Below, piece by piece: positions 1 to 64,000 of a DNA stretch of 64,000 bases. Both the position numbers and the translations under genes were made by a program. Where the stretch lies: NCBI RefSeq assembly GCF_900156575.1, contig NZ_FTNY01000001.1:496001-560000 (forward strand). Reading direction: 5' to 3'. Positions within the stretch are counted from its first letter, which is position 1, and each line of letters opens with the position of its first letter. The notes below the pieces were generated by a model. The model had not been told where the DNA came from and made no database searches. It worked only from the letters and a program-made list of their open reading frames with translations. The DNA comes from Chryseobacterium shigense. Lineage in GTDB: Bacteria > Bacteroidota > Bacteroidia > Flavobacteriales > Weeksellaceae.

Positions 1-1
1 T

Positions 2-712
2 TTGATCACGCTGTATTTTCAGAAAAAAAGAAATAAAAAACTGGAAATGCTGTATTATGATAAGAAGATTGCCGAACTGGAACTGCAGGCGATTAAAGCA
101 CAGATCAATCCCCATTTCATCTATAACTGCCTTAATTCTATACAATTTTTGCTGTACAAAAAGGATTATCAGGAAACAGAAAATTATCTGGAAATATTTG
201 CTCAGATGATCCGAAAAACGCTTTATTATTCTGAGAAAACGTTCATGCCGATCAAGGAAGAAAAAGAATATCTTTCCCTGTATCTTGACATGGAAAAACT
301 GAGGTTAAAAAATCTTTTTAATTATTCTATCATCCTCTCTGAAGATGTCAATGAAAACTGGGTAATCCCTTCCCTGCTCATCCAGCCTTTTGTGGAAAAT
401 TCTATAAAGCACGGAATGACAGGCCTGAAAGAAAGAAAAGGAAATATTCTGGTGTCATTTGAGCATACGGGAACTTCTCTTTGTGTCACTATTGAGGACA
501 ATGGAATGGGAATAGGCTCCGGACCAAAGAAAAAAAAGGATTCTTTCGGAGTAAAATTATCTCAGAAAAGGATTGAAACATTCAGACAGCTTTTTGATAC
601 TCACATCATTCTTGAGATCCATGATCTTACTGAAAAAGAGCAAAGACCGGGAACCCGGATCAAACTTTATATACAACCTTATGAAAACCAAAACACAAGT
701 ATGCATCATTGA
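2..712 (+). CDS. LytS-family sensor histidine kinase, C-terminal part
   Basis: The 5' end lies outside the window, so only the cytoplasmic kinase end is seen. It has the His_kinase-type phosphoacceptor region with the motif QINPHFIYNCLNS (about residues 34-46 of this fragment). The HATPase N box IQPFVENSIKHGM is near residue 127 and the glycine motif IEDNGMGIG near residue 163. This arrangement is typical of the LytS/YehU class, which normally has N-terminal membrane or sensor segments. It overlaps the following LytTR regulator gene by 32 nt, so the two are almost certainly co-transcribed and form a cognate pair. The stimulus cannot be read from the sequence. Confidence 0.9.
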   Translation: MITLYFQKKRNKKLEMLYYDKKIAELELQAIKAQINPHFIYNCLNSIQFLLYKKDYQETENYLEIFAQMIRKTLYYSEKTFMPIKEEKEYLSLYLDMEKLRLKNLFNYSIILSEDVNENWVIPSLLIQPFVENSIKHGMTGLKERKGNILVSFEHTGTSLCVTIEDNGMGIGSGPKKKKDSFGVKLSQKRIETFRQLFDTHIILEIHDLTEKEQRPGTRIKLYIQPYENQNTSMHH

Positions 713-1412
713 CGATGAACAGGACGGAAGAGATTATATCGCTCTTCTGCTGACCAATGAATTTCCTGAGATCCAAATGGCATTTCAGGCATCGAGCGTG
801 GAAGAAGCCTACCGGTATCTTTCTAAAAGTTCGCCGGACATTATTTTTCTGGATGTACAGCTGCAGGACGGTACTGCTTTTGATCTTCTGTCGAAGTTCA
901 GAGAAATAGATTCCCGGATCATCTTTATTACAGCCTATGAAAATTTTGCCATCCAGGCGATCAAAAACAGTGCGGCAGATTACTTACTAAAGCCTATCCG
1001 GAAGATCGATTTTATTATGGCAGTCAATAAAGTACTGGAAAACATGAAAAAAAGTAAAAACACCTCCAGTATTTCCCTGAGCGAGAATAAGATCAGTCTT
1101 CCTACTCTTCAGGGATTCAGATTAACAAATATCAGCGACATCATTCGTTGTGAAGCAGATTCCAGCTACACCACTTTTTATCTTGCCGATAAAACGAAGA
1201 TTATTGTTTCCAGAACACTGCATGATTTTGAAGAACACCTAACGAGATACAATTTTTTCAGAATCCATCACAAACACCTGATCAATCTTTTTCACCTTAA
1301 GGAATATATTAAGGGGAAAGGCGGACAGGTCGTGATGGCAGATCAGTCTGTTTTGGATGTTTCCGTACGCAAAAAGAATGATTTCTTACATAAAATTGAA
1401 AATTTAGAATAA
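681..1412 (+). CDS. LytTR-family response regulator
   Basis: This is a 243-aa protein with an N-terminal receiver domain and a C-terminal LytTR DNA-binding domain. The acidic pair after CII (residues 11-12), the phosphoacceptor Asp in IIFLDVQLQDG (about residue 57) and the lysine in LLKPI (about 103) are visible. The LytTR domain starts near residue 140. I chose the ATG at 681, which yields MKTKTQVCIIDDE, over the longer frame from 573 because receiver domains start just before the first strand. It overlaps the kinase gene upstream, so the pair is a two-component system. Target genes are unknown. Confidence 0.9.
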   Translation: MKTKTQVCIIDDEQDGRDYIALLLTNEFPEIQMAFQASSVEEAYRYLSKSSPDIIFLDVQLQDGTAFDLLSKFREIDSRIIFITAYENFAIQAIKNSAADYLLKPIRKIDFIMAVNKVLENMKKSKNTSSISLSENKISLPTLQGFRLTNISDIIRCEADSSYTTFYLADKTKIIVSRTLHDFEEHLTRYNFFRIHHKHLINLFHLKEYIKGKGGQVVMADQSVLDVSVRKKNDFLHKIENLE

Positions 1413-1443
1413 AATCAAGTATTCAGAATTTTGTGTTTTCTTT

Positions 1444-1980
1444 TTATTTCTGTTCCAGTTGTACTATCATCTTTTTAAGCATCACCTGGACAATTAACTG
1501 ATGGAAAGGACGTACGGGCAGGAAATATAATATTCCCATCCAATTATGGTATTTTACAGCAGTTGAAATCGTTAAATAGTTTTCTCCTGTATTTTGCTTT
1601 GCTTTATCATAAAGGATAGAGACTCTGAAATCGAGATGTTGATCATTCTCGCCCATAATCATTTCATTGTCGGTCTTATCAAATATTTTGAAAATTCCCA
1701 CCTGTTGTCCCACTTCAAGTTTTAGATCTCCGGGATCCTGTATTTTGCTGCGATCTGTTCCGGTTTTCAGTCCAAACATTTTAACAATGCTGTTTCTGAG
1801 GGAGAACATTTTCTTTCCCCATTGAGGAGTGCTGGAGAAAAAAGCCTTGCCTATTTCTGTGGTAGTGATGTTTCGTTTTGTATTGCGTACAGGTCCCCTA
1901 AAACTATCTGTATAATCAAATATTACTTTTTCTCTGGACAGAGCCGATTCATGGGGAATTTCAGTTTTTTTAATCTTCAT
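1444..1980 (-). CDS. DUF2867-like protein
   Basis: The product is about 178 aa if it starts at MKIKKTEIPHES; the frame stays open for 25 codons upstream, to 2055. The C-terminal block HNWMGILYFLPVRPFHQLI followed by LKKM closely resembles the C-terminus of the SDR-DUF2867 protein at 57302-58786 in this window. That supports assignment to DUF2867, a lipid-pocket (SRPBCC-like) fold of unknown function. No signal peptide is seen. It converges on the response regulator gene, with only 31 nt between the stop codons. The function is unknown. Confidence 0.7.
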   Translation of the reverse strand: MKIKKTEIPHESALSREKVIFDYTDSFRGPVRNTKRNITTTEIGKAFFSSTPQWGKKMFSLRNSIVKMFGLKTGTDRSKIQDPGDLKLEVGQQVGIFKIFDKTDNEMIMGENDQHLDFRVSILYDKAKQNTGENYLTISTAVKYHNWMGILYFLPVRPFHQLIVQVMLKKMIVQLEQK

Positions 1981-2287
1981 GGTACTGGTTTTAAGGTCAT
2001 TTAGTCTTTGTTCTGACAAATGTAAGCGGCTTTGGGAATAAAAGAAGTGACCCATCTCAGCTTTCCGTTAAAATATATTGGAAATGGGGTGTCCATCAGA
2101 TCGCGAAATGCTACACTTAACTTCAATTTAATAACACTTACTAGAAAATTGGCTACACTTAACAATTCACATTATCGGGAGTTTTAAAACCTCCTAAATT
2201 TATTCAAAAATTAAATATAGCGGATTATCAATGAAATACGATTTGAAATAAAATTCAAAAAATAAACCAACCATAAAACTATACCAT

Positions 2288-3097
2288 ATGAAACTTAAAA
2301 ACATGGCTATCTTAGGTTTGTCTGCAGGTCTTTTCCTTTTATCAGGCTGTCGTGACAACAATGAACAACTTGAAGAATCAGCAGCAGCCCAAACTGCTTC
2401 TTTGAGCAAATTTGAACCCTCCAACCTCCCTCCGGCTCCACCCGAAATAAGGGAAGAATTTGCTCAGGACGGCATTGACATTGATAGGGTAAGAGTAGAA
2501 TATTTCTCTGACGGACAGCCGGTAGATATGATTGATGATCTGGAAAATAAATTTCCGGTAGCATCTCTTGTGAAAAATCCAGCTGACCAGTCTGCACTGA
2601 TCACGGTAAGAACTTTTTCGAACGAAGAAAAATATCTTCAGTATGGAGACCAAAATGGTCTGAAATTCCGTGAAACAAAGGCATTTAATGAATCTATACA
2701 GAAGTATGCCGAAATTAATGGTCTGGTTCAAATGGCCGAAGCCGGAGAACAACTGCCGGATACGTATTACGCTTTTGAAAATCAGCAGTATCAGACTTAT
2801 TTTGGAGCTTTAAGTCCGGGATGGCTTCGGGTTTATGACGATATTATTCCTTATGGCTCCAACAAATATGTTATGTCTCCGGTCGTTCCCACGCTGGGAT
2901 TCTGGTTCTTTGACAATTGGAATAATAAAATCGGATGCTACAAAAGACAGCATATCTATATGGTGGAGCATCTTTATGATAAAAAGTTTTTCAAAAAACA
3001 TTTGGTTTCTCTCGCAGGATGGGGCAGTTCAACCGTTATGTTCTGGGGAATTCTTGGCTACGTGAACAACAAAGTAGAATCTATGATCCTCTTTTAA
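2288..3097 (+). CDS. Secreted lipoprotein of unknown function
   Basis: This is a 269-aa protein with a clear lipoprotein signal: a basic start (MKLKN), a hydrophobic stretch, and the lipobox LLSGC with Cys at about residue 21. The mature protein starts acidic and carries a Pro-rich segment (NLPPAPPEIREEF). Near the C-terminus it is rich in Gly, Trp and aromatics (GFWFFDNWNNKIGCYKRQH). I do not recognise the family. The gene stands alone and is followed by a good terminator. Two copies of GCTACACTTAAC lie in the upstream gap (about 2109 and 2150). Confidence 0.75.
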   Translation: MKLKNMAILGLSAGLFLLSGCRDNNEQLEESAAAQTASLSKFEPSNLPPAPPEIREEFAQDGIDIDRVRVEYFSDGQPVDMIDDLENKFPVASLVKNPADQSALITVRTFSNEEKYLQYGDQNGLKFRETKAFNESIQKYAEINGLVQMAEAGEQLPDTYYAFENQQYQTYFGALSPGWLRVYDDIIPYGSNKYVMSPVVPTLGFWFFDNWNNKIGCYKRQHIYMVEHLYDKKFFKKHLVSLAGWGSSTVMFWGILGYVNNKVESMILF

Positions 3098-3118
3098 ATA
3101 GAACACAAATAAATATAG

Positions 3119-3147
3119 GGTCGTTTCAAAAGAAACGGCCTTTTTTT
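3119..3147 (+). terminator. Rho-independent terminator
   Basis: The inverted repeat GGTCGTTTC-aaaa-GAAACGGCC (one G-U pair) is followed by a run of T. It ends transcription of the lipoprotein gene. Confidence 0.8.
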
Positions 3148-3209
3148 ATTGGAGCCTGTTTCAGGATTGCAAAAAATGGATTAAATTCGGTTACCTAAAA
3201 CAGATCTTC

Positions 3210-4358
3210 ATGATACAACTTCCTTTGTCTAAACTTTCTAATGTGGGAACTACCATTTTCAGCCAGATGACGCAGCTCGCCAATGAAAATGAAGCGATCA
3301 ATCTTTCTCAGGGCTTTCCGGACTTCATGCCGGACTCAGAACTGCTGGATCATGTAGATTATTTCATCAAAAAAGGGTTTAATCAATATGCTCCATTGGG
3401 AGGCATGATGCCATTGAAGGAAGAGATCGCCAGAAAAATCGAGAACAGCCACCACGCCATCTATCATCCTGATTCCGAAATAACAGTGACGGCAGGAGGA
3501 ACCCAAGCCATTTTCACCGCAATTGCGACCTTTGTGAAAAAAGATGATGAAGTCATTATTTTTGAACCTGCTTATGACTGTTATGAACCTACTGTAGAAC
3601 TTTTCGGAGGTATTGTGAAGCGTTTTGAAATGAAAGCTCCGGACTACGAAATCGATTGGAATGCGGTAAAAGATCTGGTAAGTGATAGAACAAAAATGAT
3701 TATTATCAACAATCCGAACAACCCTTCAGGAAAGATATTGAAGGAGAAAGATCTGCAGGAACTGGTGGAGATTGTAAAGAATACTTCCATTCTGATTTTA
3801 AGTGATGAAGTCTATGAAAATATTGTTTTTGACGGGAAAAAGCATGTAAGCATCTGTCAATATCCTGAACTTAAAGAAAGAAGCCTTCTTGTGGCCTCAT
3901 TCGGGAAACTCTTCCATGTCACGGGCTGGAAAACAGGCTATTGTGCAGCGCCTAAAAATCTTACCGATGAATTCAGAAAAGTGCATCAGTTCAATGTTTT
4001 CTGTGTCAACACACCTATTCAGCTGGCGCTGGCGGAATACATGAAAAATGATGATCATTACAATCATTTGAATACTTTTTTTCAGGAAAAGAGAGACTTT
4101 CTGAGAAAAGGACTTGAGGGAACATCTTTCGGCCTTCTGGATTGTGAAGGAACCTATTTTCAGGCTCTGACTTATGATAAAATTTCTGATAAAAACGATT
4201 TTGATTTTGCTTCCGAGCTGACGATCAGTCATAAAGTGGCCAGTGTTCCTTTTTCATCGTTCTATAAAAATAAAAGGAATGATCATGTCATCAGACTGTG
4301 TTTTGCAAAAAAACAGGAAACTTTGGAAAGAGCAATAGACCATCTTTCCCAACTCTAA
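3210..4358 (+). CDS. Methionine aminotransferase-like PLP enzyme
   Basis: This is a 382-aa fold-type I aminotransferase of the class that includes YbdL and kynurenine aminotransferases. Visible motifs are the substrate-loop NLSQGFPDF near residue 31, the PLP-binding NNPNNPSGK near 170, and the Schiff-base lysine in SFGKLFHVTGWKTG near 235. It transaminates an amino acid, probably methionine or an aromatic one, with a 2-oxo acid in the cytoplasm. It is a single gene converging on cardiolipin synthase with 3 nt between stops. Substrate preference is inferred from the family only. Confidence 0.85.
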   Translation: MIQLPLSKLSNVGTTIFSQMTQLANENEAINLSQGFPDFMPDSELLDHVDYFIKKGFNQYAPLGGMMPLKEEIARKIENSHHAIYHPDSEITVTAGGTQAIFTAIATFVKKDDEVIIFEPAYDCYEPTVELFGGIVKRFEMKAPDYEIDWNAVKDLVSDRTKMIIINNPNNPSGKILKEKDLQELVEIVKNTSILILSDEVYENIVFDGKKHVSICQYPELKERSLLVASFGKLFHVTGWKTGYCAAPKNLTDEFRKVHQFNVFCVNTPIQLALAEYMKNDDHYNHLNTFFQEKRDFLRKGLEGTSFGLLDCEGTYFQALTYDKISDKNDFDFASELTISHKVASVPFSSFYKNKRNDHVIRLCFAKKQETLERAIDHLSQL

Positions 4359-4361
4359 ATT

Positions 4362-5825
4362 TTATATAAGGGGAGAAAGCAATCTGGCCAGATGTTCAAA
4401 GAAGACTTTGTGTTTTGGCCTTTTCCTCCATGAATCAAGGTGAACTTCCTCGCAGTCATTCATATCTTCATGAAACAGGTCCTGAAGCTTTCCGTTAATC
4501 TTTTGGTCGAAAACCAAAGCATTGACCTCAAAATTCAGTTCCTGACTTCTGACATCCATATTGGCAGTTCCTACAGAGGAAAAAATATCATCGATAAGCA
4601 TTGTTTTGGCATGAATAAATCCTTTTTTGTAAAAGAAAACCCTCACTTTGTTCTCCAGAAGTTCCTCGTAATAAGAATAAGCAGCTGCATTCACCACAAC
4701 TGAATCACCTGACTTGGGAACCATGAGCCTCACATCTACTCCGGAAAGTGCCGCCTGTTTAATGGCGTTTAATACCGTTTCCACCGGGATGAAGTAAGGA
4801 GTAACGATATAGATTCTTTTTTTGGCAGAAAGTATGGCAGATGTTGTACTCAGCATAATAGAAGGCTTGGTATCCGGTCCGCTGGCTGCCGTTTGGATAA
4901 GGGAACTTCCTCCCACATTGTTTTTGCTAAAATAAAGTTGGGAGATCTCAGGGATCTTTTCGGTTGCAAAGATCCAGTTGCTGAAAAATAAAAACTGAAA
5001 ATAAAAGGCGGCTTCTCCTTTCATATACAGATGAACATCTCTCCAATACTGCTTGGGATTAGGATTAATATATTTATCCGAAACATTGATTCCGCCTGTA
5101 AAAACTTCAGCTCCGTCTATAATAATAATTTTTCGGTGATCCCTGTAATTGACTCTGTTGGCCAGAAGTCTGAAGGTAATTTTATTAACGGGAGATACTT
5201 CTATTCCGGCATCTTTAAGTCTTCGCAAGAGTTTCTTTCCAATTTTCCCACTACCCATGTCATCGTATAGAAAACGGACTTTCACGCCTTGTCCTGCCTT
5301 TTTAACAAGTAAATCGGCGAGCCTGTTCCCTATTGAATCATTATCATAAATATAATATTCAAGATGGATATGATGAACTGCTTTTTCAAGAACCTCAAAA
5401 ACTTTTTCAAATTTCCTTTCTCCATTCACGAGTATTTCTGCATAATTCCCCTGAGATAAAGGGGAGTGACCAGCATGATAAAGAAAATTAACGGTGGTCA
5501 GAAATTGATCCATCTCCTCGTGATGATTTTCCAGTGTTTTATGATGGGTTTCGTGGATGTAGGTGCTTACAGCTTGATAGATCTGCTCGTTTCGCTCTAT
5601 TTTAAAGGTGTAAAACTTATTTTTCCTGTAGTTGACCCCAAAAACAAAATAGATGATAATTCCCACCACCGGAAGAAAGATGATCAGCATAAGATACGCA
5701 AGTGTCTTACTTGTATTCCTGGTATCCATGATAATTTTACCTGCCAGAAAAATAATTCCGATCAGATAAAGGCCTTCAAGTCCCAGAAGAATGTACGGGA
5801 AATGATCGAAAAATTCTTTAAGCAT
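4362..5825 (-). CDS. cls: Cardiolipin synthase
   Basis: This is a 487-aa phospholipase D-superfamily protein. Two hydrophobic segments fill the first 65 residues (YILLGLEGLYLIGIIFLAG and LAYLMLIIFLPVVGIIIYF). Two HxKxxxxD motifs follow: HRKIIIID in the middle of the protein and HAKTMLID near residue 400. This is the bacterial Cls layout, which joins two phosphatidylglycerols, or PG and PE, into cardiolipin at the inner membrane. The length matches the family. It appears monocistronic. Confidence 0.93.
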   Translation of the reverse strand: MLKEFFDHFPYILLGLEGLYLIGIIFLAGKIIMDTRNTSKTLAYLMLIIFLPVVGIIIYFVFGVNYRKNKFYTFKIERNEQIYQAVSTYIHETHHKTLENHHEEMDQFLTTVNFLYHAGHSPLSQGNYAEILVNGERKFEKVFEVLEKAVHHIHLEYYIYDNDSIGNRLADLLVKKAGQGVKVRFLYDDMGSGKIGKKLLRRLKDAGIEVSPVNKITFRLLANRVNYRDHRKIIIIDGAEVFTGGINVSDKYINPNPKQYWRDVHLYMKGEAAFYFQFLFFSNWIFATEKIPEISQLYFSKNNVGGSSLIQTAASGPDTKPSIMLSTTSAILSAKKRIYIVTPYFIPVETVLNAIKQAALSGVDVRLMVPKSGDSVVVNAAAYSYYEELLENKVRVFFYKKGFIHAKTMLIDDIFSSVGTANMDVRSQELNFEVNALVFDQKINGKLQDLFHEDMNDCEEVHLDSWRKRPKHKVFFEHLARLLSPLI

Positions 5826-5887
5826 ATTTTGGAACTTTGTGGATATTAAAGGTAAGTAAAAAGAGAAAAAATATGGGTTTAAATGAT

Positions 5888-5924
5888 AAAAAAAGACAAC
5901 CAGTCCTATTTTAGAACCGGCTGT
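5888..5924 (-). terminator. Terminator of the SDR gene
   Basis: Read on the minus strand, a 12-bp stem with three G-U pairs (ACAGCCGGTTCT / AGGACTGGTTGT) is followed by CTTTTTTT. It lies 66 nt past the SDR stop. Confidence 0.75.
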
Positions 5925-5989
5925 AAGTTTTAACTGTTTATTAAATAGAGATTGCTTTGCTGCTTTGCAACAACATGAGATTATTCTTT

Positions 5990-6754
5990 CTATAAAAACA
6001 TTCCTCCGGAAGCTTCTATTCTCTGACCGTTGATCCAGCCTGCATCATCCGTACAAAGGAACGCAACCACCCCACCGATATCATCCGGAAGTCCGGCTCT
6101 TCCTAGGGCTGTCATACTGGAAATCATTGAATTTACATTTTGGTCGTCCCGGGTTCTTCCCCCTCCGAAATCGGTTTCTATAGCTCCCGGAGCGATCACA
6201 TTGGCTTTGATCTTACGGGTTCCTAATTCTTTTGCCATGTATTTTGTCAGCATTTCCACACCCGCTTTCATAGAACCGTAGACCGATGATCCCGGAAGGG
6301 CAAATCTTGCAAGTCCTGATGAAATATTAATGATTCCGCCTCCATCATTGATGAAAGGAATCATTTTCTGAGTCAGAAAGAAAACTCCTTTGAGGTGTAC
6401 ATTCACCATATCATCAAACTGTTCTTCCGTAGTTTCTGTAATAGGAGAATATAGCGCTGTTCCTGCATTATTAACCAGAAAATCAATCGTTGAGCTTCCT
6501 GTTTCCGCTTCAAGATGATCGGTAATATTTTTTACAAATGCATCAAAGCTTTTTACCTCTCTGGTATCCAGCTGGAATGCTGCTGCTTTCTGACCAATAG
6601 CTTTTATTTCATTCACTACAGCATCAGCTTCTTCTCTGCTGTTTTTATAGGTGATTATAACATCTAGTCCTTTTTGAGCGATTTTAAGAGCTGCATTTTT
6701 CCCAAGTCCGCGGCTTCCACCGGTTACGAGTGCAATTTTTGTTTTTGTATTCAT
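5990..6754 (-). CDS. Short-chain dehydrogenase/reductase (classical SDR)
   Basis: This is a 254-aa Rossmann oxidoreductase. The cofactor motif TGGSRGLG is near residue 12, NNAG near 95, and the catalytic YGSMK near 165. The C-terminus WINGQRIEASGGMFL is typical of FabG-like SDRs. I start it at MNTKTKIALVTGG (6754); the open frame continues upstream but without family similarity. The substrate is unknown. An AraC regulator on the same strand begins 1 kb upstream and ends 100 nt before it, a common arrangement for regulator-controlled SDRs. Confidence 0.88.
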   Translation of the reverse strand: MNTKTKIALVTGGSRGLGKNAALKIAQKGLDVIITYKNSREEADAVVNEIKAIGQKAAAFQLDTREVKSFDAFVKNITDHLEAETGSSTIDFLVNNAGTALYSPITETTEEQFDDMVNVHLKGVFFLTQKMIPFINDGGGIINISSGLARFALPGSSVYGSMKAGVEMLTKYMAKELGTRKIKANVIAPGAIETDFGGGRTRDDQNVNSMISSMTALGRAGLPDDIGGVVAFLCTDDAGWINGQRIEASGGMFL

Positions 6755-6854
6755 CTTTTTATATTGTTTATGATCAATAATTAATGGTACAAAGTTGGAA
6801 AATTTTACGGAAGACAGGGTTGCCTGAATCAATCTGAAATTTGCAAAATTCAAA

Positions 6855-7793
6855 TCATGAGCGAAATTCCATTGGGGTAAATGATGTTTTTCTTTTAAAA
6901 AAGTTGGAAAAGTGAGCCAATTCTTCAAAGCCCAATGCATAGGAAATTTCTGACACATTCCATTTGGTTTGCCGGAGAAGGATCTTTGCTTCCTGAATCA
7001 TCCGGTCCGCAATACATTCTGTCGTTGTTTTTCCGGTACTTTCCTTTATTTTTTTATTTAAATAATTCACGTGTACAGCGAGCCTGTCTGCGTAGTCTTT
7101 TGCTGTTTTCAACTGCAATCTCTGGTCTGAAGACTCTATTGGAAACTGTCTTTCCAGAAGCTCTATAAACAATGAAACAACCCTCAGCGAAGCATCGTTT
7201 GAGGCAGAAAGTTTGGCGGCAGGCTGAAGTTTCTGTCCGTAGTGAATCAGTTCCAGAACATAGTTCCGGATGAGATCATATTTGAAAACATAATCGGAAG
7301 CTATTTCCTTTTTTATTTTGGTGAAAAGAGCTTCTATCTCATCTGCCAGCTCATCTTCAATTTCAAACAACGGAACATTTCCGGGCTGAAACAGGGGTAA
7401 TTCTTCCAAGGAGAACTGCGATTGTGCTTTTATGAAAAAGTCTTCCGTAAATACACAGAAACTTCCCGACTGATCCGGATCCTCGGGCACCCAGTGATAG
7501 GGAACTTTCGGAGTGGCAAATAATAACGCATTTTTCTTAATCGCGATAATCTTGTCTGCATATTCTGCCCTGTTTCGCCCTCTGATCAAACTGATCTTAT
7601 AGTATTTTCTTCTGTTGTAGGGCATTTCCGAAGTGGCTTTTGCCCTTTCGATAGTTTGTCTGATATCGAATACATTAAAATGTCCGATCTCTTTATGGAG
7701 TCCTTCAGGAAAAATAGCTTCAAGGTCTTTTCCCAGCTTGGCAGTCATCTCTCTGTAAAAATCTTCCAGGGATGTATGTGCGATCTTTTCCAT
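6855..7793 (-). CDS. AraC-family transcriptional regulator
   Basis: This is about 312 aa with an N-terminal sensing domain and a C-terminal double helix-turn-helix (VSEISYALGFEELAHFSNFFKRKTSF region). The ATG at 7793 (MEKIAHTSLEDFY) is chosen because the upstream 20 codons look non-coding. A promoter-like TATATTTG (minus strand) lies just upstream. It resembles the second AraC protein in the window (44128-45042) along its whole length, for example RRKYYKISLIRG against NRRDYYKVSFIQG, so the two are paralogues. It probably controls the SDR gene 100 nt downstream. Confidence 0.88.
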   Translation of the reverse strand: MEKIAHTSLEDFYREMTAKLGKDLEAIFPEGLHKEIGHFNVFDIRQTIERAKATSEMPYNRRKYYKISLIRGRNRAEYADKIIAIKKNALLFATPKVPYHWVPEDPDQSGSFCVFTEDFFIKAQSQFSLEELPLFQPGNVPLFEIEDELADEIEALFTKIKKEIASDYVFKYDLIRNYVLELIHYGQKLQPAAKLSASNDASLRVVSLFIELLERQFPIESSDQRLQLKTAKDYADRLAVHVNYLNKKIKESTGKTTTECIADRMIQEAKILLRQTKWNVSEISYALGFEELAHFSNFFKRKTSFTPMEFRS

Positions 7794-7813
7794 AACTGAC
7801 GGTTTGTAAAATT

Positions 7814-7821
7814 CAAATATA
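7814..7821 (-). promoter_or_regulatory. Bacteroidota -7 box for the AraC gene
   Basis: TATATTTG on the minus strand (CAAATATA on plus) is a perfect TAnnTTTG match 20 nt upstream of the AraC start codon. Confidence 0.5.
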
Positions 7822-7889
7822 CAAAGTTGACGGGATATGAAATTTAAAAACATAAAAATTTTAAAATGAGATCATGTAGCTATTTTTTA

Positions 7890-7897
7890 TACCTTAG
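7890..7897 (+). promoter_or_regulatory. TAnnTTAG box upstream of peptide gene A1
   Basis: TACCTTAG lies 25 nt before the peptide ATG. The same TAnnTTAG box sits 29 and 28 nt before two other GG-leader peptide genes (8232 and 11375). It departs from the usual TAnnTTTG at one base. Confidence 0.4.
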
Positions 7898-7922
7898 TTC
7901 AAATCAACAATATGATATTATT

Positions 7923-8084
7923 ATGAAAAATCAAACTTTAGAAAAAGGAAAAAAATTAAACAAGAGAGCACTGAGAAGTATTACCGGAGGATTAATGATG
8001 TGTCTAGATCCCAAAACCAATCAGTGCCGGGTTTTTTCGAAAGGCTGCGCAGACCCTCAATGTCGCCCTTCTTTACTGGATTAA
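7923..8084 (+). CDS. GG-leader cysteine-rich peptide, type A1
   Basis: The 53-aa precursor has a leader MKNQTLEKGKKLNKRALRSI ending in TGG, with the K-L-n-k-x-x-L-x-x-I-x-GG pattern of bacteriocin-type double-glycine leaders. The ~30-residue core carries four cysteines spaced C-x7-C-x6-C-x4-C followed by RP. The ATG at 7923 is preferred to the in-frame ATG at 7866 because only the former gives a normal leader. No peptidase-ABC exporter or modification enzyme lies in the window. A bacteriocin, toxin or signalling role is possible but not shown. Confidence 0.8.
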   Translation: MKNQTLEKGKKLNKRALRSITGGLMMCLDPKTNQCRVFSKGCADPQCRPSLLD

Positions 8085-8099
8085 ATCCTGAAACAAAAC

Positions 8100-8126
8100 A
8101 CCATTCCTGACCGGAGTGGTTTTTTA
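8100..8126 (+). terminator. Terminator after peptide A1
   Basis: ACCATTCC-tgacc-GGAGTGGT (8-bp stem, one G-U) is followed by TTTTT. It makes peptide A1 a separate transcript. Confidence 0.8.
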
Positions 8127-8231
8127 TGAATATCTTAATGTAATCATGATTAAGCTCCCATTAAATCACCATTCGGCTTACTTATTTAAATATTTATCAT
8201 GATATTGTGATATAATATCAATTATTTTTTC

Positions 8232-8239
8232 TATTTTAG
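8232..8239 (+). promoter_or_regulatory. TAnnTTAG box upstream of peptide gene A2
   Basis: TATTTTAG lies 29 nt before the ATG of peptide A2. It is the same variant -7 box as at 7890 and 11375. Confidence 0.4.
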
Positions 8240-8268
8240 TTAAATCTAATACACTAAAAATCAAAACA

Positions 8269-8433
8269 ATGAAAAATCAAGATTTACCAAAAGGAAAAAA
8301 ACTGAACAAAAAGCAATTAAGAAGTATCACCGGAGGATTGATGGACTGTATTGATCCGATGACCGGAGGTTGCAGAAAAGTATCAATAGGGTGTGCTCAA
8401 TTGCAGTGCAGACCCACAATAGATCCTTTATAA
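8269..8433 (+). CDS. GG-leader cysteine-rich peptide, type A2
   Basis: This 54-aa precursor starts MKNQDLPKGKKLNKKQLRSI and is cut after TGG. The core starts LMDCIDP and keeps C-x7-C-x6-C-x4-C followed by RP, exactly as in peptide A1. It is a paralogue of the peptides at 7923 and 9065, with its own promoter-like box and its own downstream hairpin. No known family could be assigned beyond the leader type. Confidence 0.78.
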   Translation: MKNQDLPKGKKLNKKQLRSITGGLMDCIDPMTGGCRKVSIGCAQLQCRPTIDPL

Positions 8434-8444
8434 AAAAATATATA

Positions 8445-8477
8445 AGCTGTTCAGTTAATGAATGGCTTTTGTTTTTT
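8445..8477 (+). terminator. Terminator after peptide A2
   Basis: AGCTGTTCA-gttaa-TGAATGGCT (9 bp, two G-U) is followed by TTTGTTTTTT. Confidence 0.65.
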
Positions 8478-8575
8478 AAGTCATCGAATATAATTTAATC
8501 TATTATTTCTTCATCAGATGATACGCTGATGTTTTCTTCATCTTCGTTTTCGACTAACTCATTAAAATCAAAACA

Positions 8576-8758
8576 ATGAAAAATATACTTTTAGAAAGCG
8601 CTAAAAAGCTTAGCAAGAAAGAGCTCAAAAGGATTGCAGGCGGCAAACTCTACTGTCTGAGACCGAATCCTTGCATGGAACCCTGCGAACAGGCTCCTAC
8701 CCCGACCTGTACCTTAATTTCTGTCAGCTGCGTAGAAATAGAATGCAGACCACAATAA
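8576..8758 (+). CDS. GG-leader cysteine-rich peptide, type B1
   Basis: The 60-aa precursor has a leader MKNILLESAKKLSKKELKRI with the cleavage site AGG. The core has six cysteines: C-x5-C-x3-C-x7-C-x6-C-x4-C then RPQ. The last four cysteines have the same spacing as the type A peptides, so both types share one scaffold, and type B adds two N-terminal cysteines. It is near-identical in layout to the next gene (8807), with a 48-nt gap and no terminator between, so B1, B2 and A3 may be one transcript. An even cysteine count suggests disulfide bonding. Confidence 0.8.
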   Translation: MKNILLESAKKLSKKELKRIAGGKLYCLRPNPCMEPCEQAPTPTCTLISVSCVEIECRPQ

Positions 8759-8806
8759 TTCATCATACTATAAAAAACTAATTAACAACAAGTAAAACTC
8801 AAAATC

Positions 8807-9010
8807 ATGAACACAATAATATTACAAAGTGCAAAAAAACTTAGCAAAAAAGAGCTTAAAACGATTGCAGGCGGTAAACTTGACTGTCTGAGATCAAACC
8901 CTTGTATGGAACCTTGTGAACAGATTCCTCCCGGGACCTGCACGCGGATTTCCATCAACTGTGCCCAAAAAGAATGCAGACCACAGGTTATAGATCCATC
9001 CATCGATTAA
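8807..9010 (+). CDS. GG-leader cysteine-rich peptide, type B2
   Basis: This 67-aa precursor is a recent duplicate of the gene at 8576. The leader MNTIILQSAKKLSKKELKTI ends in AGG, and the core keeps all six cysteines at identical spacing, including the block NPCMEPCEQ. The loops between cysteines differ (IPPGT against APTPT), so the scaffold is kept while exposed loops vary. It has a seven-residue C-terminal extension (VIDPSID) that B1 lacks. Function unknown. Confidence 0.8.
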   Translation: MNTIILQSAKKLSKKELKTIAGGKLDCLRSNPCMEPCEQIPPGTCTRISINCAQKECRPQVIDPSID

Positions 9011-9064
9011 CTTTTACTACAGAAAACCGTAGAATTGAATTCAACAAACCAAAAATCAAACCTT

Positions 9065-9244
9065 ATGAAAAATCAAAATTTAAACAACGGAAAAAAATTG
9101 AACAAAAGAGAATTAAGAACAATTGTTGGCGGAAAGGAAATGTGCATTGATCCAGCTACAGGAGAATGCAGAAAATACGGAAGAACATGCGCAGAACAGC
9201 AGTGCCAGCTGATTATTATAGATCCTATCGAAAGAATGTTCTAG
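9065..9244 (+). CDS. GG-leader cysteine-rich peptide, type A3
   Basis: The 59-aa precursor starts at the ATG at 9065 (MKNQNLNNGKKLNKRELRTI, cleaved after VGG); the in-frame ATG at 9035 would add ten non-leader residues. The core starts KEMCIDP and keeps C-x7-C-x6-C-x4-C, but the RP after the last cysteine is replaced by QL and the tail is longer and hydrophobic (IIIDPIERMF). It is the last member of the five-gene array and is closed by a strong hairpin. Confidence 0.78.
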   Translation: MKNQNLNNGKKLNKRELRTIVGGKEMCIDPATGECRKYGRTCAEQQCQLIIIDPIERMF

Positions 9245-9296
9245 AATAAGAAATATTTTAAAAGAAATATTCCATACGGAGTCGTTCTTTAAAGCA

Positions 9297-9333
9297 AAAA
9301 GCGCTCCCACAATGTATTGTGGATGCGCTTTTC
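9297..9333. terminator. Bidirectional terminator between peptide array and ychF
   Basis: AAAAGCGC-t-CCCACAAT-gt-ATTGTGG-a-TGCGCTTTT is a long hairpin flanked by A and T runs. It can end the rightward peptide transcript and the leftward ychF transcript. Confidence 0.85.
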
Positions 9334-9360
9334 TATTATATAACTAACTTTAATATCTTC

Positions 9361-10452
9361 TTATACATTGAATCTAAAGTGCATGATGTCACCATCCTGA
9401 ACGATATATTCTTTACCTTCTACCGAAAGCTTTCCGGCTTCTTTGATTTTCACTTCAGAACCATACGTTACATAATCATCAAATTTGATTACTTCTGCAC
9501 GGATGAACCCTTTTTCGAAATCTGTATGGATTACTCCTGCTGCCTGAGGCGCGGTCCATCCCTGTCCGATAGTCCAGGCTCTCACTTCTTTCACACCAGC
9601 AGTAAAGTAAGTCTGAAGCTTTAATAAGTCGTATGCTTTTCTGATCAAACGGTTTACTCCAGGTTCTTCAAGGCCAAGCTCGTCAAGGAAGATCTCTCTT
9701 TCTTCAAACGTTTCAAGCTCATTGATATCTGCCTCGATTTGTGCTGCCAATACCACTACTTCTGCTCCTTCATTTTTAGCCATCGTTTCGATCTTTTCTA
9801 TCCATTCGTTTCCGTTTTTGATAGAGTTTTCGTCTACGTTGCATACATATAAAACCGGCTTTTTGGTTAAAAGCTGGATATCATCAATGATCGACTGTGT
9901 CATATCATTCACAGGAAATTCTCTTGCATTTTTTCCATCTTCAATAAACTTCTCCAGGTTTTGAAGAGTCTCATAAACAAGGATATCGTCTTTCTTTCCG
10001 GATTTGATGAATTTTTTAGCTTTTTCAATGGCTTTTCCTACGGTTTCAAGGTCTTTCAACTGTAGCTCGATATCGATGATTTCTTTATCTCTCATCGGAT
10101 CTACTGAACCTTCAACGTGGATGATATTCCCATTGTCAAAACATCTTAAAACGTGGATAATAGCCTCACATTCGCGGATATTGGCCAGGAACTGATTTCC
10201 CAGTCCTTCTCCTTTGCTCGCGCCCTTTACAAGACCTGCAATGTCAACGATTTCAACAACAGCCGGCAATACTCTTTCAGGATTAACTAATTTCTCCAGC
10301 TCAAATAATCTCTGATCCGGTACTGATACCGTTCCTAAGTTCGGTTCTATGGTACAGAAAGGATAGTTGGCAGATTGTGCTTTAGCATTGCTTAAGCAGT
10401 TAAAAAGAGTTGATTTACCTACATTCGGAAGGCCTACAATTCCACATTTCAT
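9361..10452 (-). CDS. ychF: YchF/Obg-type ribosome-associated ATPase
   Basis: This is a 363-aa P-loop protein starting MKCGIVGLPNVGKSTLF. The G3 motif is DIAGLVKGASKGEGLGN. The G4 position reads NVDE instead of NKxD, the feature that makes YchF prefer ATP over GTP. A TGS-like domain forms the C-terminus (VIHTDFEKGFIRAEVIKFDD). Full family length. It is a cytoplasmic translation and stress-related ATPase and appears monocistronic. Confidence 0.96.
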   Translation of the reverse strand: MKCGIVGLPNVGKSTLFNCLSNAKAQSANYPFCTIEPNLGTVSVPDQRLFELEKLVNPERVLPAVVEIVDIAGLVKGASKGEGLGNQFLANIRECEAIIHVLRCFDNGNIIHVEGSVDPMRDKEIIDIELQLKDLETVGKAIEKAKKFIKSGKKDDILVYETLQNLEKFIEDGKNAREFPVNDMTQSIIDDIQLLTKKPVLYVCNVDENSIKNGNEWIEKIETMAKNEGAEVVVLAAQIEADINELETFEEREIFLDELGLEEPGVNRLIRKAYDLLKLQTYFTAGVKEVRAWTIGQGWTAPQAAGVIHTDFEKGFIRAEVIKFDDYVTYGSEVKIKEAGKLSVEGKEYIVQDGDIMHFRFNV

Positions 10453-10591
10453 ATTGTAAAATTCAAAGTTTAATGTTCAATGATATTGTTTCTGGGTTCA
10501 AGGTCTTGTCTTTAAAGTTTGTCTTTTAATAACTGGAGACCATTGAACTTTCAGCCTGCAAAGGTAGTGATTTTAAAGGGAGATTCATAAT

Positions 10592-10623
10592 AAAAAAATC
10601 TGCCGGAATTCTGACAGATTTTT
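10592..10623 (-). terminator. Terminator of the ferritin gene
   Basis: On the minus strand, AAATCTGTC around a GAATTC loop pairs with GGCAGATTT and is followed by a T run, 27 nt after the ferritin stop. Confidence 0.65.
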
Positions 10624-10649
10624 AATCAATTTTTGTTCACCAATCGGTT

Positions 10650-11201
10650 TTATGGATTTTCTCCGGTAGCTTCCTGAGCCAGCGGAACATCATTGGGTGT
10701 ATTTTGTAATGTTTTATCTAAAGTAAATAAAGATTCATCGGTTGCTCTGTCACCTCCTGCAATTTTCAATTTATCGATCAGGCTGGCCGCCAGCGTTTCT
10801 TCTTCGATCTGTTCCTGAACAAACCACTGCATAAAATTCCAGGTTGCCCAGTCCTTTTCTTCGAGTGAAAGGTCTACAATTTTGTAAATCGCTGTGGTAT
10901 TATCTACTTCATGTTTAAAAACTCCATCAAAACACTCGGTTAGTGATTGAGGATCGGCAGGTGGAGCAGGAATGGCATCAACCTTTGGTTTTCCACCTCT
11001 GTTCAATACGTATTCCATGAATTTGATGGAATGATTTCTTTCTTCCTGCGAATGTCTGTAAAGGAAATTGGCAATTCCCTGATATCCTTTGTCATCTGCC
11101 CATATTCCATACGATAGAAAAATATGTGATGCGTGAATCTCTTTGTTCATCTGATCACTTAATGCTTTTTCAATAGTCGCGGAAAGTCTGTTGGTATTCA
11201 T
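10650..11201 (-). CDS. Ferritin (non-haem iron storage)
   Basis: This is a 183-aa four-helix ferritin. Ferroxidase-centre residues are visible in NKEIHASHIFLSYG, in the EERNH motif near residue 53, and in QEQIEEE near 130. It oxidises and stores iron in a cytoplasmic cage. The C-terminal ~20 residues (NDVPLAQEATGENP) extend past the last helix. A near-consensus -7 box CATTTTTG (minus strand) lies about 35 nt upstream. It is a single gene. Confidence 0.94.
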   Translation of the reverse strand: MNTNRLSATIEKALSDQMNKEIHASHIFLSYGIWADDKGYQGIANFLYRHSQEERNHSIKFMEYVLNRGGKPKVDAIPAPPADPQSLTECFDGVFKHEVDNTTAIYKIVDLSLEEKDWATWNFMQWFVQEQIEEETLAASLIDKLKIAGGDRATDESLFTLDKTLQNTPNDVPLAQEATGENP

Positions 11202-11374
11202 AATGCTATATTTTTGTGATTATGGGAATAATGATGCAAAAATGGTTCCGAGAAGAATATTAATTTTAATTAAAACATTAAAACACCTTTACAATTCACT
11301 GAAATACATTGATTTAAACTTATAATTTATAGTTATTCTAAAATAAAAACAAGGCAAATGATGACAATTATTCA

Positions 11375-11382
11375 TACTTTAG
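11375..11382 (+). promoter_or_regulatory. TAnnTTAG box upstream of the lone peptide gene
   Basis: TACTTTAG lies 28 nt before the ATG at 11411. It is the same variant box as at 7890 and 8232. Confidence 0.4.
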
Positions 11383-11410
11383 AATAGCATTAACCATCAA
11401 AACTATAACC

Positions 11411-11578
11411 ATGAAAAATTTCAAAAAGTTAAACCGCGTCGAGCTAAAAACTATTTCAGGAGGTGGATTACTTGATCCTGTGTGCAAACTTATTTGTACC
11501 CTGGCAGATTCTGGACTTCTCAATCTTACGGATGTTCAGGTACTTTTATGCCCTGATCTGGATTGTTTAAATTTGTAA
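11411..11578 (+). CDS. GG-leader peptide, hydrophobic type
   Basis: The 55-aa precursor has a short leader MKNFKKLNRVELKTIS ending in GG. The core (GLLDPVCKLICTL...) is hydrophobic and has four cysteines as C-x3-C and C-x4-C, ending CLNL. It shares the leader logic and the TAnnTTAG promoter box with the array at 7923-9244 but not the core scaffold. It stands alone between ferritin and the GHL10 lipoprotein and is followed by a terminator. Role unknown. Confidence 0.72.
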   Translation: MKNFKKLNRVELKTISGGGLLDPVCKLICTLADSGLLNLTDVQVLLCPDLDCLNL

Positions 11579-11619
11579 AGACTGATTCTCTTTTAACGAT
11601 CTTAAAGAAAAACAAAAAT

Positions 11620-11645
11620 AAAACCAGCTCTTTTGAACTGGTTTT
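11620..11645 (+). terminator. Terminator after the lone peptide gene
   Basis: AAAACCAG ... CTGGTTTT forms a hairpin with a T-rich tail, 42 nt after the peptide stop. Confidence 0.7.
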
Positions 11646-11731
11646 GTTATTTTCCTTATTACAAAAAGGATTAAATATTATAATGAAAAAAAATACCATT
11701 ATGATGATAGATTCTTCATTCGTCTTTCATT

Positions 11732-13327
11732 TTATTTTACTTTCCTGGCTGTATAATCACTTTCATTTCCCAGTCGGTCAATGGCTTTTATGGCAACAGC
11801 GTTTAATTTTCTACCGTCTTTATTTTTTGGAATTTCTTTTGAAAGAGTATCTAATGTAAGGATTTCGGTTTCCCACACTCCGTTGTATTGGGTAAAAAGC
11901 ACCCACTGGAAAACATCTCCTATATTTTTAGTGCTCCAGCTGGTTTTTACAGCGTTCCCATTATCAGCAACAAATATGGTAGGCGTCTGTAATGGAACTG
12001 ATTTAATCCAAGGTGTTTTCGGAACCAGTGCCTTATCTTTATAGGGTCCGTTTTTCAAAACAGGAAGCATATTAGGATTTTTCGTCAGTCCGGCAATACT
12101 CCAATGAATTTCTCCGGCATCATTCTTTAAGATCTGCCTTGAAATGTCAATCTGATTTTTAATTTCGATCGGACGGTCGGATACTTTGATCTCAACGGTG
12201 TTAAGCCCCGGCCACAAATGACGGTTCATGGTATTTTCAGATTTCCACCAATTCAATAACGCTTCAAAGCCCTGCCCTTTTGAATCGATAGGCCAATAAA
12301 GCTGTGGCGAGAAATAATCTACCCAACCTTTATTTAGCCATAATTTAGCATCAGCATACAGTTCATCATATTGAGATGATCCCACGATTCCAGCAGGATA
12401 TCCTGGTTTCCAGATCCCAAACGGACTGATCCCGAATTTTACATAATTTTTCTCTGCGTGAATCTCTTTATAAATTCTTTCAACAAATCTGTTGACGTTA
12501 TCTCTTCTCCAGTCGGCTCTCGTTAATGTTCCACCATTTCTTAAATATTCATTCCAGCTTGCATTATCAGGAAAATCGGCTCCCCTGTTATAAGTAGCAT
12601 AAGGATAGAAATAGTCGTCAAAATGCACGGCATCTATATCATATCTTTTCACAATATCTTTAACGACATTGGAAACATGGCCCTGGGTTTTTGGGTTGGC
12701 CGGATCGAACCAATACATTCCATTCTTTAGTTTAATCACAATGTCGGAAAGCTTGCTGGCCATAGACAGGCTGTTTACAGCTCCACCGTTCGAGTGATGA
12801 GCGCGGTAAGGATTTAACCATACATGAAGCTCTAAACCTCTCTTATGGGCTTCCTCAATCCAAAACTGAAGAGGATCATAATTCGGATAAGGTGCCGCTC
12901 CCGTTTGTCCGGTCAGAAAGTATGACCATGGCTCTATATTGCTTGTGTAGAGCGCATCTGCAGACGGTCTGATCTGGAAGATGGCGGCGTTGAAGTTATT
13001 GTCTTTCAGCATATCGAGCATGCTGATGGCTTCTGCTTTTTGCTGGTCAACCGTTAAATTATTTCTTGATGGCCAGTTGATATTGGCTACACTGGCAATC
13101 CAGGCTGCACGGAATTCTCTTTTAACTTCCGGGAGTGTAGTTCTAAAGTTTTCCTCAACAGTACTACTTGGAATTAATACAACAGAATCTGTAGATTTAG
13201 AAATATCTTTAACAGATTTAGCCGGATTTTTAACAACATTGGAGGTGTTTTTCTGTGTGGAACATGAGCTACTAAATAATGTAGCAATTCCCAAAAGACA
13301 GATCAGTTTTATGTTGATTATTTTCAT
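11732..13327 (-). CDS. GHL10-type glycosyl hydrolase-like lipoprotein
   Basis: This is a 531-aa lipoprotein: hydrophobic signal and lipobox (LFSSSC, Cys near residue 22), then a Ser/Thr-rich linker. The main domain begins REFRAAWIASVANINWPS near residue 70 and continues with FQIRPSADALY and ELHVWLNPYRAHH, then DAVHFDDYFYPY. This is the GHL10 (DUF187/YngK-like) barrel, thought to act on cell-wall or other polysaccharides. The C-terminal ~110 residues look like a separate beta domain. It is probably anchored in the outer membrane or periplasm. The substrate is unknown. Confidence 0.85.
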   Translation of the reverse strand: MKIINIKLICLLGIATLFSSSCSTQKNTSNVVKNPAKSVKDISKSTDSVVLIPSSTVEENFRTTLPEVKREFRAAWIASVANINWPSRNNLTVDQQKAEAISMLDMLKDNNFNAAIFQIRPSADALYTSNIEPWSYFLTGQTGAAPYPNYDPLQFWIEEAHKRGLELHVWLNPYRAHHSNGGAVNSLSMASKLSDIVIKLKNGMYWFDPANPKTQGHVSNVVKDIVKRYDIDAVHFDDYFYPYATYNRGADFPDNASWNEYLRNGGTLTRADWRRDNVNRFVERIYKEIHAEKNYVKFGISPFGIWKPGYPAGIVGSSQYDELYADAKLWLNKGWVDYFSPQLYWPIDSKGQGFEALLNWWKSENTMNRHLWPGLNTVEIKVSDRPIEIKNQIDISRQILKNDAGEIHWSIAGLTKNPNMLPVLKNGPYKDKALVPKTPWIKSVPLQTPTIFVADNGNAVKTSWSTKNIGDVFQWVLFTQYNGVWETEILTLDTLSKEIPKNKDGRKLNAVAIKAIDRLGNESDYTARKVK

Positions 13328-13332
13328 AGTTA

Positions 13333-13340
13333 CAAAAATA
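13333..13340 (-). promoter_or_regulatory. -7 box very close to the GHL10 start codon
   Basis: TATTTTTG on the minus strand ends only 5 nt before the ATG, so the transcript may have almost no 5' leader. Confidence 0.4.
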
Positions 13341-13433
13341 GCCTAAATTTTTAAAAACCATCCCTAGAAATTCCATATAACAACTAAAAGGTTTTTCCTC
13401 ATTATTCTTTCTTATTTTTTAATATAAAATAAA

Positions 13434-13458
13434 TTTCCCACTAAAAATAAGTGGGAAA
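13434..13458 (-). terminator. Terminator of the peptide-GLPGLI unit
   Basis: On the minus strand, TTTCCCACT-7nt-AGTGGGAAA (perfect 9-bp stem) is followed by a T-rich tail. The stem palindrome also reads on plus. Confidence 0.75.
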
Positions 13459-13498
13459 TATTTACAATGTTTGTTAAAAAAGAGTTTTTTAATAATTC

Positions 13499-14317
13499 TT
13501 ACTTATACTTAATAGCCTTATCTAATTCAATAGGATTATAATTAGTCCTTATCAGATCTTGATAATCTTTTTTAATACTTTTTAATCCTTCTACACTACT
13601 TATTTGTTTATCAAAAATAGTTAATCCCCAAGTCCCTTCTTTCATCGTATAAAATTCACTATACGGATTATTATAATTATTTATTAATAAATTCTGATAC
13701 TGTTTTAAAGTAATTATTATTGGATTTACCCCGAGATTTGATTCAACAATATTGGCAGTATCATATCCTGATACAACTTTATCAATAGAAATTAATTTGT
13801 AACTAAAATTATATTTAAAATCTGTGACTTCAAATATTAATCCTGGTAATCCCCTGAATTTATATGGTCCTTCAGGAATTGGTATTTCTGAAGAGAACCA
13901 AGCTTCCCATTTCCTTCCACCCCATTTGGCCTCAGCTTTTTGTAATTTGTAATGATTTGAGAATTTAGTTTGAGATAATATTTTCCACTTGATATCATCA
14001 GCAGAAGGGTAATTATAATATTTGTCTTCTAAACTCACGAAGTTTTCATTATTAAAAGAACCTATTTTTCTTTTTATTACTTGCTGTATGGGAAAAGCAT
14101 AAGAAATTATAGCTCCTCCTTTCACCAAAGAATCCAGTTTAATTAATTTCTTGTAATAAAACCTTGAATAATCCTTCTGCAAATCAAGAACCATTTCGAT
14201 ACTATCACTACCTTCTTTCAGTGAGTCTGTTTTATAACTGAAATTATAAATCACCCTATACTCTTGAGAATAAGAATATTGAATTAAAAAAAGAAAAAAA
14301 ATAAAGTATTTAAACAT
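13499..14317 (-). CDS. GLPGLI family secreted protein
   Basis: This is a 272-aa protein with a signal peptide (MFKYFIFFLFLIQYSYSQ). The family-defining motif is present as KFRGLPGLIFEV near residue 155, in the usual setting after WEAWFSSEIPIPEGPY. GLPGLI (TIGR01200) proteins are a Bacteroidetes family of unknown function, probably periplasmic or outer-membrane. It starts 15 nt after the stop of the small Cys-rich GG-leader peptide (14333-14548) on the same strand, so the two form an apparent two-gene unit. Confidence 0.88.
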   Translation of the reverse strand: MFKYFIFFLFLIQYSYSQEYRVIYNFSYKTDSLKEGSDSIEMVLDLQKDYSRFYYKKLIKLDSLVKGGAIISYAFPIQQVIKRKIGSFNNENFVSLEDKYYNYPSADDIKWKILSQTKFSNHYKLQKAEAKWGGRKWEAWFSSEIPIPEGPYKFRGLPGLIFEVTDFKYNFSYKLISIDKVVSGYDTANIVESNLGVNPIIITLKQYQNLLINNYNNPYSEFYTMKEGTWGLTIFDKQISSVEGLKSIKKDYQDLIRTNYNPIELDKAIKYK

Positions 14318-14332
14318 TAGTAGATTACTATT

Positions 14333-14548
14333 CTAACATAATGCACGTGCCATGCTCAACGCTTTTGGACAATCCCCATTTGGATCTGTATAACAAGATT
14401 GGCTTCCTTGTCTGTTAGAACAAGATACACACTGCTTACAGCCACTACCTCCGCCATCACTACCTTCACAGCAAGCTTCATCAAGATCTCCTCCTGTACC
14501 AGTAATGTTTTTTAATTGAATTCTCGAAATTTTTTTTAAATTTTTCAT
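14333..14548 (-). CDS. GG-leader peptide with eight cysteines
   Basis: The 71-aa precursor has a leader MKNLKKISRIQLKNIT with an unusual GTGG end instead of plain GG. The core is Gly/Ser-rich with eight cysteines, starting ACCEG and with the cluster CKQCVSC, and it ends in a terminal Cys (ARALC). It lies directly upstream of a GLPGLI gene. The leader matches the other peptides in the window (K-K-x-s-R-x-x-L-k-x-I), but the core is unrelated. Possible bacteriocin-like product; no maturation genes are nearby. Confidence 0.7.
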   Translation of the reverse strand: MKNLKKISRIQLKNITGTGGDLDEACCEGSDGGGSGCKQCVSCSNRQGSQSCYTDPNGDCPKALSMARALC

Positions 14549-14782
14549 ATTTGTAACAAATTTTAGGATTAGATTACAAATATATAAACTATTTTAACTT
14601 AAGCAAACAATTTAACAACTAAATTAACTAATAGCTAGCATAAGCATTTATTTTAAAAAATATAAATTACCTATGATTAAGGTGTTAAATAAAAAAAAAT
14701 CACCATATTATCATTAAAAATAAAAATCATTCTTAGAAATCAATTAAATCATGCACAATATAAATTTTATTTTTTTTAAGAT

Positions 14783-14812
14783 AAAAAAAGCCCCGAAAAA
14801 TTCGAGGCTTTT
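14783..14812 (-). terminator. Terminator of typA
   Basis: On the minus strand, AAAAGCCTCGAA pairs with TTCGGGGCTTTT (one G-U) and is followed by TTT. It lies 19 nt past the typA stop. Confidence 0.8.
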
Positions 14813-14830
14813 CTATGATATAAGAATTTC

Positions 14831-16636
14831 TTAAGCTTTCGCTGATCTTTCTACTCTTTTTCTTTCTTCTTCAGAAAGGATTTTCTTTCTCATACGGATA
14901 AAGTTTGGAGTTACCTCGATCGCTTCATCACCCTGAATATATTCCATACATTCTTCAAGAGAGAATAAGATTTTTGGAGCAACACCGGTATCTTTATCTT
15001 TACCTGAAGCACGCATGTTGTTCAATTGTTTTGCTTCAACGATGTTGATGACCAAGTCACCAGGCTTGTTTTGCTCACCGATGATCATACCTCCGTAAAT
15101 TTCCTCACCCGGATCTACATAGAACTTACCTCTATCCTGTAGTTTAGCGATAGAATATTCTGTAGCCGGCCCTTGAGTTTTGCTCACCAATACTCCATTA
15201 CTTCTTCCAGGAATAGTCCCTTTGAAAGGCTTATATTCTGTGAAACGGTGTGCCATAATAGCCTCACCAGCAGTGGCAGTCAACATTTGAGAACGCAATC
15301 CGATCAAACCTCTTGAAGGAATTTCGAATTCCATGTGCTGCATCTCTCCTTTAGTTTCCATTACGTGAAGATCACCTTTTCTCTGAGTAGCTAAGTCGAT
15401 CACTCTAGAAGCATATTCGTCCGGAACATCTACTACCAAAGATTCATAAGGCTCACATTTTTCACCATTAATTTCTCTTAGGATCACCTGTGGCTGACCA
15501 ATTGTCATTTCATATCCTTCTCTTCTCATTGTTTCAATCAAAACAGACAGGTGAAGAATACCTCTACCGAATACTAAGAAAGTGTTGGCATCATCAGTTT
15601 GTTCAACTCTTAGTGCAAGGTTTTTCTCTAATTCTTTAGTTAATCTTTCTTTCAGGTGGTTTGAAGTTACATATTTACCATCTTTACCAAAGAAAGGTGA
15701 ATTGTTGATAGAGAACGTCATGTTCAACGTAGGCTCATCAATTGCAGTTCTTGGCAATGGTTCAGGAGTTTCAAGATCTACGAATGAATCACCGATCTGG
15801 AACGCGTCGAAACCAACAACAGCACAGATATCTCCTGCTTTTACTTCTGACACTTTTTTCTTCCCTAATCCTTCAAAGACGTACAATTCTTTTACTTTTC
15901 CTTTCAGGATTTTACCGTCTGCCTGAGCTAACCCGATCCACTGAGCTTCTTTGATCTCTCCTCTGATTACTTTTCCGATGGCAATTCTTCCTAAGAAAGA
16001 AGAGAAGTCAAGAGAAACAATCTGCATCTGTAAGCTTCCTTCTGCCACTTTCGGTTCAGGAACATACTGTAAGATACCATCTAATAATGGGAAAATATCT
16101 TCTGTTTGCTCTAATGAAGTGTTGAACCAACCTTGCTTAGAAGAACCGTAGAATGTTGGGAAATCCAACTGCTCTTCAGTCGCTTCAAGGGCAAAGAACA
16201 AATCAAATACTTTGTCATGAACTTCTTCAGGACGACAGTTTGGTTTATCTACTTTGTTGATTACTACCAATGGTCTAAGTCCTAATTCAAGAGCTTTCTG
16301 AAGTACAAATCTTGTTTGAGGCATTGGCCCTTCAAAGGCATCTACCAACAAAATTACTCCGTCCGCCATTTTTAAAACTCTCTCTACTTCCCCACCAAAA
16401 TCGGCGTGACCAGGAGTATCGATTACGTTAATTTTAACGTCTTTATAAGTAACAGAAATATTTTTAGATAGAATGGTAATACCTCTTTCTCTTTCAAGAT
16501 CGTTATTATCCATTATTAATTCTCCACTTTCCTGATTTTCTCTGAAAATGTTTGTAGCATGAATAATCTTGTCAACCAAAGTCGTCTTCCCGTGGTCAAC
16601 GTGTGCGATAATCGCAATATTTCTAATGTTTTGCAT
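14831..16636 (-). CDS. typA: Translational GTPase TypA/BipA
   Basis: This is a 601-aa full-length protein. G1 is AHVDHGKTT near residue 10, G3 DTPGHADF near 74, and G4 NKVDKP near 128. EF-G-like domains and the BipA C-terminal region (GRSNGVLVSKTQGPATEYSI) follow. It binds ribosomes and helps assembly and adaptation under stress and cold. A good -7 box, TATTTTTG, lies 20 nt upstream of the ATG. Confidence 0.97.
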   Translation of the reverse strand: MQNIRNIAIIAHVDHGKTTLVDKIIHATNIFRENQESGELIMDNNDLERERGITILSKNISVTYKDVKINVIDTPGHADFGGEVERVLKMADGVILLVDAFEGPMPQTRFVLQKALELGLRPLVVINKVDKPNCRPEEVHDKVFDLFFALEATEEQLDFPTFYGSSKQGWFNTSLEQTEDIFPLLDGILQYVPEPKVAEGSLQMQIVSLDFSSFLGRIAIGKVIRGEIKEAQWIGLAQADGKILKGKVKELYVFEGLGKKKVSEVKAGDICAVVGFDAFQIGDSFVDLETPEPLPRTAIDEPTLNMTFSINNSPFFGKDGKYVTSNHLKERLTKELEKNLALRVEQTDDANTFLVFGRGILHLSVLIETMRREGYEMTIGQPQVILREINGEKCEPYESLVVDVPDEYASRVIDLATQRKGDLHVMETKGEMQHMEFEIPSRGLIGLRSQMLTATAGEAIMAHRFTEYKPFKGTIPGRSNGVLVSKTQGPATEYSIAKLQDRGKFYVDPGEEIYGGMIIGEQNKPGDLVINIVEAKQLNNMRASGKDKDTGVAPKILFSLEECMEYIQGDEAIEVTPNFIRMRKKILSEEERKRVERSAKA

Positions 16637-16655
16637 GAATGATTTTTACGGGTGC

Positions 16656-16663
16656 AAAAATAG
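16656..16663 (-). promoter_or_regulatory. -7 box of typA
   Basis: TATTTTTG on the minus strand (CAAAAATA on plus) matches TAnnTTTG. Confidence 0.5.
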
Positions 16664-16787
16664 TGATTTCCAATGAATAATAAGCAAGAATATATATTAA
16701 TTAACAAATTCATAATGAGAAATTTAAGTAAAGTCATCAAAAAAACCAGATAAAATAACATACGTCAAGTTCTGTCGTTACCCGCAT

Positions 16788-16795
16788 TTATCTTT
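16788..16795 (+). promoter_or_regulatory. -7 box of the beta-helix protein gene
   Basis: TATCTTTG is a perfect TAnnTTTG match, 55 nt before the ATG at 16851. Confidence 0.5.
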
Positions 16796-16850
16796 GCTTC
16801 AGTAGTTTTCCTGCAGGAAACAAAATTTATTAACATCAAAAAACAAAAAA

Positions 16851-18683
16851 ATGACAACAATCGAATTAAATGATCAGTATACCGGAGAATGGACTGTTTT
16901 TCAAGAAGAGGTATATAAGTATGATGATATCAATCCTTTTACTTCACCAGTACCGATCACAGCGAGTGATTGTGATGATATTATTTATAAGCAGGTAAAC
17001 AATAAATTTTATCGTAGAGTATTGATTGATGATACGGTAAACGTTAAGTGGTTTGGTGCAACAGGAGAAGGATTAGCCAGTGTTGATGACAGTATGGCGG
17101 TACAAAAAGCATGTGGAGTAAAAAAGAACATCTATTTTCCTGCCGGCATTTACCGTATTAATATTAATGTAGAACATAAAGCTAAAATTTTTGGTGCGGG
17201 CAGTGGGGCTACTTTTTTGAGACCTTATAATGAAGACAAACCCATTATGATCTTAAGCAAAAACCTGGATCCATTCTGGCAATATGCAACAATAGTTGAA
17301 GAATTAACATTTTTAGGAGAAGATCAAAAAGGATGCGGAGTCAGTATGGCAAAAGCTAAGACGTCAGAATATGAGGCCAACGATGAAAATAATAGTAACA
17401 TTACTTTCAGAAATGTAGATTTTAAAAAATTGAATAAAGGCCTGCAGTGCCTGTTCGGCAATATTGGGATTGATTTTTATTCTGTAGGAATACATGATAA
17501 CAAATATGGAATGTACTTTCTTGATAATAAATTTGGTAATGATTCCCAAACTATGCATGCAGGAAATAAATATTTCTATAGCGGTGAAATTTCTAAAAAT
17601 GAAGTGGGCATTTATATTCATAATACAACTCAGGGATTTGGTGCGGTTACGTTTAACAATGTGATATTTGAGTTTAATTACATCAATACGTATGTTTACA
17701 ATGACAATAACTCTATCATTCCAATTGTTATTGATTCGTGCTGGAATGAAGCGTCTGGAAGTTCAACCTATTCTAATCCCGTGACTATTGATACCTGGTC
17801 CGGTACAACAAAAGGCGAAAAGATGATTCCTCCCCATACTCATATATTTGAAGGAAAAAGCTTTACCTGCAACGTTTACAATTCATGGATTTCTGATTAT
17901 TATATCAACGGGGATAATATAATTGTGAAAGCAACCAACTGCTATACGGAATGTAGCCAAGGTGTAGGGGCTGCGCAGTCAAGTGCTGTTGGCAATAACA
18001 GCTATCTGATACTTTATCGTCCCATCACCATATTTGGTCTTCCTACAGGAAATAATGTCATTATGGCAGATAGTTATGATTACAACAGACAACTATATAT
18101 CAACAGTGACACCAACGCTTCTCTTATAAGACCTGCTATCAGTACAGCAAGATTTAACAAAGTTACAGACATCAAAAACAAGATAAAATCTGTAACAATG
18201 GAAACTGAAGAAACTCTAACGGGATCTTTCCCACCCATACAAGGAACTCTTGTAAATGATGCATTAATTTTTGGGTCTTCCAACAAGTTTAACATCCCTT
18301 TCCCTACTCTTCCTTCGGGTGGAGATCCAAACTATGAAATAAAATATATGGGATTACAAAACAGTGTAGTGAGTACAAATAACAGTGCTGGTGGTTGGTA
18401 TGTGATCACCTTTGATGTAAAAGTAAATTCAGGAGATCCTATATTGTTCTTATGGGACAGAAATCAATATCAGGTCATGCAGTATCAACCTACCGTCAAA
18501 AATAAATGGCAGACAGTAGTGTGTTATGCGGTTGCAGATCCCAATAATCCAAACTTAGAATTCTTTCTGGATGTTTCTGCTTTCGCCCCGGTTGAATTAC
18601 AGTTATCAGCCTATCAGGTAGTAAAATTTGACCACTCTATTGAAGCAAAGGCCTTCCTTGAAAGCAAAGTATATGCTTTATAA
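16851..18683 (+). CDS. Orphan right-handed beta-helix (pectate-lyase-like) protein
   Basis: This is a 610-aa protein with no signal peptide. The segment VNVKWFGATGEG followed by DDSMAVQKAC and NIYFPAGIYRIN is the start signature of Pectate_lyase_3/GH28-related beta-helix domains, also common in phage tailspikes. The middle is rich in Asn and aromatic residues, as in stacked beta-helix coils. The last ~130 residues (GGWYVITFDVKVNSGDPI) resemble a jelly-roll domain. It has its own promoter-like box and terminator and no phage neighbours. The substrate and export route are unclear. Confidence 0.65.
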   Translation: MTTIELNDQYTGEWTVFQEEVYKYDDINPFTSPVPITASDCDDIIYKQVNNKFYRRVLIDDTVNVKWFGATGEGLASVDDSMAVQKACGVKKNIYFPAGIYRININVEHKAKIFGAGSGATFLRPYNEDKPIMILSKNLDPFWQYATIVEELTFLGEDQKGCGVSMAKAKTSEYEANDENNSNITFRNVDFKKLNKGLQCLFGNIGIDFYSVGIHDNKYGMYFLDNKFGNDSQTMHAGNKYFYSGEISKNEVGIYIHNTTQGFGAVTFNNVIFEFNYINTYVYNDNNSIIPIVIDSCWNEASGSSTYSNPVTIDTWSGTTKGEKMIPPHTHIFEGKSFTCNVYNSWISDYYINGDNIIVKATNCYTECSQGVGAAQSSAVGNNSYLILYRPITIFGLPTGNNVIMADSYDYNRQLYINSDTNASLIRPAISTARFNKVTDIKNKIKSVTMETEETLTGSFPPIQGTLVNDALIFGSSNKFNIPFPTLPSGGDPNYEIKYMGLQNSVVSTNNSAGGWYVITFDVKVNSGDPILFLWDRNQYQVMQYQPTVKNKWQTVVCYAVADPNNPNLEFFLDVSAFAPVELQLSAYQVVKFDHSIEAKAFLESKVYAL

Positions 18684-18692
18684 GCATTATTA

Positions 18693-18715
18693 AACTCCCT
18701 TTCGGGAGTTTTTTA
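18693..18715. terminator. Bidirectional terminator
   Basis: AACTCCC-tttc-GGGAGTT is followed by TTTT. It serves the rightward beta-helix gene and possibly the leftward DUF1294 gene. Confidence 0.8.
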
Positions 18716-18717
18716 TC

Positions 18718-18981
18718 TTAAATATATGAAACATTAAAATAACAATAGATCAGAAACACTTGAACCAAAACCACTCCAACATATTTCAGCAAAAAAGATT
18801 TTTTAGCAACTTTATGCCTGAAAATAAGCATTCCTAAAAGCGCACCTCCGGTTCCTCCAATACCTGCCAATCCTAAAAGTGTGGTTTCCGAAATCCTTCT
18901 CTTATGTTGAATGGAAAGTCTTTTGTCCCAGCCAAAAATAACGAAGGTGAAAAGGTTTATGATAAGTAAAATATAGATCAT
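18718..18981 (-). CDS. DUF1294 membrane protein
   Basis: This is an 87-aa protein starting MIYILLIINLFTFVIFGWDK. DUF1294 hallmarks are FGWDKR near residue 17, RRISETTLL near 28, and GGTGGALLGM near 42. It has two to three transmembrane segments and sits in the inner membrane. Function unknown. The promoter-like TATTTTTG is only 5 nt from the ATG. Confidence 0.88.
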   Translation of the reverse strand: MIYILLIINLFTFVIFGWDKRLSIQHKRRISETTLLGLAGIGGTGGALLGMLIFRHKVAKKSFLLKYVGVVLVQVFLIYCYFNVSYI

Positions 18982-18986
18982 TGATG

Positions 18987-18994
18987 CAAAAATA
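18987..18994 (-). promoter_or_regulatory. -7 box close to the DUF1294 start codon
   Basis: TATTTTTG on the minus strand ends 5 nt before the ATG, suggesting a leaderless or near-leaderless mRNA. Confidence 0.35.
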
Positions 18995-19032
18995 GTGAAT
19001 TGGTTACCCGTTTACAATACCTTAATTTTCAT

Positions 19033-19062
19033 AAAAAAAGCTGCTTTCATAAGAAAACAGCT
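19033..19062 (-). terminator. Terminator of the yceI-like gene
   Basis: On the minus strand, AGCTGTTTTC-ttat-GAAAGCAGCT (10 bp, one G-U) is followed by seven T. Confidence 0.85.
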
Positions 19063-19083
19063 CTCTGTATTTGTATCTAACAA

Positions 19084-19761
19084 TTATTTTTTAGCTTTAA
19101 CGTCAACAGCGATTTCGATATCCTTGCTGATCATCCATTCTGCTGGATCCGTTTCTGAAGTACCAAACTTGATCCCCCAATCGGCTCTGTTTACTGTAAA
19201 TTTAGCCTGAACTGAAGCTGAAGTATCTGTAACATCTACTTTAGCAGGGAAAGTTACATTCATTGTTTTTCCTGATAATGTAAGATTTCCGCTTACTGTT
19301 TTATTAGCTCCTGCAACAGCATCTTTAGGCGCATCTTTCAAATCTGTAACACTTGTAATTTTGAAATCTGAAGTTGGATTCTTTGCAGTGTCAAAGAAAT
19401 CAGGATTTTTAAGGTGAGCCTCTAAATCTCCGGGCTTTTTATCTTTTTCGGTTACTGAAGCCGGATCTACTTTGATAGAATTCATATCAATCACGAAGTT
19501 TCCTGCTGAAAGCTGACCGCCTTCAACGCTTAAATCTCCTGATTTTACGTTAAGTGTTCCCCAACGAGGAGCCATTCCACCTTTGTGAAAAGCCTTCCAG
19601 TTTACTACAGAAGCAGCAACATCCACTGGCAATACTTCACCTTTACTTTCAGCTACTGTCTGCTCCGTAGCTGTAGATGCAGTTCCTGCTGATTTGTCTT
19701 TATTACATGATGCTGCAAGCAATCCTACTCCTACTAATGCAATTACACTAAGTTTTTTCAT
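19084..19761 (-). CDS. YceI-family lipoprotein
   Basis: This is a 225-aa lipoprotein with signal MKKLSVIALVGVGLLAASC (lipobox Cys at residue 19) and a Ser/Thr/Ala linker. A YceI domain follows: VVNWKAFHKGGMAPRWGTL, then DSIKV-type and HLKNPDFFDTAKNPTSDF motifs. YceI proteins are lipocalin-like beta-barrels that bind isoprenoid lipids. Here it is probably an outer-membrane or periplasmic lipoprotein. It is a single gene with a good promoter and terminator. Confidence 0.9.
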   Translation of the reverse strand: MKKLSVIALVGVGLLAASCNKDKSAGTASTATEQTVAESKGEVLPVDVAASVVNWKAFHKGGMAPRWGTLNVKSGDLSVEGGQLSAGNFVIDMNSIKVDPASVTEKDKKPGDLEAHLKNPDFFDTAKNPTSDFKITSVTDLKDAPKDAVAGANKTVSGNLTLSGKTMNVTFPAKVDVTDTSASVQAKFTVNRADWGIKFGTSETDPAEWMISKDIEIAVDVKAKK

Positions 19762-19810
19762 ATTATTTATTGTTTTAAAAAATTTAATTAAAATACTAAA
19801 TTTCAGGATT

Positions 19811-19818
19811 CAAAAATA
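19811..19818 (-). promoter_or_regulatory. -7 box of the yceI-like gene
   Basis: TATTTTTG on the minus strand lies 49 nt upstream of the ATG. Confidence 0.45.
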
Positions 19819-20024
19819 TAAAAACCTCACCAATTATCACCTTACCATACATCAAGAAATAGAATTTTTCATATTTTCCTTCCGTTATACAATATGAAAT
19901 ATTGAGAAAAAAGAAAATCTATAGCATTTCAATCCTCTCTAAAATTGCGTATTTTAGCTATTTGCATCTATCATAGCTCTACGGTTAATCAAATAAATTT
20001 AGGTGCAGAGTAAGAGTGATATTT

Positions 20025-22304
20025 ATTTTGAATTGCTTTCCAAAATTATTATCTTAGTGATTAGTCACAGCTTATGTTCAGTATTTATGTTCAGTATTTA
20101 TGTTGTGAATTGCTTTCAAAAATTATTATCTTCGTGATTAGTCACAGCTGCCCGTCAATAGTATTCGGTAGTCTACCGGTTGTGAATTGCTTTCAAAAAT
20201 TATTATCTTCGTGATTAGTCACAGCTAAAACGTGTCTTCATAATTAAACTCTATAGTTGTGAATTGCTTTCAAAAATTATTATCTTCGTGATTAGTCACA
20301 GCTATTGGAGTTGCTGATTTGCTTATATTATTGTTGTGAATTGCTTTCAAAAATTATTATCTTCGTGATTAGTCACAGCCGGCCGTCAAAGTTTGAAAAG
20401 TACTTAATAGTTGTGAATTGCTTTCAAAAATTATTATCTTCGTGATTAGTCACAGCTATGTTGAGTAGATCAGGATATACTTTAGGGTTGTGAATTGCTT
20501 TCAAAAATTATTATCTTCGTGATTAGTCACAGCATACAATAAATTAACAATTGAAGAATTTTTGTTGTGAATTGCTTTCAAAAATTATTATCTTCGTGAT
20601 TAGTCACAGCACTATTGTGGAGGGTGAATTTGATTGCATGGTTGTGAATTGCTTTCAAAAATTATTATCTTCGTGATTAGTCACAGCAAACATCTGAAAG
20701 AAATTCAAAACTTTCTTGTTGTGAATTGCTTTCAAAAATTATTATCTTCGTGATTAGTCACAGCTTTACCATTTTCTTCCAGCCAGTCCAAGCCGTTGTG
20801 AATTGCTTTCAAAAATTATTATCTTCGTGATTAGTCACAGCTCACACTCCGCCAGGTTCTCCGGCATGTAGGTTGTGAATTGCTTTCAAAAATTATTATC
20901 TTCGTGATTAGTCACAGCTTTACCATTTTCTTCCAGCCAGTCCAAGCCGTTGTGAATTGCTTTCAAAAATTATTATCTTCGTGATTAGTCACAGCTCACA
21001 CTCCGCCAGGTTCTCCGGCATGTAGGTTGTGAATTGCTTTCAAAAATTATTATCTTCGTGATTAGTCACAGCTTAGTTTTCTAATTGAACATCGATGATT
21101 TTGTTGTGAATTGCTTTCAAAAATTATTATCTTCGTGATTAGTCACAGCGTGGAATGATTAAATCCAAATCCATCAGACGTTGTGAATTGCTTTCAAAAA
21201 TTATTATCTTCGTGATTAGTCACAGCAGACGGGTAGCAAGCAAGGCTTAGTGGTGCGTTGTGAATTGCTTTCAAAAATTATTATCTTCGTGATTAGTCAC
21301 AGCTTTGCCTGCGATGAACCGGTGCAGACTTACGTTGTGAATTGCTTTCAAAAATTATTATCTTCGTGATTAGTCACAGCTTCGGGCTGCTGACTCACTT
21401 ATACGTTGCTGTTGTGAATTGCTTTCAAAAATTATTATCTTCGTGATTAGTCACAGCCCTCGACCAAACAATCATAAAAGCTATTAAGTTGTGAATTGCT
21501 TTCAAAAATTATTATCTTCGTGATTAGTCACAGCCGATATTTTGGAATTCTGGCCAAAAGTAATGTTGTGAATTGCTTTCAAAAATTATTATCTTCGTGA
21601 TTAGTCACAGCAGGCATTCCTAACAACTCAGTTGTAGGAACGTTGTGAATTGCTTTCAAAAATTATTATCTTCGTGATTAGTCACAGCTACGAAAACTGG
21701 GCCCGCTTTATAGATAACGTTGTGAATTGCTTTCAAAAATTATTATCTTCGTGATTAGTCACAGCCGGTTGATTCACACCCACAATTAAAAAACTGTTGT
21801 GAATTGCTTTCAAAAATTATTATCTTCGTGATTAGTCACAGCAGTTAATCAAAGAATTTAACAATCAAACCGGTTGTGAATTGCTTTCAAAAATTATTAT
21901 CTTCGTGATTAGTCACAGCTCCTGAAGGTATTATCCAGATCAGGGAAATGTTGTGAATTGCTTTCAAAAATTATTATCTTCGTGATTAGTCACAGCTTTG
22001 ACAAATTATCTGGCACACGATGGAAAGTTGTGAATTGCTTTCAAAAATTATTATCTTCGTGATTAGTCACAGCCCAGCGCAAATGAAAGCTTTCTTCCAA
22101 CGTGTTGTGAATTGCTTTCAAAAATTATTATCTTCGTGATTAGTCACAGCTGGAGACTGAATTAAAGCCAAATATCTTTAGTTGTGAATTGCTTTCAAAA
22201 ATTATTATCTTCGTGATTAGTCACAGCAAGATTTGCACCTCTAAGATTTGCACCTCTGTTGTGAATTGCTTTCAAAAATTATTATCTTCGTGATTAGTCA
22301 CAGC
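20025..22304 (+). CRISPR. Type II-C CRISPR array, 30 repeats and 29 spacers
   Basis: A 47-bp repeat begins GTTGTGAATTGC and ends TTAGTCACAGC, with 30-bp spacers and a strict 77-bp period. There are 29 copies without visible variants, starting at 20102 and then every 77 bp up to 22258. One degenerate copy at 20025-20071 has four mismatches (positions 1, 4, 17 and 32). The strand is assigned from the tracrRNA anti-repeat (27937-27961), which pairs with the 5' half of the repeat as read on plus, so crRNAs run rightward, toward and convergent with cas2-cas1-cas9. The degenerate repeat marks the left end as the old (trailer) end. Every repeat holds TATCTTCG, close to a -7 box, so each may start its own crRNA, as known in Neisseria. 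A pair of spacers is duplicated in tandem (see repeat entry). Several spacers read as open frames, as expected from coding targets. Confidence 0.98.
20765..21072 (+). repeat. Tandem duplication of two spacer-repeat units within the array
   Basis: The 154-bp block 20765-20918 (spacer TTTACCATTTTC..., repeat, spacer TCACACTCCGCC..., repeat) is repeated exactly at 20919-21072. This is an internal array duplication by recombination between repeats, not independent spacer capture. Confidence 0.95.
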
Positions 22305-22305
22305 C

Positions 22306-22348
22306 TCAAAAAACAATCTACTGAAAATCAGCAGATTGTTTTTGTTTT
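22306..22348. terminator. Bidirectional terminator between array and cas2
   Basis: AAACAATCT-a-CTGA-aaa-TCAG-c-AGATTGTTT is a long hairpin with A and T runs on both sides. It can end the rightward pre-crRNA and the leftward cas operon. Confidence 0.8.
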
Positions 22349-22361
22349 TAGGATTTAAAAT

Positions 22362-23590
<1,229 letters not shown>

Positions 23591-23601
23591 TTTTATCAAT
23601 T

Positions 23602-26600
23602 TTAATATTCGCCTACTTGAACAATTCTTCCAAGATGATTTAATCTTACTTTTACAATAGGCTTCAAATTATTGGAACTTTGAATTACTTTATATGATAT
23701 ATCTTTTAATTTTGAATTAACCTCTACACTGGTTTCTAAATGATGTCTAAACCAAAACCCAGAAAGTAATGACCCAAACTTCTGTACCCTAAACAAATTC
23801 TTAGAAATCAAACTCAAATTCTTATCATCAAACAAATCAATTTCTTTTGGATTGAAATCTTCAGACGGAAATAAAAACATTTCATTTTGCTTCATGGTAA
23901 AAAGAAACTTCCATCCTAAATCTTGGTTATAATCTTTATTAATAATGGTAAGGCCTTGATTTACTCTCTCAACGGCTTCATAGAAGCTCACCACTCTTTC
24001 CTGTAAGTTTCCATCTGCATCTTCATAAATAGCTACATGATGATTATTTCCTGTACTTACAAAGTCTGCAGCTATCTTTTTACCATTTTCGTCTAAAATC
24101 TCTTTTCCTAAATGATCTTTTTTATAATGTAAAGCCTCAGCATTATTAATTCCGGTAATTGTAACCGTTTTCACAACAATGCCTTTAGCCTTATTAAGCC
24201 AAATCGGATTCTTTTCCAAATCGGAAAAAGCTTCTTTAGAATTTCCGTTAAACGCTTTTAATCTTTCTGTTAAAATATCACGAATTCGTTTATCAGTAAC
24301 CTTTTCAATATTTTTGTAATCTTTAAAATTATCAGGATTAACCACTTTTCTGATTGTATAACCTGTCTCATACCAAGCTAAACTGACAGTTTCAGGCAAT
24401 TGTTCTGTTTTATCATCATTAAGAAATATCAGATTTTTTGAAATCACATTTTTCCCTGTAAATGCCTTTTTAGGATCTCCACCAAATTCCTGCAATCTTC
24501 CTAATAAAGCATTTCGGAATGTTTCATTCTGAACTTTATGAATAGTTTCCAGATCAAACTTTCCGGATATTTTTTCTTCTTTTGTTTTAAGGAATTTTGA
24601 ACGTCCATAAATAGTTTCTTTATGAAGCTGTCCTCTCGGTGTCAGCTCTGTTTTTGCAACTACACTTCCCTTTTTCTTAATTTTATTAATGTTCTTAGTA
24701 ACGACCTTATTTTTGGCTTTATGAGAAATCAGTACTTCATCCAAGTGCCTTTTAGCATCAACTCTTAAATTTTTAATCGGCTCAATAAATCTTCTTTCTT
24801 TTGAACCGTTTTTCTTTTCAATAACTTTTGTAATTGTGTTCTCAATCGCAAAAATATTTTGATGTTCCTTATGCTTTTCATCTTTTCTTGCATTCAGATA
24901 ATTTAAGTATTGAATATGGCTATGCGTAGTAAAAGCAACAGTCAGAGCATCCATTGCATGATGGCGATGGTCGTTTCTTTTGGTCCAGTCTATAATTCTT
25001 TGTTTCTCTTCTCCTTTTGAATTAATGATCGTTTCGGTCAAACCTAATTTCTTGTATTTCTCCAGATTAAGCTCCTTCATTGTGTTGACAAGATTCCAGT
25101 CTTCCCGAAGCTTATCTGTTATTCTTCCTGAAGTAGAAACTACAGAATTGGTAATTCCAAAAAGTATTTCTTTAGCTTTTTTAGCGATATATTGAGTATT
25201 GCGCAAATCTCTTTCAATAAAACCATCGCCTATTTCGATGCCTTTTTTCTGGAGTTTTTCATATTTAGCTTTAGTAATAACTCCTTTATCATACAGCTCT
25301 TTGATAATATTAAGGAATTTTTCTAATTTTTCCTTTCCTTCAATTTCAAGATAATCGAAAGCCGTGAAATTTCCTTTTTTAAGATTTGCTCCTCTTGGAA
25401 CTAAAACTTTATTGGAAAAACTGTCATCAAAGAATCGGGATTGTGGAATGATATGGTCTATATCATATTTCTCCGTGAATAAATTTTCTCTTTCAATCTT
25501 CACATCGGTGTATAAATCTTTATAGCCATTATTTGCTAATTCTAAGTATAATTTATATCGGATAATATCATTTCTTGAAGGACTTTTTATCCCAAATTCC
25601 CTTTGCAAAACCTCCGAATATTTCTGATGCTGTATAGTAGCCTTGTTAATTTCAGAAGTCATCGTAGCACGCTCTTCCGCATTAAGTTTGAGTTCTCGTG
25701 CAAGCTCTATTCTGATTTCAGCAAATTTGAAATGTTTAACAATATGCCCATCGTTATCTTTCTCACTATACTCATCAATTAAGAAGTTTACAAGATTGAT
25801 CATTTGATTCAAAATCTTTTCAACGACTGGATTTCGTAAAGAATTTTTTGGAAGAATCTCTAATTGCTCTTTTAAAACTCTATTTTCTAATTGTTCTTTG
25901 GTCAATGAATTTTTAGAATGATGATAACCTGCATAATTACAAGCCACACTATATTTATGCTCCTTAATGTAAGGATAAATTTTTCGCATCGCCTTAGAAC
26001 TCAGACTTCCATAATCCTGAGGAAAACCAATTTCAGCTAATATTTTGGAATGCTCTTTTTTCAAACCGAATTTCTTCTCCAACAATTCATAGAGTTTTTC
26101 GTTTCCAGAAGGAGAATCATCACCTTCATAAGAATACAATAGGTGCCAAAGCTGATAGGAAACCTGCTTTTCAAAATCACTTCCATCCAATTCAGGATTA
26201 AAATCCAAAATAGAAGTATTGATTCCTAATTCTGATAGTTTTTCTTTGACGAATAGTTTTATAGTTTCAGCAGAAGAATTGATCTTAGCCACCTTAATTT
26301 CATCGTCAATAGTTAATTTAAATTCTTTTGGAAATTCAATCCCCTCATTTGCTATAATTCTCAGGAAAGCATTATATAAATTCTCATTGGTATTATTACC
26401 TTCAATATCTTTAAAATTAGTTTTCCATTCTTTACCGGAGTACCCAACAATATCTAAAACTTCTTTTGCTGAAAGTCTTCCCTTAGTATTAACTTCATTG
26501 AAAATGGATTGTTTAAAATCTAAATCAATAGGAAAAATTTCTTTTGATTCTATATTTTGAAACTGTAAATTATTAAGAACCTGCCAGATTTTGAACTCCT

Positions 26601-27834
26601 GAAATAACGGAGAAGACTTTGGTGCTACTTTTAAACCAACTGTTTTCTTTTTTGTTTTTCCGCTTTCTGCTATTTCGATTTCTCTGTTTTCAAACTCACA
26701 AATACTGATTAATCCTTTTTGAGATTTGAGCTTTCTTTGATAAAAAATAACAATATCCCGAATTTCCTCCTTTAACTCTTTGGTCAATTCCTTATGATAT
26801 TTTGATTGAATTTCCCATATTTTTTCAAATTCATCCAAATAATCCTGTCTGTAGAAAACCTGATTTTTAAGCTTCGTATGTGGATTTATTTTTAACTGGT
26901 GATATAAATATTCTCCAACAGTCTGATTATTGAAATACAATTCTTTGCTCCTGTCACTGATCGCGCCGAGATAACCACTGGAATTATTCAGATTACTGTT
27001 AATTTCCTGAAAAACAACAGCCAGACTTTCAAAATCTGATTGTTTTCTTACCGCTTCACTTCTCCAAAAGTATTTTTCTGATTTTTTCTCCTGCATCGTT
27101 CCGGTCTGCTTAATGCCTACAAGAGAAAATGGAATCTCTAATTCTTTCCAGGTTGCATTTCTATTCTTACCTCTAAGTCTTTCATAAAGTTCATTTGTGA
27201 AAATTTCAGGATTGAATTGTTTCTGAAAATCCCAGACTTTATCAAATTCCGCCTGTAAATCTGAACGGTAAAAATCAGGCAGTTGTTTTTTGCCCTGTTG
27301 TAAAAGTTGATATGAATATTCTCCGGGTGTCAAATTCTCTTCATACAATTTTTTGGCAACAGCCATTCCGTCTACGATCTGTCCATCGTCATCATTTTTA
27401 GCTTTACGGCTGCTTTTATATCCTCTTTTCTTATTGATAAGAAGCAGAACTCTGGCCAATTCTGAAAGTTCTATTTTTTCTTTTGCTGCCTTTGCTCTTA
27501 GTTCCTGAGTTTGAAATGTTGAGTTTTTGCCAACTTCTGCAAGGAGGTCGGTTTCTCTAAAAATATTGTTTTTCTTTAAAACATCAATAAGGTTGGACCT
27601 TCTTAACTTAAACCTCTGAAGATTTCTTCTCGCACTTCTGGCTAAAGTTCTTCCGGCATTGGTTGTAATCGGTTTTCCCTTTTCAAAATTTAATTGTTCA
27701 TCAACAGTTAATGGATTTACACGAACTCCCAGTTTGATAATTGTATTGTTTTCAGAATTTTCAGAATCCTCCTGAACGTAAGCCCAGCCAATTGATGAAA
27801 CTCCCAAGTCTAATCCTAAAATATTTCTAATCAT
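23602..27834 (-). CDS. cas9: CRISPR RNA-guided endonuclease Cas9 (type II-C)
   Basis: This is a 1410-aa Cas9. RuvC-I is ILGLDLGVSSIGWAYV with Asp at residue 9. The arginine-rich bridge helix ARSARRNLQRFKLRRSNL is near residues 65-82. RuvC-II is FAEIRIELAREL near 703, HNH is DIDHIIPQSRFF near 788 with the downstream SNKVL, and RuvC-III is HHAMDALTVAF near 955. All catalytic residues look intact. The length exceeds the ~1050-1100 aa of Neisseria or Campylobacter II-C enzymes but fits the large Bacteroidota branch. It is first in the cas9-cas1-cas2 operon and divergent from the tracrRNA gene. The PAM cannot be read from the sequence. Confidence 0.98.
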   Translation of the reverse strand: MIRNILGLDLGVSSIGWAYVQEDSENSENNTIIKLGVRVNPLTVDEQLNFEKGKPITTNAGRTLARSARRNLQRFKLRRSNLIDVLKKNNIFRETDLLAEVGKNSTFQTQELRAKAAKEKIELSELARVLLLINKKRGYKSSRKAKNDDDGQIVDGMAVAKKLYEENLTPGEYSYQLLQQGKKQLPDFYRSDLQAEFDKVWDFQKQFNPEIFTNELYERLRGKNRNATWKELEIPFSLVGIKQTGTMQEKKSEKYFWRSEAVRKQSDFESLAVVFQEINSNLNNSSGYLGAISDRSKELYFNNQTVGEYLYHQLKINPHTKLKNQVFYRQDYLDEFEKIWEIQSKYHKELTKELKEEIRDIVIFYQRKLKSQKGLISICEFENREIEIAESGKTKKKTVGLKVAPKSSPLFQEFKIWQVLNNLQFQNIESKEIFPIDLDFKQSIFNEVNTKGRLSAKEVLDIVGYSGKEWKTNFKDIEGNNTNENLYNAFLRIIANEGIEFPKEFKLTIDDEIKVAKINSSAETIKLFVKEKLSELGINTSILDFNPELDGSDFEKQVSYQLWHLLYSYEGDDSPSGNEKLYELLEKKFGLKKEHSKILAEIGFPQDYGSLSSKAMRKIYPYIKEHKYSVACNYAGYHHSKNSLTKEQLENRVLKEQLEILPKNSLRNPVVEKILNQMINLVNFLIDEYSEKDNDGHIVKHFKFAEIRIELARELKLNAEERATMTSEINKATIQHQKYSEVLQREFGIKSPSRNDIIRYKLYLELANNGYKDLYTDVKIERENLFTEKYDIDHIIPQSRFFDDSFSNKVLVPRGANLKKGNFTAFDYLEIEGKEKLEKFLNIIKELYDKGVITKAKYEKLQKKGIEIGDGFIERDLRNTQYIAKKAKEILFGITNSVVSTSGRITDKLREDWNLVNTMKELNLEKYKKLGLTETIINSKGEEKQRIIDWTKRNDHRHHAMDALTVAFTTHSHIQYLNYLNARKDEKHKEHQNIFAIENTITKVIEKKNGSKERRFIEPIKNLRVDAKRHLDEVLISHKAKNKVVTKNINKIKKKGSVVAKTELTPRGQLHKETIYGRSKFLKTKEEKISGKFDLETIHKVQNETFRNALLGRLQEFGGDPKKAFTGKNVISKNLIFLNDDKTEQLPETVSLAWYETGYTIRKVVNPDNFKDYKNIEKVTDKRIRDILTERLKAFNGNSKEAFSDLEKNPIWLNKAKGIVVKTVTITGINNAEALHYKKDHLGKEILDENGKKIAADFVSTGNNHHVAIYEDADGNLQERVVSFYEAVERVNQGLTIINKDYNQDLGWKFLFTMKQNEMFLFPSEDFNPKEIDLFDDKNLSLISKNLFRVQKFGSLLSGFWFRHHLETSVEVNSKLKDISYKVIQSSNNLKPIVKVRLNHLGRIVQVGEY

Positions 27835-27924
27835 AAGTATCAGTTTTTTAAAGCAAATAAAAATAACAAGAAAAAAATTATTAAAAATGAGGTTTTCCGT
27901 AAATCAACTATATAATTTTTCTCT

Positions 27925-27932
27925 TATATTTG
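27925..27932 (+). promoter_or_regulatory. tracrRNA promoter -7 box
   Basis: TATATTTG is a perfect TAnnTTTG match ending 4 nt before the anti-repeat. It predicts a start within the first few bases of the anti-repeat. Confidence 0.65.
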
Positions 27933-27936
27933 TATC

Positions 27937-28013
27937 AATAATTTTGAAAAGCAATTCACAATAAGGATTATTCCGTTGTGAAAACATTCAAGGCGGGGCA
28001 ACTCGCCTTTTTT
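27937..28013 (+). ncRNA. tracrRNA
   Basis: The anti-repeat at 27937-27961 (ends GCAATTCACAA) is complementary to nt 2-26 of the CRISPR repeat with two central mismatches that would form the usual bulge. A short nexus hairpin (AGGA-ttat-TCC) follows. The end is a terminator hairpin starting GGCGGGGCAAC and closing CGCC, followed by six T. Size is about 75 nt. It is transcribed divergently from cas9 and sets crRNA polarity. This is the standard II-C arrangement. Confidence 0.9.
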
Positions 28014-28053
28014 CATTCCAAAAATGCTATTTTAGCCATCCGAAAACAAAATA

Positions 28054-30177
28054 ATGACGACCGTAACCTTTATACAGCAACAGCTCGATATACCCGAAAA
28101 GAGCATCAACAATACCCTTCAATTACTCGCAGAAGACTGCACCATTCCGTTTATCTCCCGTTATAGAAAGGATAAGACCGGAAATCTGGATGAAGTTCAG
28201 ATCGAGCAGATCTCTAAAATCAGCAAACAGTTTGAAGAAATTATCAAGCGAAAGGAAAGCATCCTGAAATCGATTGAAGAACAGAATGCCTTAAGTCCAG
28301 AACTCAAGCAGAGAATTGAAGAAAGCTTCGATATTCTGGAGCTGGAAGACTTGTACCTTCCATTCAAAAAACGCAGAAAGACCAAAGCGGATACAGCCAA
28401 AGAGAAAGGTTTGGAACCCTTAGCAAGGATTATTATGAGCCAGAAAAGCAATGATCTGCCGTTTCTGGCTTCCAAATACCTGAACAGTGACGTTTCATCT
28501 GAAGAAGAAGCACTTCAGGGCGCAAGAGACATCATGGCGGAATGGATCAATGAAAACATGTACGTTCGTAAAAACCTTCGCCGACTGTTTCAGCGCAAGG
28601 CTGTGATCACCTCTAAAGCTGTCAAGGCTAAAAAAGACGAAGAAGATGCCCAGAAATTCTCACAATATTTCGAATGGGAAGAAAATCTGAACAGAATCCC
28701 TTCTCACAGGCTTTTGGCAATGCTCAGAGCCGAATCTGAGGGCTTTGTGAAAGTGAATATTGGTATTGATAAAGATGAAGCCGTTGATTTTGTAGAAAAA
28801 GCCATCATTAAGTCCAATAATGAAAGTTCGGAACAGATCGCTATGGCCATTAAAGACAGCTACAAAAGGCTTTTAGAACCTGCTATTTCCAATGAGGCTT
28901 TACAGGAAGCCAAAGAAAAAGCAGATAAAAAGGCCATTGAAATATTCTCTGAAAACCTGAGTCAGCTGCTGCTGGCTCCGCCTTTAGGAGAAAAAAGGAT
29001 TTTAGCCATTGATCCGGGTTACAAAAGCGGATGTAAAGTGGTCTGCATTGACGAAAAAGGGGACCTTCTCCACAATGAAACCCTCTACCCTCACGCTCCG
29101 CAGAACGAAAGTGGAATGGCGATGAAAAAAATCCGTTCTATGGTGAATGCCTATCATATTGAGGCCATATCCATCGGAAACGGAACAGCGAGCCGTGAAA
29201 CAGAATTTTTCATTAAAAAAATTGCTTTTGATAAGCCTTTGCAGGTTTTTGTGGTTTCGGAAGCGGGAGCATCGGTCTATTCTGCAAGTAAGATCGCAAG
29301 AGACGAGTTTCCGTCTTACGATGTGACGGTGCGTGGAGCGGTTTCTATCGGAAGAAGACTGTCAGATCCGCTGGCAGAATTGGTGAAAATTGACGCCAAA
29401 TCGATTGGTGTGGGGCAATATCAGCACGATGTAGACCAAACCCGGTTGAAAAACGAACTTGATTCAACGGTGATGAAATGTGTGAATTCCGTGGGAATCA
29501 ATTTAAATACAGCCAGTAAATCATTGTTGAGCTATGTTTCCGGAATCGGAGAAAAAATGGCGGAAAACATCGTTAACTACCGTACTGAAAATGGTGCTTT
29601 TGAAGATAGAAAACAACTGAAGAAAGTTCCAAGACTGGGTGAAAAAGCTTATCAGCAGGCGGCAGCGTTTGTAAGAATTGCCAATGCCAAAAATCCTCTG
29701 GACAATTCTGCCGTGCATCCGGAAGCTTATGGAATTGTAGAAAAAATGGCTAAAGATTTAGGCATTAAAACCAATGAATTGATTGCCAGTAAAGAAAAAA
29801 CAGCTTTGGTAAATCCTGAAAAATACACCACAGAGGAGATCGGAATTTTAGGGATCAAAGATATTTTAAAGGAGCTTGAAAAACCAGGCTTAGACCCCAG
29901 AAAAGCGGCCAAAGTGTTTGAATTTGATCCTAACGTAAAAAGCATCCGGGATTTGAAACCAGGCATGATTCTTCCCGGAATTGTTAATAACATTACCGCA
30001 TTCGGGTGTTTTGTAGATATGGGAATCAAAGAAAGCGGGCTGGTTCATATTTCTCAACTGAAGGACGGATTTGTCTCTGATGTGAATGAAGTAGTCAAGC
30101 TTCATCAGCATGTGCACGTAAAAGTGACGGAAGTAGACGAAGCCAGAAAAAGAGTCCAACTAAGCATGATTCTGTAA
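28054..30177 (+). CDS. tex: Tex-like RNA-binding protein
   Basis: This is a 707-aa protein in the Tex/Spt6-like family. It has an N-terminal helical Tex_N region and a YqgF-like domain around residues 320-450 (LAIDPGYKSGCKVV). Helix-hairpin-helix motifs (SYVSGIGEKMAENIVNYR) are near 490, and a C-terminal S1 domain (GMILPGIVNNITAFGCFVDM) is near 640. It binds nucleic acid and acts in transcription or RNA quality control. The ATG lies 41 nt after the tracrRNA terminator, so read-through from the tracrRNA promoter is possible. Confidence 0.95.
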   Translation: MTTVTFIQQQLDIPEKSINNTLQLLAEDCTIPFISRYRKDKTGNLDEVQIEQISKISKQFEEIIKRKESILKSIEEQNALSPELKQRIEESFDILELEDLYLPFKKRRKTKADTAKEKGLEPLARIIMSQKSNDLPFLASKYLNSDVSSEEEALQGARDIMAEWINENMYVRKNLRRLFQRKAVITSKAVKAKKDEEDAQKFSQYFEWEENLNRIPSHRLLAMLRAESEGFVKVNIGIDKDEAVDFVEKAIIKSNNESSEQIAMAIKDSYKRLLEPAISNEALQEAKEKADKKAIEIFSENLSQLLLAPPLGEKRILAIDPGYKSGCKVVCIDEKGDLLHNETLYPHAPQNESGMAMKKIRSMVNAYHIEAISIGNGTASRETEFFIKKIAFDKPLQVFVVSEAGASVYSASKIARDEFPSYDVTVRGAVSIGRRLSDPLAELVKIDAKSIGVGQYQHDVDQTRLKNELDSTVMKCVNSVGINLNTASKSLLSYVSGIGEKMAENIVNYRTENGAFEDRKQLKKVPRLGEKAYQQAAAFVRIANAKNPLDNSAVHPEAYGIVEKMAKDLGIKTNELIASKEKTALVNPEKYTTEEIGILGIKDILKELEKPGLDPRKAAKVFEFDPNVKSIRDLKPGMILPGIVNNITAFGCFVDMGIKESGLVHISQLKDGFVSDVNEVVKLHQHVHVKVTEVDEARKRVQLSMIL

Positions 30178-30188
30178 GTCACACCTGA

Positions 30189-30854
<666 letters not shown>

Positions 30855-30904
30855 TCTTCTATTTCTGAATCTTAATAAAATTAAGTCGGGAACTCGTCAG
30901 AACT

Positions 30905-31471
30905 ATGAAAATATCACAACTCAAGGACAGAAGAATAATCCACAGGCCAACCCGTCAGTTTGATGAATTTGGATACAGGATTTATAATTCTTTTGAATAT
31001 GATTTTCCCTACGAAACGACTTATAAAGGCAACGAAAGAGAAAGACTTTTCGCTAAGCTTATTGATATATTGCCCTTCTTTCTTATTTTCTTCTTTCTGT
31101 TTGGAAAAATAGCAATGATCAGCTTTCTGTATTCCATTCCGTGTGTCATTATTTCGGGGAGTCTATGCGAATGGTATTGGGGAACGACTTTAGGAAAGGC
31201 TATATTTAAAATAAAGGTAATTGATGATTTTGGAAACTTTCCCAGCCTGTTATTATCTTTAAAAAGAAACTTTTTGTGTCTCGCCAATTTCTGGCCTGTG
31301 TTTATAGATTATGTCCCACCAGCCAATCATGCATGGGAAAAAGAATTTACTGAGATGCATTTCAGCATGAATATCAACAACAAAATCTGTAAGACTTACA
31401 TCGTTAAAGAAAATAAAAGGCAGGAAATAAGAAATCTCCTTTACCTACAAAAAACAAAGGCTGTACAATAA
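30905..31471 (+). CDS. RDD-family membrane protein
   Basis: This is a 188-aa protein with two transmembrane segments (residues about 52-68 and 72-88). The RDD-like second half has WGTTLGKAIFKIKVIDDFG. A soluble N-terminal 45 residues and a basic C-terminus flank the membrane part. RDD proteins are small inner-membrane proteins, some with transport roles. The true RDD motif is only partly kept (KLIDILPFFL). Function unknown. Confidence 0.7.
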   Translation: MKISQLKDRRIIHRPTRQFDEFGYRIYNSFEYDFPYETTYKGNERERLFAKLIDILPFFLIFFFLFGKIAMISFLYSIPCVIISGSLCEWYWGTTLGKAIFKIKVIDDFGNFPSLLLSLKRNFLCLANFWPVFIDYVPPANHAWEKEFTEMHFSMNINNKICKTYIVKENKRQEIRNLLYLQKTKAVQ

Positions 31472-31489
31472 TAATCTGTACGGCCTTTT
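31456..31489 (+). terminator. Terminator overlapping the RDD gene end
   Basis: AAAGGCTGTACA pairs with TGTACGGCCTTT (one G-U) across a 9-nt loop and is followed by T. The left arm lies inside the last codons. Confidence 0.7.
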
Positions 31490-31612
31490 ATATTATAAAG
31501 GATTATAACAAAAGCAGAATTACGGGTCAATCATCCTATCAATCTCAACATTAATCTTAGTCTCAAACCCAATGTCTCATATCTGGTGTCTAGTATTTAA
31601 CGTCTATCCCCA

Positions 31613-33184
31613 CTATCTATACTCCTTAGAATCCCTCCTAGGTTCCTTAGCTTCCGGCCATTGTACCGTTCCGCCTTTATCGTCCTGAGGCATTACTCTT
31701 CTTTCTCTGCTTGTCAATTCAGGATCTTCTGAGGCCATATAGGCCAATGCAGCCGTTAAAACCACATTATTTTTCACCTCATCAAAAACGATTTTGTCGT
31801 AAGTGTCTTTTGTGGTGTGCCATGTATAACCGAAATACCCCCAGTTCAGAGAGCTCAGAGAAAATCCCGGTACTCCCGAGGCTACAAATGAAGCATGGTC
31901 AGAACCTCCGCCACCTGGCATTCCAGGGAAATCTGTTTTAATCTGATCTCTAACGGTTTTAGGAACTCCATTGAGCCATTTTCCAATATAACTATAAGAA
32001 TCTACGAATCCCTGACCACTGATATTGATCACGCGCCCCGTTCCGTTATCCTGATTGAACACCGCCTGAGTTCCTTTCATAATCTGCGGATTATCTGCAA
32101 CGAAGCCTCTTGATCCGTTTAATCCCTGCTCTTCACTGCCCCAAAGTCCTACAACGATGGTTCTCTTGTTGTTCGGGTAATATTTTTTCAGGATTCTCAT
32201 CGCCTCAAGCATGGTAAGGGTACCTGTTCCGTTGTCTGTGGCGCCCTGCGCTCCGTCCCACGAATCAAGGTGAGCAGAAAGGATCACATATTCTTCCGGC
32301 TTTTCCTTTCCTTTGATGATTCCTATCGTATTAAAGTTTTTTGCATCGGGAAGAATCTTAGACTGTGCTTCTACTTTAATCTTGGGCTTAGCTCCATTTT
32401 CTGCCATTCTGTAAAGCATTCCATAATCCTCTACCTCAATGTCGATCATTGGGATCTTTGAGGTTTTGGCCCCAAAAATTCTGTTGGCACCCATAATTCC
32501 CGTCCAGTTGGAAATAGCTATTCCGGCTGCTCCGGCTTTTTCCAATGCTTCAGGAAGCGTATTATTATCATAGCCGATATTTTTCACATAATCGCGGAAA
32601 TCTTTGGAAGCCTGTTCTTTTTCTGCTTTCAGTTTTTCGTACAGCTCCGGCGTGGCAAATTCTTTGATCTGCTCGTCAGAACGTCCTATTTTCTGGTATT
32701 GTGCGATAAGTACTATTTTTCCTTTTGCGGAAGGAAGCCACGCATCAAATTCAGCTTTAGTAGAAACTTTGGGAAGTACTACCACCTCTGCTTCCACTGC
32801 TTTTTTAGTGGCGGGGCTCCAGGCAAGCTGTGTTGCAGCCAATGATTTCACACGAGGATACGTCATATCTACATGCGTAATACCCCGCTGCCACCCTTTC
32901 CATGTTCCGAACTGCTGAAGGCTGGATTCTATTCCCCATGAACGGAGTTTAGCAGCGGACCATTCATTCGCAGCCAACATCTCCGGAGTTCCTACAAGGC
33001 GAGGTCCGATACCGTCAAGAAGCTCATACGCCATATTTTCAAGCTGAGAACTGTTGTTGATTTCATCTACAAAGCTTTTTACAATAGGGTCAAGTTTTTC
33101 TTTCGGATCTACTTTCACCTGAGCCCATGAGAACTGGGCAGCCAGCACAACTGCCGGAACAGCAAAAAATCTATTTATCTTCAT
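31613..33184 (-). CDS. M28-family zinc metallopeptidase, secreted
   Basis: This is a 523-aa protein with a signal peptide (MKINRFFAVPAVVLAAQFSWA). A PA-like inserted region lies around residues 130-260. Zinc ligands of M28 are visible: SAHLDSWDGAQGATDNGTG near residue 303 (His and Asp), GSEEQGLNGS near 352 (catalytic and ligand Glu), and a late His in YTWHTTKDTYD. It is an aminopeptidase- or carboxypeptidase-type enzyme acting outside the inner membrane. A TATCTTTA box lies upstream on the minus strand. Confidence 0.9.
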   Translation of the reverse strand: MKINRFFAVPAVVLAAQFSWAQVKVDPKEKLDPIVKSFVDEINNSSQLENMAYELLDGIGPRLVGTPEMLAANEWSAAKLRSWGIESSLQQFGTWKGWQRGITHVDMTYPRVKSLAATQLAWSPATKKAVEAEVVVLPKVSTKAEFDAWLPSAKGKIVLIAQYQKIGRSDEQIKEFATPELYEKLKAEKEQASKDFRDYVKNIGYDNNTLPEALEKAGAAGIAISNWTGIMGANRIFGAKTSKIPMIDIEVEDYGMLYRMAENGAKPKIKVEAQSKILPDAKNFNTIGIIKGKEKPEEYVILSAHLDSWDGAQGATDNGTGTLTMLEAMRILKKYYPNNKRTIVVGLWGSEEQGLNGSRGFVADNPQIMKGTQAVFNQDNGTGRVINISGQGFVDSYSYIGKWLNGVPKTVRDQIKTDFPGMPGGGGSDHASFVASGVPGFSLSSLNWGYFGYTWHTTKDTYDKIVFDEVKNNVVLTAALAYMASEDPELTSRERRVMPQDDKGGTVQWPEAKEPRRDSKEYR

Positions 33185-33368
33185 AACATATATTGAATGC
33201 TTAAAGATAAAAGAATTTGTGGGAATGAAGAAGAAAACGGAGCGTTAAAAGGGGAAATTTGGTGATTTGATAATGGAATGTTGTGGCTCCATGTAAAAAA
33301 TCACAGTGGCTCTTTAAATACAGAGTTCAAGAGAAAAATTACAACGAATGATTACTGAAGATCAGATC

Positions 33369-33396
33369 AAAAAAAAGCCGGCTCACTGAGCCGGCT
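33369..33396 (-). terminator. Strong terminator of the histone H1-like gene
   Basis: On the minus strand, AGCCGGCTCA-g-TGAGCCGGCT (perfect 10-bp stem) is followed by seven to eight T. Confidence 0.9.
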
Positions 33397-33406
33397 GGAG
33401 AACGAA

Positions 33407-33583
33407 TTATTTTTTAGCTTCGTCAACTGAAACTTTTCTGAATTCTTTGAACAATTTGCTAAGTTCTAAAGCTGATTTACGAGCTCTTGTACCTGCAGCT
33501 TTGTTTCCTTTTTCTGCTTGTTGGTTAGCCTCACTTGCAAACGCTTCGAATTCAGCGTTGATTTTTTCAATTAGTTCTTTCAT
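33407..33583 (-). CDS. Histone H1-like nucleoid protein
   Basis: This 58-aa protein begins MKELIEKINAEFEAFASEAN and has the central basic segment GTRARKSALELSKLFKEFRK. It matches the short Hc1/histone H1-like proteins of Bacteroidetes, predicted to coat DNA. Ten of 58 residues are Lys and three are Arg, in an all-helical pattern. It has a perfect -7 box and a strong terminator, fitting an abundant transcript. Confidence 0.85.
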   Translation of the reverse strand: MKELIEKINAEFEAFASEANQQAEKGNKAAGTRARKSALELSKLFKEFRKVSVDEAKK

Positions 33584-33603
33584 TATTTTTAAAATTTAGG
33601 GTG

Positions 33604-33611
33604 CAAATATA
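33604..33611 (-). promoter_or_regulatory. -7 box of the histone H1-like gene
   Basis: TATATTTG on the minus strand is a perfect TAnnTTTG match, 20 nt before the ATG. Confidence 0.55.
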
Positions 33612-33760
33612 GGTTTTATGGTAATTCCAGCCTAGCTCCGGATAAAAAATTTTGGTTCCAAATGCTATTTTTTTCTTTTTTTCCTCCACCGAACCGTCAT
33701 TTTTTACGTTTATGTTAAAAATTCCGATCTTTTATTAGACCTGGTCGCTCTTTATAAGGA

Positions 33761-34618
33761 TTATTCAAGGATTATATCATCCATTTGTCTTGTACATTTA
33801 TTCTTATTCCAAAATTCTATGACCGTCATATATCCCTCATTGCAGCTGCAGGCCTTTTGCGGGTCAGAAAATGCAGAAGATTTTAAAACCGGATGCCGCT
33901 TCTTATCCAACCGGTAAGATTCATTAACACTATATTGACTTATCACTTGTTTATAACTTTCATCACCATCAAAATACTGATATTCTTCAAACAGAATATC
34001 GTTTTTATAAACTGACGAGAGTACCCGATCGTAATTGTGTTCTGTGTATTCGTAGGTATATTCATCAAATTCATTTCCTCTCTGGTGGAAAGAATAAGCC
34101 ACATCACCGTTTTTATCCTTTAGATAATACCGAACTTCATAGTCTGGATCATTTTCTTTGTCGCTTCTGTAGAAGGAAAGATACTTATTCTTAGGATCGG
34201 GGCTGACTTTATCGGGAGAGAAACTTTCTATCTTTTCTGTACCTCTGTATACCGGATTCAGTCCATCATTAATGAAATACAGCTTTCTGTTATCTTCTTT
34301 CTTCTGTGCATAATAAAAATTTCCGTCATAGCTTGTTTCAAACTGCACTTTTTCCTCACATTTAAAATCAACTGTATTGGCTTCAAAAAATCGGGGCAAC
34401 CGGATTCTTTCCAGGTCTTCAAATCTTCCGTATATGGCAACTGGTTTTTATATCACAAACCCATTATCAGAGCTGGGAAATTTGATCTCAGAAATCAATT
34501 TCTCATTATTAATACAGGTGGTTTTCAGCGATTTAAAAACACATTCCACCCCATAAATATATCGCTGTCCGAAAATAAAAACCGGGAATAAAGCAGCTAA
34601 CAGTATATTGACTTTCAT
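33761..34618 (-). pseudogene. Secreted protein gene interrupted by an in-frame stop
   Basis: Reading from the ATG at 34618 gives a signal peptide (MKVNILLAALFPVFIFGQ), then 38 more codons to a TAA at 34448-34450. The same frame then continues without another stop to 33761, giving a 285-codon gene with one nonsense codon. The region after the stop (from KPVAIYGRFEDL) has no good start of its own except a TTG at 34399. The protein is rich in Asp, Tyr and Lys, and has a CSC near the end. No family is recognised. A single substitution or a sequencing error would explain the break; TAT or TAC would restore it. Confidence 0.7.
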
Positions 34619-34659
34619 ACCTCCTAAAATACAAAAAAGTATGCTTCAAACCGACAATC

Positions 34660-36009
34660 TTACAAAACCGTCTGCTTCCTGAAATTGATGCTTCCCATGA
34701 AATAAAACAACAAACTGAACAGCAATAGCGGACCCAGCATCGCCAACCAATGGATTGTGCTACGTTCATTATAATATTCCAGCTGAAATTGATTCCAATC
34801 GATGCTTCGCGTAGGTTCATTCGAGAAGATTTTGGGATAAAAGAAAAGTCTTTTACTTTCATGGAACCTTTCTGCTGCCTGTATAAACCTCAACTGATCA
34901 GCCAGTCCGGAACCCGTAAGATCACTCAACTGAACCTGTACGTGCAGCCCCGGAACAAAGTAAGAAAGCGTCCGGCTCATTTCTTCTCTTTTCCAAAGCT
35001 TGGCTTTCAGCTGATCCGACTGAATTTTAGATTCATCATCTCCCATCTGCTGCATGGCATAATACCAAAGCCAGTGGAAACTTTCTTTCGGAAAGCCATA
35101 AGACCGGAACTGAGGATAGTGTTTATAAAATTTTTCCAAAGTCGGCTTCTGATCGGTATCCCATTTTTCATGATAAGCTTCCCTCTGCCCGATGGCGGTA
35201 TCCAATGCTTCCGGAATCGGGTATCGGCTTAAAATAAAATGATTGAGAACAGCCGGAAGGATAATCGTCAGGGTAATCCAGAAAGACAAAAGACCTGCTG
35301 CCCCTGCTCTGGAACTTTTATTCCAGGAAACGACCCAGAAACTTAAAGAAAACCATACAACAATATAGAAGAGCGACACTAAAACAAAACCTGCCAGTGC
35401 TCCATTAATAGTTAAATTCAAAAGAGGAACCGCCAGAATGATCAGCAACAGCAAAACCCCGGCAATAGCGGTAAAACGGACCACAAACTTTTTAAACAGA
35501 ATTCTGAAAGGCTTTTGTGACTGTACAGACAGGAGAATCCATGTACTTTCTTCTTTTTCTTCCGACAGCAAATTATAGCAGAAGGAAATAATCACCAGCG
35601 GAAACAGAAAAATGATCACAAAACCAAGATCCAAGCTCCCCAAAAGCAGGCTGACAGGATTCTGAAGATCGGTATCATACTTCTGTCCTTCCAGATTTCG
35701 GATGGTCAAACTCCGGATGGAAGGATTAACATCTCTCTGCCCGATTGATAATGCATTCAAAGGATCTGTATGATTGACCAATCCAAATTTGAGATAATAC
35801 AGCAAAAGTCCCAGATCTTTTTCTATATATCCCGTATATCTCTGAATATGCTCCTTCTGATACACTGCTGTTTGCTCAATATTGGCTTTCTGCTTATCTA
35901 CAAACTGCCTTCCCACAAAAATACTGACGAGTCCTGATAATAACAGGAACAGCATTCCCAGATAGGCAGACTGGGAACGAATGAAGTTCTTAAATAATAA
36001 AAGGTACAT
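34660..36009 (-). CDS. ABC-2 type permease, DUF3526 family (second copy)
   Basis: This is a 449-aa membrane protein with an N-terminal transmembrane helix (SAYLGMLFLLLSGLVSIFVG), a large periplasmic region, and a helix bundle between residues 125 and 260. A last helix (LAMLGPLLLFSLLFYFMG) is near the C-terminus. This is the DUF3526 layout of ABC permeases. It starts 2 nt after the stop of its paralogue and belongs to the run ATPase, TonB receptor, permease, permease. The transported substrate is unknown. Confidence 0.8.
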   Translation of the reverse strand: MYLLLFKNFIRSQSAYLGMLFLLLSGLVSIFVGRQFVDKQKANIEQTAVYQKEHIQRYTGYIEKDLGLLLYYLKFGLVNHTDPLNALSIGQRDVNPSIRSLTIRNLEGQKYDTDLQNPVSLLLGSLDLGFVIIFLFPLVIISFCYNLLSEEKEESTWILLSVQSQKPFRILFKKFVVRFTAIAGVLLLLIILAVPLLNLTINGALAGFVLVSLFYIVVWFSLSFWVVSWNKSSRAGAAGLLSFWITLTIILPAVLNHFILSRYPIPEALDTAIGQREAYHEKWDTDQKPTLEKFYKHYPQFRSYGFPKESFHWLWYYAMQQMGDDESKIQSDQLKAKLWKREEMSRTLSYFVPGLHVQVQLSDLTGSGLADQLRFIQAAERFHESKRLFFYPKIFSNEPTRSIDWNQFQLEYYNERSTIHWLAMLGPLLLFSLLFYFMGSINFRKQTVL

Positions 36010-36011
36010 GA

Positions 36012-37466
36012 TTAATTTATTTTTAATGTTTTAGACATAAAATGAAGGATAATAAGAAGCCCTACAACCCATACCAGAAGGGAAAGCACGGATGCGATTT
36101 CATTCTGAAACAGATCCGTCTGACTAATGAACCGATAACGGAAATCAGGAAGCTCTTTCCAGTGATCTCTGCTTATGGTATAGGGCTTATCATCTGCCTG
36201 CTGCTTTTTATTGCTGATATTTTCCATCTGCAGCTTATTCATCAGCTGGGCCAGTTGGTACCTGTAGTCTTCCACCTGTTCCTGATAGCTGATATAAGAA
36301 TTAAAATCTGATCCCGTAAGGGCGGTTGACAGGTCTTTAACGGCCTGAAAAGGATTAACAAAAGCGAGTGAACGGTTCACGCTGTTCTGTTGTTCATAAA
36401 TATCAAGCTGTTTTTGCCAGTGTTTATTATAAATTCCTGAACTTATCTTTTCTCCTTCCGCCATGATATACCCGCTATAATTGAAAGGCAGTTCTTCTAC
36501 TGTTTTCACCTGATAAGCCTGCAGAAGAGAATCTTTTATTCCTTTATAATAGATATCATTCGGATTGTGGCTGTCTCCGGTTTTTACCAGCTCATTTTCC
36601 ACTTTGGTGTCAAAATCGATCTTTGACGGAGCCGGATACAGATATCCCCCGAAAGCCTGCGCAGTTCTCGGAATAATAACGATAAACAAAAGCCACAAAC
36701 CAATCAGCCTGACTAAAGAAGATTTTGAAGTTTTGCTTATGGCAGAAACCATTACGCAGACACTGCACACAATAAAAAAGTAGATAAAATAAGCTGTTGC
36801 TATCCAAAAAAGGCGTAAAAATTCATCAGTGGTACTTTTAAAACCCATCAGAGAAAACCACATAACGGCAGACAGCATCATGACAGGTACGAAAACAAGA
36901 CTGACCAGTCCAAGAAGTCCCAGTATTTTCCCCGCCAGCAGTTCTTTCCATCGGACTCCCTGACTGAGCAATACTTTCAACGTATTGTTTTCCCGTTCTG
37001 CCGAAATACAGCTGAACCCCAGGAAAAATATAAATAAAGGAATCAGGGTTTGTAGGATCATTGCCGTACTTACCTCCCCGAAACGCAGCATGCCGGATGA
37101 AAATCCCGCTTCTGAAAAATTAACGGTATTCTGCTTATGAGCTTCCAGAAATACTGAATTTCCCATATACCGTTCCAAACCATAATCAAAAAAGCTTAAA
37201 GGATATCTTGCTCTGAAAATCAAATAACCGTAATGGGCCATCCGGTGAGGATGTTTGTCCGGTTTTTCTTCCCACTGCTGGCGCACATCTACCTGATGTT
37301 TAACTCTGATATCTTCCTGCACTTTATAATCTTTCCAGCCTGTGTAGGCTGCAAATGCAAACAGCACACTCAGAATGAACAGAAGAAAGATCACTGCTCT
37401 GTTCTGTAATGACTGTTTCCAAAGCTGTATGGAAATCAGACGTATAATATGTATTCTCATATTCAT
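36012..37466 (-). CDS. ABC-2 type permease, DUF3526 family (first copy)
   Basis: This is about 484 aa from MNMRIHIIRLI (the next Met at 37460 is equally possible). An N-terminal helix (VIFLLFILSVLFAFAAYTG) is followed by a ~110-residue outer loop. Helices lie around residues 135-290 and a final helix (SLLVWVVGLLIILHF) at the C-terminus. ERENNTLKVLLSQG after helix two is typical of ABC-2 permeases. It forms a permease pair with the next gene and lies 4 nt after the TonB receptor stop. Confidence 0.82.
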   Translation of the reverse strand: MNMRIHIIRLISIQLWKQSLQNRAVIFLLFILSVLFAFAAYTGWKDYKVQEDIRVKHQVDVRQQWEEKPDKHPHRMAHYGYLIFRARYPLSFFDYGLERYMGNSVFLEAHKQNTVNFSEAGFSSGMLRFGEVSTAMILQTLIPLFIFFLGFSCISAERENNTLKVLLSQGVRWKELLAGKILGLLGLVSLVFVPVMMLSAVMWFSLMGFKSTTDEFLRLFWIATAYFIYFFIVCSVCVMVSAISKTSKSSLVRLIGLWLLFIVIIPRTAQAFGGYLYPAPSKIDFDTKVENELVKTGDSHNPNDIYYKGIKDSLLQAYQVKTVEELPFNYSGYIMAEGEKISSGIYNKHWQKQLDIYEQQNSVNRSLAFVNPFQAVKDLSTALTGSDFNSYISYQEQVEDYRYQLAQLMNKLQMENISNKKQQADDKPYTISRDHWKELPDFRYRFISQTDLFQNEIASVLSLLVWVVGLLIILHFMSKTLKIN

Positions 37467-37470
37467 AGAT

Positions 37471-39945
37471 TTAAAATTTATAGATTGCTGTGAGCATTGC
37501 ATTTCTCGGAGCTCCGGGAAACAGACGGAGATAATTTTGTGCGCCCAGCCAGTAAGTCGTGTTAAAAAGGTTGTTGATATTGAGAGATATTCTCACGGGT
37601 CCCTGCTTTGGGGTATAATACACCGCAGCATCAAAGAGGGTGTATTCAGGAACCAAAAATGAGCGGTTATACATCGGCACTTTATTGCCACTGTACTGAA
37701 TGCCCACTCCTACCGCAATATCTTTTAGAAAAGAAGAGTCTCCAAAGCTGTATTTCTGCCAGATATTGGCGCTGTGAAAAGGGGTATTCTGTTTTCTGGC
37801 GCCTATCAGTGCGGGATCGGTATCGTCCATAATTCTTGCATCATTATACCCGTAAGATGCAAATACCTGCCATTGAGGGATGATAGTCCCGGTAATGTCT
37901 ACCTCAAAACCGCGGCTCCGTTCCTGCCCTCTTGTTACCAGACGGTCTGGTTCAGCGGGATCATTGGCATTCAGCAATATATTCTGCTGGCGGATCTCAT
38001 AGAAGGCTAAATCAATGTGGATCTTTCTATGAAAGAAATCAGCTTTCATCCCGATCTCTTTGGATTGGCTCCGTAACGGTTCAAAGGCTCTGCCTTCAGG
38101 AATAACAACCGGAGCCAGTGAAGCCGTATTCGACTGTGGCTGGAAGCCTTCAATATAGGATGCATACACATTGATGTTTTCATTCACATGGTATGTAAGA
38201 CCAATTCTGGGGATCAGTTTGCTGTCTTTCACAACGATTTCATTATTCTCTTTATATCGGGTAATATCCTGAAACCATTCCTGTCTCAGACTTAGAAATA
38301 GATTAAAACGGTTCCATTTGATCTGATCCTGAATGTACATTCCGTTGGAACGTATCAAAGCAGGGGTCAATGCAATCTTTGAAAATACGTACTCTTCAGG
38401 ATTTTTAATACTGTAAACAGGATTAGCCAGATTAAAGTGCTCTACATTGGGTTTCGGCATGGTAATCCCGTTGATTGTTACCATTTGATAGGCATCTGCA
38501 TTCTGGGGATTATAGGAAGAAGCCGTCTTTCCATCCTTCAGAAGATATCCCCTTGCGGTATTTTGTGCCCTTCCTTTGTATTTATGGGTACTGATCAAAT
38601 CATAACCTGCCAGGATTTTATGTTGAACAGGTCCCGTGTTAAGATTGAATACCAGATATGCATTGAGATTATCCGTATTCCAGAACTGATTTCGCTGTAC
38701 CATCTGCATCCCGGCCAGTGTTGGAACAGGTTGATTATTGGCATCAACGGCAAAAGCATTGGTTGTTCTGTGCTCCTGAAGATCTTCCTTCCATGTCTGC
38801 TTCATATAGGAGGCATTAATGCTGATCTTATCATTAATACGATGGGTAAAATTGGACATGATGATCAGCTCCTTTGATTTAAAATAGTCATTCACCGCTC
38901 CCAGGTTGAAACTTACAGGGGTACTCTTCAGATCTGTCATTCCGTTTACCGCCCCGAAAATAGGCTGTCCCCTATCTATTTTTCCATTCAGATCGCTGTA
39001 GATCATTTCTACATTGATGGCTGTCCGATCATTGGGGATGTAGGAAAATGAGGGAGAAATCAAAACACTTTTCTGAGACTGTACATCCCTGAAACTCTGA
39101 GCCTGTGCATACCCGGCATTCAGTCGGTATAAAAGAGTTTTCTCCTTATTCAATGGTCCTGTAAAATCGAGTGAGCTTCTTATGGTGCTAAAGCTTCCTA
39201 CGCTCATGCTGATTTCTTTTGCTGCTGTTTTCAGCGGTTTCTTTGTAACCAAAACGATGCTTCCTCCAGGATCTACACTGGAAAGAACAGCACTGGCCGG
39301 GCCTTTGATGACTTCTATTTTCTCTAGATTGGTCGTAATGGGCTGCATAAAATAATACTGCCTTGTACGCATTCCGTTAATGATGGTGCCTTCTTCATTC
39401 TGCGCAATTCCGCGGATGCTGAACTGGTTGTAGTAGCTTACGGGAGTTACACTGCTGGCCATTTTTACAGCATCACCAAGTTGAAAAGCTTGTCTGTCGT
39501 TAATCAGCTCCTTACTCACCGTAGAAATTGAAAAAGGAATATCCTTATTCTGAACCCCAATTTTTGTCGCTGAAAAAGAGTAATCACTATGGTATTTTTT
39601 TGATGCTCTGCCTATAATTTCTACTTCCTGAATGTTTCCTGCCTTATACAGGTGGACGAAGAGTTTTTTTGATAAAAATATGCTGTCTGCCTCTATGGGT
39701 TCAGCATGGGTTTCATAGGATTCGGCACTGACATTGATTTCATAGATCCCGGTTTTGACATCCGGGATGCTGAAATTACCATCCTGGGACGTTGTCTGAT
39801 AGGTGTTATCGTTATTTTTAATGATGATTCTGGCATTTTTAAGCTTTTGCCGATTCTGGCCAACCACTTCTCCGGATAATGTCTGCTGCGCACAGACCTT
39901 CACACCGGCAGTAGCCAGTGCAGCTGTGATATACAAATACTTCAT
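37471..39945 (-). CDS. TonB-dependent outer-membrane receptor, siderophore type
   Basis: This is about 824 aa from MKYLYITAALATAGVKVCA (signal peptide). A carboxypeptidase-like regulatory domain follows (TLSGEVVGQNRQKLKNARI, residues 25-105). The plug has FSIRGIAQNEEGTIINGM and VIKGPASAVLSSVDPGG. The barrel ends with an aromatic (YKF), as needed for outer-membrane assembly. The plug pattern is that of siderophore receptors (FhuA/FpvA type). It lies between the ABC ATPase and the two permeases on one strand, so it probably serves the same substrate. Iron or copper are candidates. Confidence 0.9.
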   Translation of the reverse strand: MKYLYITAALATAGVKVCAQQTLSGEVVGQNRQKLKNARIIIKNNDNTYQTTSQDGNFSIPDVKTGIYEINVSAESYETHAEPIEADSIFLSKKLFVHLYKAGNIQEVEIIGRASKKYHSDYSFSATKIGVQNKDIPFSISTVSKELINDRQAFQLGDAVKMASSVTPVSYYNQFSIRGIAQNEEGTIINGMRTRQYYFMQPITTNLEKIEVIKGPASAVLSSVDPGGSIVLVTKKPLKTAAKEISMSVGSFSTIRSSLDFTGPLNKEKTLLYRLNAGYAQAQSFRDVQSQKSVLISPSFSYIPNDRTAINVEMIYSDLNGKIDRGQPIFGAVNGMTDLKSTPVSFNLGAVNDYFKSKELIIMSNFTHRINDKISINASYMKQTWKEDLQEHRTTNAFAVDANNQPVPTLAGMQMVQRNQFWNTDNLNAYLVFNLNTGPVQHKILAGYDLISTHKYKGRAQNTARGYLLKDGKTASSYNPQNADAYQMVTINGITMPKPNVEHFNLANPVYSIKNPEEYVFSKIALTPALIRSNGMYIQDQIKWNRFNLFLSLRQEWFQDITRYKENNEIVVKDSKLIPRIGLTYHVNENINVYASYIEGFQPQSNTASLAPVVIPEGRAFEPLRSQSKEIGMKADFFHRKIHIDLAFYEIRQQNILLNANDPAEPDRLVTRGQERSRGFEVDITGTIIPQWQVFASYGYNDARIMDDTDPALIGARKQNTPFHSANIWQKYSFGDSSFLKDIAVGVGIQYSGNKVPMYNRSFLVPEYTLFDAAVYYTPKQGPVRISLNINNLFNTTYWLGAQNYLRLFPGAPRNAMLTAIYKF

Positions 39946-39955
39946 GAGTCTGCCT

Positions 39956-40657
39956 TTAAATGGTTTCCAGATAAATTGTCTGCAGCTCATCTGCGGTAAC
40001 GGATCTGGCATCAAGGGTGTGAACCAAACTGCCTTCTTTCATAATGCCTATCCGGGTTCCCACATTCACAGCATTGAATATATCGTGGGTAGCCATCATA
40101 ATGGTTTTACCTTTTGCTGCAAGCTCTTTGCAAATCCGTGTGAATTCGGCAGTAGCTTTCGGATCAAGTCCAGAAGTAGGCTCATCCATTAAAATAAGGT
40201 CAGCATTTTTGGCGACAGCAATAGCAATGGCCACTTTCTGCCGCATCCCTTTTGAATAGGCAGAGAGTTTTTTGTGATGGGCATCCTGCTGAAGGCTTGT
40301 ATTCTCCAGAAATGTTCCCAATTCTTCTTTGGAATAGCGAAATCCGGCCATCTGGCTGAAAAAATCCAAATTTTCAATCCCTGTAAGATTAGGATACAGC
40401 TGTACCACTTCCGGAATATAGGCTATAAAATTTCTGGTTGTTTCTCCATTGACCTCCACAGGAACTCCATTGATAAGGGCTTGACCGGAAGTTGCTTTTA
40501 AGAATCCTAAAAAGAGATTAATGGTCGTGGTTTTACCGGCTCCGTTTTGACCGAGCAGACAGAAAATCTCTCCTTTCTGTACGGATATATTGAGGCCGCT
40601 TAGTGCAGTGACATGGTTGTATTGCTTACTAAGCTCGATTGCTTGTAATATTGACAT
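39956..40657 (-). CDS. ABC transporter ATP-binding protein
   Basis: This is a 233-aa ATPase. Walker A is LLGQNGAGKTTT near residue 37, the signature LSAYSKGMRQK near 132, and Walker B DLILMDEPTSGLDP near 155. The switch His is in MATHD. It belongs to the ABC-2 exporter class (NosF/CcmA-like). It is 10 nt upstream of the TonB receptor gene and heads ATPase, receptor, permease, permease. It energises the DUF3526 permease pair. Confidence 0.9.
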   Translation of the reverse strand: MSILQAIELSKQYNHVTALSGLNISVQKGEIFCLLGQNGAGKTTTINLFLGFLKATSGQALINGVPVEVNGETTRNFIAYIPEVVQLYPNLTGIENLDFFSQMAGFRYSKEELGTFLENTSLQQDAHHKKLSAYSKGMRQKVAIAIAVAKNADLILMDEPTSGLDPKATAEFTRICKELAAKGKTIMMATHDIFNAVNVGTRIGIMKEGSLVHTLDARSVTADELQTIYLETI

Positions 40658-40726
40658 GAAAATGTATTATGTAATTAAATAATTAAAATTGTTCAGCCCG
40701 CAAATGCAGGCATAGGATATTTAAAA

Positions 40727-41086
40727 TTATAATACAGCCGGAGGACCTCTATCCGCTAAAGAAAAAAGAGCATAAGAAAATAGAAATTCGGGAGAAGAAG
40801 AAATCCTCCCGGTGATTTTTGTTAAGGCAAAGGCAACCTTGTACATTTCCCCCGTCCCTTCTTCACCCAGAAGTTTATGGTGGCAGATCGGACATTTGGT
40901 GTCACATGACGAAAAGGCCTTTTTGAAGATCTTCCCATGATCTCCTTTCGACTGCTGAAAAGAATTTCCTGCATTCTGACTGTGAAGAAAATGATGGTGG
41001 AGATATTCTGCCGGAGAAACCGCAAAAGCATAGACAGCAATGAATATTGCCGTTAAAAAGTTTTTAAAATGCCTCGTGATTCTCAA
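40727..41086 (-). CDS. Small His/Cys-rich membrane or secreted protein
   Basis: This is a 119-aa protein with an N-terminal hydrophobic segment (FLTAIFIAVYAFAVSPAEY), then YLHHHFLHS and a cysteine/histidine cluster CDTKCPICHH. It ends in ADRGPPAVL, a tail seen in small Bacteroidetes proteins next to metal receptors. Metal binding is likely. It lies 69 nt upstream of the ABC ATPase on the same strand and may be the first gene of that operon. No named family. Confidence 0.65.
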   Translation of the reverse strand: MRITRHFKNFLTAIFIAVYAFAVSPAEYLHHHFLHSQNAGNSFQQSKGDHGKIFKKAFSSCDTKCPICHHKLLGEEGTGEMYKVAFALTKITGRISSSPEFLFSYALFSLADRGPPAVL

Positions 41087-41197
41087 TAGATAGATGTACT
41101 GATTGATATTGAATTCTGCGAAATTAAAAAATATTTAATTAACGGAAGGCTTTACTCAGATCAATTTTAAAATTTTTCTATTATGAATAGATTTTAA

Positions 41198-41205
41198 CTG
41201 TACCG
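41198..41205. promoter_or_regulatory. CTGTACCG box upstream of the His/Cys-rich gene
   Basis: The octamer CTGTACCG matches the two boxes in the mocR promoter (42715, 42745) and lies 112 nt upstream of the ATG at 41086. It suggests MocR control of the transporter genes; chance is not excluded. Confidence 0.3.
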
Positions 41206-41268
41206 CATGGAGATGTAAATTTCAGGATCGCAATCATCAAAAAGCTTTATTTCTCTTTCCGGCTTTTA

Positions 41269-42699
41269 CTACTTTCTCTTTAGAGCACTCAGCTCTTTTG
41301 CTTTTCTCCCTGCATTTTCCAACAAGACAAGGCTTTCCGGAGTAATACGGTCTGCAAATACGATCCGGAAATGATGGGCATACTCCTCTGTCAATGAAAA
41401 TGTATTGCCTGGAGTAAACAGAATCCTGTTCCGGTCACAATAGTCAAAGAATGCTTTCATATCCGTTCCTTCCGCCAGCCTTCCCCAAATACTGTACCCT
41501 CCCTGAGGAGGATGAAAATAGGAATCTTCCGGAAAGTTTTTCCTTAAAGCATTCAACAGTTCAGCAGCCTGTAAATTGAGTTTTTTCCGGAATGAACGAA
41601 GGTGTCTGTTATAGCTGTTTCCCTGAAGAAGTTTCAGCATCAGCTCCTGATAAACAGGGGAAACCGATCTTCCTAAAGCAAATCTTGCCTTTTCCGAACG
41701 GGAATAAAAACGTCCGGTATCCAGCCAACCTAAACGGATTCCGGGTGCCAGTGTTTTTGAAAAAGATGAATAGGTCATCACAAGCCCGGAATGATCAAAG
41801 CTTTTGATGCATCGCGGTCTTTTTTCACCAAAATAAAGATCCCCATAAATATCATTTTCAAGAACCGGGATCTGGAATCTGGTAGCCACCTCCAGCAAAT
41901 CTTTTTTGGCAAAATCAGTCATTGCAATACCTGTAGGATTATTGAAATTAGGAGTTACCACAATGGCATGGATATCATTCGACCTACAAACTTTATTCAA
42001 ATAATCTGTATCAAAACCGTTTTGATAATGAACAGGGATTTCGATTGTTTTAAGTCCCAGGTTCGTCACAGCTTCGAGAACTGAAAAAACACAGGGACTC
42101 TCCACGGCTATAATGTCGCCGGGTTGGGTGACCGCTCCCAGGGCAATGGTTAAGGCCTGTAATGCTCCGTCTGTAATGATCAGTTCCTCAGGATTGAATA
42201 AACACCCATGCGCTGCCATCTGGTTGGAAATCTGCATTCTTAGCTCGGGCAGACCATTGGACGGATAATATCTCAATAATGCAGCTCCTTTTTCACGGAT
42301 GACTTCCTGCATGGTTCTTAGGATCAGTTTTTGAGGGATCAGAAGATCTCCCGGTGCTGCTGCATTGAAAGAACTCACTTCAGAAGGTTTGTTTCGTGCT
42401 GAAGTAAGCATGACATTTTCCGCAAATACAGGATCTCTCACCACCTCAGGCAGATCTGTTTTGAGTTGAGAACCATTATTATCTGTGGAATAAGCTACAA
42501 AATATCCCGATCGTGGATGGCTTTCTACCAATCCTTTCATCATCAGATCATCAAAACCACTTTGAACAGAACTTGTGCTCAAATGGTATTTACTTTTGAT
42601 CTCTCTCACAGAAGGCAATCGCTGTCCATGACTCAGAATTCTGTTTCTAATCTGATCTTCAATAACTGAAGTGAAAATTTCATATTTGTATGATTTCAT
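41269..42699 (-). CDS. MocR-type PLP-dependent transcriptional regulator
   Basis: This is about 476 aa from MKSYKYEIFTSVIED (the ATG at 42714 would overlap the promoter). An N-terminal GntR winged helix (GQRLPSVREIKSKYHLSTSSVQ) is followed by a fold-type I aminotransferase-like domain. That domain has TPNFNNPTGIAM near residue 240 and the PLP lysine in SSFSKTLAPGIRLGW near 305. MocR proteins regulate by binding PLP or an amino-acid adduct. It is divergent from a GNAT-like gene, with two direct CTGTACCGA boxes between them, which fits autoregulation. Confidence 0.9.
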   Translation of the reverse strand: MKSYKYEIFTSVIEDQIRNRILSHGQRLPSVREIKSKYHLSTSSVQSGFDDLMMKGLVESHPRSGYFVAYSTDNNGSQLKTDLPEVVRDPVFAENVMLTSARNKPSEVSSFNAAAPGDLLIPQKLILRTMQEVIREKGAALLRYYPSNGLPELRMQISNQMAAHGCLFNPEELIITDGALQALTIALGAVTQPGDIIAVESPCVFSVLEAVTNLGLKTIEIPVHYQNGFDTDYLNKVCRSNDIHAIVVTPNFNNPTGIAMTDFAKKDLLEVATRFQIPVLENDIYGDLYFGEKRPRCIKSFDHSGLVMTYSSFSKTLAPGIRLGWLDTGRFYSRSEKARFALGRSVSPVYQELMLKLLQGNSYNRHLRSFRKKLNLQAAELLNALRKNFPEDSYFHPPQGGYSIWGRLAEGTDMKAFFDYCDRNRILFTPGNTFSLTEEYAHHFRIVFADRITPESLVLLENAGRKAKELSALKRK

Positions 42700-42714
42700 G
42701 CTTATCTTATCCAT

Positions 42715-42753
42715 CTGTACCGAACAAATTTACAAAATAAACAACTGTACCGA
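42715..42753. promoter_or_regulatory. Direct-repeat operator, probably for MocR
   Basis: CTGTACCGA occurs at 42715-42723 and again at 42745-42753, exactly 30 bp apart (about three helical turns). Between them is CAAATTTA, the minus-strand -7 box TAAATTTG of mocR. Direct repeats are the known operator form of MocR regulators such as GabR and PdxR. Confidence 0.6.
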
Positions 42754-42797
42754 TTAAATTAATGATCACTGTATCCCTTAGGAAGGCTATAATCTTC

Positions 42798-42805
42798 TAA
42801 ATTTG
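42798..42805 (+). promoter_or_regulatory. -7 box of the GNAT-like gene
   Basis: TAAATTTG is a perfect match, 14 nt before the ATG at 42820. Confidence 0.5.
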
Positions 42806-42819
42806 AATAAAAAAGATTC

Positions 42820-43335
42820 ATGAATATAATTTCAAAATTTACAGTGGGTTCTGAGGAGGGAATTTCTGATCTTATTAACATCATCGATGCTTCAGTTTAC
42901 GCATTACATAAAGGACTTGTTCCTGAAACGGATATCAAAAAATATATTGAAGAGGAAATTGATCCCAGAAAGATGATCAATGATCTGAATGACCTCTCCA
43001 ATCAGCTCATCATTACCTACGCAGATAATCAGCCTGCAGGTTACAGCATCCTTAAAAGCGGGTTGAGTCACCCTGCTCTGCCTGAAGAAAAAAAAGCTAC
43101 AGAGATGAGTTTTGTGATACTTCCCGAATTTGACTCTCCGGAAACCAGAACATCACTTTGGAAAAAAAGCAAATCTGCAGCCAGTTTCACAGACGTTATC
43201 TGGATCAATATAATGGCGCATGATCCTCTTTCTGATTTTTTAAAAGAGTCGGGATTTTCTGTAGCTGCTGACGCTACAGCCGGACCTTTTCAACTGGCAT
43301 CACACATTCTACAATTAGAAATCAGTAAAAATTAG
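42820..43335 (+). CDS. GNAT-like acetyltransferase
   Basis: This is a 171-aa protein with a GNAT-like order: an N-terminal helix pair (about 15-60), a strand QLIITYADNQPAGYSILKSG near 65, and a central strand MSFVILPEF near 105. The pattern ends DVIWINIMAHDPLSDFLKESGF near 145, as in the GNAT C-terminal half. The acetyl-CoA loop RxxGxG is not evident, so the activity is uncertain. Divergent from mocR and probably under its control. Confidence 0.5.
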   Translation: MNIISKFTVGSEEGISDLINIIDASVYALHKGLVPETDIKKYIEEEIDPRKMINDLNDLSNQLIITYADNQPAGYSILKSGLSHPALPEEKKATEMSFVILPEFDSPETRTSLWKKSKSAASFTDVIWINIMAHDPLSDFLKESGFSVAADATAGPFQLASHILQLEISKN

Positions 43336-43402
43336 TTTTTTAAAGAAAAGCGCCCATTTTTGGTCCTTTTACCTGCCCTTATTTTCACCACACAAAGCCA
43401 AC

Positions 43403-44000
43403 GGTTTTCTTGAAAACTTAAGTGAACTTTTTCTTCGCAATTTATTTAACTTAAAAATAACTAAACTGTTCAAAAACTTTTGTGACTTTTGTGGTGAATA
43501 TTCAATCTCACGCAGATTTCATAGATAACAAAGATCATAAAGTATCAAGAAAATTTAAACACTTTAGCACACTTTAGTTCAAAGTTTTAGAAACCTAGAG
43601 AAAGTAAGTAAACTTTAATAGAAAATCAATGATTTTCTTGAAAACTTAAGTGAACTTTTTCTTCACAATATATTTAACTTAAAAATAACTAAAGTGTTCA
43701 AAAACTTTTGTGACTTTTGTGGTAAATATTTCAATCTCCCTCAGATTTCATGGACAACACAGATCATAAAGTATCAAGAAGATTTAAACACTTTAGCACA
43801 CTTTAGTTTAAAGTTTTAGAAACCTAAAGAAAGTAAGTACCCTTTAATAGAAAATCAATGATTTTCTTGAAAACTTAAGTGAACTTTTTCGTCGCAATTT
43901 ATTCAACTTAAAATAACTAAAGTGTTCAAAAACTTTTGTGCTGAAAATTTCAATCTCTCCAAGATTTAACGGATGTAGATCATAAAGTTTTAAAAACCTG
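43403..44000. repeat. Three direct copies of a ~228-bp non-coding repeat
   Basis: Copies start at 43403, 43631 and 43860 (periods 228 and 229 bp), each beginning TTTTCTTGAAAACTTAAGTG. The third is shorter and diverged, lacking the GACTTTTGTGGT part. Each full unit contains inverted words (AACTAAAGTGTT and AACACTTTAGCACACTTTAG), so it can fold. No open frame of note. The whole gene-free stretch 43336-44127 is this element plus AT-rich flank; it precedes the AraC gene. Confidence 0.85.
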
Positions 44001-44127
44001 TGTAATTGGAAAAGGCTATTCAAAGGAAATTGAGAAAAACTATTTTACCCATTATCATTTCCCTCACAGAAAACAGATGTGCATTAACAGGGGTTTCCGT
44101 ATCTTTGATTTTTATAATTTCTATATT

Positions 44128-45042
44128 ATGAGTGATCAGCTGGAAACCATTGAAGATTATTACAAACGTCTCAGGAAGAATCAGATGAAAATGTTTGATT
44201 CGGATGATTTTGAAACGGGAAAGTCCCATTTCAATGTCTCTATGCGGAAATATTGTAGTTTTAAAAGCCCTTATAACCGCCGTGATTATTATAAAGTAAG
44301 CTTTATCCAGGGAAAGGGTACTTTTCAGTATGGTGCTCATGAATTGTATATTGACCGTCCTGCGCTGTTTTTTCCTTCGCCTCATATTCCGTATTCGTGG
44401 GAATGTGACGGGGATCTTCAGGAGGGGTATTTTTGCCTGTTCAATCAGGAGTTTTTTAATGGAAATACTGAATTCAATTTATTTAAGAAGACTTCTCTGT
44501 TCAAAGAATGGAGTAAACCTATTGTTTTTTTAACGGATGAACAGACGCAGCTGGCCACGCTGTATTTTGAGCAGATGTATAAGCTAAACAATTCGGCGTA
44601 TCCCTTCCGGTGCAGCAGTATCAAAAGCCATCTGGCCTCTGTGATGCATCTTGCTCTGGAAAATCGTGTAGATGATATCAATCCTAATGAGCTTCCTGCC
44701 AATATCCGTTTATACCGTTTGTTTGATGAGCTTCTTAATAAACAGTTTCCATTGGATTCCCCGGCTTATCCGCTGGCTCTGAAAACGGCTTCTGATTTTG
44801 CGGAGCATCTTAATGTCCATGTTAACCATTTGAATTCATCTGTAAAATCGGTAACACAGCTTACTACGACTCAGATCATTAAAGAAAGGGTGTTTGAAGA
44901 ATCTAAAAATCTGCTGAAATACACCAACTGGGATATTGCTGAAATAGGATATACCCTTGGATTCGACCAGCCCTCTCATTTCAACAATTTCTTTAAAAAA
45001 CATGCTGAGGTTTCTCCGCTTAAATTTAAAAACACAATTTAA
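44128..45042 (+). CDS. AraC-family transcriptional regulator
   Basis: This is about 304 aa from MSDQLETIEDYYKR; the open frame begins 17 codons earlier without similarity. The N-terminal cupin-like sensor has IPYSWECDGDLQEGYFCLF. The C-terminal HTH has WDIAEIGYTLGFDQPSHFNN. It is a paralogue of the regulator at 6855-7793. A multidrug-type MFS gene follows 90 nt downstream on the same strand, so it probably controls that exporter. Confidence 0.88.
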   Translation: MSDQLETIEDYYKRLRKNQMKMFDSDDFETGKSHFNVSMRKYCSFKSPYNRRDYYKVSFIQGKGTFQYGAHELYIDRPALFFPSPHIPYSWECDGDLQEGYFCLFNQEFFNGNTEFNLFKKTSLFKEWSKPIVFLTDEQTQLATLYFEQMYKLNNSAYPFRCSSIKSHLASVMHLALENRVDDINPNELPANIRLYRLFDELLNKQFPLDSPAYPLALKTASDFAEHLNVHVNHLNSSVKSVTQLTTTQIIKERVFEESKNLLKYTNWDIAEIGYTLGFDQPSHFNNFFKKHAEVSPLKFKNTI

Positions 45043-45102
45043 ATCTTTGATTTTTGTAATTTTTACTTTGTCTTTTAAAATTCAACTGGGCATTTCTTAG
45101 TC

Positions 45103-45110
45103 TATTTTTG
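45103..45110 (+). promoter_or_regulatory. -7 box of the MFS gene
   Basis: TATTTTTG is a TAnnTTTG match, 22 nt before the ATG at 45133. Confidence 0.45.
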
Positions 45111-45132
45111 CCTGGTAAAATAACGAACGAAT

Positions 45133-46341
45133 ATGTTGTTGAAAGAAGCATCTGAGAAAAGAATCAGATTAATCACCATTATGGCTTTTGTGTCGATCCC
45201 GCTTTCGGGGTTTGTCACTGATATTTATTTGCCCTCATTTCCATCGATGGCTCATGAAATGCAGGTCTCTGAAAAAGATATCCAGATCACTTTAACATCT
45301 TACTTACTGAGCTATGGGATTTCTCAGCTGTTTGTAGGTGGAATTCTTGATAGCATCGGGCGTTACCGGCCTAAACTGATTGCCTTATTTTTTCTGATTA
45401 TCAGCAGTATCCTGATTACAATGACAGACAGCATTCTATTGATCTGTCTGCTCCGCATTCTTCAGGGCGCAGCTGTTTCCATCCTTGTAGTATCTACCCG
45501 GGCTATTTTTGTGGATCTTTATGATTCTGAAAAGGTGAAACATTATCTGAGCTATTTCACCATTGTCTGGTCGTGCGGACCTATTCTGGCCCCTTTTCTG
45601 GGTGGATATCTTGAAAAACTGTTTAACTGGCATGCGAATTTTTATTTTCTTGCTTTTTATGCGGGAGCTTTATTTCTGTTTGAATGGTTTTTCAGCGGTG
45701 AGAGCTTACCGGAGAAAAAGAAACTTAATCTTTCTGAGAACATCATTCTTTACAAAATGATGCTTAAAAACAGAATCTTCATGCTTGGCATCTTTATTTT
45801 AGGACTGAGCTATTCTATTGTGATGCTTTTTAATATCACAGGGCCTTTTATTATTGAAAACACGTTTCACTTTACGCCGGTAGTTATTGGGTACTGTACC
45901 CTGATATTGGGATTTTCATGGATGATCGGAGGTTTTATAGGAAAACGGAGGCTTAAGCTTGACTTTAAGGACAGGATCTTACAGCCGATCATTTTACAAC
46001 TGGTACTGATTGTGGGCCTGATTGCCACCAGTTTTTATGCGGAAAGCTTATTCATTATGGTTCCCTTTGCCTTTTTCATTCACATTTGTTCGGGAATTCT
46101 GTTTACGTCATTTTTCACAACAAGTATGCTTTATTTCCCTAAAAATGCCGGAACAGCCGGAGGATTGATGGGCGGACTGGTCTATGTGATCACTTCTATT
46201 ACAAGTTTTATCATATCTGTCAGTGGAAACGTGACTGAACAGGGCGGCCTGGCCTGGCGCTACCTGGCGATTGCCATTATTCTTTTAGGAATTATTCTGG
46301 TGATGTATCAGGCGGTTAAAAAAGAAAAAGCAGAGAATTGA
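45133..46341 (+). CDS. Bcr/CflA-type multidrug MFS exporter
   Basis: This is a 402-aa protein with about 12 transmembrane helices. The Bcr/CflA start pattern is DIYLPSFPSMAHEMQVSEKD, followed by LTSYLLSYGISQLFVGGILD and the MFS loop DSIGRYRPK. A proton-coupled exporter of small toxic molecules in the inner membrane is likely; the substrate is unknown. It lies downstream of an AraC regulator and ends in a strong terminator that overlaps the stop. Confidence 0.88.
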   Translation: MLLKEASEKRIRLITIMAFVSIPLSGFVTDIYLPSFPSMAHEMQVSEKDIQITLTSYLLSYGISQLFVGGILDSIGRYRPKLIALFFLIISSILITMTDSILLICLLRILQGAAVSILVVSTRAIFVDLYDSEKVKHYLSYFTIVWSCGPILAPFLGGYLEKLFNWHANFYFLAFYAGALFLFEWFFSGESLPEKKKLNLSENIILYKMMLKNRIFMLGIFILGLSYSIVMLFNITGPFIIENTFHFTPVVIGYCTLILGFSWMIGGFIGKRRLKLDFKDRILQPIILQLVLIVGLIATSFYAESLFIMVPFAFFIHICSGILFTSFFTTSMLYFPKNAGTAGGLMGGLVYVITSITSFIISVSGNVTEQGGLAWRYLAIAIILLGIILVMYQAVKKEKAEN

Positions 46342-46357
46342 TTCTCTGCTTTTTTTA
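46329..46357 (+). terminator. Terminator of the MFS gene
   Basis: AGCAGAGAAT-tg-ATTCTCTGCT (perfect 10 bp) is followed by seven T. The left arm is within the last codons. Confidence 0.9.
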
Positions 46358-46495
46358 TGCTTATCAGATTTTCTCATTCATCCGGATAGGGTAATTTATT
46401 TTTATCTAATTTTAGGTACCTGTTACGGTAAGATATCTCTGTTAAAAAAGTAGTATTTTATCCACGCAAAACAGATCCGAAAAAAATTCAGGGAC

Positions 46496-46858
46496 ATGAA
46501 AAAATATATACTCTTAATCCTGCTATTGCCTGTACATCTTGTTATATTCGGGCAAATTCAAACCGAAAAGACTTATAAAGCGATCATCAGGCATCGCTGT
46601 GTAGCAACGACCAATGGAGCCTATGACGTCTATATCTTTCATGAAATACTGTTTAAAAACGGCTCTGCTTTTATAAAAGTATATGCGCTTCCTGATATGA
46701 ATCTAAAAGGAGACAAAAAGGATCATCAGTCTAAAAAATATCCCTATAAAATAGTCGGTAAAAAAGTATACATTGACGGCTATGAATATTCACCGTTACT
46801 TGTTGACAAAGCAAAAATGATGACCTTTGATGGCAAAGTTTTTAAATTAAATCATTAA
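46496..46858 (+). CDS. Small secreted protein of unknown function
   Basis: This is a 120-aa protein with a signal peptide (MKKYILLILLLPVHLVIFGQ). The mature 100 residues are basic and rich in Lys and Tyr (KKYPYKIVGKKVYIDGYEYS), suggesting a small beta protein. One cysteine. No family recognised. It stands alone. Confidence 0.65.
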   Translation: MKKYILLILLLPVHLVIFGQIQTEKTYKAIIRHRCVATTNGAYDVYIFHEILFKNGSAFIKVYALPDMNLKGDKKDHQSKKYPYKIVGKKVYIDGYEYSPLLVDKAKMMTFDGKVFKLNH

Positions 46859-47448
46859 TCATCATCTTTCGAAAGAAATTTTATCTTTAACAGAAATACA
46901 ACCACTGTAAAATCAAAAAATAAAAAAGGCTCATGAGCTTACTTTTCCGGTAGCTTTACTACTATTGGTTACTGCTATCAATACATTGCGTCCTGTACTC
47001 CTTCTTGCGTATCACAATCATTGTTATGATCGCTGCCTTAGTCCTTTTTGCCGGGTGAGTAGACAAAAACAGAGCGGCAAACGATATCGGATAATGATAT
47101 TTCCCTCTATTTTATTAACCTAAATAATTCATTTAATGTAAAAAAATACAAAAATAAACAGGACACAAAAAATCAGTGAAAGTATTATTAAATTTACAAA
47201 TGACTTATTTTCAGTAAACTTCAAACAGCAATTGAATGACCTTTTAAATAAATATTGATTTACAATAAATTACAGATCACAAAACACAAATTACCTTTAA
47301 GTCATTACGGTCCCCAGATCATTACAAAGAAGTTTATCAGCTTTATCATTTACAATAAAAGTGGTTTAATTTTCGTATATTTATAAAAATATCTATTAAT
47401 ACTTTATAAAATGAGTTGTAAACATTCATAATTTTAAAATAATATAAA
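46859..47448. other. Gene-free stretch
   Basis: There is no convincing gene. A less AT-rich patch (about 46930-47090) reads as a hydrophobic frame ending ITIIVMIAALVLFAG before a stop, but it lacks a start, so it may be a decayed membrane gene. The rest is AT-rich. Confidence 0.4.
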
Positions 47449-48411
47449 ATGAAAAGTGTTTACATAGGCGAAAGCGATGGGCATGAAATCGGCAGTATAC
47501 CGATGAAAACGATGAGTATTGCGTACTTAATTCTGGTACATCGCCTCCCTAATCAGTTTAAAAAACTTTTTACAGCCATTTACGAATCTACCAATTTTTA
47601 TCTGATCCATATTGACAAAAAAGCGAGTCAGGAAATTGGCGAAGAGATCAGAACTTTCTTGAAAAATTATACAAATGTACATATCCTTGATAGCGAAAAC
47701 GTCATTTGGGGCGGATACAGTATGGTACAGGCTGAACTGGACGGGATGCAATACCTTCTCAACATGCATGCAAAATGGGACTATTTCATTAATTTAAGCG
47801 GACAGGATTATCCTCTGAAATCACAGAAAATAATTAAAGAGTTTCTATCTAAAAACAACGGTAAAAGCTATATCAAAATAGCCGACCAGAAAAAATCAAG
47901 ACCTGAAACCATGAACAGAATTGAAAATTATTTTGAGGAACTGGAGGATAAAATTTCAGATAAAACCCACAAAAGAACTTTCATGAAAGATGTGGTTCCC
48001 TATATTGGTGGCCAGTGGATGATTTTAACCAGAGATTGCTGTGAATTTATCACGAACAGTACGGAAGTGAAAAAGTTTGAGGAGTATTATCTGAATACTT
48101 TGATTGCTGATGAATCTTTCTTCCAGACCGTTTTGATGAATACCACATTTACAGGTACTCTGGTAGATGATGATAAGAGAGCTATTATCTGGATTCCGGA
48201 CGGGGATATCAAACTGCGTCCCAAGACTTTCACAAAAACCGATTTGGATTTTCTTCAGAAAGGGAATCATCTTTTTGCCAGAAAGTTTGATGATAATGTA
48301 GATCATAGCATTATTGACTCTATTCAGGTGCAATATGATATGCCTTTTAAAACAATTGTGAAGATGATCGATGTAAGAAACATCAGTACAAGTGGGTCTC
48401 ACTTAAACTAA
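47449..48411 (+). CDS. Core-2/I-branching (GT14) beta-1,6-GlcNAc-transferase-like protein
   Basis: This is a 320-aa protein; the Met at 47503 (MSIAYLILVHRLPNQF follows) is an alternative start. GT14 motifs are HRLPNQFKKLF near residue 29, FYLIHIDKKA near 49, WGGYSMVQAEL near 87, and DYFINLSGQDYPLKS near 109. GGQWMILTRDC is near 187 and ADESFFQTVL near 218. It transfers a sugar (GlcNAc or xylose in known members) to a glycan or protein. No other glycan genes lie nearby. It is followed by a strong terminator. Confidence 0.85.
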   Translation: MKSVYIGESDGHEIGSIPMKTMSIAYLILVHRLPNQFKKLFTAIYESTNFYLIHIDKKASQEIGEEIRTFLKNYTNVHILDSENVIWGGYSMVQAELDGMQYLLNMHAKWDYFINLSGQDYPLKSQKIIKEFLSKNNGKSYIKIADQKKSRPETMNRIENYFEELEDKISDKTHKRTFMKDVVPYIGGQWMILTRDCCEFITNSTEVKKFEEYYLNTLIADESFFQTVLMNTTFTGTLVDDDKRAIIWIPDGDIKLRPKTFTKTDLDFLQKGNHLFARKFDDNVDHSIIDSIQVQYDMPFKTIVKMIDVRNISTSGSHLN

Positions 48412-48433
48412 AAGCCATTAAAATTATTATATG

Positions 48434-48464
48434 AACCCTAACCACTTTGCGGTTAGGGTTTTTT
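48434..48464 (+). terminator. Terminator of the GT14 gene
   Basis: AACCCTAACC-7nt-GGTTAGGGTT (perfect 10 bp) is followed by TTTT. Confidence 0.9.
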
Positions 48465-48839
48465 GTGGAAATCATCAAAACACAACATATCCAATTTTGG
48501 ATATTTATTCAAAACAGGCTTTCCCATAGGGATGTTTTTTTAAAAAAAAACTGCCCATTATAAAAATTCTGATCTGCAACAGAATTACACTATTCACCAG
48601 CCTAAAAAATAGATTTGAGGGACGAAATAAATCGCTTTTACTATCACTGATGAACTATTCATTTGATTTCCATCAAAAAACACCTGGAAAAACAAGTCAC
48701 AAAATGGTATAATTTAAGAAAAACCATAAACCAAAAGGAAAAATTATTGAAAACAAATAACCGAATACAAAAATTCAATTAAAATCAAAATAAGCGCGTA
48801 TTTTTTATTAATTACACAATATAAAACCTAAATATTTCG

Positions 48840-48847
48840 TAAATTTG
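48840..48847 (+). promoter_or_regulatory. -7 box of the carbonic anhydrase gene
   Basis: TAAATTTG is a perfect match, 79 nt before the ATG. Confidence 0.45.
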
Positions 48848-48926
48848 ACAATAATGAAACTCGAATGTAATCATTTTTATGGAGATGAAATTGTAGTGTG
48901 ATGAAACCCATTAAAAAAAATAAAAA

Positions 48927-49670
48927 ATGAACACAAAAAGTAATTTTTTTAGAATTATGAGTTTAATTCTAATTCTTTTCGTAAGTACATCTTGCGAGAA
49001 AGCGAAAGACCAGCCAGTCCCTTTTGATCAAGAAGACATGATTGATGATGAGTTTTTAACTGAAAAATTTCAATCTCAATTGACGCCTGATTTTGTACTG
49101 GACGTCCTTAAAAAAAGAAACAAGGAATTTGTGGATGAGAAACTTACCATCCGTAATACCTCAGAAAGAATAAGAAAAGCTTCCCTTGGACAATATCCGG
49201 GAGCCGTTGTTCTTTCATGTCTAGATTCCCGTGTTCCTGTTGAAGATGTTTTTCATTCCGGAATCGGCGATTTGTTTGTAGCCAGGGTTGCAGGAAATAT
49301 CAGCAATGAAGATATTATAGGAAGTCTTGAATTTGCCTGCAAAGTTTCCGGTGCAAAAGTAGTGGTGGTTTTAGGCCATGAGCATTGTGGCGCCATAAAA
49401 TCTGCGATTGATAATGTAGAACTTGGCAATATTACAGCACTTTTGGCCAAAATAAAACCGGCTATTGACGCTGTAAATAATTTTAAAGGAGAAAAGAGCT
49501 CTAAAAATCCCGGGTATCTGGAAGCGGTAACGCAATCCAACGTCAAAGAAACCATTTCGAACATAAGAAAGAACAGCTCTATCCTGAAAGAAATGGAAGA
49601 AAAGGGTGAAATCAAAATTATTGGCGGAGAATACCATATGGAAACCGGCAATGTAGAGTTTATCAACTAA
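48927..49670 (+). CDS. Beta-class carbonic anhydrase, lipoprotein
   Basis: This is a 247-aa protein with a lipoprotein signal (LILFVSTSC, Cys near residue 23). The beta-CA zinc ligands are intact: Cys and the Asp/Arg dyad in LSCLDSRVPVEDVF near residue 95, and HEHCGAI near 151. It interconverts CO2 and bicarbonate. The lipobox places it outside the inner membrane, whereas most beta-CAs are cytoplasmic. It is a single gene with its own terminator. Confidence 0.92.
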   Translation: MNTKSNFFRIMSLILILFVSTSCEKAKDQPVPFDQEDMIDDEFLTEKFQSQLTPDFVLDVLKKRNKEFVDEKLTIRNTSERIRKASLGQYPGAVVLSCLDSRVPVEDVFHSGIGDLFVARVAGNISNEDIIGSLEFACKVSGAKVVVVLGHEHCGAIKSAIDNVELGNITALLAKIKPAIDAVNNFKGEKSSKNPGYLEAVTQSNVKETISNIRKNSSILKEMEEKGEIKIIGGEYHMETGNVEFIN

Positions 49671-49697
49671 TAAAATTGATACTGAAATCATAATTAC

Positions 49698-49727
49698 AGC
49701 CCTGTCCGCATCCGGTCAGGGCTTTTC
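49698..49727 (+). terminator. Terminator of the carbonic anhydrase gene
   Basis: GCCCTG-t-CCG-catc?-CGG-t-CAGGGC hairpin (one mismatch) is followed by TTTT. Confidence 0.75.
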
Positions 49728-49737
49728 ATTTCTGACC

Positions 49738-49767
49738 ACAAAAAAAGCCTTCCCGGGAGGAAGACTT
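49738..49767 (-). terminator. Terminator of the crt-phr-hemH operon
   Basis: On the minus strand, CTTCC-tccc-GGGAAGG is followed by CTTTTTTT. It lies about 130 nt past the hemH stop. Confidence 0.55.
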
Positions 49768-49895
49768 AAAAACACAAATGATGAAAAAAAATAATTTTTT
49801 CAAGCCAAATATAGTACATTTTTCACTCCCGAAAAGAGTGGCATTAGGACTTTATGATTTTTTTGTGACTCCAACATTTCAGTACTTTGGCGTCG

Positions 49896-50924
49896 TTATA
49901 CTAAATAAAACTGATCAAGTTTTTCTTCACAAAGCACCTTTACGACCTCTATCCATCGATCTTCATCATTCAGACAGGGAATATAATGAAAGTGCTCTCC
50001 TCCGGCATGCAGAAACTGTTCTTTTCCTTCTACAGAAATTTCTTCCAGAGTTTCAAGACAGTCGGAAACAAAGGCGGGACAGACAATAGCCAGGTTTTTG
50101 ATCCCCTTTGAAGGAATCGTTTCTAAAGTCTCATCAGTATACGGCTCCATCCATTTATCTTTTCCTAATCTTGACTGGAAAGAAATGATCGTCTTTTCTC
50201 TCGGCAGACTCAGTTTTTCAATCACTTTTTTTGTCGTATCAAAACACTGGTGACGGTAGCAGAACTGATGGCTCGGATTGGTTTCTCTGGAGCAGCAGTC
50301 ATTAAGGTTACAAGTTTTAGTGGGATCCGTTTTGTAAATATGTCTTTCGGGAACTCCGTGATAGGAAAACTGCAGGGCGTCAAAATTTTCAGGAAGTTTT
50401 TCCTTGATACTTTCCGCCAGACAGTTGATATAAATATCTCTATGATAAAAAGGCTGAATATAATTGATCCTTACTTTTGGAAATTTCTTTTTTCTTACTT
50501 CCTCGGCTTTTTCAATGACAGATTCCGTTGTACTCATGGCATATTGCGGATAGAGGGGAAAAAGCACGATTTCAGAAACCCCCTGATCGACTAATTTCTG
50601 AATTCCGGTTTCAATACTAGGTTCAGCATATCTCATGCCTATTTCTACAGGGACATCTACAACTTTCTGGAGCTTTTTCTGAACTTTTTCAGTGATGACA
50701 ATCAGTGGAGAGCCTTTATCTGTCCAAACGGTTTTGTAAGCTTCTGCAGATTTTGCAGGCCTTGTATTTAAGATAATTCCACGGACGAGTAAAGCACGAA
50801 AAATCCAACGGTAATCTATTACCCGTTCATCCATTAAAAATTCATCAAGATACTCCTTTACATCCTTTACCGCTGTAGATCTTGGTGACCCAAGATTTAC
50901 CAATAAAATTCCTTTTTTAGCCAA
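49896..50924 (-). CDS. hemH: Ferrochelatase
   Basis: This is a 342-aa full-length enzyme: GILLVNLGSPRS at the N-terminus, the catalytic His in QFSYHGVPERH near residue 190, and the Glu in FVSDCLETLEEI near 275. It inserts Fe2+ into protoporphyrin IX to make haem. A cysteine-rich insert CNLNDCC ... CYRHQC near 205-230 could hold an Fe-S cluster or zinc. It is the last gene of the leftward pigment operon, 51 nt after phr; a separate promoter is also possible. Confidence 0.96.
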   Translation of the reverse strand: MAKKGILLVNLGSPRSTAVKDVKEYLDEFLMDERVIDYRWIFRALLVRGIILNTRPAKSAEAYKTVWTDKGSPLIVITEKVQKKLQKVVDVPVEIGMRYAEPSIETGIQKLVDQGVSEIVLFPLYPQYAMSTTESVIEKAEEVRKKKFPKVRINYIQPFYHRDIYINCLAESIKEKLPENFDALQFSYHGVPERHIYKTDPTKTCNLNDCCSRETNPSHQFCYRHQCFDTTKKVIEKLSLPREKTIISFQSRLGKDKWMEPYTDETLETIPSKGIKNLAIVCPAFVSDCLETLEEISVEGKEQFLHAGGEHFHYIPCLNDEDRWIEVVKVLCEEKLDQFYLV

Positions 50925-50975
50925 TGTTCTTTATTTTAATTATGAATGATTTTATAAATTGATCTTGTCAAGGGT

Positions 50976-52256
50976 TCAATTCAATGCTTTTTTATACGTA
51001 TCCAAAGCTCTTGCTCTGGCAAATTTGTGCTCAACCAACGGCTGCTGTATCTCTTTACCCGGAAGCCATTTTTTGATGTATTGCCAATCTTTATCAAACT
51101 TTTTGGTCTGCTCTTCAGGATTGAAAATTCTAAAATAGGGAGCGGCATCGCAACCACAACCTGCGGCCCACTGCCAGTTTCCATTATTAGCCGAAAGATC
51201 ATAGTCCAGAAGCTTTGTGGCAAAGTAAGCTTCTCCCCATCGCCAGTCGATCAGAAGATGTTTGGTCAGGAAACTCGCGGTAATCATTCTTACCCGGTTG
51301 TGCATGAAGCCTGTTTGATTCAGCTCGCGCATTCCTGCATCTACAATAGGATAACCTGTTTTGCCTTCACACCATGCTTTGAACTCTTCTTCATTGTTTC
51401 TCCAGGGAATGTCTTCATATTTTTTCTTAAAACAGTGGTTGACGACATGAGGAAAATGAAAAAGAATCTGCATGAAAAATTCTCTCCAGATAAGTTCACT
51501 AAGCCATGTTTCACTATGTTGAAGGGCAAATTTCACACACTTTCTCACAGAAATAGTTCCGAACCGAAGGGCAATACCAAGATGGGTGGTATGATCCATT
51601 GCTGGAAAATCCCTGTATTGCTGATAAGAATCGATGATTTTTTTATCCAGTGAAGGCCGGGTAAATTCGATGCCTGTCTTTTTAAAACCAATGTCATTAA
51701 GGCTGAGCATTGTTTTATGGTCTTCCAATGATTCAAAATTGCCAAAATCAACGGGATAAACTTCAATATCGCCTAGGTTTTCTCTCCATCTCTTTGAATA
51801 GGGAGTATAGACCGTATAGGGAGACTGATCACTTTTCAGAATATCATTTTTTTCGAAGATCACCTGATCTTTGAAGTCTGAGAATTTCACTCCGCTTTTT
51901 TCAAGAAAATCAGCCACTTCCTGATCTCTTTTGATCGCCTGTGGCTCATAATCTCTGTTGCAGAATACGGTATCAACCTCAAAATCTCCGGTCAGCTTTT
52001 TGAAGGTATCCAGTGGTTTTCCGTAATAGGTTTTAAGTCCGCTTTGATGGCTTTCCAGTTCTTTATTAATAGCATCAAGTGCCTGATGAATATAGTCTAC
52101 TCTTTGATCTGATTTATCCTCCAGCTTTTCCAGGATTTCGGCATCAAATATAAAAACCGGAATCACTTTCAGTCCGGCCTTAAGCGCATGATACAAGCCT
52201 GCATTGTCTTCAAGCCTGAGATCTCTTCTGAACCAGAAAATATTAATTTTGCTCAT
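50976..52256 (-). CDS. phrB: Deoxyribodipyrimidine photolyase (class I family)
   Basis: This is a 426-aa protein. The N-terminal antenna domain begins INIFWFRRDLRLEDNAGLYH. The FAD domain holds TGYPIVDAGMRELNQTGFMHN and GNWQWAAGCGCDAAPY with RIFNP, the class I photolyase/cryptochrome signature. It repairs UV pyrimidine dimers using blue light. It overlaps the lycopene cyclase gene by 14 nt, so it is translated within the carotenoid operon. CPD photolyase is more likely than pure cryptochrome. Confidence 0.94.
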   Translation of the reverse strand: MSKINIFWFRRDLRLEDNAGLYHALKAGLKVIPVFIFDAEILEKLEDKSDQRVDYIHQALDAINKELESHQSGLKTYYGKPLDTFKKLTGDFEVDTVFCNRDYEPQAIKRDQEVADFLEKSGVKFSDFKDQVIFEKNDILKSDQSPYTVYTPYSKRWRENLGDIEVYPVDFGNFESLEDHKTMLSLNDIGFKKTGIEFTRPSLDKKIIDSYQQYRDFPAMDHTTHLGIALRFGTISVRKCVKFALQHSETWLSELIWREFFMQILFHFPHVVNHCFKKKYEDIPWRNNEEEFKAWCEGKTGYPIVDAGMRELNQTGFMHNRVRMITASFLTKHLLIDWRWGEAYFATKLLDYDLSANNGNWQWAAGCGCDAAPYFRIFNPEEQTKKFDKDWQYIKKWLPGKEIQQPLVEHKFARARALDTYKKALN

Positions 52257-52935
52257 TTCTTTTCAATTTTTGAAATAAATAAATGTTCCACAGAATCATT
52301 TCATAACCGTAAACGGTATCTTCTATTGGAATAGTCAGCATTCTGATTCCCATAAAATCCTGAGGATTGTAGTTGACAATCGGGGATTCAAGACCTGTGC
52401 CGGTAAGGATACCATTCACCAGGAGAAATCCGGGCATCAGCACCAGATAAATGAATGAAGCTTTGCCGATCCACCTTGATTTTAATACAAAATAAAGCGT
52501 GAACATACTTACCGCTGTGGATAAGAAAGTAATAAATGTATAGATCTTATCCTGAAAATAAAAAGCAATTCCCAATGCTGAAACAATGGAGATGATCACA
52601 AATATTTTTTCCGGCAGCGGTTTCCAGTCCAGTTTAAAAAATTGATCCAGACAGAAATACGTGAAAATACATGAAAAAGGAATACAGAAGAAAAACAGGA
52701 TCTCTTCAATGGGAAGATGGTACACCCGGATTCCTAAAAGATAGGCATCATTGAACCACCACACTCCCCTTTTGGTAAACCAGATATCCCAAAAAATGAA
52801 AACAAGAGCCACAACAAATGCTGCCTTTAAAAAAGCAGGAAAATGCCTGTTGAATTTTATTTTAGGATGAAATGAAAAAACAAAACAGATGATGACCGTA
52901 AAAAAATTAATCAAAAGATAGGTGTAATGGAGCAT
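52243..52935 (-). CDS. Two-domain lycopene cyclase (CrtYc-CrtYd fused type)
   Basis: This is a 230-aa membrane protein with about seven helices. Both halves of the heterodimeric cyclase family are present: LPIEEILFFFCIPF near residue 75 and IPIEDTVYGYEM near 200, the paired PxE[ED] motifs. It closes the ends of lycopene to beta-rings, giving beta-carotene. It is 2 nt after crtZ and overlaps phrB by 14 nt. Confidence 0.88.
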   Translation of the reverse strand: MLHYTYLLINFFTVIICFVFSFHPKIKFNRHFPAFLKAAFVVALVFIFWDIWFTKRGVWWFNDAYLLGIRVYHLPIEEILFFFCIPFSCIFTYFCLDQFFKLDWKPLPEKIFVIISIVSALGIAFYFQDKIYTFITFLSTAVSMFTLYFVLKSRWIGKASFIYLVLMPGFLLVNGILTGTGLESPIVNYNPQDFMGIRMLTIPIEDTVYGYEMILWNIYLFQKLKRNEQN

Positions 52936-52937
52936 GA

Positions 52938-53396
52938 TCAGGCTTTATGTCGATTAAAATACATTTTAAAATATTTGATGGGAACCCACAAAAATCCGAA
53001 ACACTCTCCTTCTTCTTTTCCGGTATGTTTATGATGCTGCTTATGGGCACGCCTGATGGCTAGTAAATATGGGTTTTCTGTATTGCGCAGGATTTTAAGC
53101 CGTTGATGGATAAAAATATCATGCACAAAAAAATAAGCCATCCCATACAGAGCGATTCCTACCGCAATATAAAACCAGAAATTAAAATTCTGTACCGTTC
53201 CGTAATACATCAGAAGAATCGTCGGCAAGGCAAAAATGAGAAAGAAATAATCATTTTTCTCCATAGCCCCTTCATTGCTGTGATCGTGATGATCTTTGTG
53301 CAGCATCCACAGAAACCCATGCATGATATATTTATGGATGAGCCACGTCATGCCTTCCATAATGAAAAAAGTACCTACTACAATCAGGAAATTCAT
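52938..53396 (-). CDS. crtZ: Beta-carotene hydroxylase
   Basis: This is a 152-aa membrane di-iron hydroxylase. The histidine motifs are HKYIMH near residue 22, HKDHHDHS near 35, HDIFIHQR near 87, and HKQHHKH near 112. It adds hydroxyls to beta-carotene rings to make zeaxanthin. It shares one base with the SRPBCC gene upstream and lies 2 nt before the cyclase, so it is tightly coupled. Confidence 0.95.
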   Translation of the reverse strand: MNFLIVVGTFFIMEGMTWLIHKYIMHGFLWMLHKDHHDHSNEGAMEKNDYFFLIFALPTILLMYYGTVQNFNFWFYIAVGIALYGMAYFFVHDIFIHQRLKILRNTENPYLLAIRRAHKQHHKHTGKEEGECFGFLWVPIKYFKMYFNRHKA

Positions 53397-53863
53397 TACT
53401 TTATTTTTTTATTGAAGCGTTCTTCTAAAACTTTATACCTATAGCTGAACACATGCTCAAGCTTTTTTTTGACAAAGATGGCATGGGCTATTTCACCCAA
53501 AAATCCCAAAGGAAGTTCATAATCTACTGTGTCCTTCATCAAAACTCCCTTTTCATTAACGATAAATTCGTGGTGGTGATTCCACAGCTTATAAGGTCCT
53601 TTTTTCTGAAAGTCTGTAAAACTCCTTTGAAAATCAACCTGGGTGATTTCGGTTTTCCATTTCATTTTTATACCTAATATTGGGGAAACATAATAGTCAA
53701 TAATCATCCCTTCATAAATCTCATCATCCATCATTTGGGTCAGGACGATAAAATTCATATCCTTCGGTGTGATTTCCGAAAGGTTATTGGCAGAAGAAAA
53801 AAAAGTCCATGCTGTTGCGATATCGCAGTTCAGCTGCTGTTCCCTGTAAATTTTGTGTATCAT
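53396..53863 (-). CDS. SRPBCC-family protein in the carotenoid operon
   Basis: This is a 155-aa START-like protein: YREQQLNCDIATAWTFFSS at the start, then LSEITPKDMNF, a central WKTEITQVD, and a long C-terminal helix. It is often annotated as cyclase/dehydrase-like. It has no signal peptide. It lies between crtB and crtZ with 31-nt and zero gaps. It may bind carotenoid or another isoprenoid, but that is inference from context. Confidence 0.8.
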   Translation of the reverse strand: MIHKIYREQQLNCDIATAWTFFSSANNLSEITPKDMNFIVLTQMMDDEIYEGMIIDYYVSPILGIKMKWKTEITQVDFQRSFTDFQKKGPYKLWNHHHEFIVNEKGVLMKDTVDYELPLGFLGEIAHAIFVKKKLEHVFSYRYKVLEERFNKKIK

Positions 53864-53894
53864 TCTATTCTCTGAGATTTATATATTGGTGAGC

Positions 53895-54731
53895 TTACAG
53901 AAGCGATGCTTTATACTGTACATAACTGCTCATCATTAAAGATATTTTTTTTCCGTTGGAGATTCTTATTCTCTGGTTAATCATATTGCTGGCAGAAGTT
54001 CGCTTAATTTTCCGGAACAACGAAACATAATACCGATAAGCCAGATACACCCCGAATTTCGCAGAACCCGGAAGTTTCTTAATTCCTTCCAAAGCGATTT
54101 TAAATTCTTCTTCAATCTCTTTTTCAATATGAGATTTCACGGTATTGTCAAAATACGAAATATCGACATTCGGAAAATAGCAACGTCCCAAAACCTGATA
54201 GTCATCTTTCATATCCCGGAGAAAATTCACTTTCTGAAAAGCAGATCCCAGAATCATGGCGTATGGTTTCAGCTTCTCAAATTCTGCTGTATTGCCTTCT
54301 GTAAAGATATGAAGACACATCAGACCTACCACTTCAGCAGATCCCACAATGTATTCTTTATATAAATCTGAGTTATAGTCAATTTTCTGAAGATCCATTT
54401 CCATACTTTTCAGAAACTGATGAATAAGGCTGTAATCAATTTTGTATTGGTGTACCGTCTCCTGAAACGACTGTAAAATAGGATTCAGGGAGATTCTTTC
54501 TTCCAGCGCTTCAAAAGTTTCCGCTTTGTATCTTGATAAAAGTTTATGCTTATCATAATCATGAAAGCTATCCACGATTTCATCTGCAAGACGGACATAT
54601 CCGTAAACCGCATAGATCGGATTTCTGATTTTCGGGGAAAGCGCCATTATTCCCAGAGAAAAACTTGTACTGTATTGTTTAGTTGTTTCTCTGCTCACTT
54701 TGTAAGAAAGGTCGTCAAACAATTTTTTCAT
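53895..54731 (-). CDS. crtB: Phytoene synthase
   Basis: This is a 278-aa enzyme with the two Asp-rich motifs: DEIVDSFHDYD near residue 51 and NFLRDMKDDYQVLGR near 170. It condenses two geranylgeranyl diphosphates to phytoene, the first carotenoid step. It starts 2 nt after the crtI stop. The length is near the bacterial average. Confidence 0.95.
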   Translation of the reverse strand: MKKLFDDLSYKVSRETTKQYSTSFSLGIMALSPKIRNPIYAVYGYVRLADEIVDSFHDYDKHKLLSRYKAETFEALEERISLNPILQSFQETVHQYKIDYSLIHQFLKSMEMDLQKIDYNSDLYKEYIVGSAEVVGLMCLHIFTEGNTAEFEKLKPYAMILGSAFQKVNFLRDMKDDYQVLGRCYFPNVDISYFDNTVKSHIEKEIEEEFKIALEGIKKLPGSAKFGVYLAYRYYVSLFRKIKRTSASNMINQRIRISNGKKISLMMSSYVQYKASLL

Positions 54732-54733
54732 AA

Positions 54734-56206
54734 TTAATATATTTTACTGGCTTCGTTTGCTGCTATTTTTCCGGAAATAATGGATGGCGGAACGCCCGGA
54801 CCAGGAACTGTAAGCTGGCCTGTATACAAGAGATTCTTTATCTTTTTATTCCGGATGGAAGGCTTTAAAACAGCCGTTTGTGATAAGGTATTCGCAAGAC
54901 CATAAGCGTTGCCTTTGTAGGCATTATAATCTTGTTGAAAATCATTAATGCAATAGCTTCTTTTATATTCAATTTTTGAAATAAGATCTGAAGTTCCGGT
55001 ATGTTTTTCCAATCTTCCGATCATTTCATTAAAATATTTTTCTCTCATTTCATCAAAATCTTCCATTCCGGGAGCCACAGGCATTAATAAAAAAATATTC
55101 TCACAGTTTTCGGGAGCGGTCCCTTGATCTGTCTTGGATGGGCAACACACGTAAAACAAAGGCTTGGTAGGCCATTTTTTGTCTTCATAAATTTCCTGGG
55201 TATGAAGTTCCAGATCGTTTTCAAAAAAAAGGGTGTGGTGCTTCAGATTGGGCACTTTCCCTCTAATTCCCAAATAGTAAATAAGACATGAAGGAGCAAA
55301 GGTTTTTTTCTCCCAATATGATGCCTTGTAGTTTCTATATTCCTCAGGAAGAAGCTGACTTTCTGTATGATGATAATCGGAAGAAGCAATGACAAGATCA
55401 AATGTCAAGACTTCTCCATTTACTATTAAAGCATTGGCTTTACCGTTTTCAACCGTTATTTTTTCTACATTTGAATTAAAGTGAAAATGAGCACCCTGTT
55501 CTGATGCAATCTGCATCATCGCATCAGTAACTTTTGAAAAACCGCCCATAGGATACCAGGTTCCCAATTTATATCCACCGTAATTCATCAAACTGTATAA
55601 TGCAGGAATATTTTTTGGGGCAGCGCCCAGAAAAATCACCGGAAACTCCATTAGCATAATCAGTTTTGGATGACTGAAATATTTTCTTACAAACTGACTG
55701 AAATTGGTCAGTAGATCCAGCTTCAAAGCATTCTTTGCCATTTTGGGTGAAATAAACTCAAACCACGAATGGCAGGGTTTATTCACAAATTCTTTCATTC
55801 CGATTTCATATTTGATCTGAGCATCTTTCATGAAGTCATCAAGCTTTTTTCCGGCTCCTTTTTCCATGCTTTCAAATAAAGCCCTCATTTCCTCATACCG
55901 GTCCGGAATATTCATCACACCGTCTGAAAATACCATTTCAAACTGAGGATCCAGCGGAACAAGCTCATAAAAATCAGCTGACTTTTTTCCAAAATCCTCA
56001 AAAAATGCTTCAATAATATCCGGCATCCAATACCAGCTTGGCCCCATATCAAAAACATAGCCCTGTTCGGTACGAAACTTTCTTGCTCTGCCCCCTACGC
56101 TGCTGTTTTTTTCAAAAACATGGACTTCATTCCCCTCTTTTGCCAGGTAGGAAGCTGCAGATAAGCCAGAAAAACCTGAACCAATGACGGCTATTTTTTT
56201 GTTCAT
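54734..56206 (-). CDS. crtI: Phytoene desaturase
   Basis: This is about 490 aa from MNKKIAVIGSGFSGLSAASY. The N-terminal FAD Rossmann motif is followed by EKNSSVGGRARKF. The C-terminal carotenoid-desaturase segment is NLLYTGQLTVPGPGVPPSIISG. It converts phytoene stepwise to lycopene. The ATG at 56206 is preferred to the TTG at 56212; it lies 2 nt after the marR stop. It is the second gene of the operon. Confidence 0.95.
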   Translation of the reverse strand: MNKKIAVIGSGFSGLSAASYLAKEGNEVHVFEKNSSVGGRARKFRTEQGYVFDMGPSWYWMPDIIEAFFEDFGKKSADFYELVPLDPQFEMVFSDGVMNIPDRYEEMRALFESMEKGAGKKLDDFMKDAQIKYEIGMKEFVNKPCHSWFEFISPKMAKNALKLDLLTNFSQFVRKYFSHPKLIMLMEFPVIFLGAAPKNIPALYSLMNYGGYKLGTWYPMGGFSKVTDAMMQIASEQGAHFHFNSNVEKITVENGKANALIVNGEVLTFDLVIASSDYHHTESQLLPEEYRNYKASYWEKKTFAPSCLIYYLGIRGKVPNLKHHTLFFENDLELHTQEIYEDKKWPTKPLFYVCCPSKTDQGTAPENCENIFLLMPVAPGMEDFDEMREKYFNEMIGRLEKHTGTSDLISKIEYKRSYCINDFQQDYNAYKGNAYGLANTLSQTAVLKPSIRNKKIKNLLYTGQLTVPGPGVPPSIISGKIAANEASKIY

Positions 56207-56208
56207 GA

Positions 56209-56883
56209 TCAATTTTTTATGAATGAATACTCTTTACTGATGACTTCAATAAGGTTTTTAGCATCAATATTGCGAGTGAATATCGGATGGTGAAATTTTT
56301 CAAGTTTGTCCAGAATACGGATCAGCTGCATTTTTTCAGAATAACTAAGATCTCCGGCCACAATGTTGGTTGCCGTTCTTATTTTTCTCATCTGATTTTC
56401 CAAAGATGCAATGCCTGAACTTGTAATCTGTATTATTTTGGTTCTTTTATCTGTATCGGAATCCGACTGCTCTACCAAACCGAGGTTGATAAGCCTGTGG
56501 ATGATCAACATTCCTACAGACTTTTCGTGAACATTTTTCTTAATAAGCTCCATTTTGGTCATGGCGCCGAATGTTTTTAAATTAATCAGATAAATGAAGT
56601 CTTCCTGTGTCGCAAAGTCTGAATCTACAATAGCTGATTTTGAATACGATTTGGCGTACCTGTTCAAATGAACCAGTGAAGTACTGATGGCGCTTTCAGC
56701 ACTTCTTCCATTCTCTTTACCAGCCCAATAGGGTTCATTGGCGTCATGATTTAGTGTCAGAGGCTCCTTGCTGCATAGCCACGCCTTAAAACCTTCAACA
56801 TCTGAAGGGTAAGAATTTATCTTATTCTCTTCATCAAATTCCTCAAGCAATCTGATAACATCTTTTACGACTGAATAATTCAT
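56209..56883 (-). CDS. MarR-family regulator heading the carotenoid operon
   Basis: This is a 224-aa winged-helix protein. An N-terminal ~90-residue extension (VEGFKAWLCSKEPL) precedes the MarR core, which contains KTFGAMTKMELIKKNVHEKS, GMLIIHRLINLGLVEQ, and the wing SDTDKRTKIIQIT. It is a paralogue of the protein at 62732-63379, which has the same extension. It lies first in the operon that includes crtI, crtB, crtZ, the cyclase and phrB, so it very likely controls that operon. A palindrome sits on its promoter. Confidence 0.88.
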   Translation of the reverse strand: MNYSVVKDVIRLLEEFDEENKINSYPSDVEGFKAWLCSKEPLTLNHDANEPYWAGKENGRSAESAISTSLVHLNRYAKSYSKSAIVDSDFATQEDFIYLINLKTFGAMTKMELIKKNVHEKSVGMLIIHRLINLGLVEQSDSDTDKRTKIIQITSSGIASLENQMRKIRTATNIVAGDLSYSEKMQLIRILDKLEKFHHPIFTRNIDAKNLIEVISKEYSFIKN

Positions 56884-56891
56884 CTTGTTAA

Positions 56892-56917
56892 TAATTAGTA
56901 CACAAATATACTAATTA
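56892..56917 (-). promoter_or_regulatory. marR promoter within a palindromic operator
   Basis: TAATTAGTA-8nt-TACTAATTA is a perfect 9-bp inverted repeat. On the minus strand it contains TATATTTG, a perfect -7 box, at 56903-56910. The first base of the start codon is at 56883, so the operator covers the promoter core. This is the classical layout for MarR autorepression. Confidence 0.65.
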
Positions 56918-57099
56918 AAACAAAATAAAGATTATATATAAACTAAATTTAATACTATAATTTTATTTGTATACAAAACATAGGTCAAATAAGCTCAGAA
57001 GCAGCAAGAAACAAAGATTGCCTAAAAAAATAACCCTCTGTTTTATATAAGTATAAGTAAACGAAATGCTAATCAACTTAACTTGAGTTCCGGATAAAG

Positions 57100-57120
57100 T
57101 AGTTTTGTGTATTAATACAC
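57100..57120 (+). promoter_or_regulatory. Promoter-like TAGTTTTG joined to a palindrome
   Basis: TAGTTTTG (57100-57107) is a TAnnTTTG match running into the perfect palindrome GTGTATTAATACAC (57107-57120). The combined sequence TAnnTTTGTGTAnTAAT is shared with the marR promoter on the minus strand. Confidence 0.45.
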
Positions 57121-57266
57121 TATTAATTAGTTACAGCTCCAGGAACTAAGGTTGTAATTTTAACAATCTTAACAGCGACCCAGATATCTAAAATCAGCTA
57201 AACTGAAATCTTACAGGTAGAAAATAAATTATAAAAGCCTCAATCGATTATATTTGAGGTTTTTTA
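57113..57266 (+). ncRNA. Candidate small RNA between marR and the SDR-DUF2867 gene
   Basis: It has a promoter-like box upstream (57100) and a hairpin CCTCAA...TTGAGG followed by TTTTTT downstream, and no start codon with a reading frame in between. The predicted length is about 150 nt. Only sequence layout supports it; the terminator also serves the leftward gene. Confidence 0.3.
57231..57266. terminator. Bidirectional terminator at the SDR-DUF2867 end
   Basis: AAAAGCCTCAA-10nt-TTGAGGTTTTTT hairpin has T runs on the plus strand and, reversed, CTTTT on the minus strand. It lies 36 nt past the stop of the gene at 57302. Confidence 0.7.
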
Positions 57267-57301
57267 AAAACAGTGGTAAGTTGGTGCATTGCATGCAATT
57301 T

Positions 57302-58786
57302 CTAGCCATTGAGTTTCGAAATATCCTGTTTAAGGGTACCCGTACTTAATCCTGACGGTACTCCCGCCAGCTTTTTAAGCATTCCCTTAAAAATTATTCC
57401 GTGAAATGGCAAAACGGAAAACCAGTAAAGCCTTCCCGATATTCCGTGAGGTCTGAATACTGCTTTCTGCCAAAGCTTTCCTCTATACAATTTAAACACA
57501 AGCCATGCTTCACCAGGCAATTTCATTTCTGCAAAAAGAATCAATTTTCCTTCTTTACGGTCAGCGTACAATACCCTCCAGAAATCCAGCGCATCGCCTT
57601 CATGAAGCCGTTGCGGATGTGTTCTTCCTCTTCTCAGCCCCGGACCTCCTACCAATACATCAAGAAAACCCCGGATCTTCCACAGACCCTGCCCGTACCA
57701 GCCGTTATTGCCTCCCAGACTAAATACCCTGTCAAGACATTTTTCACGATCGTCATAGGCGATACTTCTAAGATCGGTAAAACACCCAAAATGAGGAACT
57801 TCCATAAACTCTTTCAGGCTGGCATCTCTTCTGCTGCTGATGAAACTGTCTTTCCAGCTGGAAATAATCTCATTGGCCTGAATTTTAGCCAGCGTTCTTC
57901 GTAAAGCTGTTTCATAGGAGAAAGGTTGAATTCCCGTAATTCTTTTAATCTCAGAAAGGCTTTCGGGTCTGCATACAACTTCAATTTTCATACTTCCCAC
58001 CAATGCTGAGGCAAGATTATACGAGGTAGATGTAATAAAGTACAGCCAATAGGATGACAGCTTGGGAGTCATGATCGGTAATGTATAAATATATCTTTTC
58101 AGTCCGCGTACTTTTGCATATTCAGAAAGTATCTGTTTGTAGGCCAGAACGTCATCACAGCCGATATCAAAACTTTTGTGATAAGACTCTTCTTTAAACA
58201 AAACAAATATCAGAAAATCCAGAACGTTGGCAATTCCGATAGGCTGACATTTGGTATCGAGCCATCTTGGAGCCACCATCACGGGCAGCTTTTCTACCAG
58301 ATCTCTTATGATTTCGAAAGAAGCACTTCCTGATCCGATAATGATCCCCGCCCGGAGAACGGTAACGGGAACTTTACATTCCATCAGTGTTTTTTCAACC
58401 TGATATCTGGAACTGAGGTGTCTGGATAATTCTTTTTCGTTAACCAGCCCTGAAAGATAGACAATATGCTCACACTGCGTTTTTTCTATAATATGTGCGA
58501 AATTTTCTGCACATACTTTTTCAGAATTCTCATAATCATCCGTATTGCTCATGGAATGCATCAGATAATAAGCTCCGGAGATATCTTCAGGTATATTAAC
58601 AAGCGTTTCAGATTTCAGAAAATCTACTTCGATGACATCAATGAGTGATTCATCGATGTCCAGACTTTTCGAAAAGCGACTTGCATCCCTGCAGCAACAT
58701 ACCACCTTGTAGCCTTGTGCAGCAATAACGCTTATCATTCTTTTGCCGATATATCCGGTAGCTCCTGTAAGCAATATTTTTTTCAT
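57302..58786 (-). CDS. NAD(P)-binding SDR fused to DUF2867
   Basis: This is a 494-aa two-part protein. The N-terminal atypical SDR domain begins KKILLTGATGYIGKRM (YbjT/NmrA-like). The C-terminal ~150 residues form a DUF2867 domain (RRGRTHPQRLHEGDALDFWR and GRLYWFSVLPFHGIIFKG). Proteins of this build are often found beside photolyase and cryptochrome genes. It lies 57 nt downstream of ribA on the same strand. The substrate is unknown. It shares DUF2867 with the gene at 1444-1980. Confidence 0.88.
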   Translation of the reverse strand: MKKILLTGATGYIGKRMISVIAAQGYKVVCCCRDASRFSKSLDIDESLIDVIEVDFLKSETLVNIPEDISGAYYLMHSMSNTDDYENSEKVCAENFAHIIEKTQCEHIVYLSGLVNEKELSRHLSSRYQVEKTLMECKVPVTVLRAGIIIGSGSASFEIIRDLVEKLPVMVAPRWLDTKCQPIGIANVLDFLIFVLFKEESYHKSFDIGCDDVLAYKQILSEYAKVRGLKRYIYTLPIMTPKLSSYWLYFITSTSYNLASALVGSMKIEVVCRPESLSEIKRITGIQPFSYETALRRTLAKIQANEIISSWKDSFISSRRDASLKEFMEVPHFGCFTDLRSIAYDDREKCLDRVFSLGGNNGWYGQGLWKIRGFLDVLVGGPGLRRGRTHPQRLHEGDALDFWRVLYADRKEGKLILFAEMKLPGEAWLVFKLYRGKLWQKAVFRPHGISGRLYWFSVLPFHGIIFKGMLKKLAGVPSGLSTGTLKQDISKLNG

Positions 58787-58843
58787 GAGTTCTTTATTAT
58801 GAGGGTTATTTGACCATCCGTTTTACTTTTTGATAGCTCCCTG

Positions 58844-59434
58844 TTACAGTTTTTCAAGAAGATGACCAAAATAGTCTTTCTTGGTGATCAGGTAATCTTC
58901 GTTCACCTCATTGGAATCGATTTCCAAAGGAATTCTTTTGTCCAGTACGATTCCTGTGTTTTCGAGAGATTTCAGCTTTTCCGGATTGTTGGTAAGCAAA
59001 TTGACATGATCTACTTTTAAGACCTTAAGCATTTCTATAGCTACATCAAAATTTCTGCCATCAGCAGGAAGGCCCAGTTTCAAATTCGCTTCCACAGTAT
59101 CAAAACCTTCTTCCTGCAGAGCATAGGCTTTTAATTTATTGATGATTCCAATATTCCTTCCCTCCTGTCTGAGATAAATAATGATTCCTCCATTTTCAGA
59201 CATAAATTTCATGGCGGCATCCAGTTGCTGTCCGCATTCACATTTTTTGGAGTGAAACACTTCCCCTGTGATACATTCGGAATGAAAACGAACATTAACG
59301 GTCCTGCTGAAATCGGTATTCTCTGCAACCCAAACCAGATGAGGGCTCCAGTCTTCTTCATTTTCAGAAAAAGCGTATACCGTGAACATTCCAAAATCGG
59401 TAGGTATATGAGCCTGTGCTTGTATCTTCAACAT
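58844..59434 (-). CDS. ribA: GTP cyclohydrolase II
   Basis: This is a 196-aa stand-alone enzyme. The zinc cysteines are in CITGEVFHSKKCECGQQL near residues 54-67 and the catalytic loop is YLRQEGRNIGI near 84. It opens GTP to start riboflavin synthesis. Most Bacteroidota carry a fused RibBA elsewhere, so this single-domain copy beside photolyase genes may be a dedicated flavin supply, an inference. A TAAATTTG box lies upstream, back to back with the tetR promoter. Confidence 0.93.
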   Translation of the reverse strand: MLKIQAQAHIPTDFGMFTVYAFSENEEDWSPHLVWVAENTDFSRTVNVRFHSECITGEVFHSKKCECGQQLDAAMKFMSENGGIIIYLRQEGRNIGIINKLKAYALQEEGFDTVEANLKLGLPADGRNFDVAIEMLKVLKVDHVNLLTNNPEKLKSLENTGIVLDKRIPLEIDSNEVNEDYLITKKDYFGHLLEKL

Positions 59435-59463
59435 AATTTATTATTTAAATGATCAACATAGTA

Positions 59464-59471
59464 CAAATTTA
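59464..59471 (-). promoter_or_regulatory. -7 box of ribA
   Basis: TAAATTTG on the minus strand is a perfect match, 29 nt before the ATG. Confidence 0.5.
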
Positions 59472-59474
59472 TAC

Positions 59475-59500
59475 TTTATTTTTATTAAAAGTAAAATAAA
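59475..59500. promoter_or_regulatory. Inverted repeat in the ribA-tetR divergent promoter
   Basis: TTTATTTT-10nt-AAAATAAA lies midway between the two -7 boxes, a plausible TetR operator. Its AT-only composition makes chance possible. Confidence 0.35.
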
Positions 59501-59504
59501 TTAC

Positions 59505-59512
59505 TAATTTTG
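59505..59512 (+). promoter_or_regulatory. -7 box of tetR
   Basis: TAATTTTG is a perfect TAnnTTTG match, 18 nt before the ATG. Confidence 0.5.
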
Positions 59513-59530
59513 TAATAACTAAATTCTATC

Positions 59531-60190
59531 ATGAAAGAAGAAAATGCAGCTACCCACGAAATGATATTGGAGCTTTATGGTGATTATATCCTAAATCACA
59601 GCGAAAGACCCAAGAACATTTACCTTTTCGCCAAAGACAACGGATTTGATGAAAAAGACTTTTACCATTACTTTTCAAGTTTTGACCAAGCTGAAAAGGA
59701 AATGCTGGATCACCTTTTCAGAAAATCGCTGGATCTTACCGCTGAAATCAGTGAATCAGGGGAAATATCTGCCAAAGAAAGACTGCTCAACACCTATTTC
59801 ATATTCTTTGAAAACCTTACGATGAACAGATCTCTGGTTCTGATGCTTTTAGGGAAAGAAAAAATACAAGGCATAAAAGTCCTGCAGAACCTCCGCGAAA
59901 CTCACCGCCAGTTTGTGAGAACTCTTGATTTCAACACCTGGGAGATCTTTGAAAAAGCGAAAGGAAATATCCGGAATTTCAACGAAAAATCAAGACAGGA
60001 AGTGCTATGGCTTCACTTGGTTTCCTGTATAGAATTCTGGAAAAAAGATTCCTCTCCGGATTTTGAAAAGACAGATCTTTTCATAGAGAAAACGGTAGAT
60101 ACAGGCTTAGAACTGATCGACAACGAGCCGTTGAGAAAAATGGTTGATCTGGGAAAGTTTTTGTGGAAAGAAAAATTTAAAATAAGCTAG
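59531..60190 (+). CDS. TetR-family regulator
   Basis: This is a 219-aa protein. The N-terminal helix-turn-helix is MILELYGDYILNHSERPKNI then FAKDNGFDEKDFYHYFSSFD, and the C-terminal part is an all-helical ligand domain. TetR regulators followed directly by an AarF-type kinase are seen in Bacteroidetes. It lies 1 nt before the kinase start and is divergent from ribA, so it may control both. Confidence 0.85.
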   Translation: MKEENAATHEMILELYGDYILNHSERPKNIYLFAKDNGFDEKDFYHYFSSFDQAEKEMLDHLFRKSLDLTAEISESGEISAKERLLNTYFIFFENLTMNRSLVLMLLGKEKIQGIKVLQNLRETHRQFVRTLDFNTWEIFEKAKGNIRNFNEKSRQEVLWLHLVSCIEFWKKDSSPDFEKTDLFIEKTVDTGLELIDNEPLRKMVDLGKFLWKEKFKIS

Positions 60191-60191
60191 G

Positions 60192-61511
60192 ATGAAAACA
60201 TTAGATACAATACCTACCGGGAAAATTGAAAGAACAGGCAGCCTGCTGAAAGCTGGAGCCAAAGTGGGTGCCAATTACCTGAAATATTACGGAAACAAAA
60301 TCACCAAAGACGAAGAACAGGCGCGAAAAATCCTGAATCAGGATAACGCTTCAGACATCTACGACTCGCTGAAAGAACTTAAGGGTTCTGCCCTGAAAGT
60401 TGCCCAGATGCTGAGTATGGAAAAAAATATGCTTCCGGTAGAATATGTAGAGAAATTTTCTCTTTCACAGTTTTCTGTTCCGCCGCTTTCGGGCGCTTTG
60501 GTGAAGAAAACATTCCGAAAATATTTTGGAAAAAATCCTGAAGATCTTTTTGACGAATTTTCTTCAGAGTCCGTGAATGCAGCAAGCATAGGACAGGTTC
60601 ATAAAGCAAAAAAAGGCACCCAAAACCTTGCCGTAAAAATACAGTACCCTGGCGTCCGTGAGAGTATTTCCAGCGATTTGAAAATGGTAAAACCTATTGC
60701 CATGAAAATGTTCAATATCAAAAAAGAAGGTTCGGAATCTTATTTTCAGGAAGTGGAAGATAAATTGTATGAAGAAACCAATTATCACCTGGAACTTGAA
60801 CGAAGTCAGCAATTCTCTGAAAGTTGCAGCCATCTTCCCAATATCCTTTTTCCAGCCTATTATCCGGAATATTCCTGTGAAAAAATCATTACGATGGACT
60901 GGATGTCCGGATTGCATCTGTCTGAGTTTACCCGTCAGCACAATGCTCAGCAGGACCTCAACAAAATTGGGCAGACGCTGTGGGATTTCTATATGTATCA
61001 GATGCATGTTTTGAAAAAAGTACATGCAGATCCGCATCCCGGAAATTTCCTGGTTTCTGAAGATCAGAAATTATTGGTCATTGATTTCGGATGTATCAAA
61101 GAAATTCCAGATGATTTTTACATCCCTTACTTTGAGCTAGCTAAAGAGGAAAATCTGAAAAATCCACCAATATTCAGGGAAAAGCTTTACGCCCTTGAAA
61201 TCCTACGTCAGGAAGATAGTCCCGAAGAAAAAGAATTTTTCGCCCAATTGTTTTACGAACTTCTTGAGCTGTTTACCCGACCTTTCAACCAGGAAACATT
61301 TGATTTTTCCAATGAAGCGTTTTTCAGAGAAATTGCAGATCTCGGACAAAAGTATTCAAAGATCAGCAACATCAAAGGAATGAACACCAACCGGGGATCA
61401 AGACATTTCATTTATCTGAACAGAACCTTTTTCGGACTCTATCACATGATGCATGATCTGAAAGCGAAGGATGTTGTCATCAATCATTATCTGAATTTTG
61501 TAAAACCATAA
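60192..61511 (+). CDS. AarF/UbiB/ABC1-type atypical kinase
   Basis: This is a 439-aa protein. The ABC1 N-terminal signature is LKGSALKVAQMLSME (KxGQ-like, with S for G) near residue 62. The Ala-rich P-loop is in NAASIGQVHKA near 133. The catalytic region HADPHPGNFLV near 278 and VIDFGCIKEI near 295 follow. UbiB-type proteins act in isoprenoid-quinone or lipid homeostasis. It is co-transcribed with tetR and the two small genes after it. Confidence 0.9.
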   Translation: MKTLDTIPTGKIERTGSLLKAGAKVGANYLKYYGNKITKDEEQARKILNQDNASDIYDSLKELKGSALKVAQMLSMEKNMLPVEYVEKFSLSQFSVPPLSGALVKKTFRKYFGKNPEDLFDEFSSESVNAASIGQVHKAKKGTQNLAVKIQYPGVRESISSDLKMVKPIAMKMFNIKKEGSESYFQEVEDKLYEETNYHLELERSQQFSESCSHLPNILFPAYYPEYSCEKIITMDWMSGLHLSEFTRQHNAQQDLNKIGQTLWDFYMYQMHVLKKVHADPHPGNFLVSEDQKLLVIDFGCIKEIPDDFYIPYFELAKEENLKNPPIFREKLYALEILRQEDSPEEKEFFAQLFYELLELFTRPFNQETFDFSNEAFFREIADLGQKYSKISNIKGMNTNRGSRHFIYLNRTFFGLYHMMHDLKAKDVVINHYLNFVKP

Positions 61512-61514
61512 GAT

Positions 61515-61652
61515 ATGCCATCCGGATTGCCATCAAAAATATGTGAAAGCTGCGGCCTTCCATTCAACTGGCGCAAAAAGTGGAAAAAGAACTGGAGTGA
61601 AGTTAAATATTGCAGCGAAAGATGTCGGAAAAACAAAAAACAAAAAGTCTAA
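61515..61652 (+). CDS. DUF2256 small zinc-ribbon-like protein
   Basis: This 45-aa protein has the DUF2256 layout: [15 protein letters not shown] followed by YCSERCRK, giving two CxxC-type pairs (CESC and CSERC). It binds zinc in all likelihood. It is typically encoded next to photolyase/cryptochrome genes. It starts 3 nt after the kinase stop and overlaps the next gene. Confidence 0.85.
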
Positions 61653-61918
61653 CAGTAGCACAGAAAGACCGTATCATCGAAATGGCGTGGGAAGACCGGA
61701 CACCGTTTGAGGCGATTGATTTTCAGTTTAAACTGCGCGAATGTGAAGTGATCGAACTGATGCGTTCGGAGCTCAAACCTTCAAGTTTCAGACTTTGGAG
61801 AAAACGGGTAAACTCGGGAGTAAGCCAGAAGCACAGCAAAAAAAGGAGTACGGAAATCGACCGGTTCAAATGTACCAGACAAAGATTGATCAGTAACAAT
61901 AAAATTTCAAAACGATGA
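61622..61918 (+). CDS. TIGR03643 family protein
   Basis: This is a 98-aa protein from [21 protein letters not shown]. The family core is [40 protein letters not shown]. It is a short, basic, HTH-like helical protein, often next to DUF2256 and photolyase genes. It overlaps the DUF2256 gene by 31 nt, so the two are coupled. Function unknown. Confidence 0.85.
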
Positions 61919-61986
61919 GTCTCTCCGGCTTACTCAAAAGAGCATTTAATCTGTTTTGAACGTACCAAAAAACCATTATTAAAAAT

Positions 61987-62685
61987 ATGAAAAATATAGT
62001 CATTATAGGATGCGGCAAAGGAATCGGGCTTGCTACAGCACAATTACTCTCTGAAAAACACCATATTATCGGTATTTCAAGGAGCAGGAGCCCTGAATTA
62101 CAGAATCTGAACATCACATTTCATGAAATGGAGGTCATCTCCGGAAATCTGGATGATATTGACTTTCCTGAGGTCATAGACGGGTTGGTGTATGCCCCGG
62201 GAACCATTAATCTTAAACCCTTCAACCGCCTGACGCCAGATGATTTTAAGCATGATTTTGAGATCAATGTTCTTGGAGCGGTGAAGTGCATCCAGAAACT
62301 CCTCCCGAGTCTTAAAAAATCAGGAAATTCATCAGTTGTTCTCTACAGCTCGGTAGCAGCCAAACTGGGAATGCCTTTTCACGCGTCTGTTTCTGCCAGT
62401 AAAAATGCAGTAGAGGGCCTTACGAAAAGTCTTGCGGCAGAGTATGCTGCTCAGAAAATAAGAGTGAATGCCATTGCTCCTTCATTAACGGATACTTCTC
62501 TTGCATCACAGCTTCTTTCGACTCCAGAAAAGCGGGAGGCTTCCTCTAAAAGACATCCGCTTCAAAGAATTGGAAGTGCAGAAGAAATTGCAGAGATGAC
62601 CGCGTTTTTACTTTCTGATCAGGCTTCATGGATAACGGGCCAGATCTTTGGAGTGGACGGCGGAATGAGCAATATCAGGTTGTAA
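61987..62685 (+). CDS. Short-chain dehydrogenase in the light-stress cluster
   Basis: This is a 232-aa SDR: GCGKGIGLA near residue 8 (cofactor), then YAPG replacing the usual NNAG near residue 70. Catalytic Ser in VVLYSSVAAKLG near 118 and the SASKN segment near 134 are seen; the Tyr of the YxxxK motif is replaced by Ser (VSASK). It may therefore be catalytically changed. WITGQIFGVDGGM ends the protein. It lies 68 nt after TIGR03643. Confidence 0.85.
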   Translation: MKNIVIIGCGKGIGLATAQLLSEKHHIIGISRSRSPELQNLNITFHEMEVISGNLDDIDFPEVIDGLVYAPGTINLKPFNRLTPDDFKHDFEINVLGAVKCIQKLLPSLKKSGNSSVVLYSSVAAKLGMPFHASVSASKNAVEGLTKSLAAEYAAQKIRVNAIAPSLTDTSLASQLLSTPEKREASSKRHPLQRIGSAEEIAEMTAFLLSDQASWITGQIFGVDGGMSNIRL

Positions 62686-62686
62686 T

Positions 62687-62717
62687 TTTGAACAGGAAAA
62701 CAAAACTTATATCTTTA
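62687..62717 (+). promoter_or_regulatory. Promoter of the second marR
   Basis: TTTG (62687-62690), a 19-nt spacer, then TATCTTTA (62710-62717). This fits the Bacteroidota TTTG / TAnnTTTG promoter with one mismatch, 14 nt before the ATG. It overlaps the stop region of the SDR gene. Confidence 0.55.
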
Positions 62718-62731
62718 CCCCAAATTATCCT

Positions 62732-63379
62732 ATGAATACTGATTTTTTTATTGATCTGCTCCTGCAAGTAAAGGATTTTGAAAATTCGGAGGCTTACAAA
62801 CCCAATTCCAAAGTGGAAGATTTCCGTACGTGGATGAATGATAAAAAATACAGGGAAGAAAGTCCGACCAAGCTTTTAAAAAATGAAAAACATAAGGTTT
62901 CATTTACTGAAAATGAGATCTGTAAACAAATCCTGCTTCTCAGCAGATACTCCAAGCAGCTGATCAGAAAAGGATTGGGGGATTTTCCCGAGCTTGCCAA
63001 TGAAGAGTTCACGTATCTTTACCGCCTGAAAGACGAGCGTGATCTGACGAAGATTCAGCTTATAGAAAGAAACGGACACGAAAAACAGACCGGAACGCAA
63101 ATCATCAAACGACTTTTGGAATATGGCCTGGTTGAAGAAAAAAATGATGTGGAAGACAAAAGAAGCAAAAGACTGAACATTACCCCAAAAGGCGAAGAAA
63201 TTTTTCATCAATCCGTTGAAAAAGTAAATATCACTTCTAAAATTCTGTCAGGAAAATTAGAAGATGATGAAAAAAATGAACTTTTACAAATCCTGAAAAA
63301 ACTGAATGAATTCCATGCTCACCTCTACCAGGAGCATAAAAATTCTGATATAGACAAGATCATTCAATTTGTAAAATAA
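62732..63379 (+). CDS. MarR-family regulator, second copy
   Basis: This is a 215-aa protein with the same two-part build as the marR at 56209-56883: an N-terminal extension (VEDFRTWMNDKKYREE) and a winged helix (ERNGHEKQTGTQIIKRLLEYGLVEE; wing DVEDKRSKRLNIT). The match against EKSVGMLIIHRLINLGLVEQ marks them as paralogues. It has its own promoter. It closes the rightward light-stress gene set and may cross-regulate the carotenoid operon. Confidence 0.87.
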   Translation: MNTDFFIDLLLQVKDFENSEAYKPNSKVEDFRTWMNDKKYREESPTKLLKNEKHKVSFTENEICKQILLLSRYSKQLIRKGLGDFPELANEEFTYLYRLKDERDLTKIQLIERNGHEKQTGTQIIKRLLEYGLVEEKNDVEDKRSKRLNITPKGEEIFHQSVEKVNITSKILSGKLEDDEKNELLQILKKLNEFHAHLYQEHKNSDIDKIIQFVK

Positions 63380-63563
63380 GTTAAAAACATCATCTATTCT
63401 GGTCTTTGAATTCCTCTACATCAGGGATTAACTGGTAGTCAGGTTACTATTTTAATTGCAAATTAACCAATACAAAATCCGGTGATTACAGGTAAAATCG
63501 GTGAAAATCATTTTAAAGTGCTACAGATAACCGGATAGAGTGCATCTTATTCTATTTTGAGTA

Positions 63564-63989
63564 TCAGGATACTGTAACACCAAAAAAATGGCCTATCAAA
63601 GCAGTAATTCCCATGGCAACCGTTCCCCAGAAACAGATTCTCAGGACTGCAATTCCGATCTTCGAGCCTCCTGTTTTAGCAGAAATTGCTCCCAAAATCA
63701 TCAGAAAAACAATTGAAAATCCATATTGAAAGTATACCATCTGACCAATTGGGGCGACTAATGAAACAAGAAAAGGCAATAACGCACCCAAAGCAAACGA
63801 TCCAAATGAAGCCACCGCTGCCTGCAAGGGTTTTGCCTGAGTCATTTCATTGATTCCCAACTCATCATGAGCGTGGGCAGCTAAAGCATCATGGTCCGTA
63901 AGTTCCGTAGCAACCTGTAAAGCCGTCGCTTTACTTACGCCTCTTCTTTCATAGATTTTGGCGAGTTCTTTTAATTCTATTTCGGGCAT
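63564..63989 (-). CDS. VIT/CCC1-family transporter, partial
   Basis: The C-terminal ~141 residues are seen; the gene continues past the right edge. It has a helical cytoplasmic segment (LKELAKIYERRGVSKATALQVATEL), then membrane helices (FGSFALGALLPFLVSLVAP, MVYFQYGFSIVFLMILGAI, CFWGTVAMGITALIGHFFG). This is the VIT1-like pattern of iron or manganese transporters. The visible Met at 63989 is probably internal, as the frame remains open to its right. Confidence 0.85.
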   Translation of the reverse strand: MPEIELKELAKIYERRGVSKATALQVATELTDHDALAAHAHDELGINEMTQAKPLQAAVASFGSFALGALLPFLVSLVAPIGQMVYFQYGFSIVFLMILGAISAKTGGSKIGIAVLRICFWGTVAMGITALIGHFFGVTVS

Positions 63990-64000
63990 TTCTTCAAGTT

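What the first reader, a model, noticed from the sequence alone, without database searches (positions are those of the whole stretch)
7923..9244. Tandem array of five GG-leader peptides sharing one cysteine scaffold
Five small precursors (7923, 8269, 8576, 8807, 9065) share a double-glycine leader. All five cores end with C-x7-C-x6-C-x4-C. Three have four cysteines (type A); two add C-x5-C-x3 in front (type B). Order is A-A-B-B-A. Loops vary while spacing is fixed, as in diversifying secreted peptides. The scaffold is not one I can name. No dedicated peptidase exporter or modifying enzyme is in the window, so export would be served from elsewhere. This is the best candidate for an undescribed system here.
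Basis: partly seen in the sequence, partly recalled or inferred. Interest (0 to 1): 0.75.

Follow-up and report, generated by a model that had tools for sequence, protein, structure and literature searches.

The report
Array of secreted cysteine-rich mini-peptides
Five neighbouring genes encode small export-tagged, cysteine-rich peptides of a family found across the bacterial genus Chryseobacterium; they are probably folded with disulfide bonds and shipped out by machinery encoded elsewhere in the genome, perhaps to act on neighbouring bacteria.

Summary
In detail: five tandem ORFs carry a canonical double-glycine leader and a shared cysteine scaffold (5 motifs against 0.01 in Markov copies). 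They belong to a family lying between an AraC-type gene and ychF in 73 of 75 related loci; with the window these hold 221 peptides, all with C-x6-C-x4-C, in 4-, 6- and 8-cysteine forms. A candidate exporter lies elsewhere in the genome: C39 ABC exporter plus HlyD beside a VKOR-thioredoxin oxidase. Of 173 genomes ten lack the exporter; all ten lack VKOR and nine have no match to the array alignment. In another family of the order, similar peptides (last spacing x3) lie near VKOR in 12 of 14 stretches and in the same stretch as the C39 exporter in 10 of 14. Best model: GG-leader peptides, oxidised and exported, probably bacteriocin-like; related in logic to bacteroidetocins but failing the bacteroidetocin features tested. 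Export and oxidation are supported by association; no biochemical step was shown, and the activity is inferred.

The parts
7923..8084 (+). Peptide gene 1, 4-Cys form (7-6-4), 53 aa precursor, 30 aa core, net charge +1
   Evidence: its counterpart in L063, the fetched locus with the most similar flanks, is broken by a premature stop inside the leader
8269..8433 (+). Peptide gene 2, 4-Cys form, 54 aa precursor, 31 aa core, net charge 0; the member with most counterparts (18 loci at core identity 0.7 or more; pooled dN/dS 0.07 leader, 0.08 core)
8576..8758 (+). Peptide gene 3, 6-Cys form (5-3-7-6-4), 60 aa precursor
8807..9010 (+). Peptide gene 4, 6-Cys form (5-3-7-6-4), 67 aa precursor
9065..9244 (+). 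Peptide gene 5, 4-Cys form, 59 aa precursor; the ATG at 9065 is preferred to the upstream TTG at 9035
7890..7897 (+). TAnnTTAG promoter-like element of gene 1; the upstream AGTGATATA box is degenerate here (6 of 9)
8206..8214 (+). Upstream promoter-like box of gene 2, TGTGATATA (8 of 9 to AGTGATATA), 17 nt before the TAnnTTAG element
8232..8239 (+). TAnnTTAG promoter-like element of gene 2, 29 nt before the ATG
6855..7799 (-). AraC-type regulator gene, conserved left border of the site, divergent from the array (no evidence that it regulates the array)
   Evidence: the name AraC is by recognition of the sequence, no family search was run on it
9361..10452 (-). ychF-type GTPase gene, conserved right border of the site, convergent with the array
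   Evidence: the name is by recognition

Best explanation
The five genes make precursors of secreted, disulfide-bonded mini-peptides. Shown here: canonical GG leader, conserved Cys scaffold, conserved site, purifying selection, an unlinked C39 ABC exporter/HlyD/VKOR-thioredoxin locus in the same genome, joint absence of exporter, VKOR and peptides in nine genomes, and physical linkage of a closely similar scaffold to VKOR and the exporter in another bacterial family. Inferred: the leader docks on the C39 domain of the exporter encoded on another contig (G000:C11:26573-28762) and is cut after GG; the VKOR-thioredoxin protein oxidises the cysteines into two or three disulfides in the periplasm; HlyD and an outer-membrane channel release the mature 30-44 aa peptide; outside, the peptides most likely act on related bacteria (bacteriocin-like), with paralogs as a small repertoire gained and lost by duplication and decay. 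I put export plus oxidation at about 0.8 and antagonism as the role at about 0.45.
For: Leader: in 221 of 221 array peptides Leu at -12 and -7 and Gly at -2 and -1, with Ile 215 / Val 6 at -4 (partly imposed by the leader pattern used to collect them). Within the sites all 221 have C-x6-C-x4-C, which was not used to collect them. Exporter locus L137: VKOR PF07884 39.5 bits (cut-off 27.5) fused to Thioredoxin_4 33.0 (23.2), C39 ABC with PF03412 120.8 (22), HlyD_3 43.1 (22.2), with a GG peptide gene between VKOR and exporter. Genus: A1 matches 160 of 173 genomes at E 0.01 or less. No exporter ortholog in 10 of 173, all 10 without VKOR, 9 of them without an A1 match; of the other 163 genomes 4 have no A1 match (two of these, G030 and G106, have only a weaker VKOR match, 3.6e-35 and 2.2e-98) and 1 has no VKOR (Fisher 2e-11 and 2e-15). 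On a one-gene (YchF) tree of 30 chosen genomes exporter presence needs 7 changes, at least 6 forced by well-supported branches. Linkage elsewhere: in genus g35 of family f3 the 12 genomes found each have a stretch where the peptide (C-x7-C-x6-C-x3-C) has VKOR nearby, nearest gap 103-4149 bp, and in 10 of these 12 the C39 exporter (61.7-64.5% identical to L137's) is in the same stretch; of the two without it one stretch ends with its contig. Precedent: bacteroidetocins are cut at GG, migrate differently on reduction, need a thiol oxidoreductase gene for full activity, sit with a C39-type ABC exporter and have no immunity gene (PMC6671954, passages).
Against: No expression, secretion, cleavage or activity data. 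Cores are neutral to acidic (4-Cys mean -0.56, 6-Cys -1.49, 8-Cys -1.33), unlike the basic bacteroidetocins. No other ORF of 90 aa or more lies within the window's AraC-ychF interval, so there is no obvious immunity gene, and strong purifying selection at a fixed site suits a housekeeping or signalling role as well as a weapon. The genome has many other GG peptides, so the joint absence may concern the whole class; and 41 exporter-bearing genomes lack an A3 core match (by subtraction). G069 lacks exporter and VKOR yet keeps one related CxC-type peptide. G004 keeps the exporter without VKOR. In at least five genomes (G001, G031, G118, G142, G143) VKOR and exporter lie 6 to 152 kb apart. In g35 the last spacing is x3, not x4; three of the 12 peptides have GQ (L210, L211, L233) and one GS (L236) in place of GG; two further g35 stretches with a scaffold peptide (L214, L215) have neither VKOR nor exporter; and the VKOR proteins there are 25-29% identical to L137's, 45% for one.
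Confidence: 0.5

Rival explanations
1. Same export and folding, but the peptides are communal or developmental factors (biofilm, signalling, adhesion) rather than antibacterials, like EbfG1-4 of Synechococcus.
For: Purifying selection with pN/pS 0.12 (leader) and 0.21 (core); fixed chromosomal site in 73 of 75 loci; neutral to acidic cores; no match of peptide 8269 in the plasmid or phage records. EbfG1-4 are GG-motif proteins whose secretion depends on a C39-type peptidase transporter and which are needed for biofilm (PMC4997328, passages).
Against: One to six paralogs per site with divergent cores, a broken copy in the most similar relative and no core match in 50 of 173 genomes of the genus (by subtraction) suggest dispensability and a repertoire rather than one conserved signal.
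Confidence: 0.3
2. The peptides are RiPP precursors whose cysteines are used in thioether or other modifications made in trans by one of the LanB-type systems of the same genome.
For: Two C39 exporters of this genome lie beside lantibiotic dehydratase genes (L138 with LanC, L139), and one g35 stretch (L213) has LanB and LanC together with the peptide.
Against: Only the four Cys are invariant in A3, no Ser/Thr column is; VKOR is present in 12 of 12 of the linked g35 stretches. The g35 stretches other than L213 were not scanned for LanB, so its absence there is not shown.
Confidence: 0.1
3. The peptides are enzyme inhibitors or metal-binding secreted mini-proteins that protect the producer.
For: Compact Cys scaffold; AlphaFold2 gives mean pLDDT 91.3 for the 4-Cys core in the best of five models.
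Against: No fold match (0 Foldseek hits); in the PDB by sequence only SAKe6AR at E 1.8e-4 over 8 residues, then E 1.6 and worse, for the 4-Cys profile, and RhTx at E 0.11 for the 6-Cys profile; five models scatter from 58 to 91; 6-Cys core pLDDT 61.
Confidence: 0.08
4. Chance or non-coding ORFs.
For: Short ORFs; the core matches no curated family.
Against: 5 versus 0.01 motifs expected; pN/pS far below 1 across species; promoter-like element 25-31 nt before the ATG in 95 of 98 sites.
Confidence: 0.01

Closest known systems
Bacteroidetocins (Coyne et al. 2019, PMC6671954; target BamA, PMC8546649; passages seen)
   Same: Bacteroidota; GG leader; four Cys; C39-type ABC exporter; thiol oxidoreductase partner; no immunity gene
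   Different: Ours: 23-residue leader (15-16 there), unlinked exporter in Chryseobacterium, VKOR-thioredoxin fusion, neutral/acidic cores, tandem array at one site, 4/6/8-Cys forms; activity unknown. The main text of PMC6671954 does not contain the word Chryseobacterium
NCBIfam leader families TIGR01847 (bacteriocin-type signal), NF047798 (leader_Chryseo), TIGR04149
   Same: GG-type leader; TIGR01847 just passes its cut-off for genes 8269 (15.8 vs 15.7) and 8807 (16.7)
   Different: TIGR01847 and NF047798 cover the leader only (15 and 18 positions); NF047798 and TIGR04149 miss their cut-offs for all five
EbfG1-4 / PteB of Synechococcus elongatus (PMC4997328, passages)
   Same: Small GG-motif secreted proteins, co-transcribed, with a C39-type transporter
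   Different: Different phylum; sharing of the Cys scaffold was not tested
Chryseobasin, ChrA/ChrH/ChrI (PMC10214503, outline and first part)
   Same: Cys-containing ribosomal peptide of Chryseobacterium
   Different: Needs a DUF692 enzyme and a C-terminal CPACGMG motif, absent from the five cores

Membership tests
GG-leader peptides exported by C39 ABC transporters | Leader with Leu -12, Leu -7, Ile/Val -4, Gly -2, Gly -1 (consensus recalled) | tested here: met
   221 of 221; the collection pattern partly imposes it
GG-leader peptides exported by C39 ABC transporters | C39 ABC exporter in the same genome | tested here: met
   three in G000; one with HlyD and VKOR beside it
GG-leader peptides exported by C39 ABC transporters | Cleavage after GG and secretion | not testable with these tools
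   needs mass spectrometry
TIGR01847 bacteriocin-type signal | score at or above 15.7 bits | tested here: inconclusive
   2 of 5 pass by 0.1 and 1.0 bit, 2 of 5 miss with 15.2 and 13.8, 1 of 5 not reported
NF047798 leader_Chryseo | score at or above 23.5 bits | tested here: not met
   0 of 5, best 21.7
TIGR04149 rSAM-modified RiPP | score at or above 25 bits | tested here: not met
   0 of 5, best 20.9
Bacteroidetocins | leader of 15-16 residues | tested here: not met
   23 residues in 202 of 221, shortest 17; criterion from PMC6671954
Bacteroidetocins | four-gene locus: five-TM protein, peptide, thiol oxidoreductase, C39 ABC | tested here: not met
   the exporter and VKOR queries matched in 0 of the 75 fetched loci; a VKOR/GG peptide/C39 cluster exists at L137; a five-TM gene was not searched for
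Bacteroidetocins | basic mature peptide | tested here: not met
   means -0.56, -1.49, -1.33 versus +2 and +6 in the paper
Bacteroidetocins | kills Bacteroidota through BamA | not testable with these tools
   needs assays
Bacteroidetocins | sequence homology of the mature peptide | not tested
   peptide letters are in figures that are not held
Class IIa bacteriocins | YGNGVXC motif | tested here: not met
   absent from the five cores by inspection; motif as quoted in PMC6671954
Chryseobasin (ChrA) | C-terminal CPACGMG | tested here: not met
   absent from the five cores by inspection; motif from PMC10214503

The most novel reading that the evidence does not exclude
Chryseobacterium and relatives have a shared oxidise-and-export hub for many orphan GG peptides: a VKOR-thioredoxin membrane oxidase with a degenerate C39-like N-terminal domain binds the GG leader itself and couples disulfide formation to export by the C39 ABC transporter, so that peptide arrays at remote sites can expand and change as interchangeable cargo of a modular C-x6-C-x4-C fold.
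Probability: 0.25. Interest if true: 0.75.

Novelty: new variant of a known kind. Interest (0 to 1): 0.55.

Why it matters
If right, much of a genus of Gram-negative environmental bacteria carries a repertoire of secreted disulfide mini-peptides on a scaffold for which no name was found, with a fixed genomic address that makes them easy to collect (221 from 74 loci). It ties orphan GG peptides to a specific exporter and oxidase through joint absence and linkage, which makes secretion directly testable by single gene removals, and it offers a cysteine framework whose loops vary naturally.

Tried and rejected
Family libraries: Pfam, NCBIfam, PHROGs and PADLOC gave no family for the core. Solved structures: the 4-Cys profile gave SAKe6AR at E 1.8e-4, but its best stretch is 8 residues and passes no threshold on its own, then E 1.6 and worse; the 6-Cys profile gave only RhTx toxin at E 0.11 over 25 residues; none is taken as evidence. 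Foldseek against the PDB gave 0 hits and the VIA second look had nothing to compare. AlphaFold2 on the 6-Cys core was poor. Chryseobasin was considered because of the host genus and rejected on the motif. Peptide 8269 was sought on plasmids and phages: no match. An element like the array promoter was sought in ten stretches, L137-L145 and the window: one unconvincing site, in L143, so no sign that exporter and array share it. Profile comparison of the VKOR N-terminus with the exporter's C39 domain was weak (probability 9%, E 0.0034, 75 co-linear columns; reversed control 0.5%, E 0.12); of five VKOR proteins of g35 scanned, one (L212) passes the Pfam C39 cut-off (26.5 vs 22) and one (L210) misses it at 20.0.

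Papers: PMC10214503 outline and first of six parts of the text, PMC6671954 passages, PMC8546649 passages, PMC4997328 passages; all others only as search listings. That this family is not described rests on those searches of an open-licence library only.

Selection effects: the 75 loci, the best of 89 matches, were found with patterns from the leader and the first Cys; interval peptides were collected by leader only, so broken copies such as the one in L063 are missed. Ortholog sets were cut at core identity 0.7, which lowers dN, and the core of gene 1 gave no dN/dS because synonymous change is saturated; one search used reciprocal best pairs above 0.5 and, for the ratio, pS below 0.6 (163 of 823 pairs). 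The 30 genomes of the tree were hand-picked to include all ten exporter-lacking ones. Exporter 'lacking' means no match with E of 0; G128, incomplete, with E 4.8e-133, was counted as having it. The four-Cys alignment A3 used 74 of 101 unique 4-Cys cores, A4 45 of 79 unique 6-Cys cores. Searches scored 98 of 115 upstream regions, those with a TAnnTTNG element at a suitable distance. Among the A3 hits, those of the four g9 genomes and of G069, G094 and G141 are of a CxC type, a second paralog class, and those of G146 are 6-Cys.
Full report
Observation. The window holds five tandem ORFs on the + strand at 7923-8084, 8269-8433, 8576-8758, 8807-9010 and 9065-9244. The cores match no family in Pfam, NCBIfam, PHROGs or PADLOC; the responses are mostly to leader models and below cut-off, with TIGR01847 passing its cut-off narrowly for two of five.

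A family at a fixed address. The window is part of a 4.9 Mb genome (G000). The 75 related loci fetched from named genomes are all from records titled Chryseobacterium, but for one titled Weeksellaceae. In 73 of 75 the flanks include the same AraC-type gene and ychF; L103 has neither and L079 only ychF. In none of the 75 did the C39 exporter, the VKOR or a lanthipeptide-type C39 exporter match in the fetched stretch. Collected by leader alone between those borders, and with the window, there are 221 peptides in 74 sites, all on the same strand, one to six per site. All 221 have C-x6-C-x4-C; 120 have four Cys, 83 six and 18 eight; 218 have exactly three residues between GG and the first Cys. Sixteen of the 18 eight-Cys forms look like two four-Cys units in a row by their spacing, so C-x6-C-x4-C is the constant module and the N-terminal part varies. 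The array alignment A1 matches 160 of 173 genomes of the genus at E 0.01 or less, many only weakly. The core profile A3 matched 127 of 320 genomes of the family, that is 123 of 173 in the genus and four in one other genus, in 2 of 33 genera, and 32 of 395 genomes sampled from the order, in 2 of 108 genera.

Evolution. Between species, orthologous cores are conserved: pooled dN/dS is 0.03-0.12 for the four genes where it could be computed, and in 163 reciprocal-best pairs with pS below 0.6 pN/pS is 0.21 in cores and 0.12 in leaders. Paralogs within a site share 75% of the leader but 40% of the core outside Cys (54 pairs of the 7-6-4 form in 31 loci). In L063, the fetched locus with the most similar flanks, gene 1 is broken by a premature stop in the leader. 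This is birth and death of paralogs under purifying selection, not rapid change of each copy.

Expression signals. Of 115 upstream regions of first genes or genes after gaps of 90 bp or more, 65 hold TAnnTTAG (shuffled mean 8.1) and only 2 TAnnTTTG (shuffled mean 11.9); of 106 genes after shorter gaps, where less sequence was looked at, none holds either, which fits operons. In 98 regions the TAnnTTNG element lies 25-31 nt before the ATG in 95; a box matching AGTGATATA in at least 8 of 9 positions occurs in 73 of 98 against 3 of 98 in shuffled copies, 15-17 nt before the element in 70 of the 73. As the genes are paralogs, shared descent explains part of this. In the window, genes 1 and 2 have the element; gene 3 has a degenerate one by inspection, genes 4 and 5 follow at short gaps. 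TAnnTTTG as the usual Bacteroidota element is recalled, from no call.

Export and folding. The genome has three C39 ABC exporters. Two sit beside lantibiotic dehydratase genes; the third sits with a GG peptide gene, an HlyD gene and a protein combining VKOR and Thioredoxin_4 domains. In the first 20 rows, compared by eye, VKOR and exporter lie on one contig less than 1 kb apart in 20 of 20; lower in the lists at least five genomes (G001, G031, G118, G142, G143) have them 6 to 152 kb apart. Across 173 genomes of the genus ten lack an exporter ortholog; the same ten lack VKOR (11 lack it in all), and nine of the ten have no match to A1, against four of the other 163. I took genomes without an E of 0, other than the incomplete G128, as lacking the ortholog. 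On a YchF tree of 30 selected genomes the trait needs seven changes and at least six are forced by supported branches, so the joint absence is not one clade's history, with the cautions that A1 also picks up other GG peptides, that the tree is of one gene and that the rows were chosen. The exception, G069, keeps one CxC-type relative.

Linked relatives. In genus g35 of family f3, unnamed here, 12 genomes were found with peptides such as CIDPATNRC-x6-C-x3-C behind a leader like ours (two genomes only in the order sample; 10 of 199 in the genus sample; sequences). Their last spacing is x3. In each of the 12 a VKOR gene is near, with gaps of 103 to 4149 bp, and in 10 of the 12 an exporter 61.7-64.5% identical to that of L137 is in the stretch; L210 shows none in 16 kb and L236 ends with its contig. 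Two of these genomes have a second scaffold peptide (C-x6-C-x6-C-x4-C; L214, L215) with neither VKOR nor exporter in 16 kb, so the count over stretches is 12 of 14 and 10 of 14. Three of the 12 have GQ and one GS at the cleavage site, which weakens the leader argument for them. This linkage is the strongest reason to believe that the Chryseobacterium array, which has no such neighbours, uses the unlinked exporter and oxidase. At least one VKOR protein of this set (L212) carries a C39-like N-terminus over the Pfam cut-off, matching only positions 45-132 of 133, so without the start of the domain where the exporters have DCGxxC (weak profile match).

Structure. AlphaFold2 gives the four-Cys core a mean pLDDT of 91.3 in the best model, but the five models range from 58 to 91 and pTM is 0.47; the six-Cys core is not modelled well. 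No fold match and no convincing sequence match was found in the PDB. Pairing of the cysteines was not read from the model.

Function. The nearest tested system is the bacteroidetocins: GG cleavage, evidence of disulfides, C39-type exporter, thiol oxidoreductase, no immunity gene (PMC6671954, passages), acting on BamA (PMC8546649, passages). The array peptides follow a similar logic but differ in leader length, charge and gene layout, so they are not filed as members. The rival is a communal role as for EbfG1-4 (PMC4997328, passages). No result here decides between them; purifying selection and acidic cores lean towards the rival, multiplicity, turnover and the oxidase-exporter precedent towards antagonism.

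Noticed in passing
window 11411-11578 (+) and 14333-14548 (-): Two further GG-leader peptide genes with other cores; both pass the NF047798 leader_Chryseo cut-off (35.2 and 33.3 bits vs 23.5).
   Followed up: no
window 20026-22383 and 22362-27834: CRISPR-like array with period 77 (29 copies in register) beside ORFs that read as Cas2, Cas1 and a 1410-residue Cas9 (names by recognition).
   Followed up: no
G000:C11:91249 (L140 near 5250); L216 7717-8087; L217 7726-8293: A second paralog class (CxC ... C-x6-C-x4-C) lies beside an 864-residue ClpB-like gene (name by recognition) both in this genome and in two genomes of another genus of the family: a second conserved address.
   Followed up: partly
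AraC-ychF interval in L062-L136: The interval also takes up other genes on the opposite strand; a lipoprotein-like ORF of about 360 residues occurs in 14 of 74 loci, and SDR-like ORFs (by recognition) in several.
   Followed up: no
L138 3201-10813, L139 6017-11197: Two lantibiotic-dehydratase loci with their own C39 exporters in the same genome.
   Followed up: no
L214 7881-8042, L215 7957-8121: In two g35 genomes a further scaffold peptide (C-x6-C-x6-C-x4-C) lies in stretches without VKOR or exporter.
   Followed up: partly
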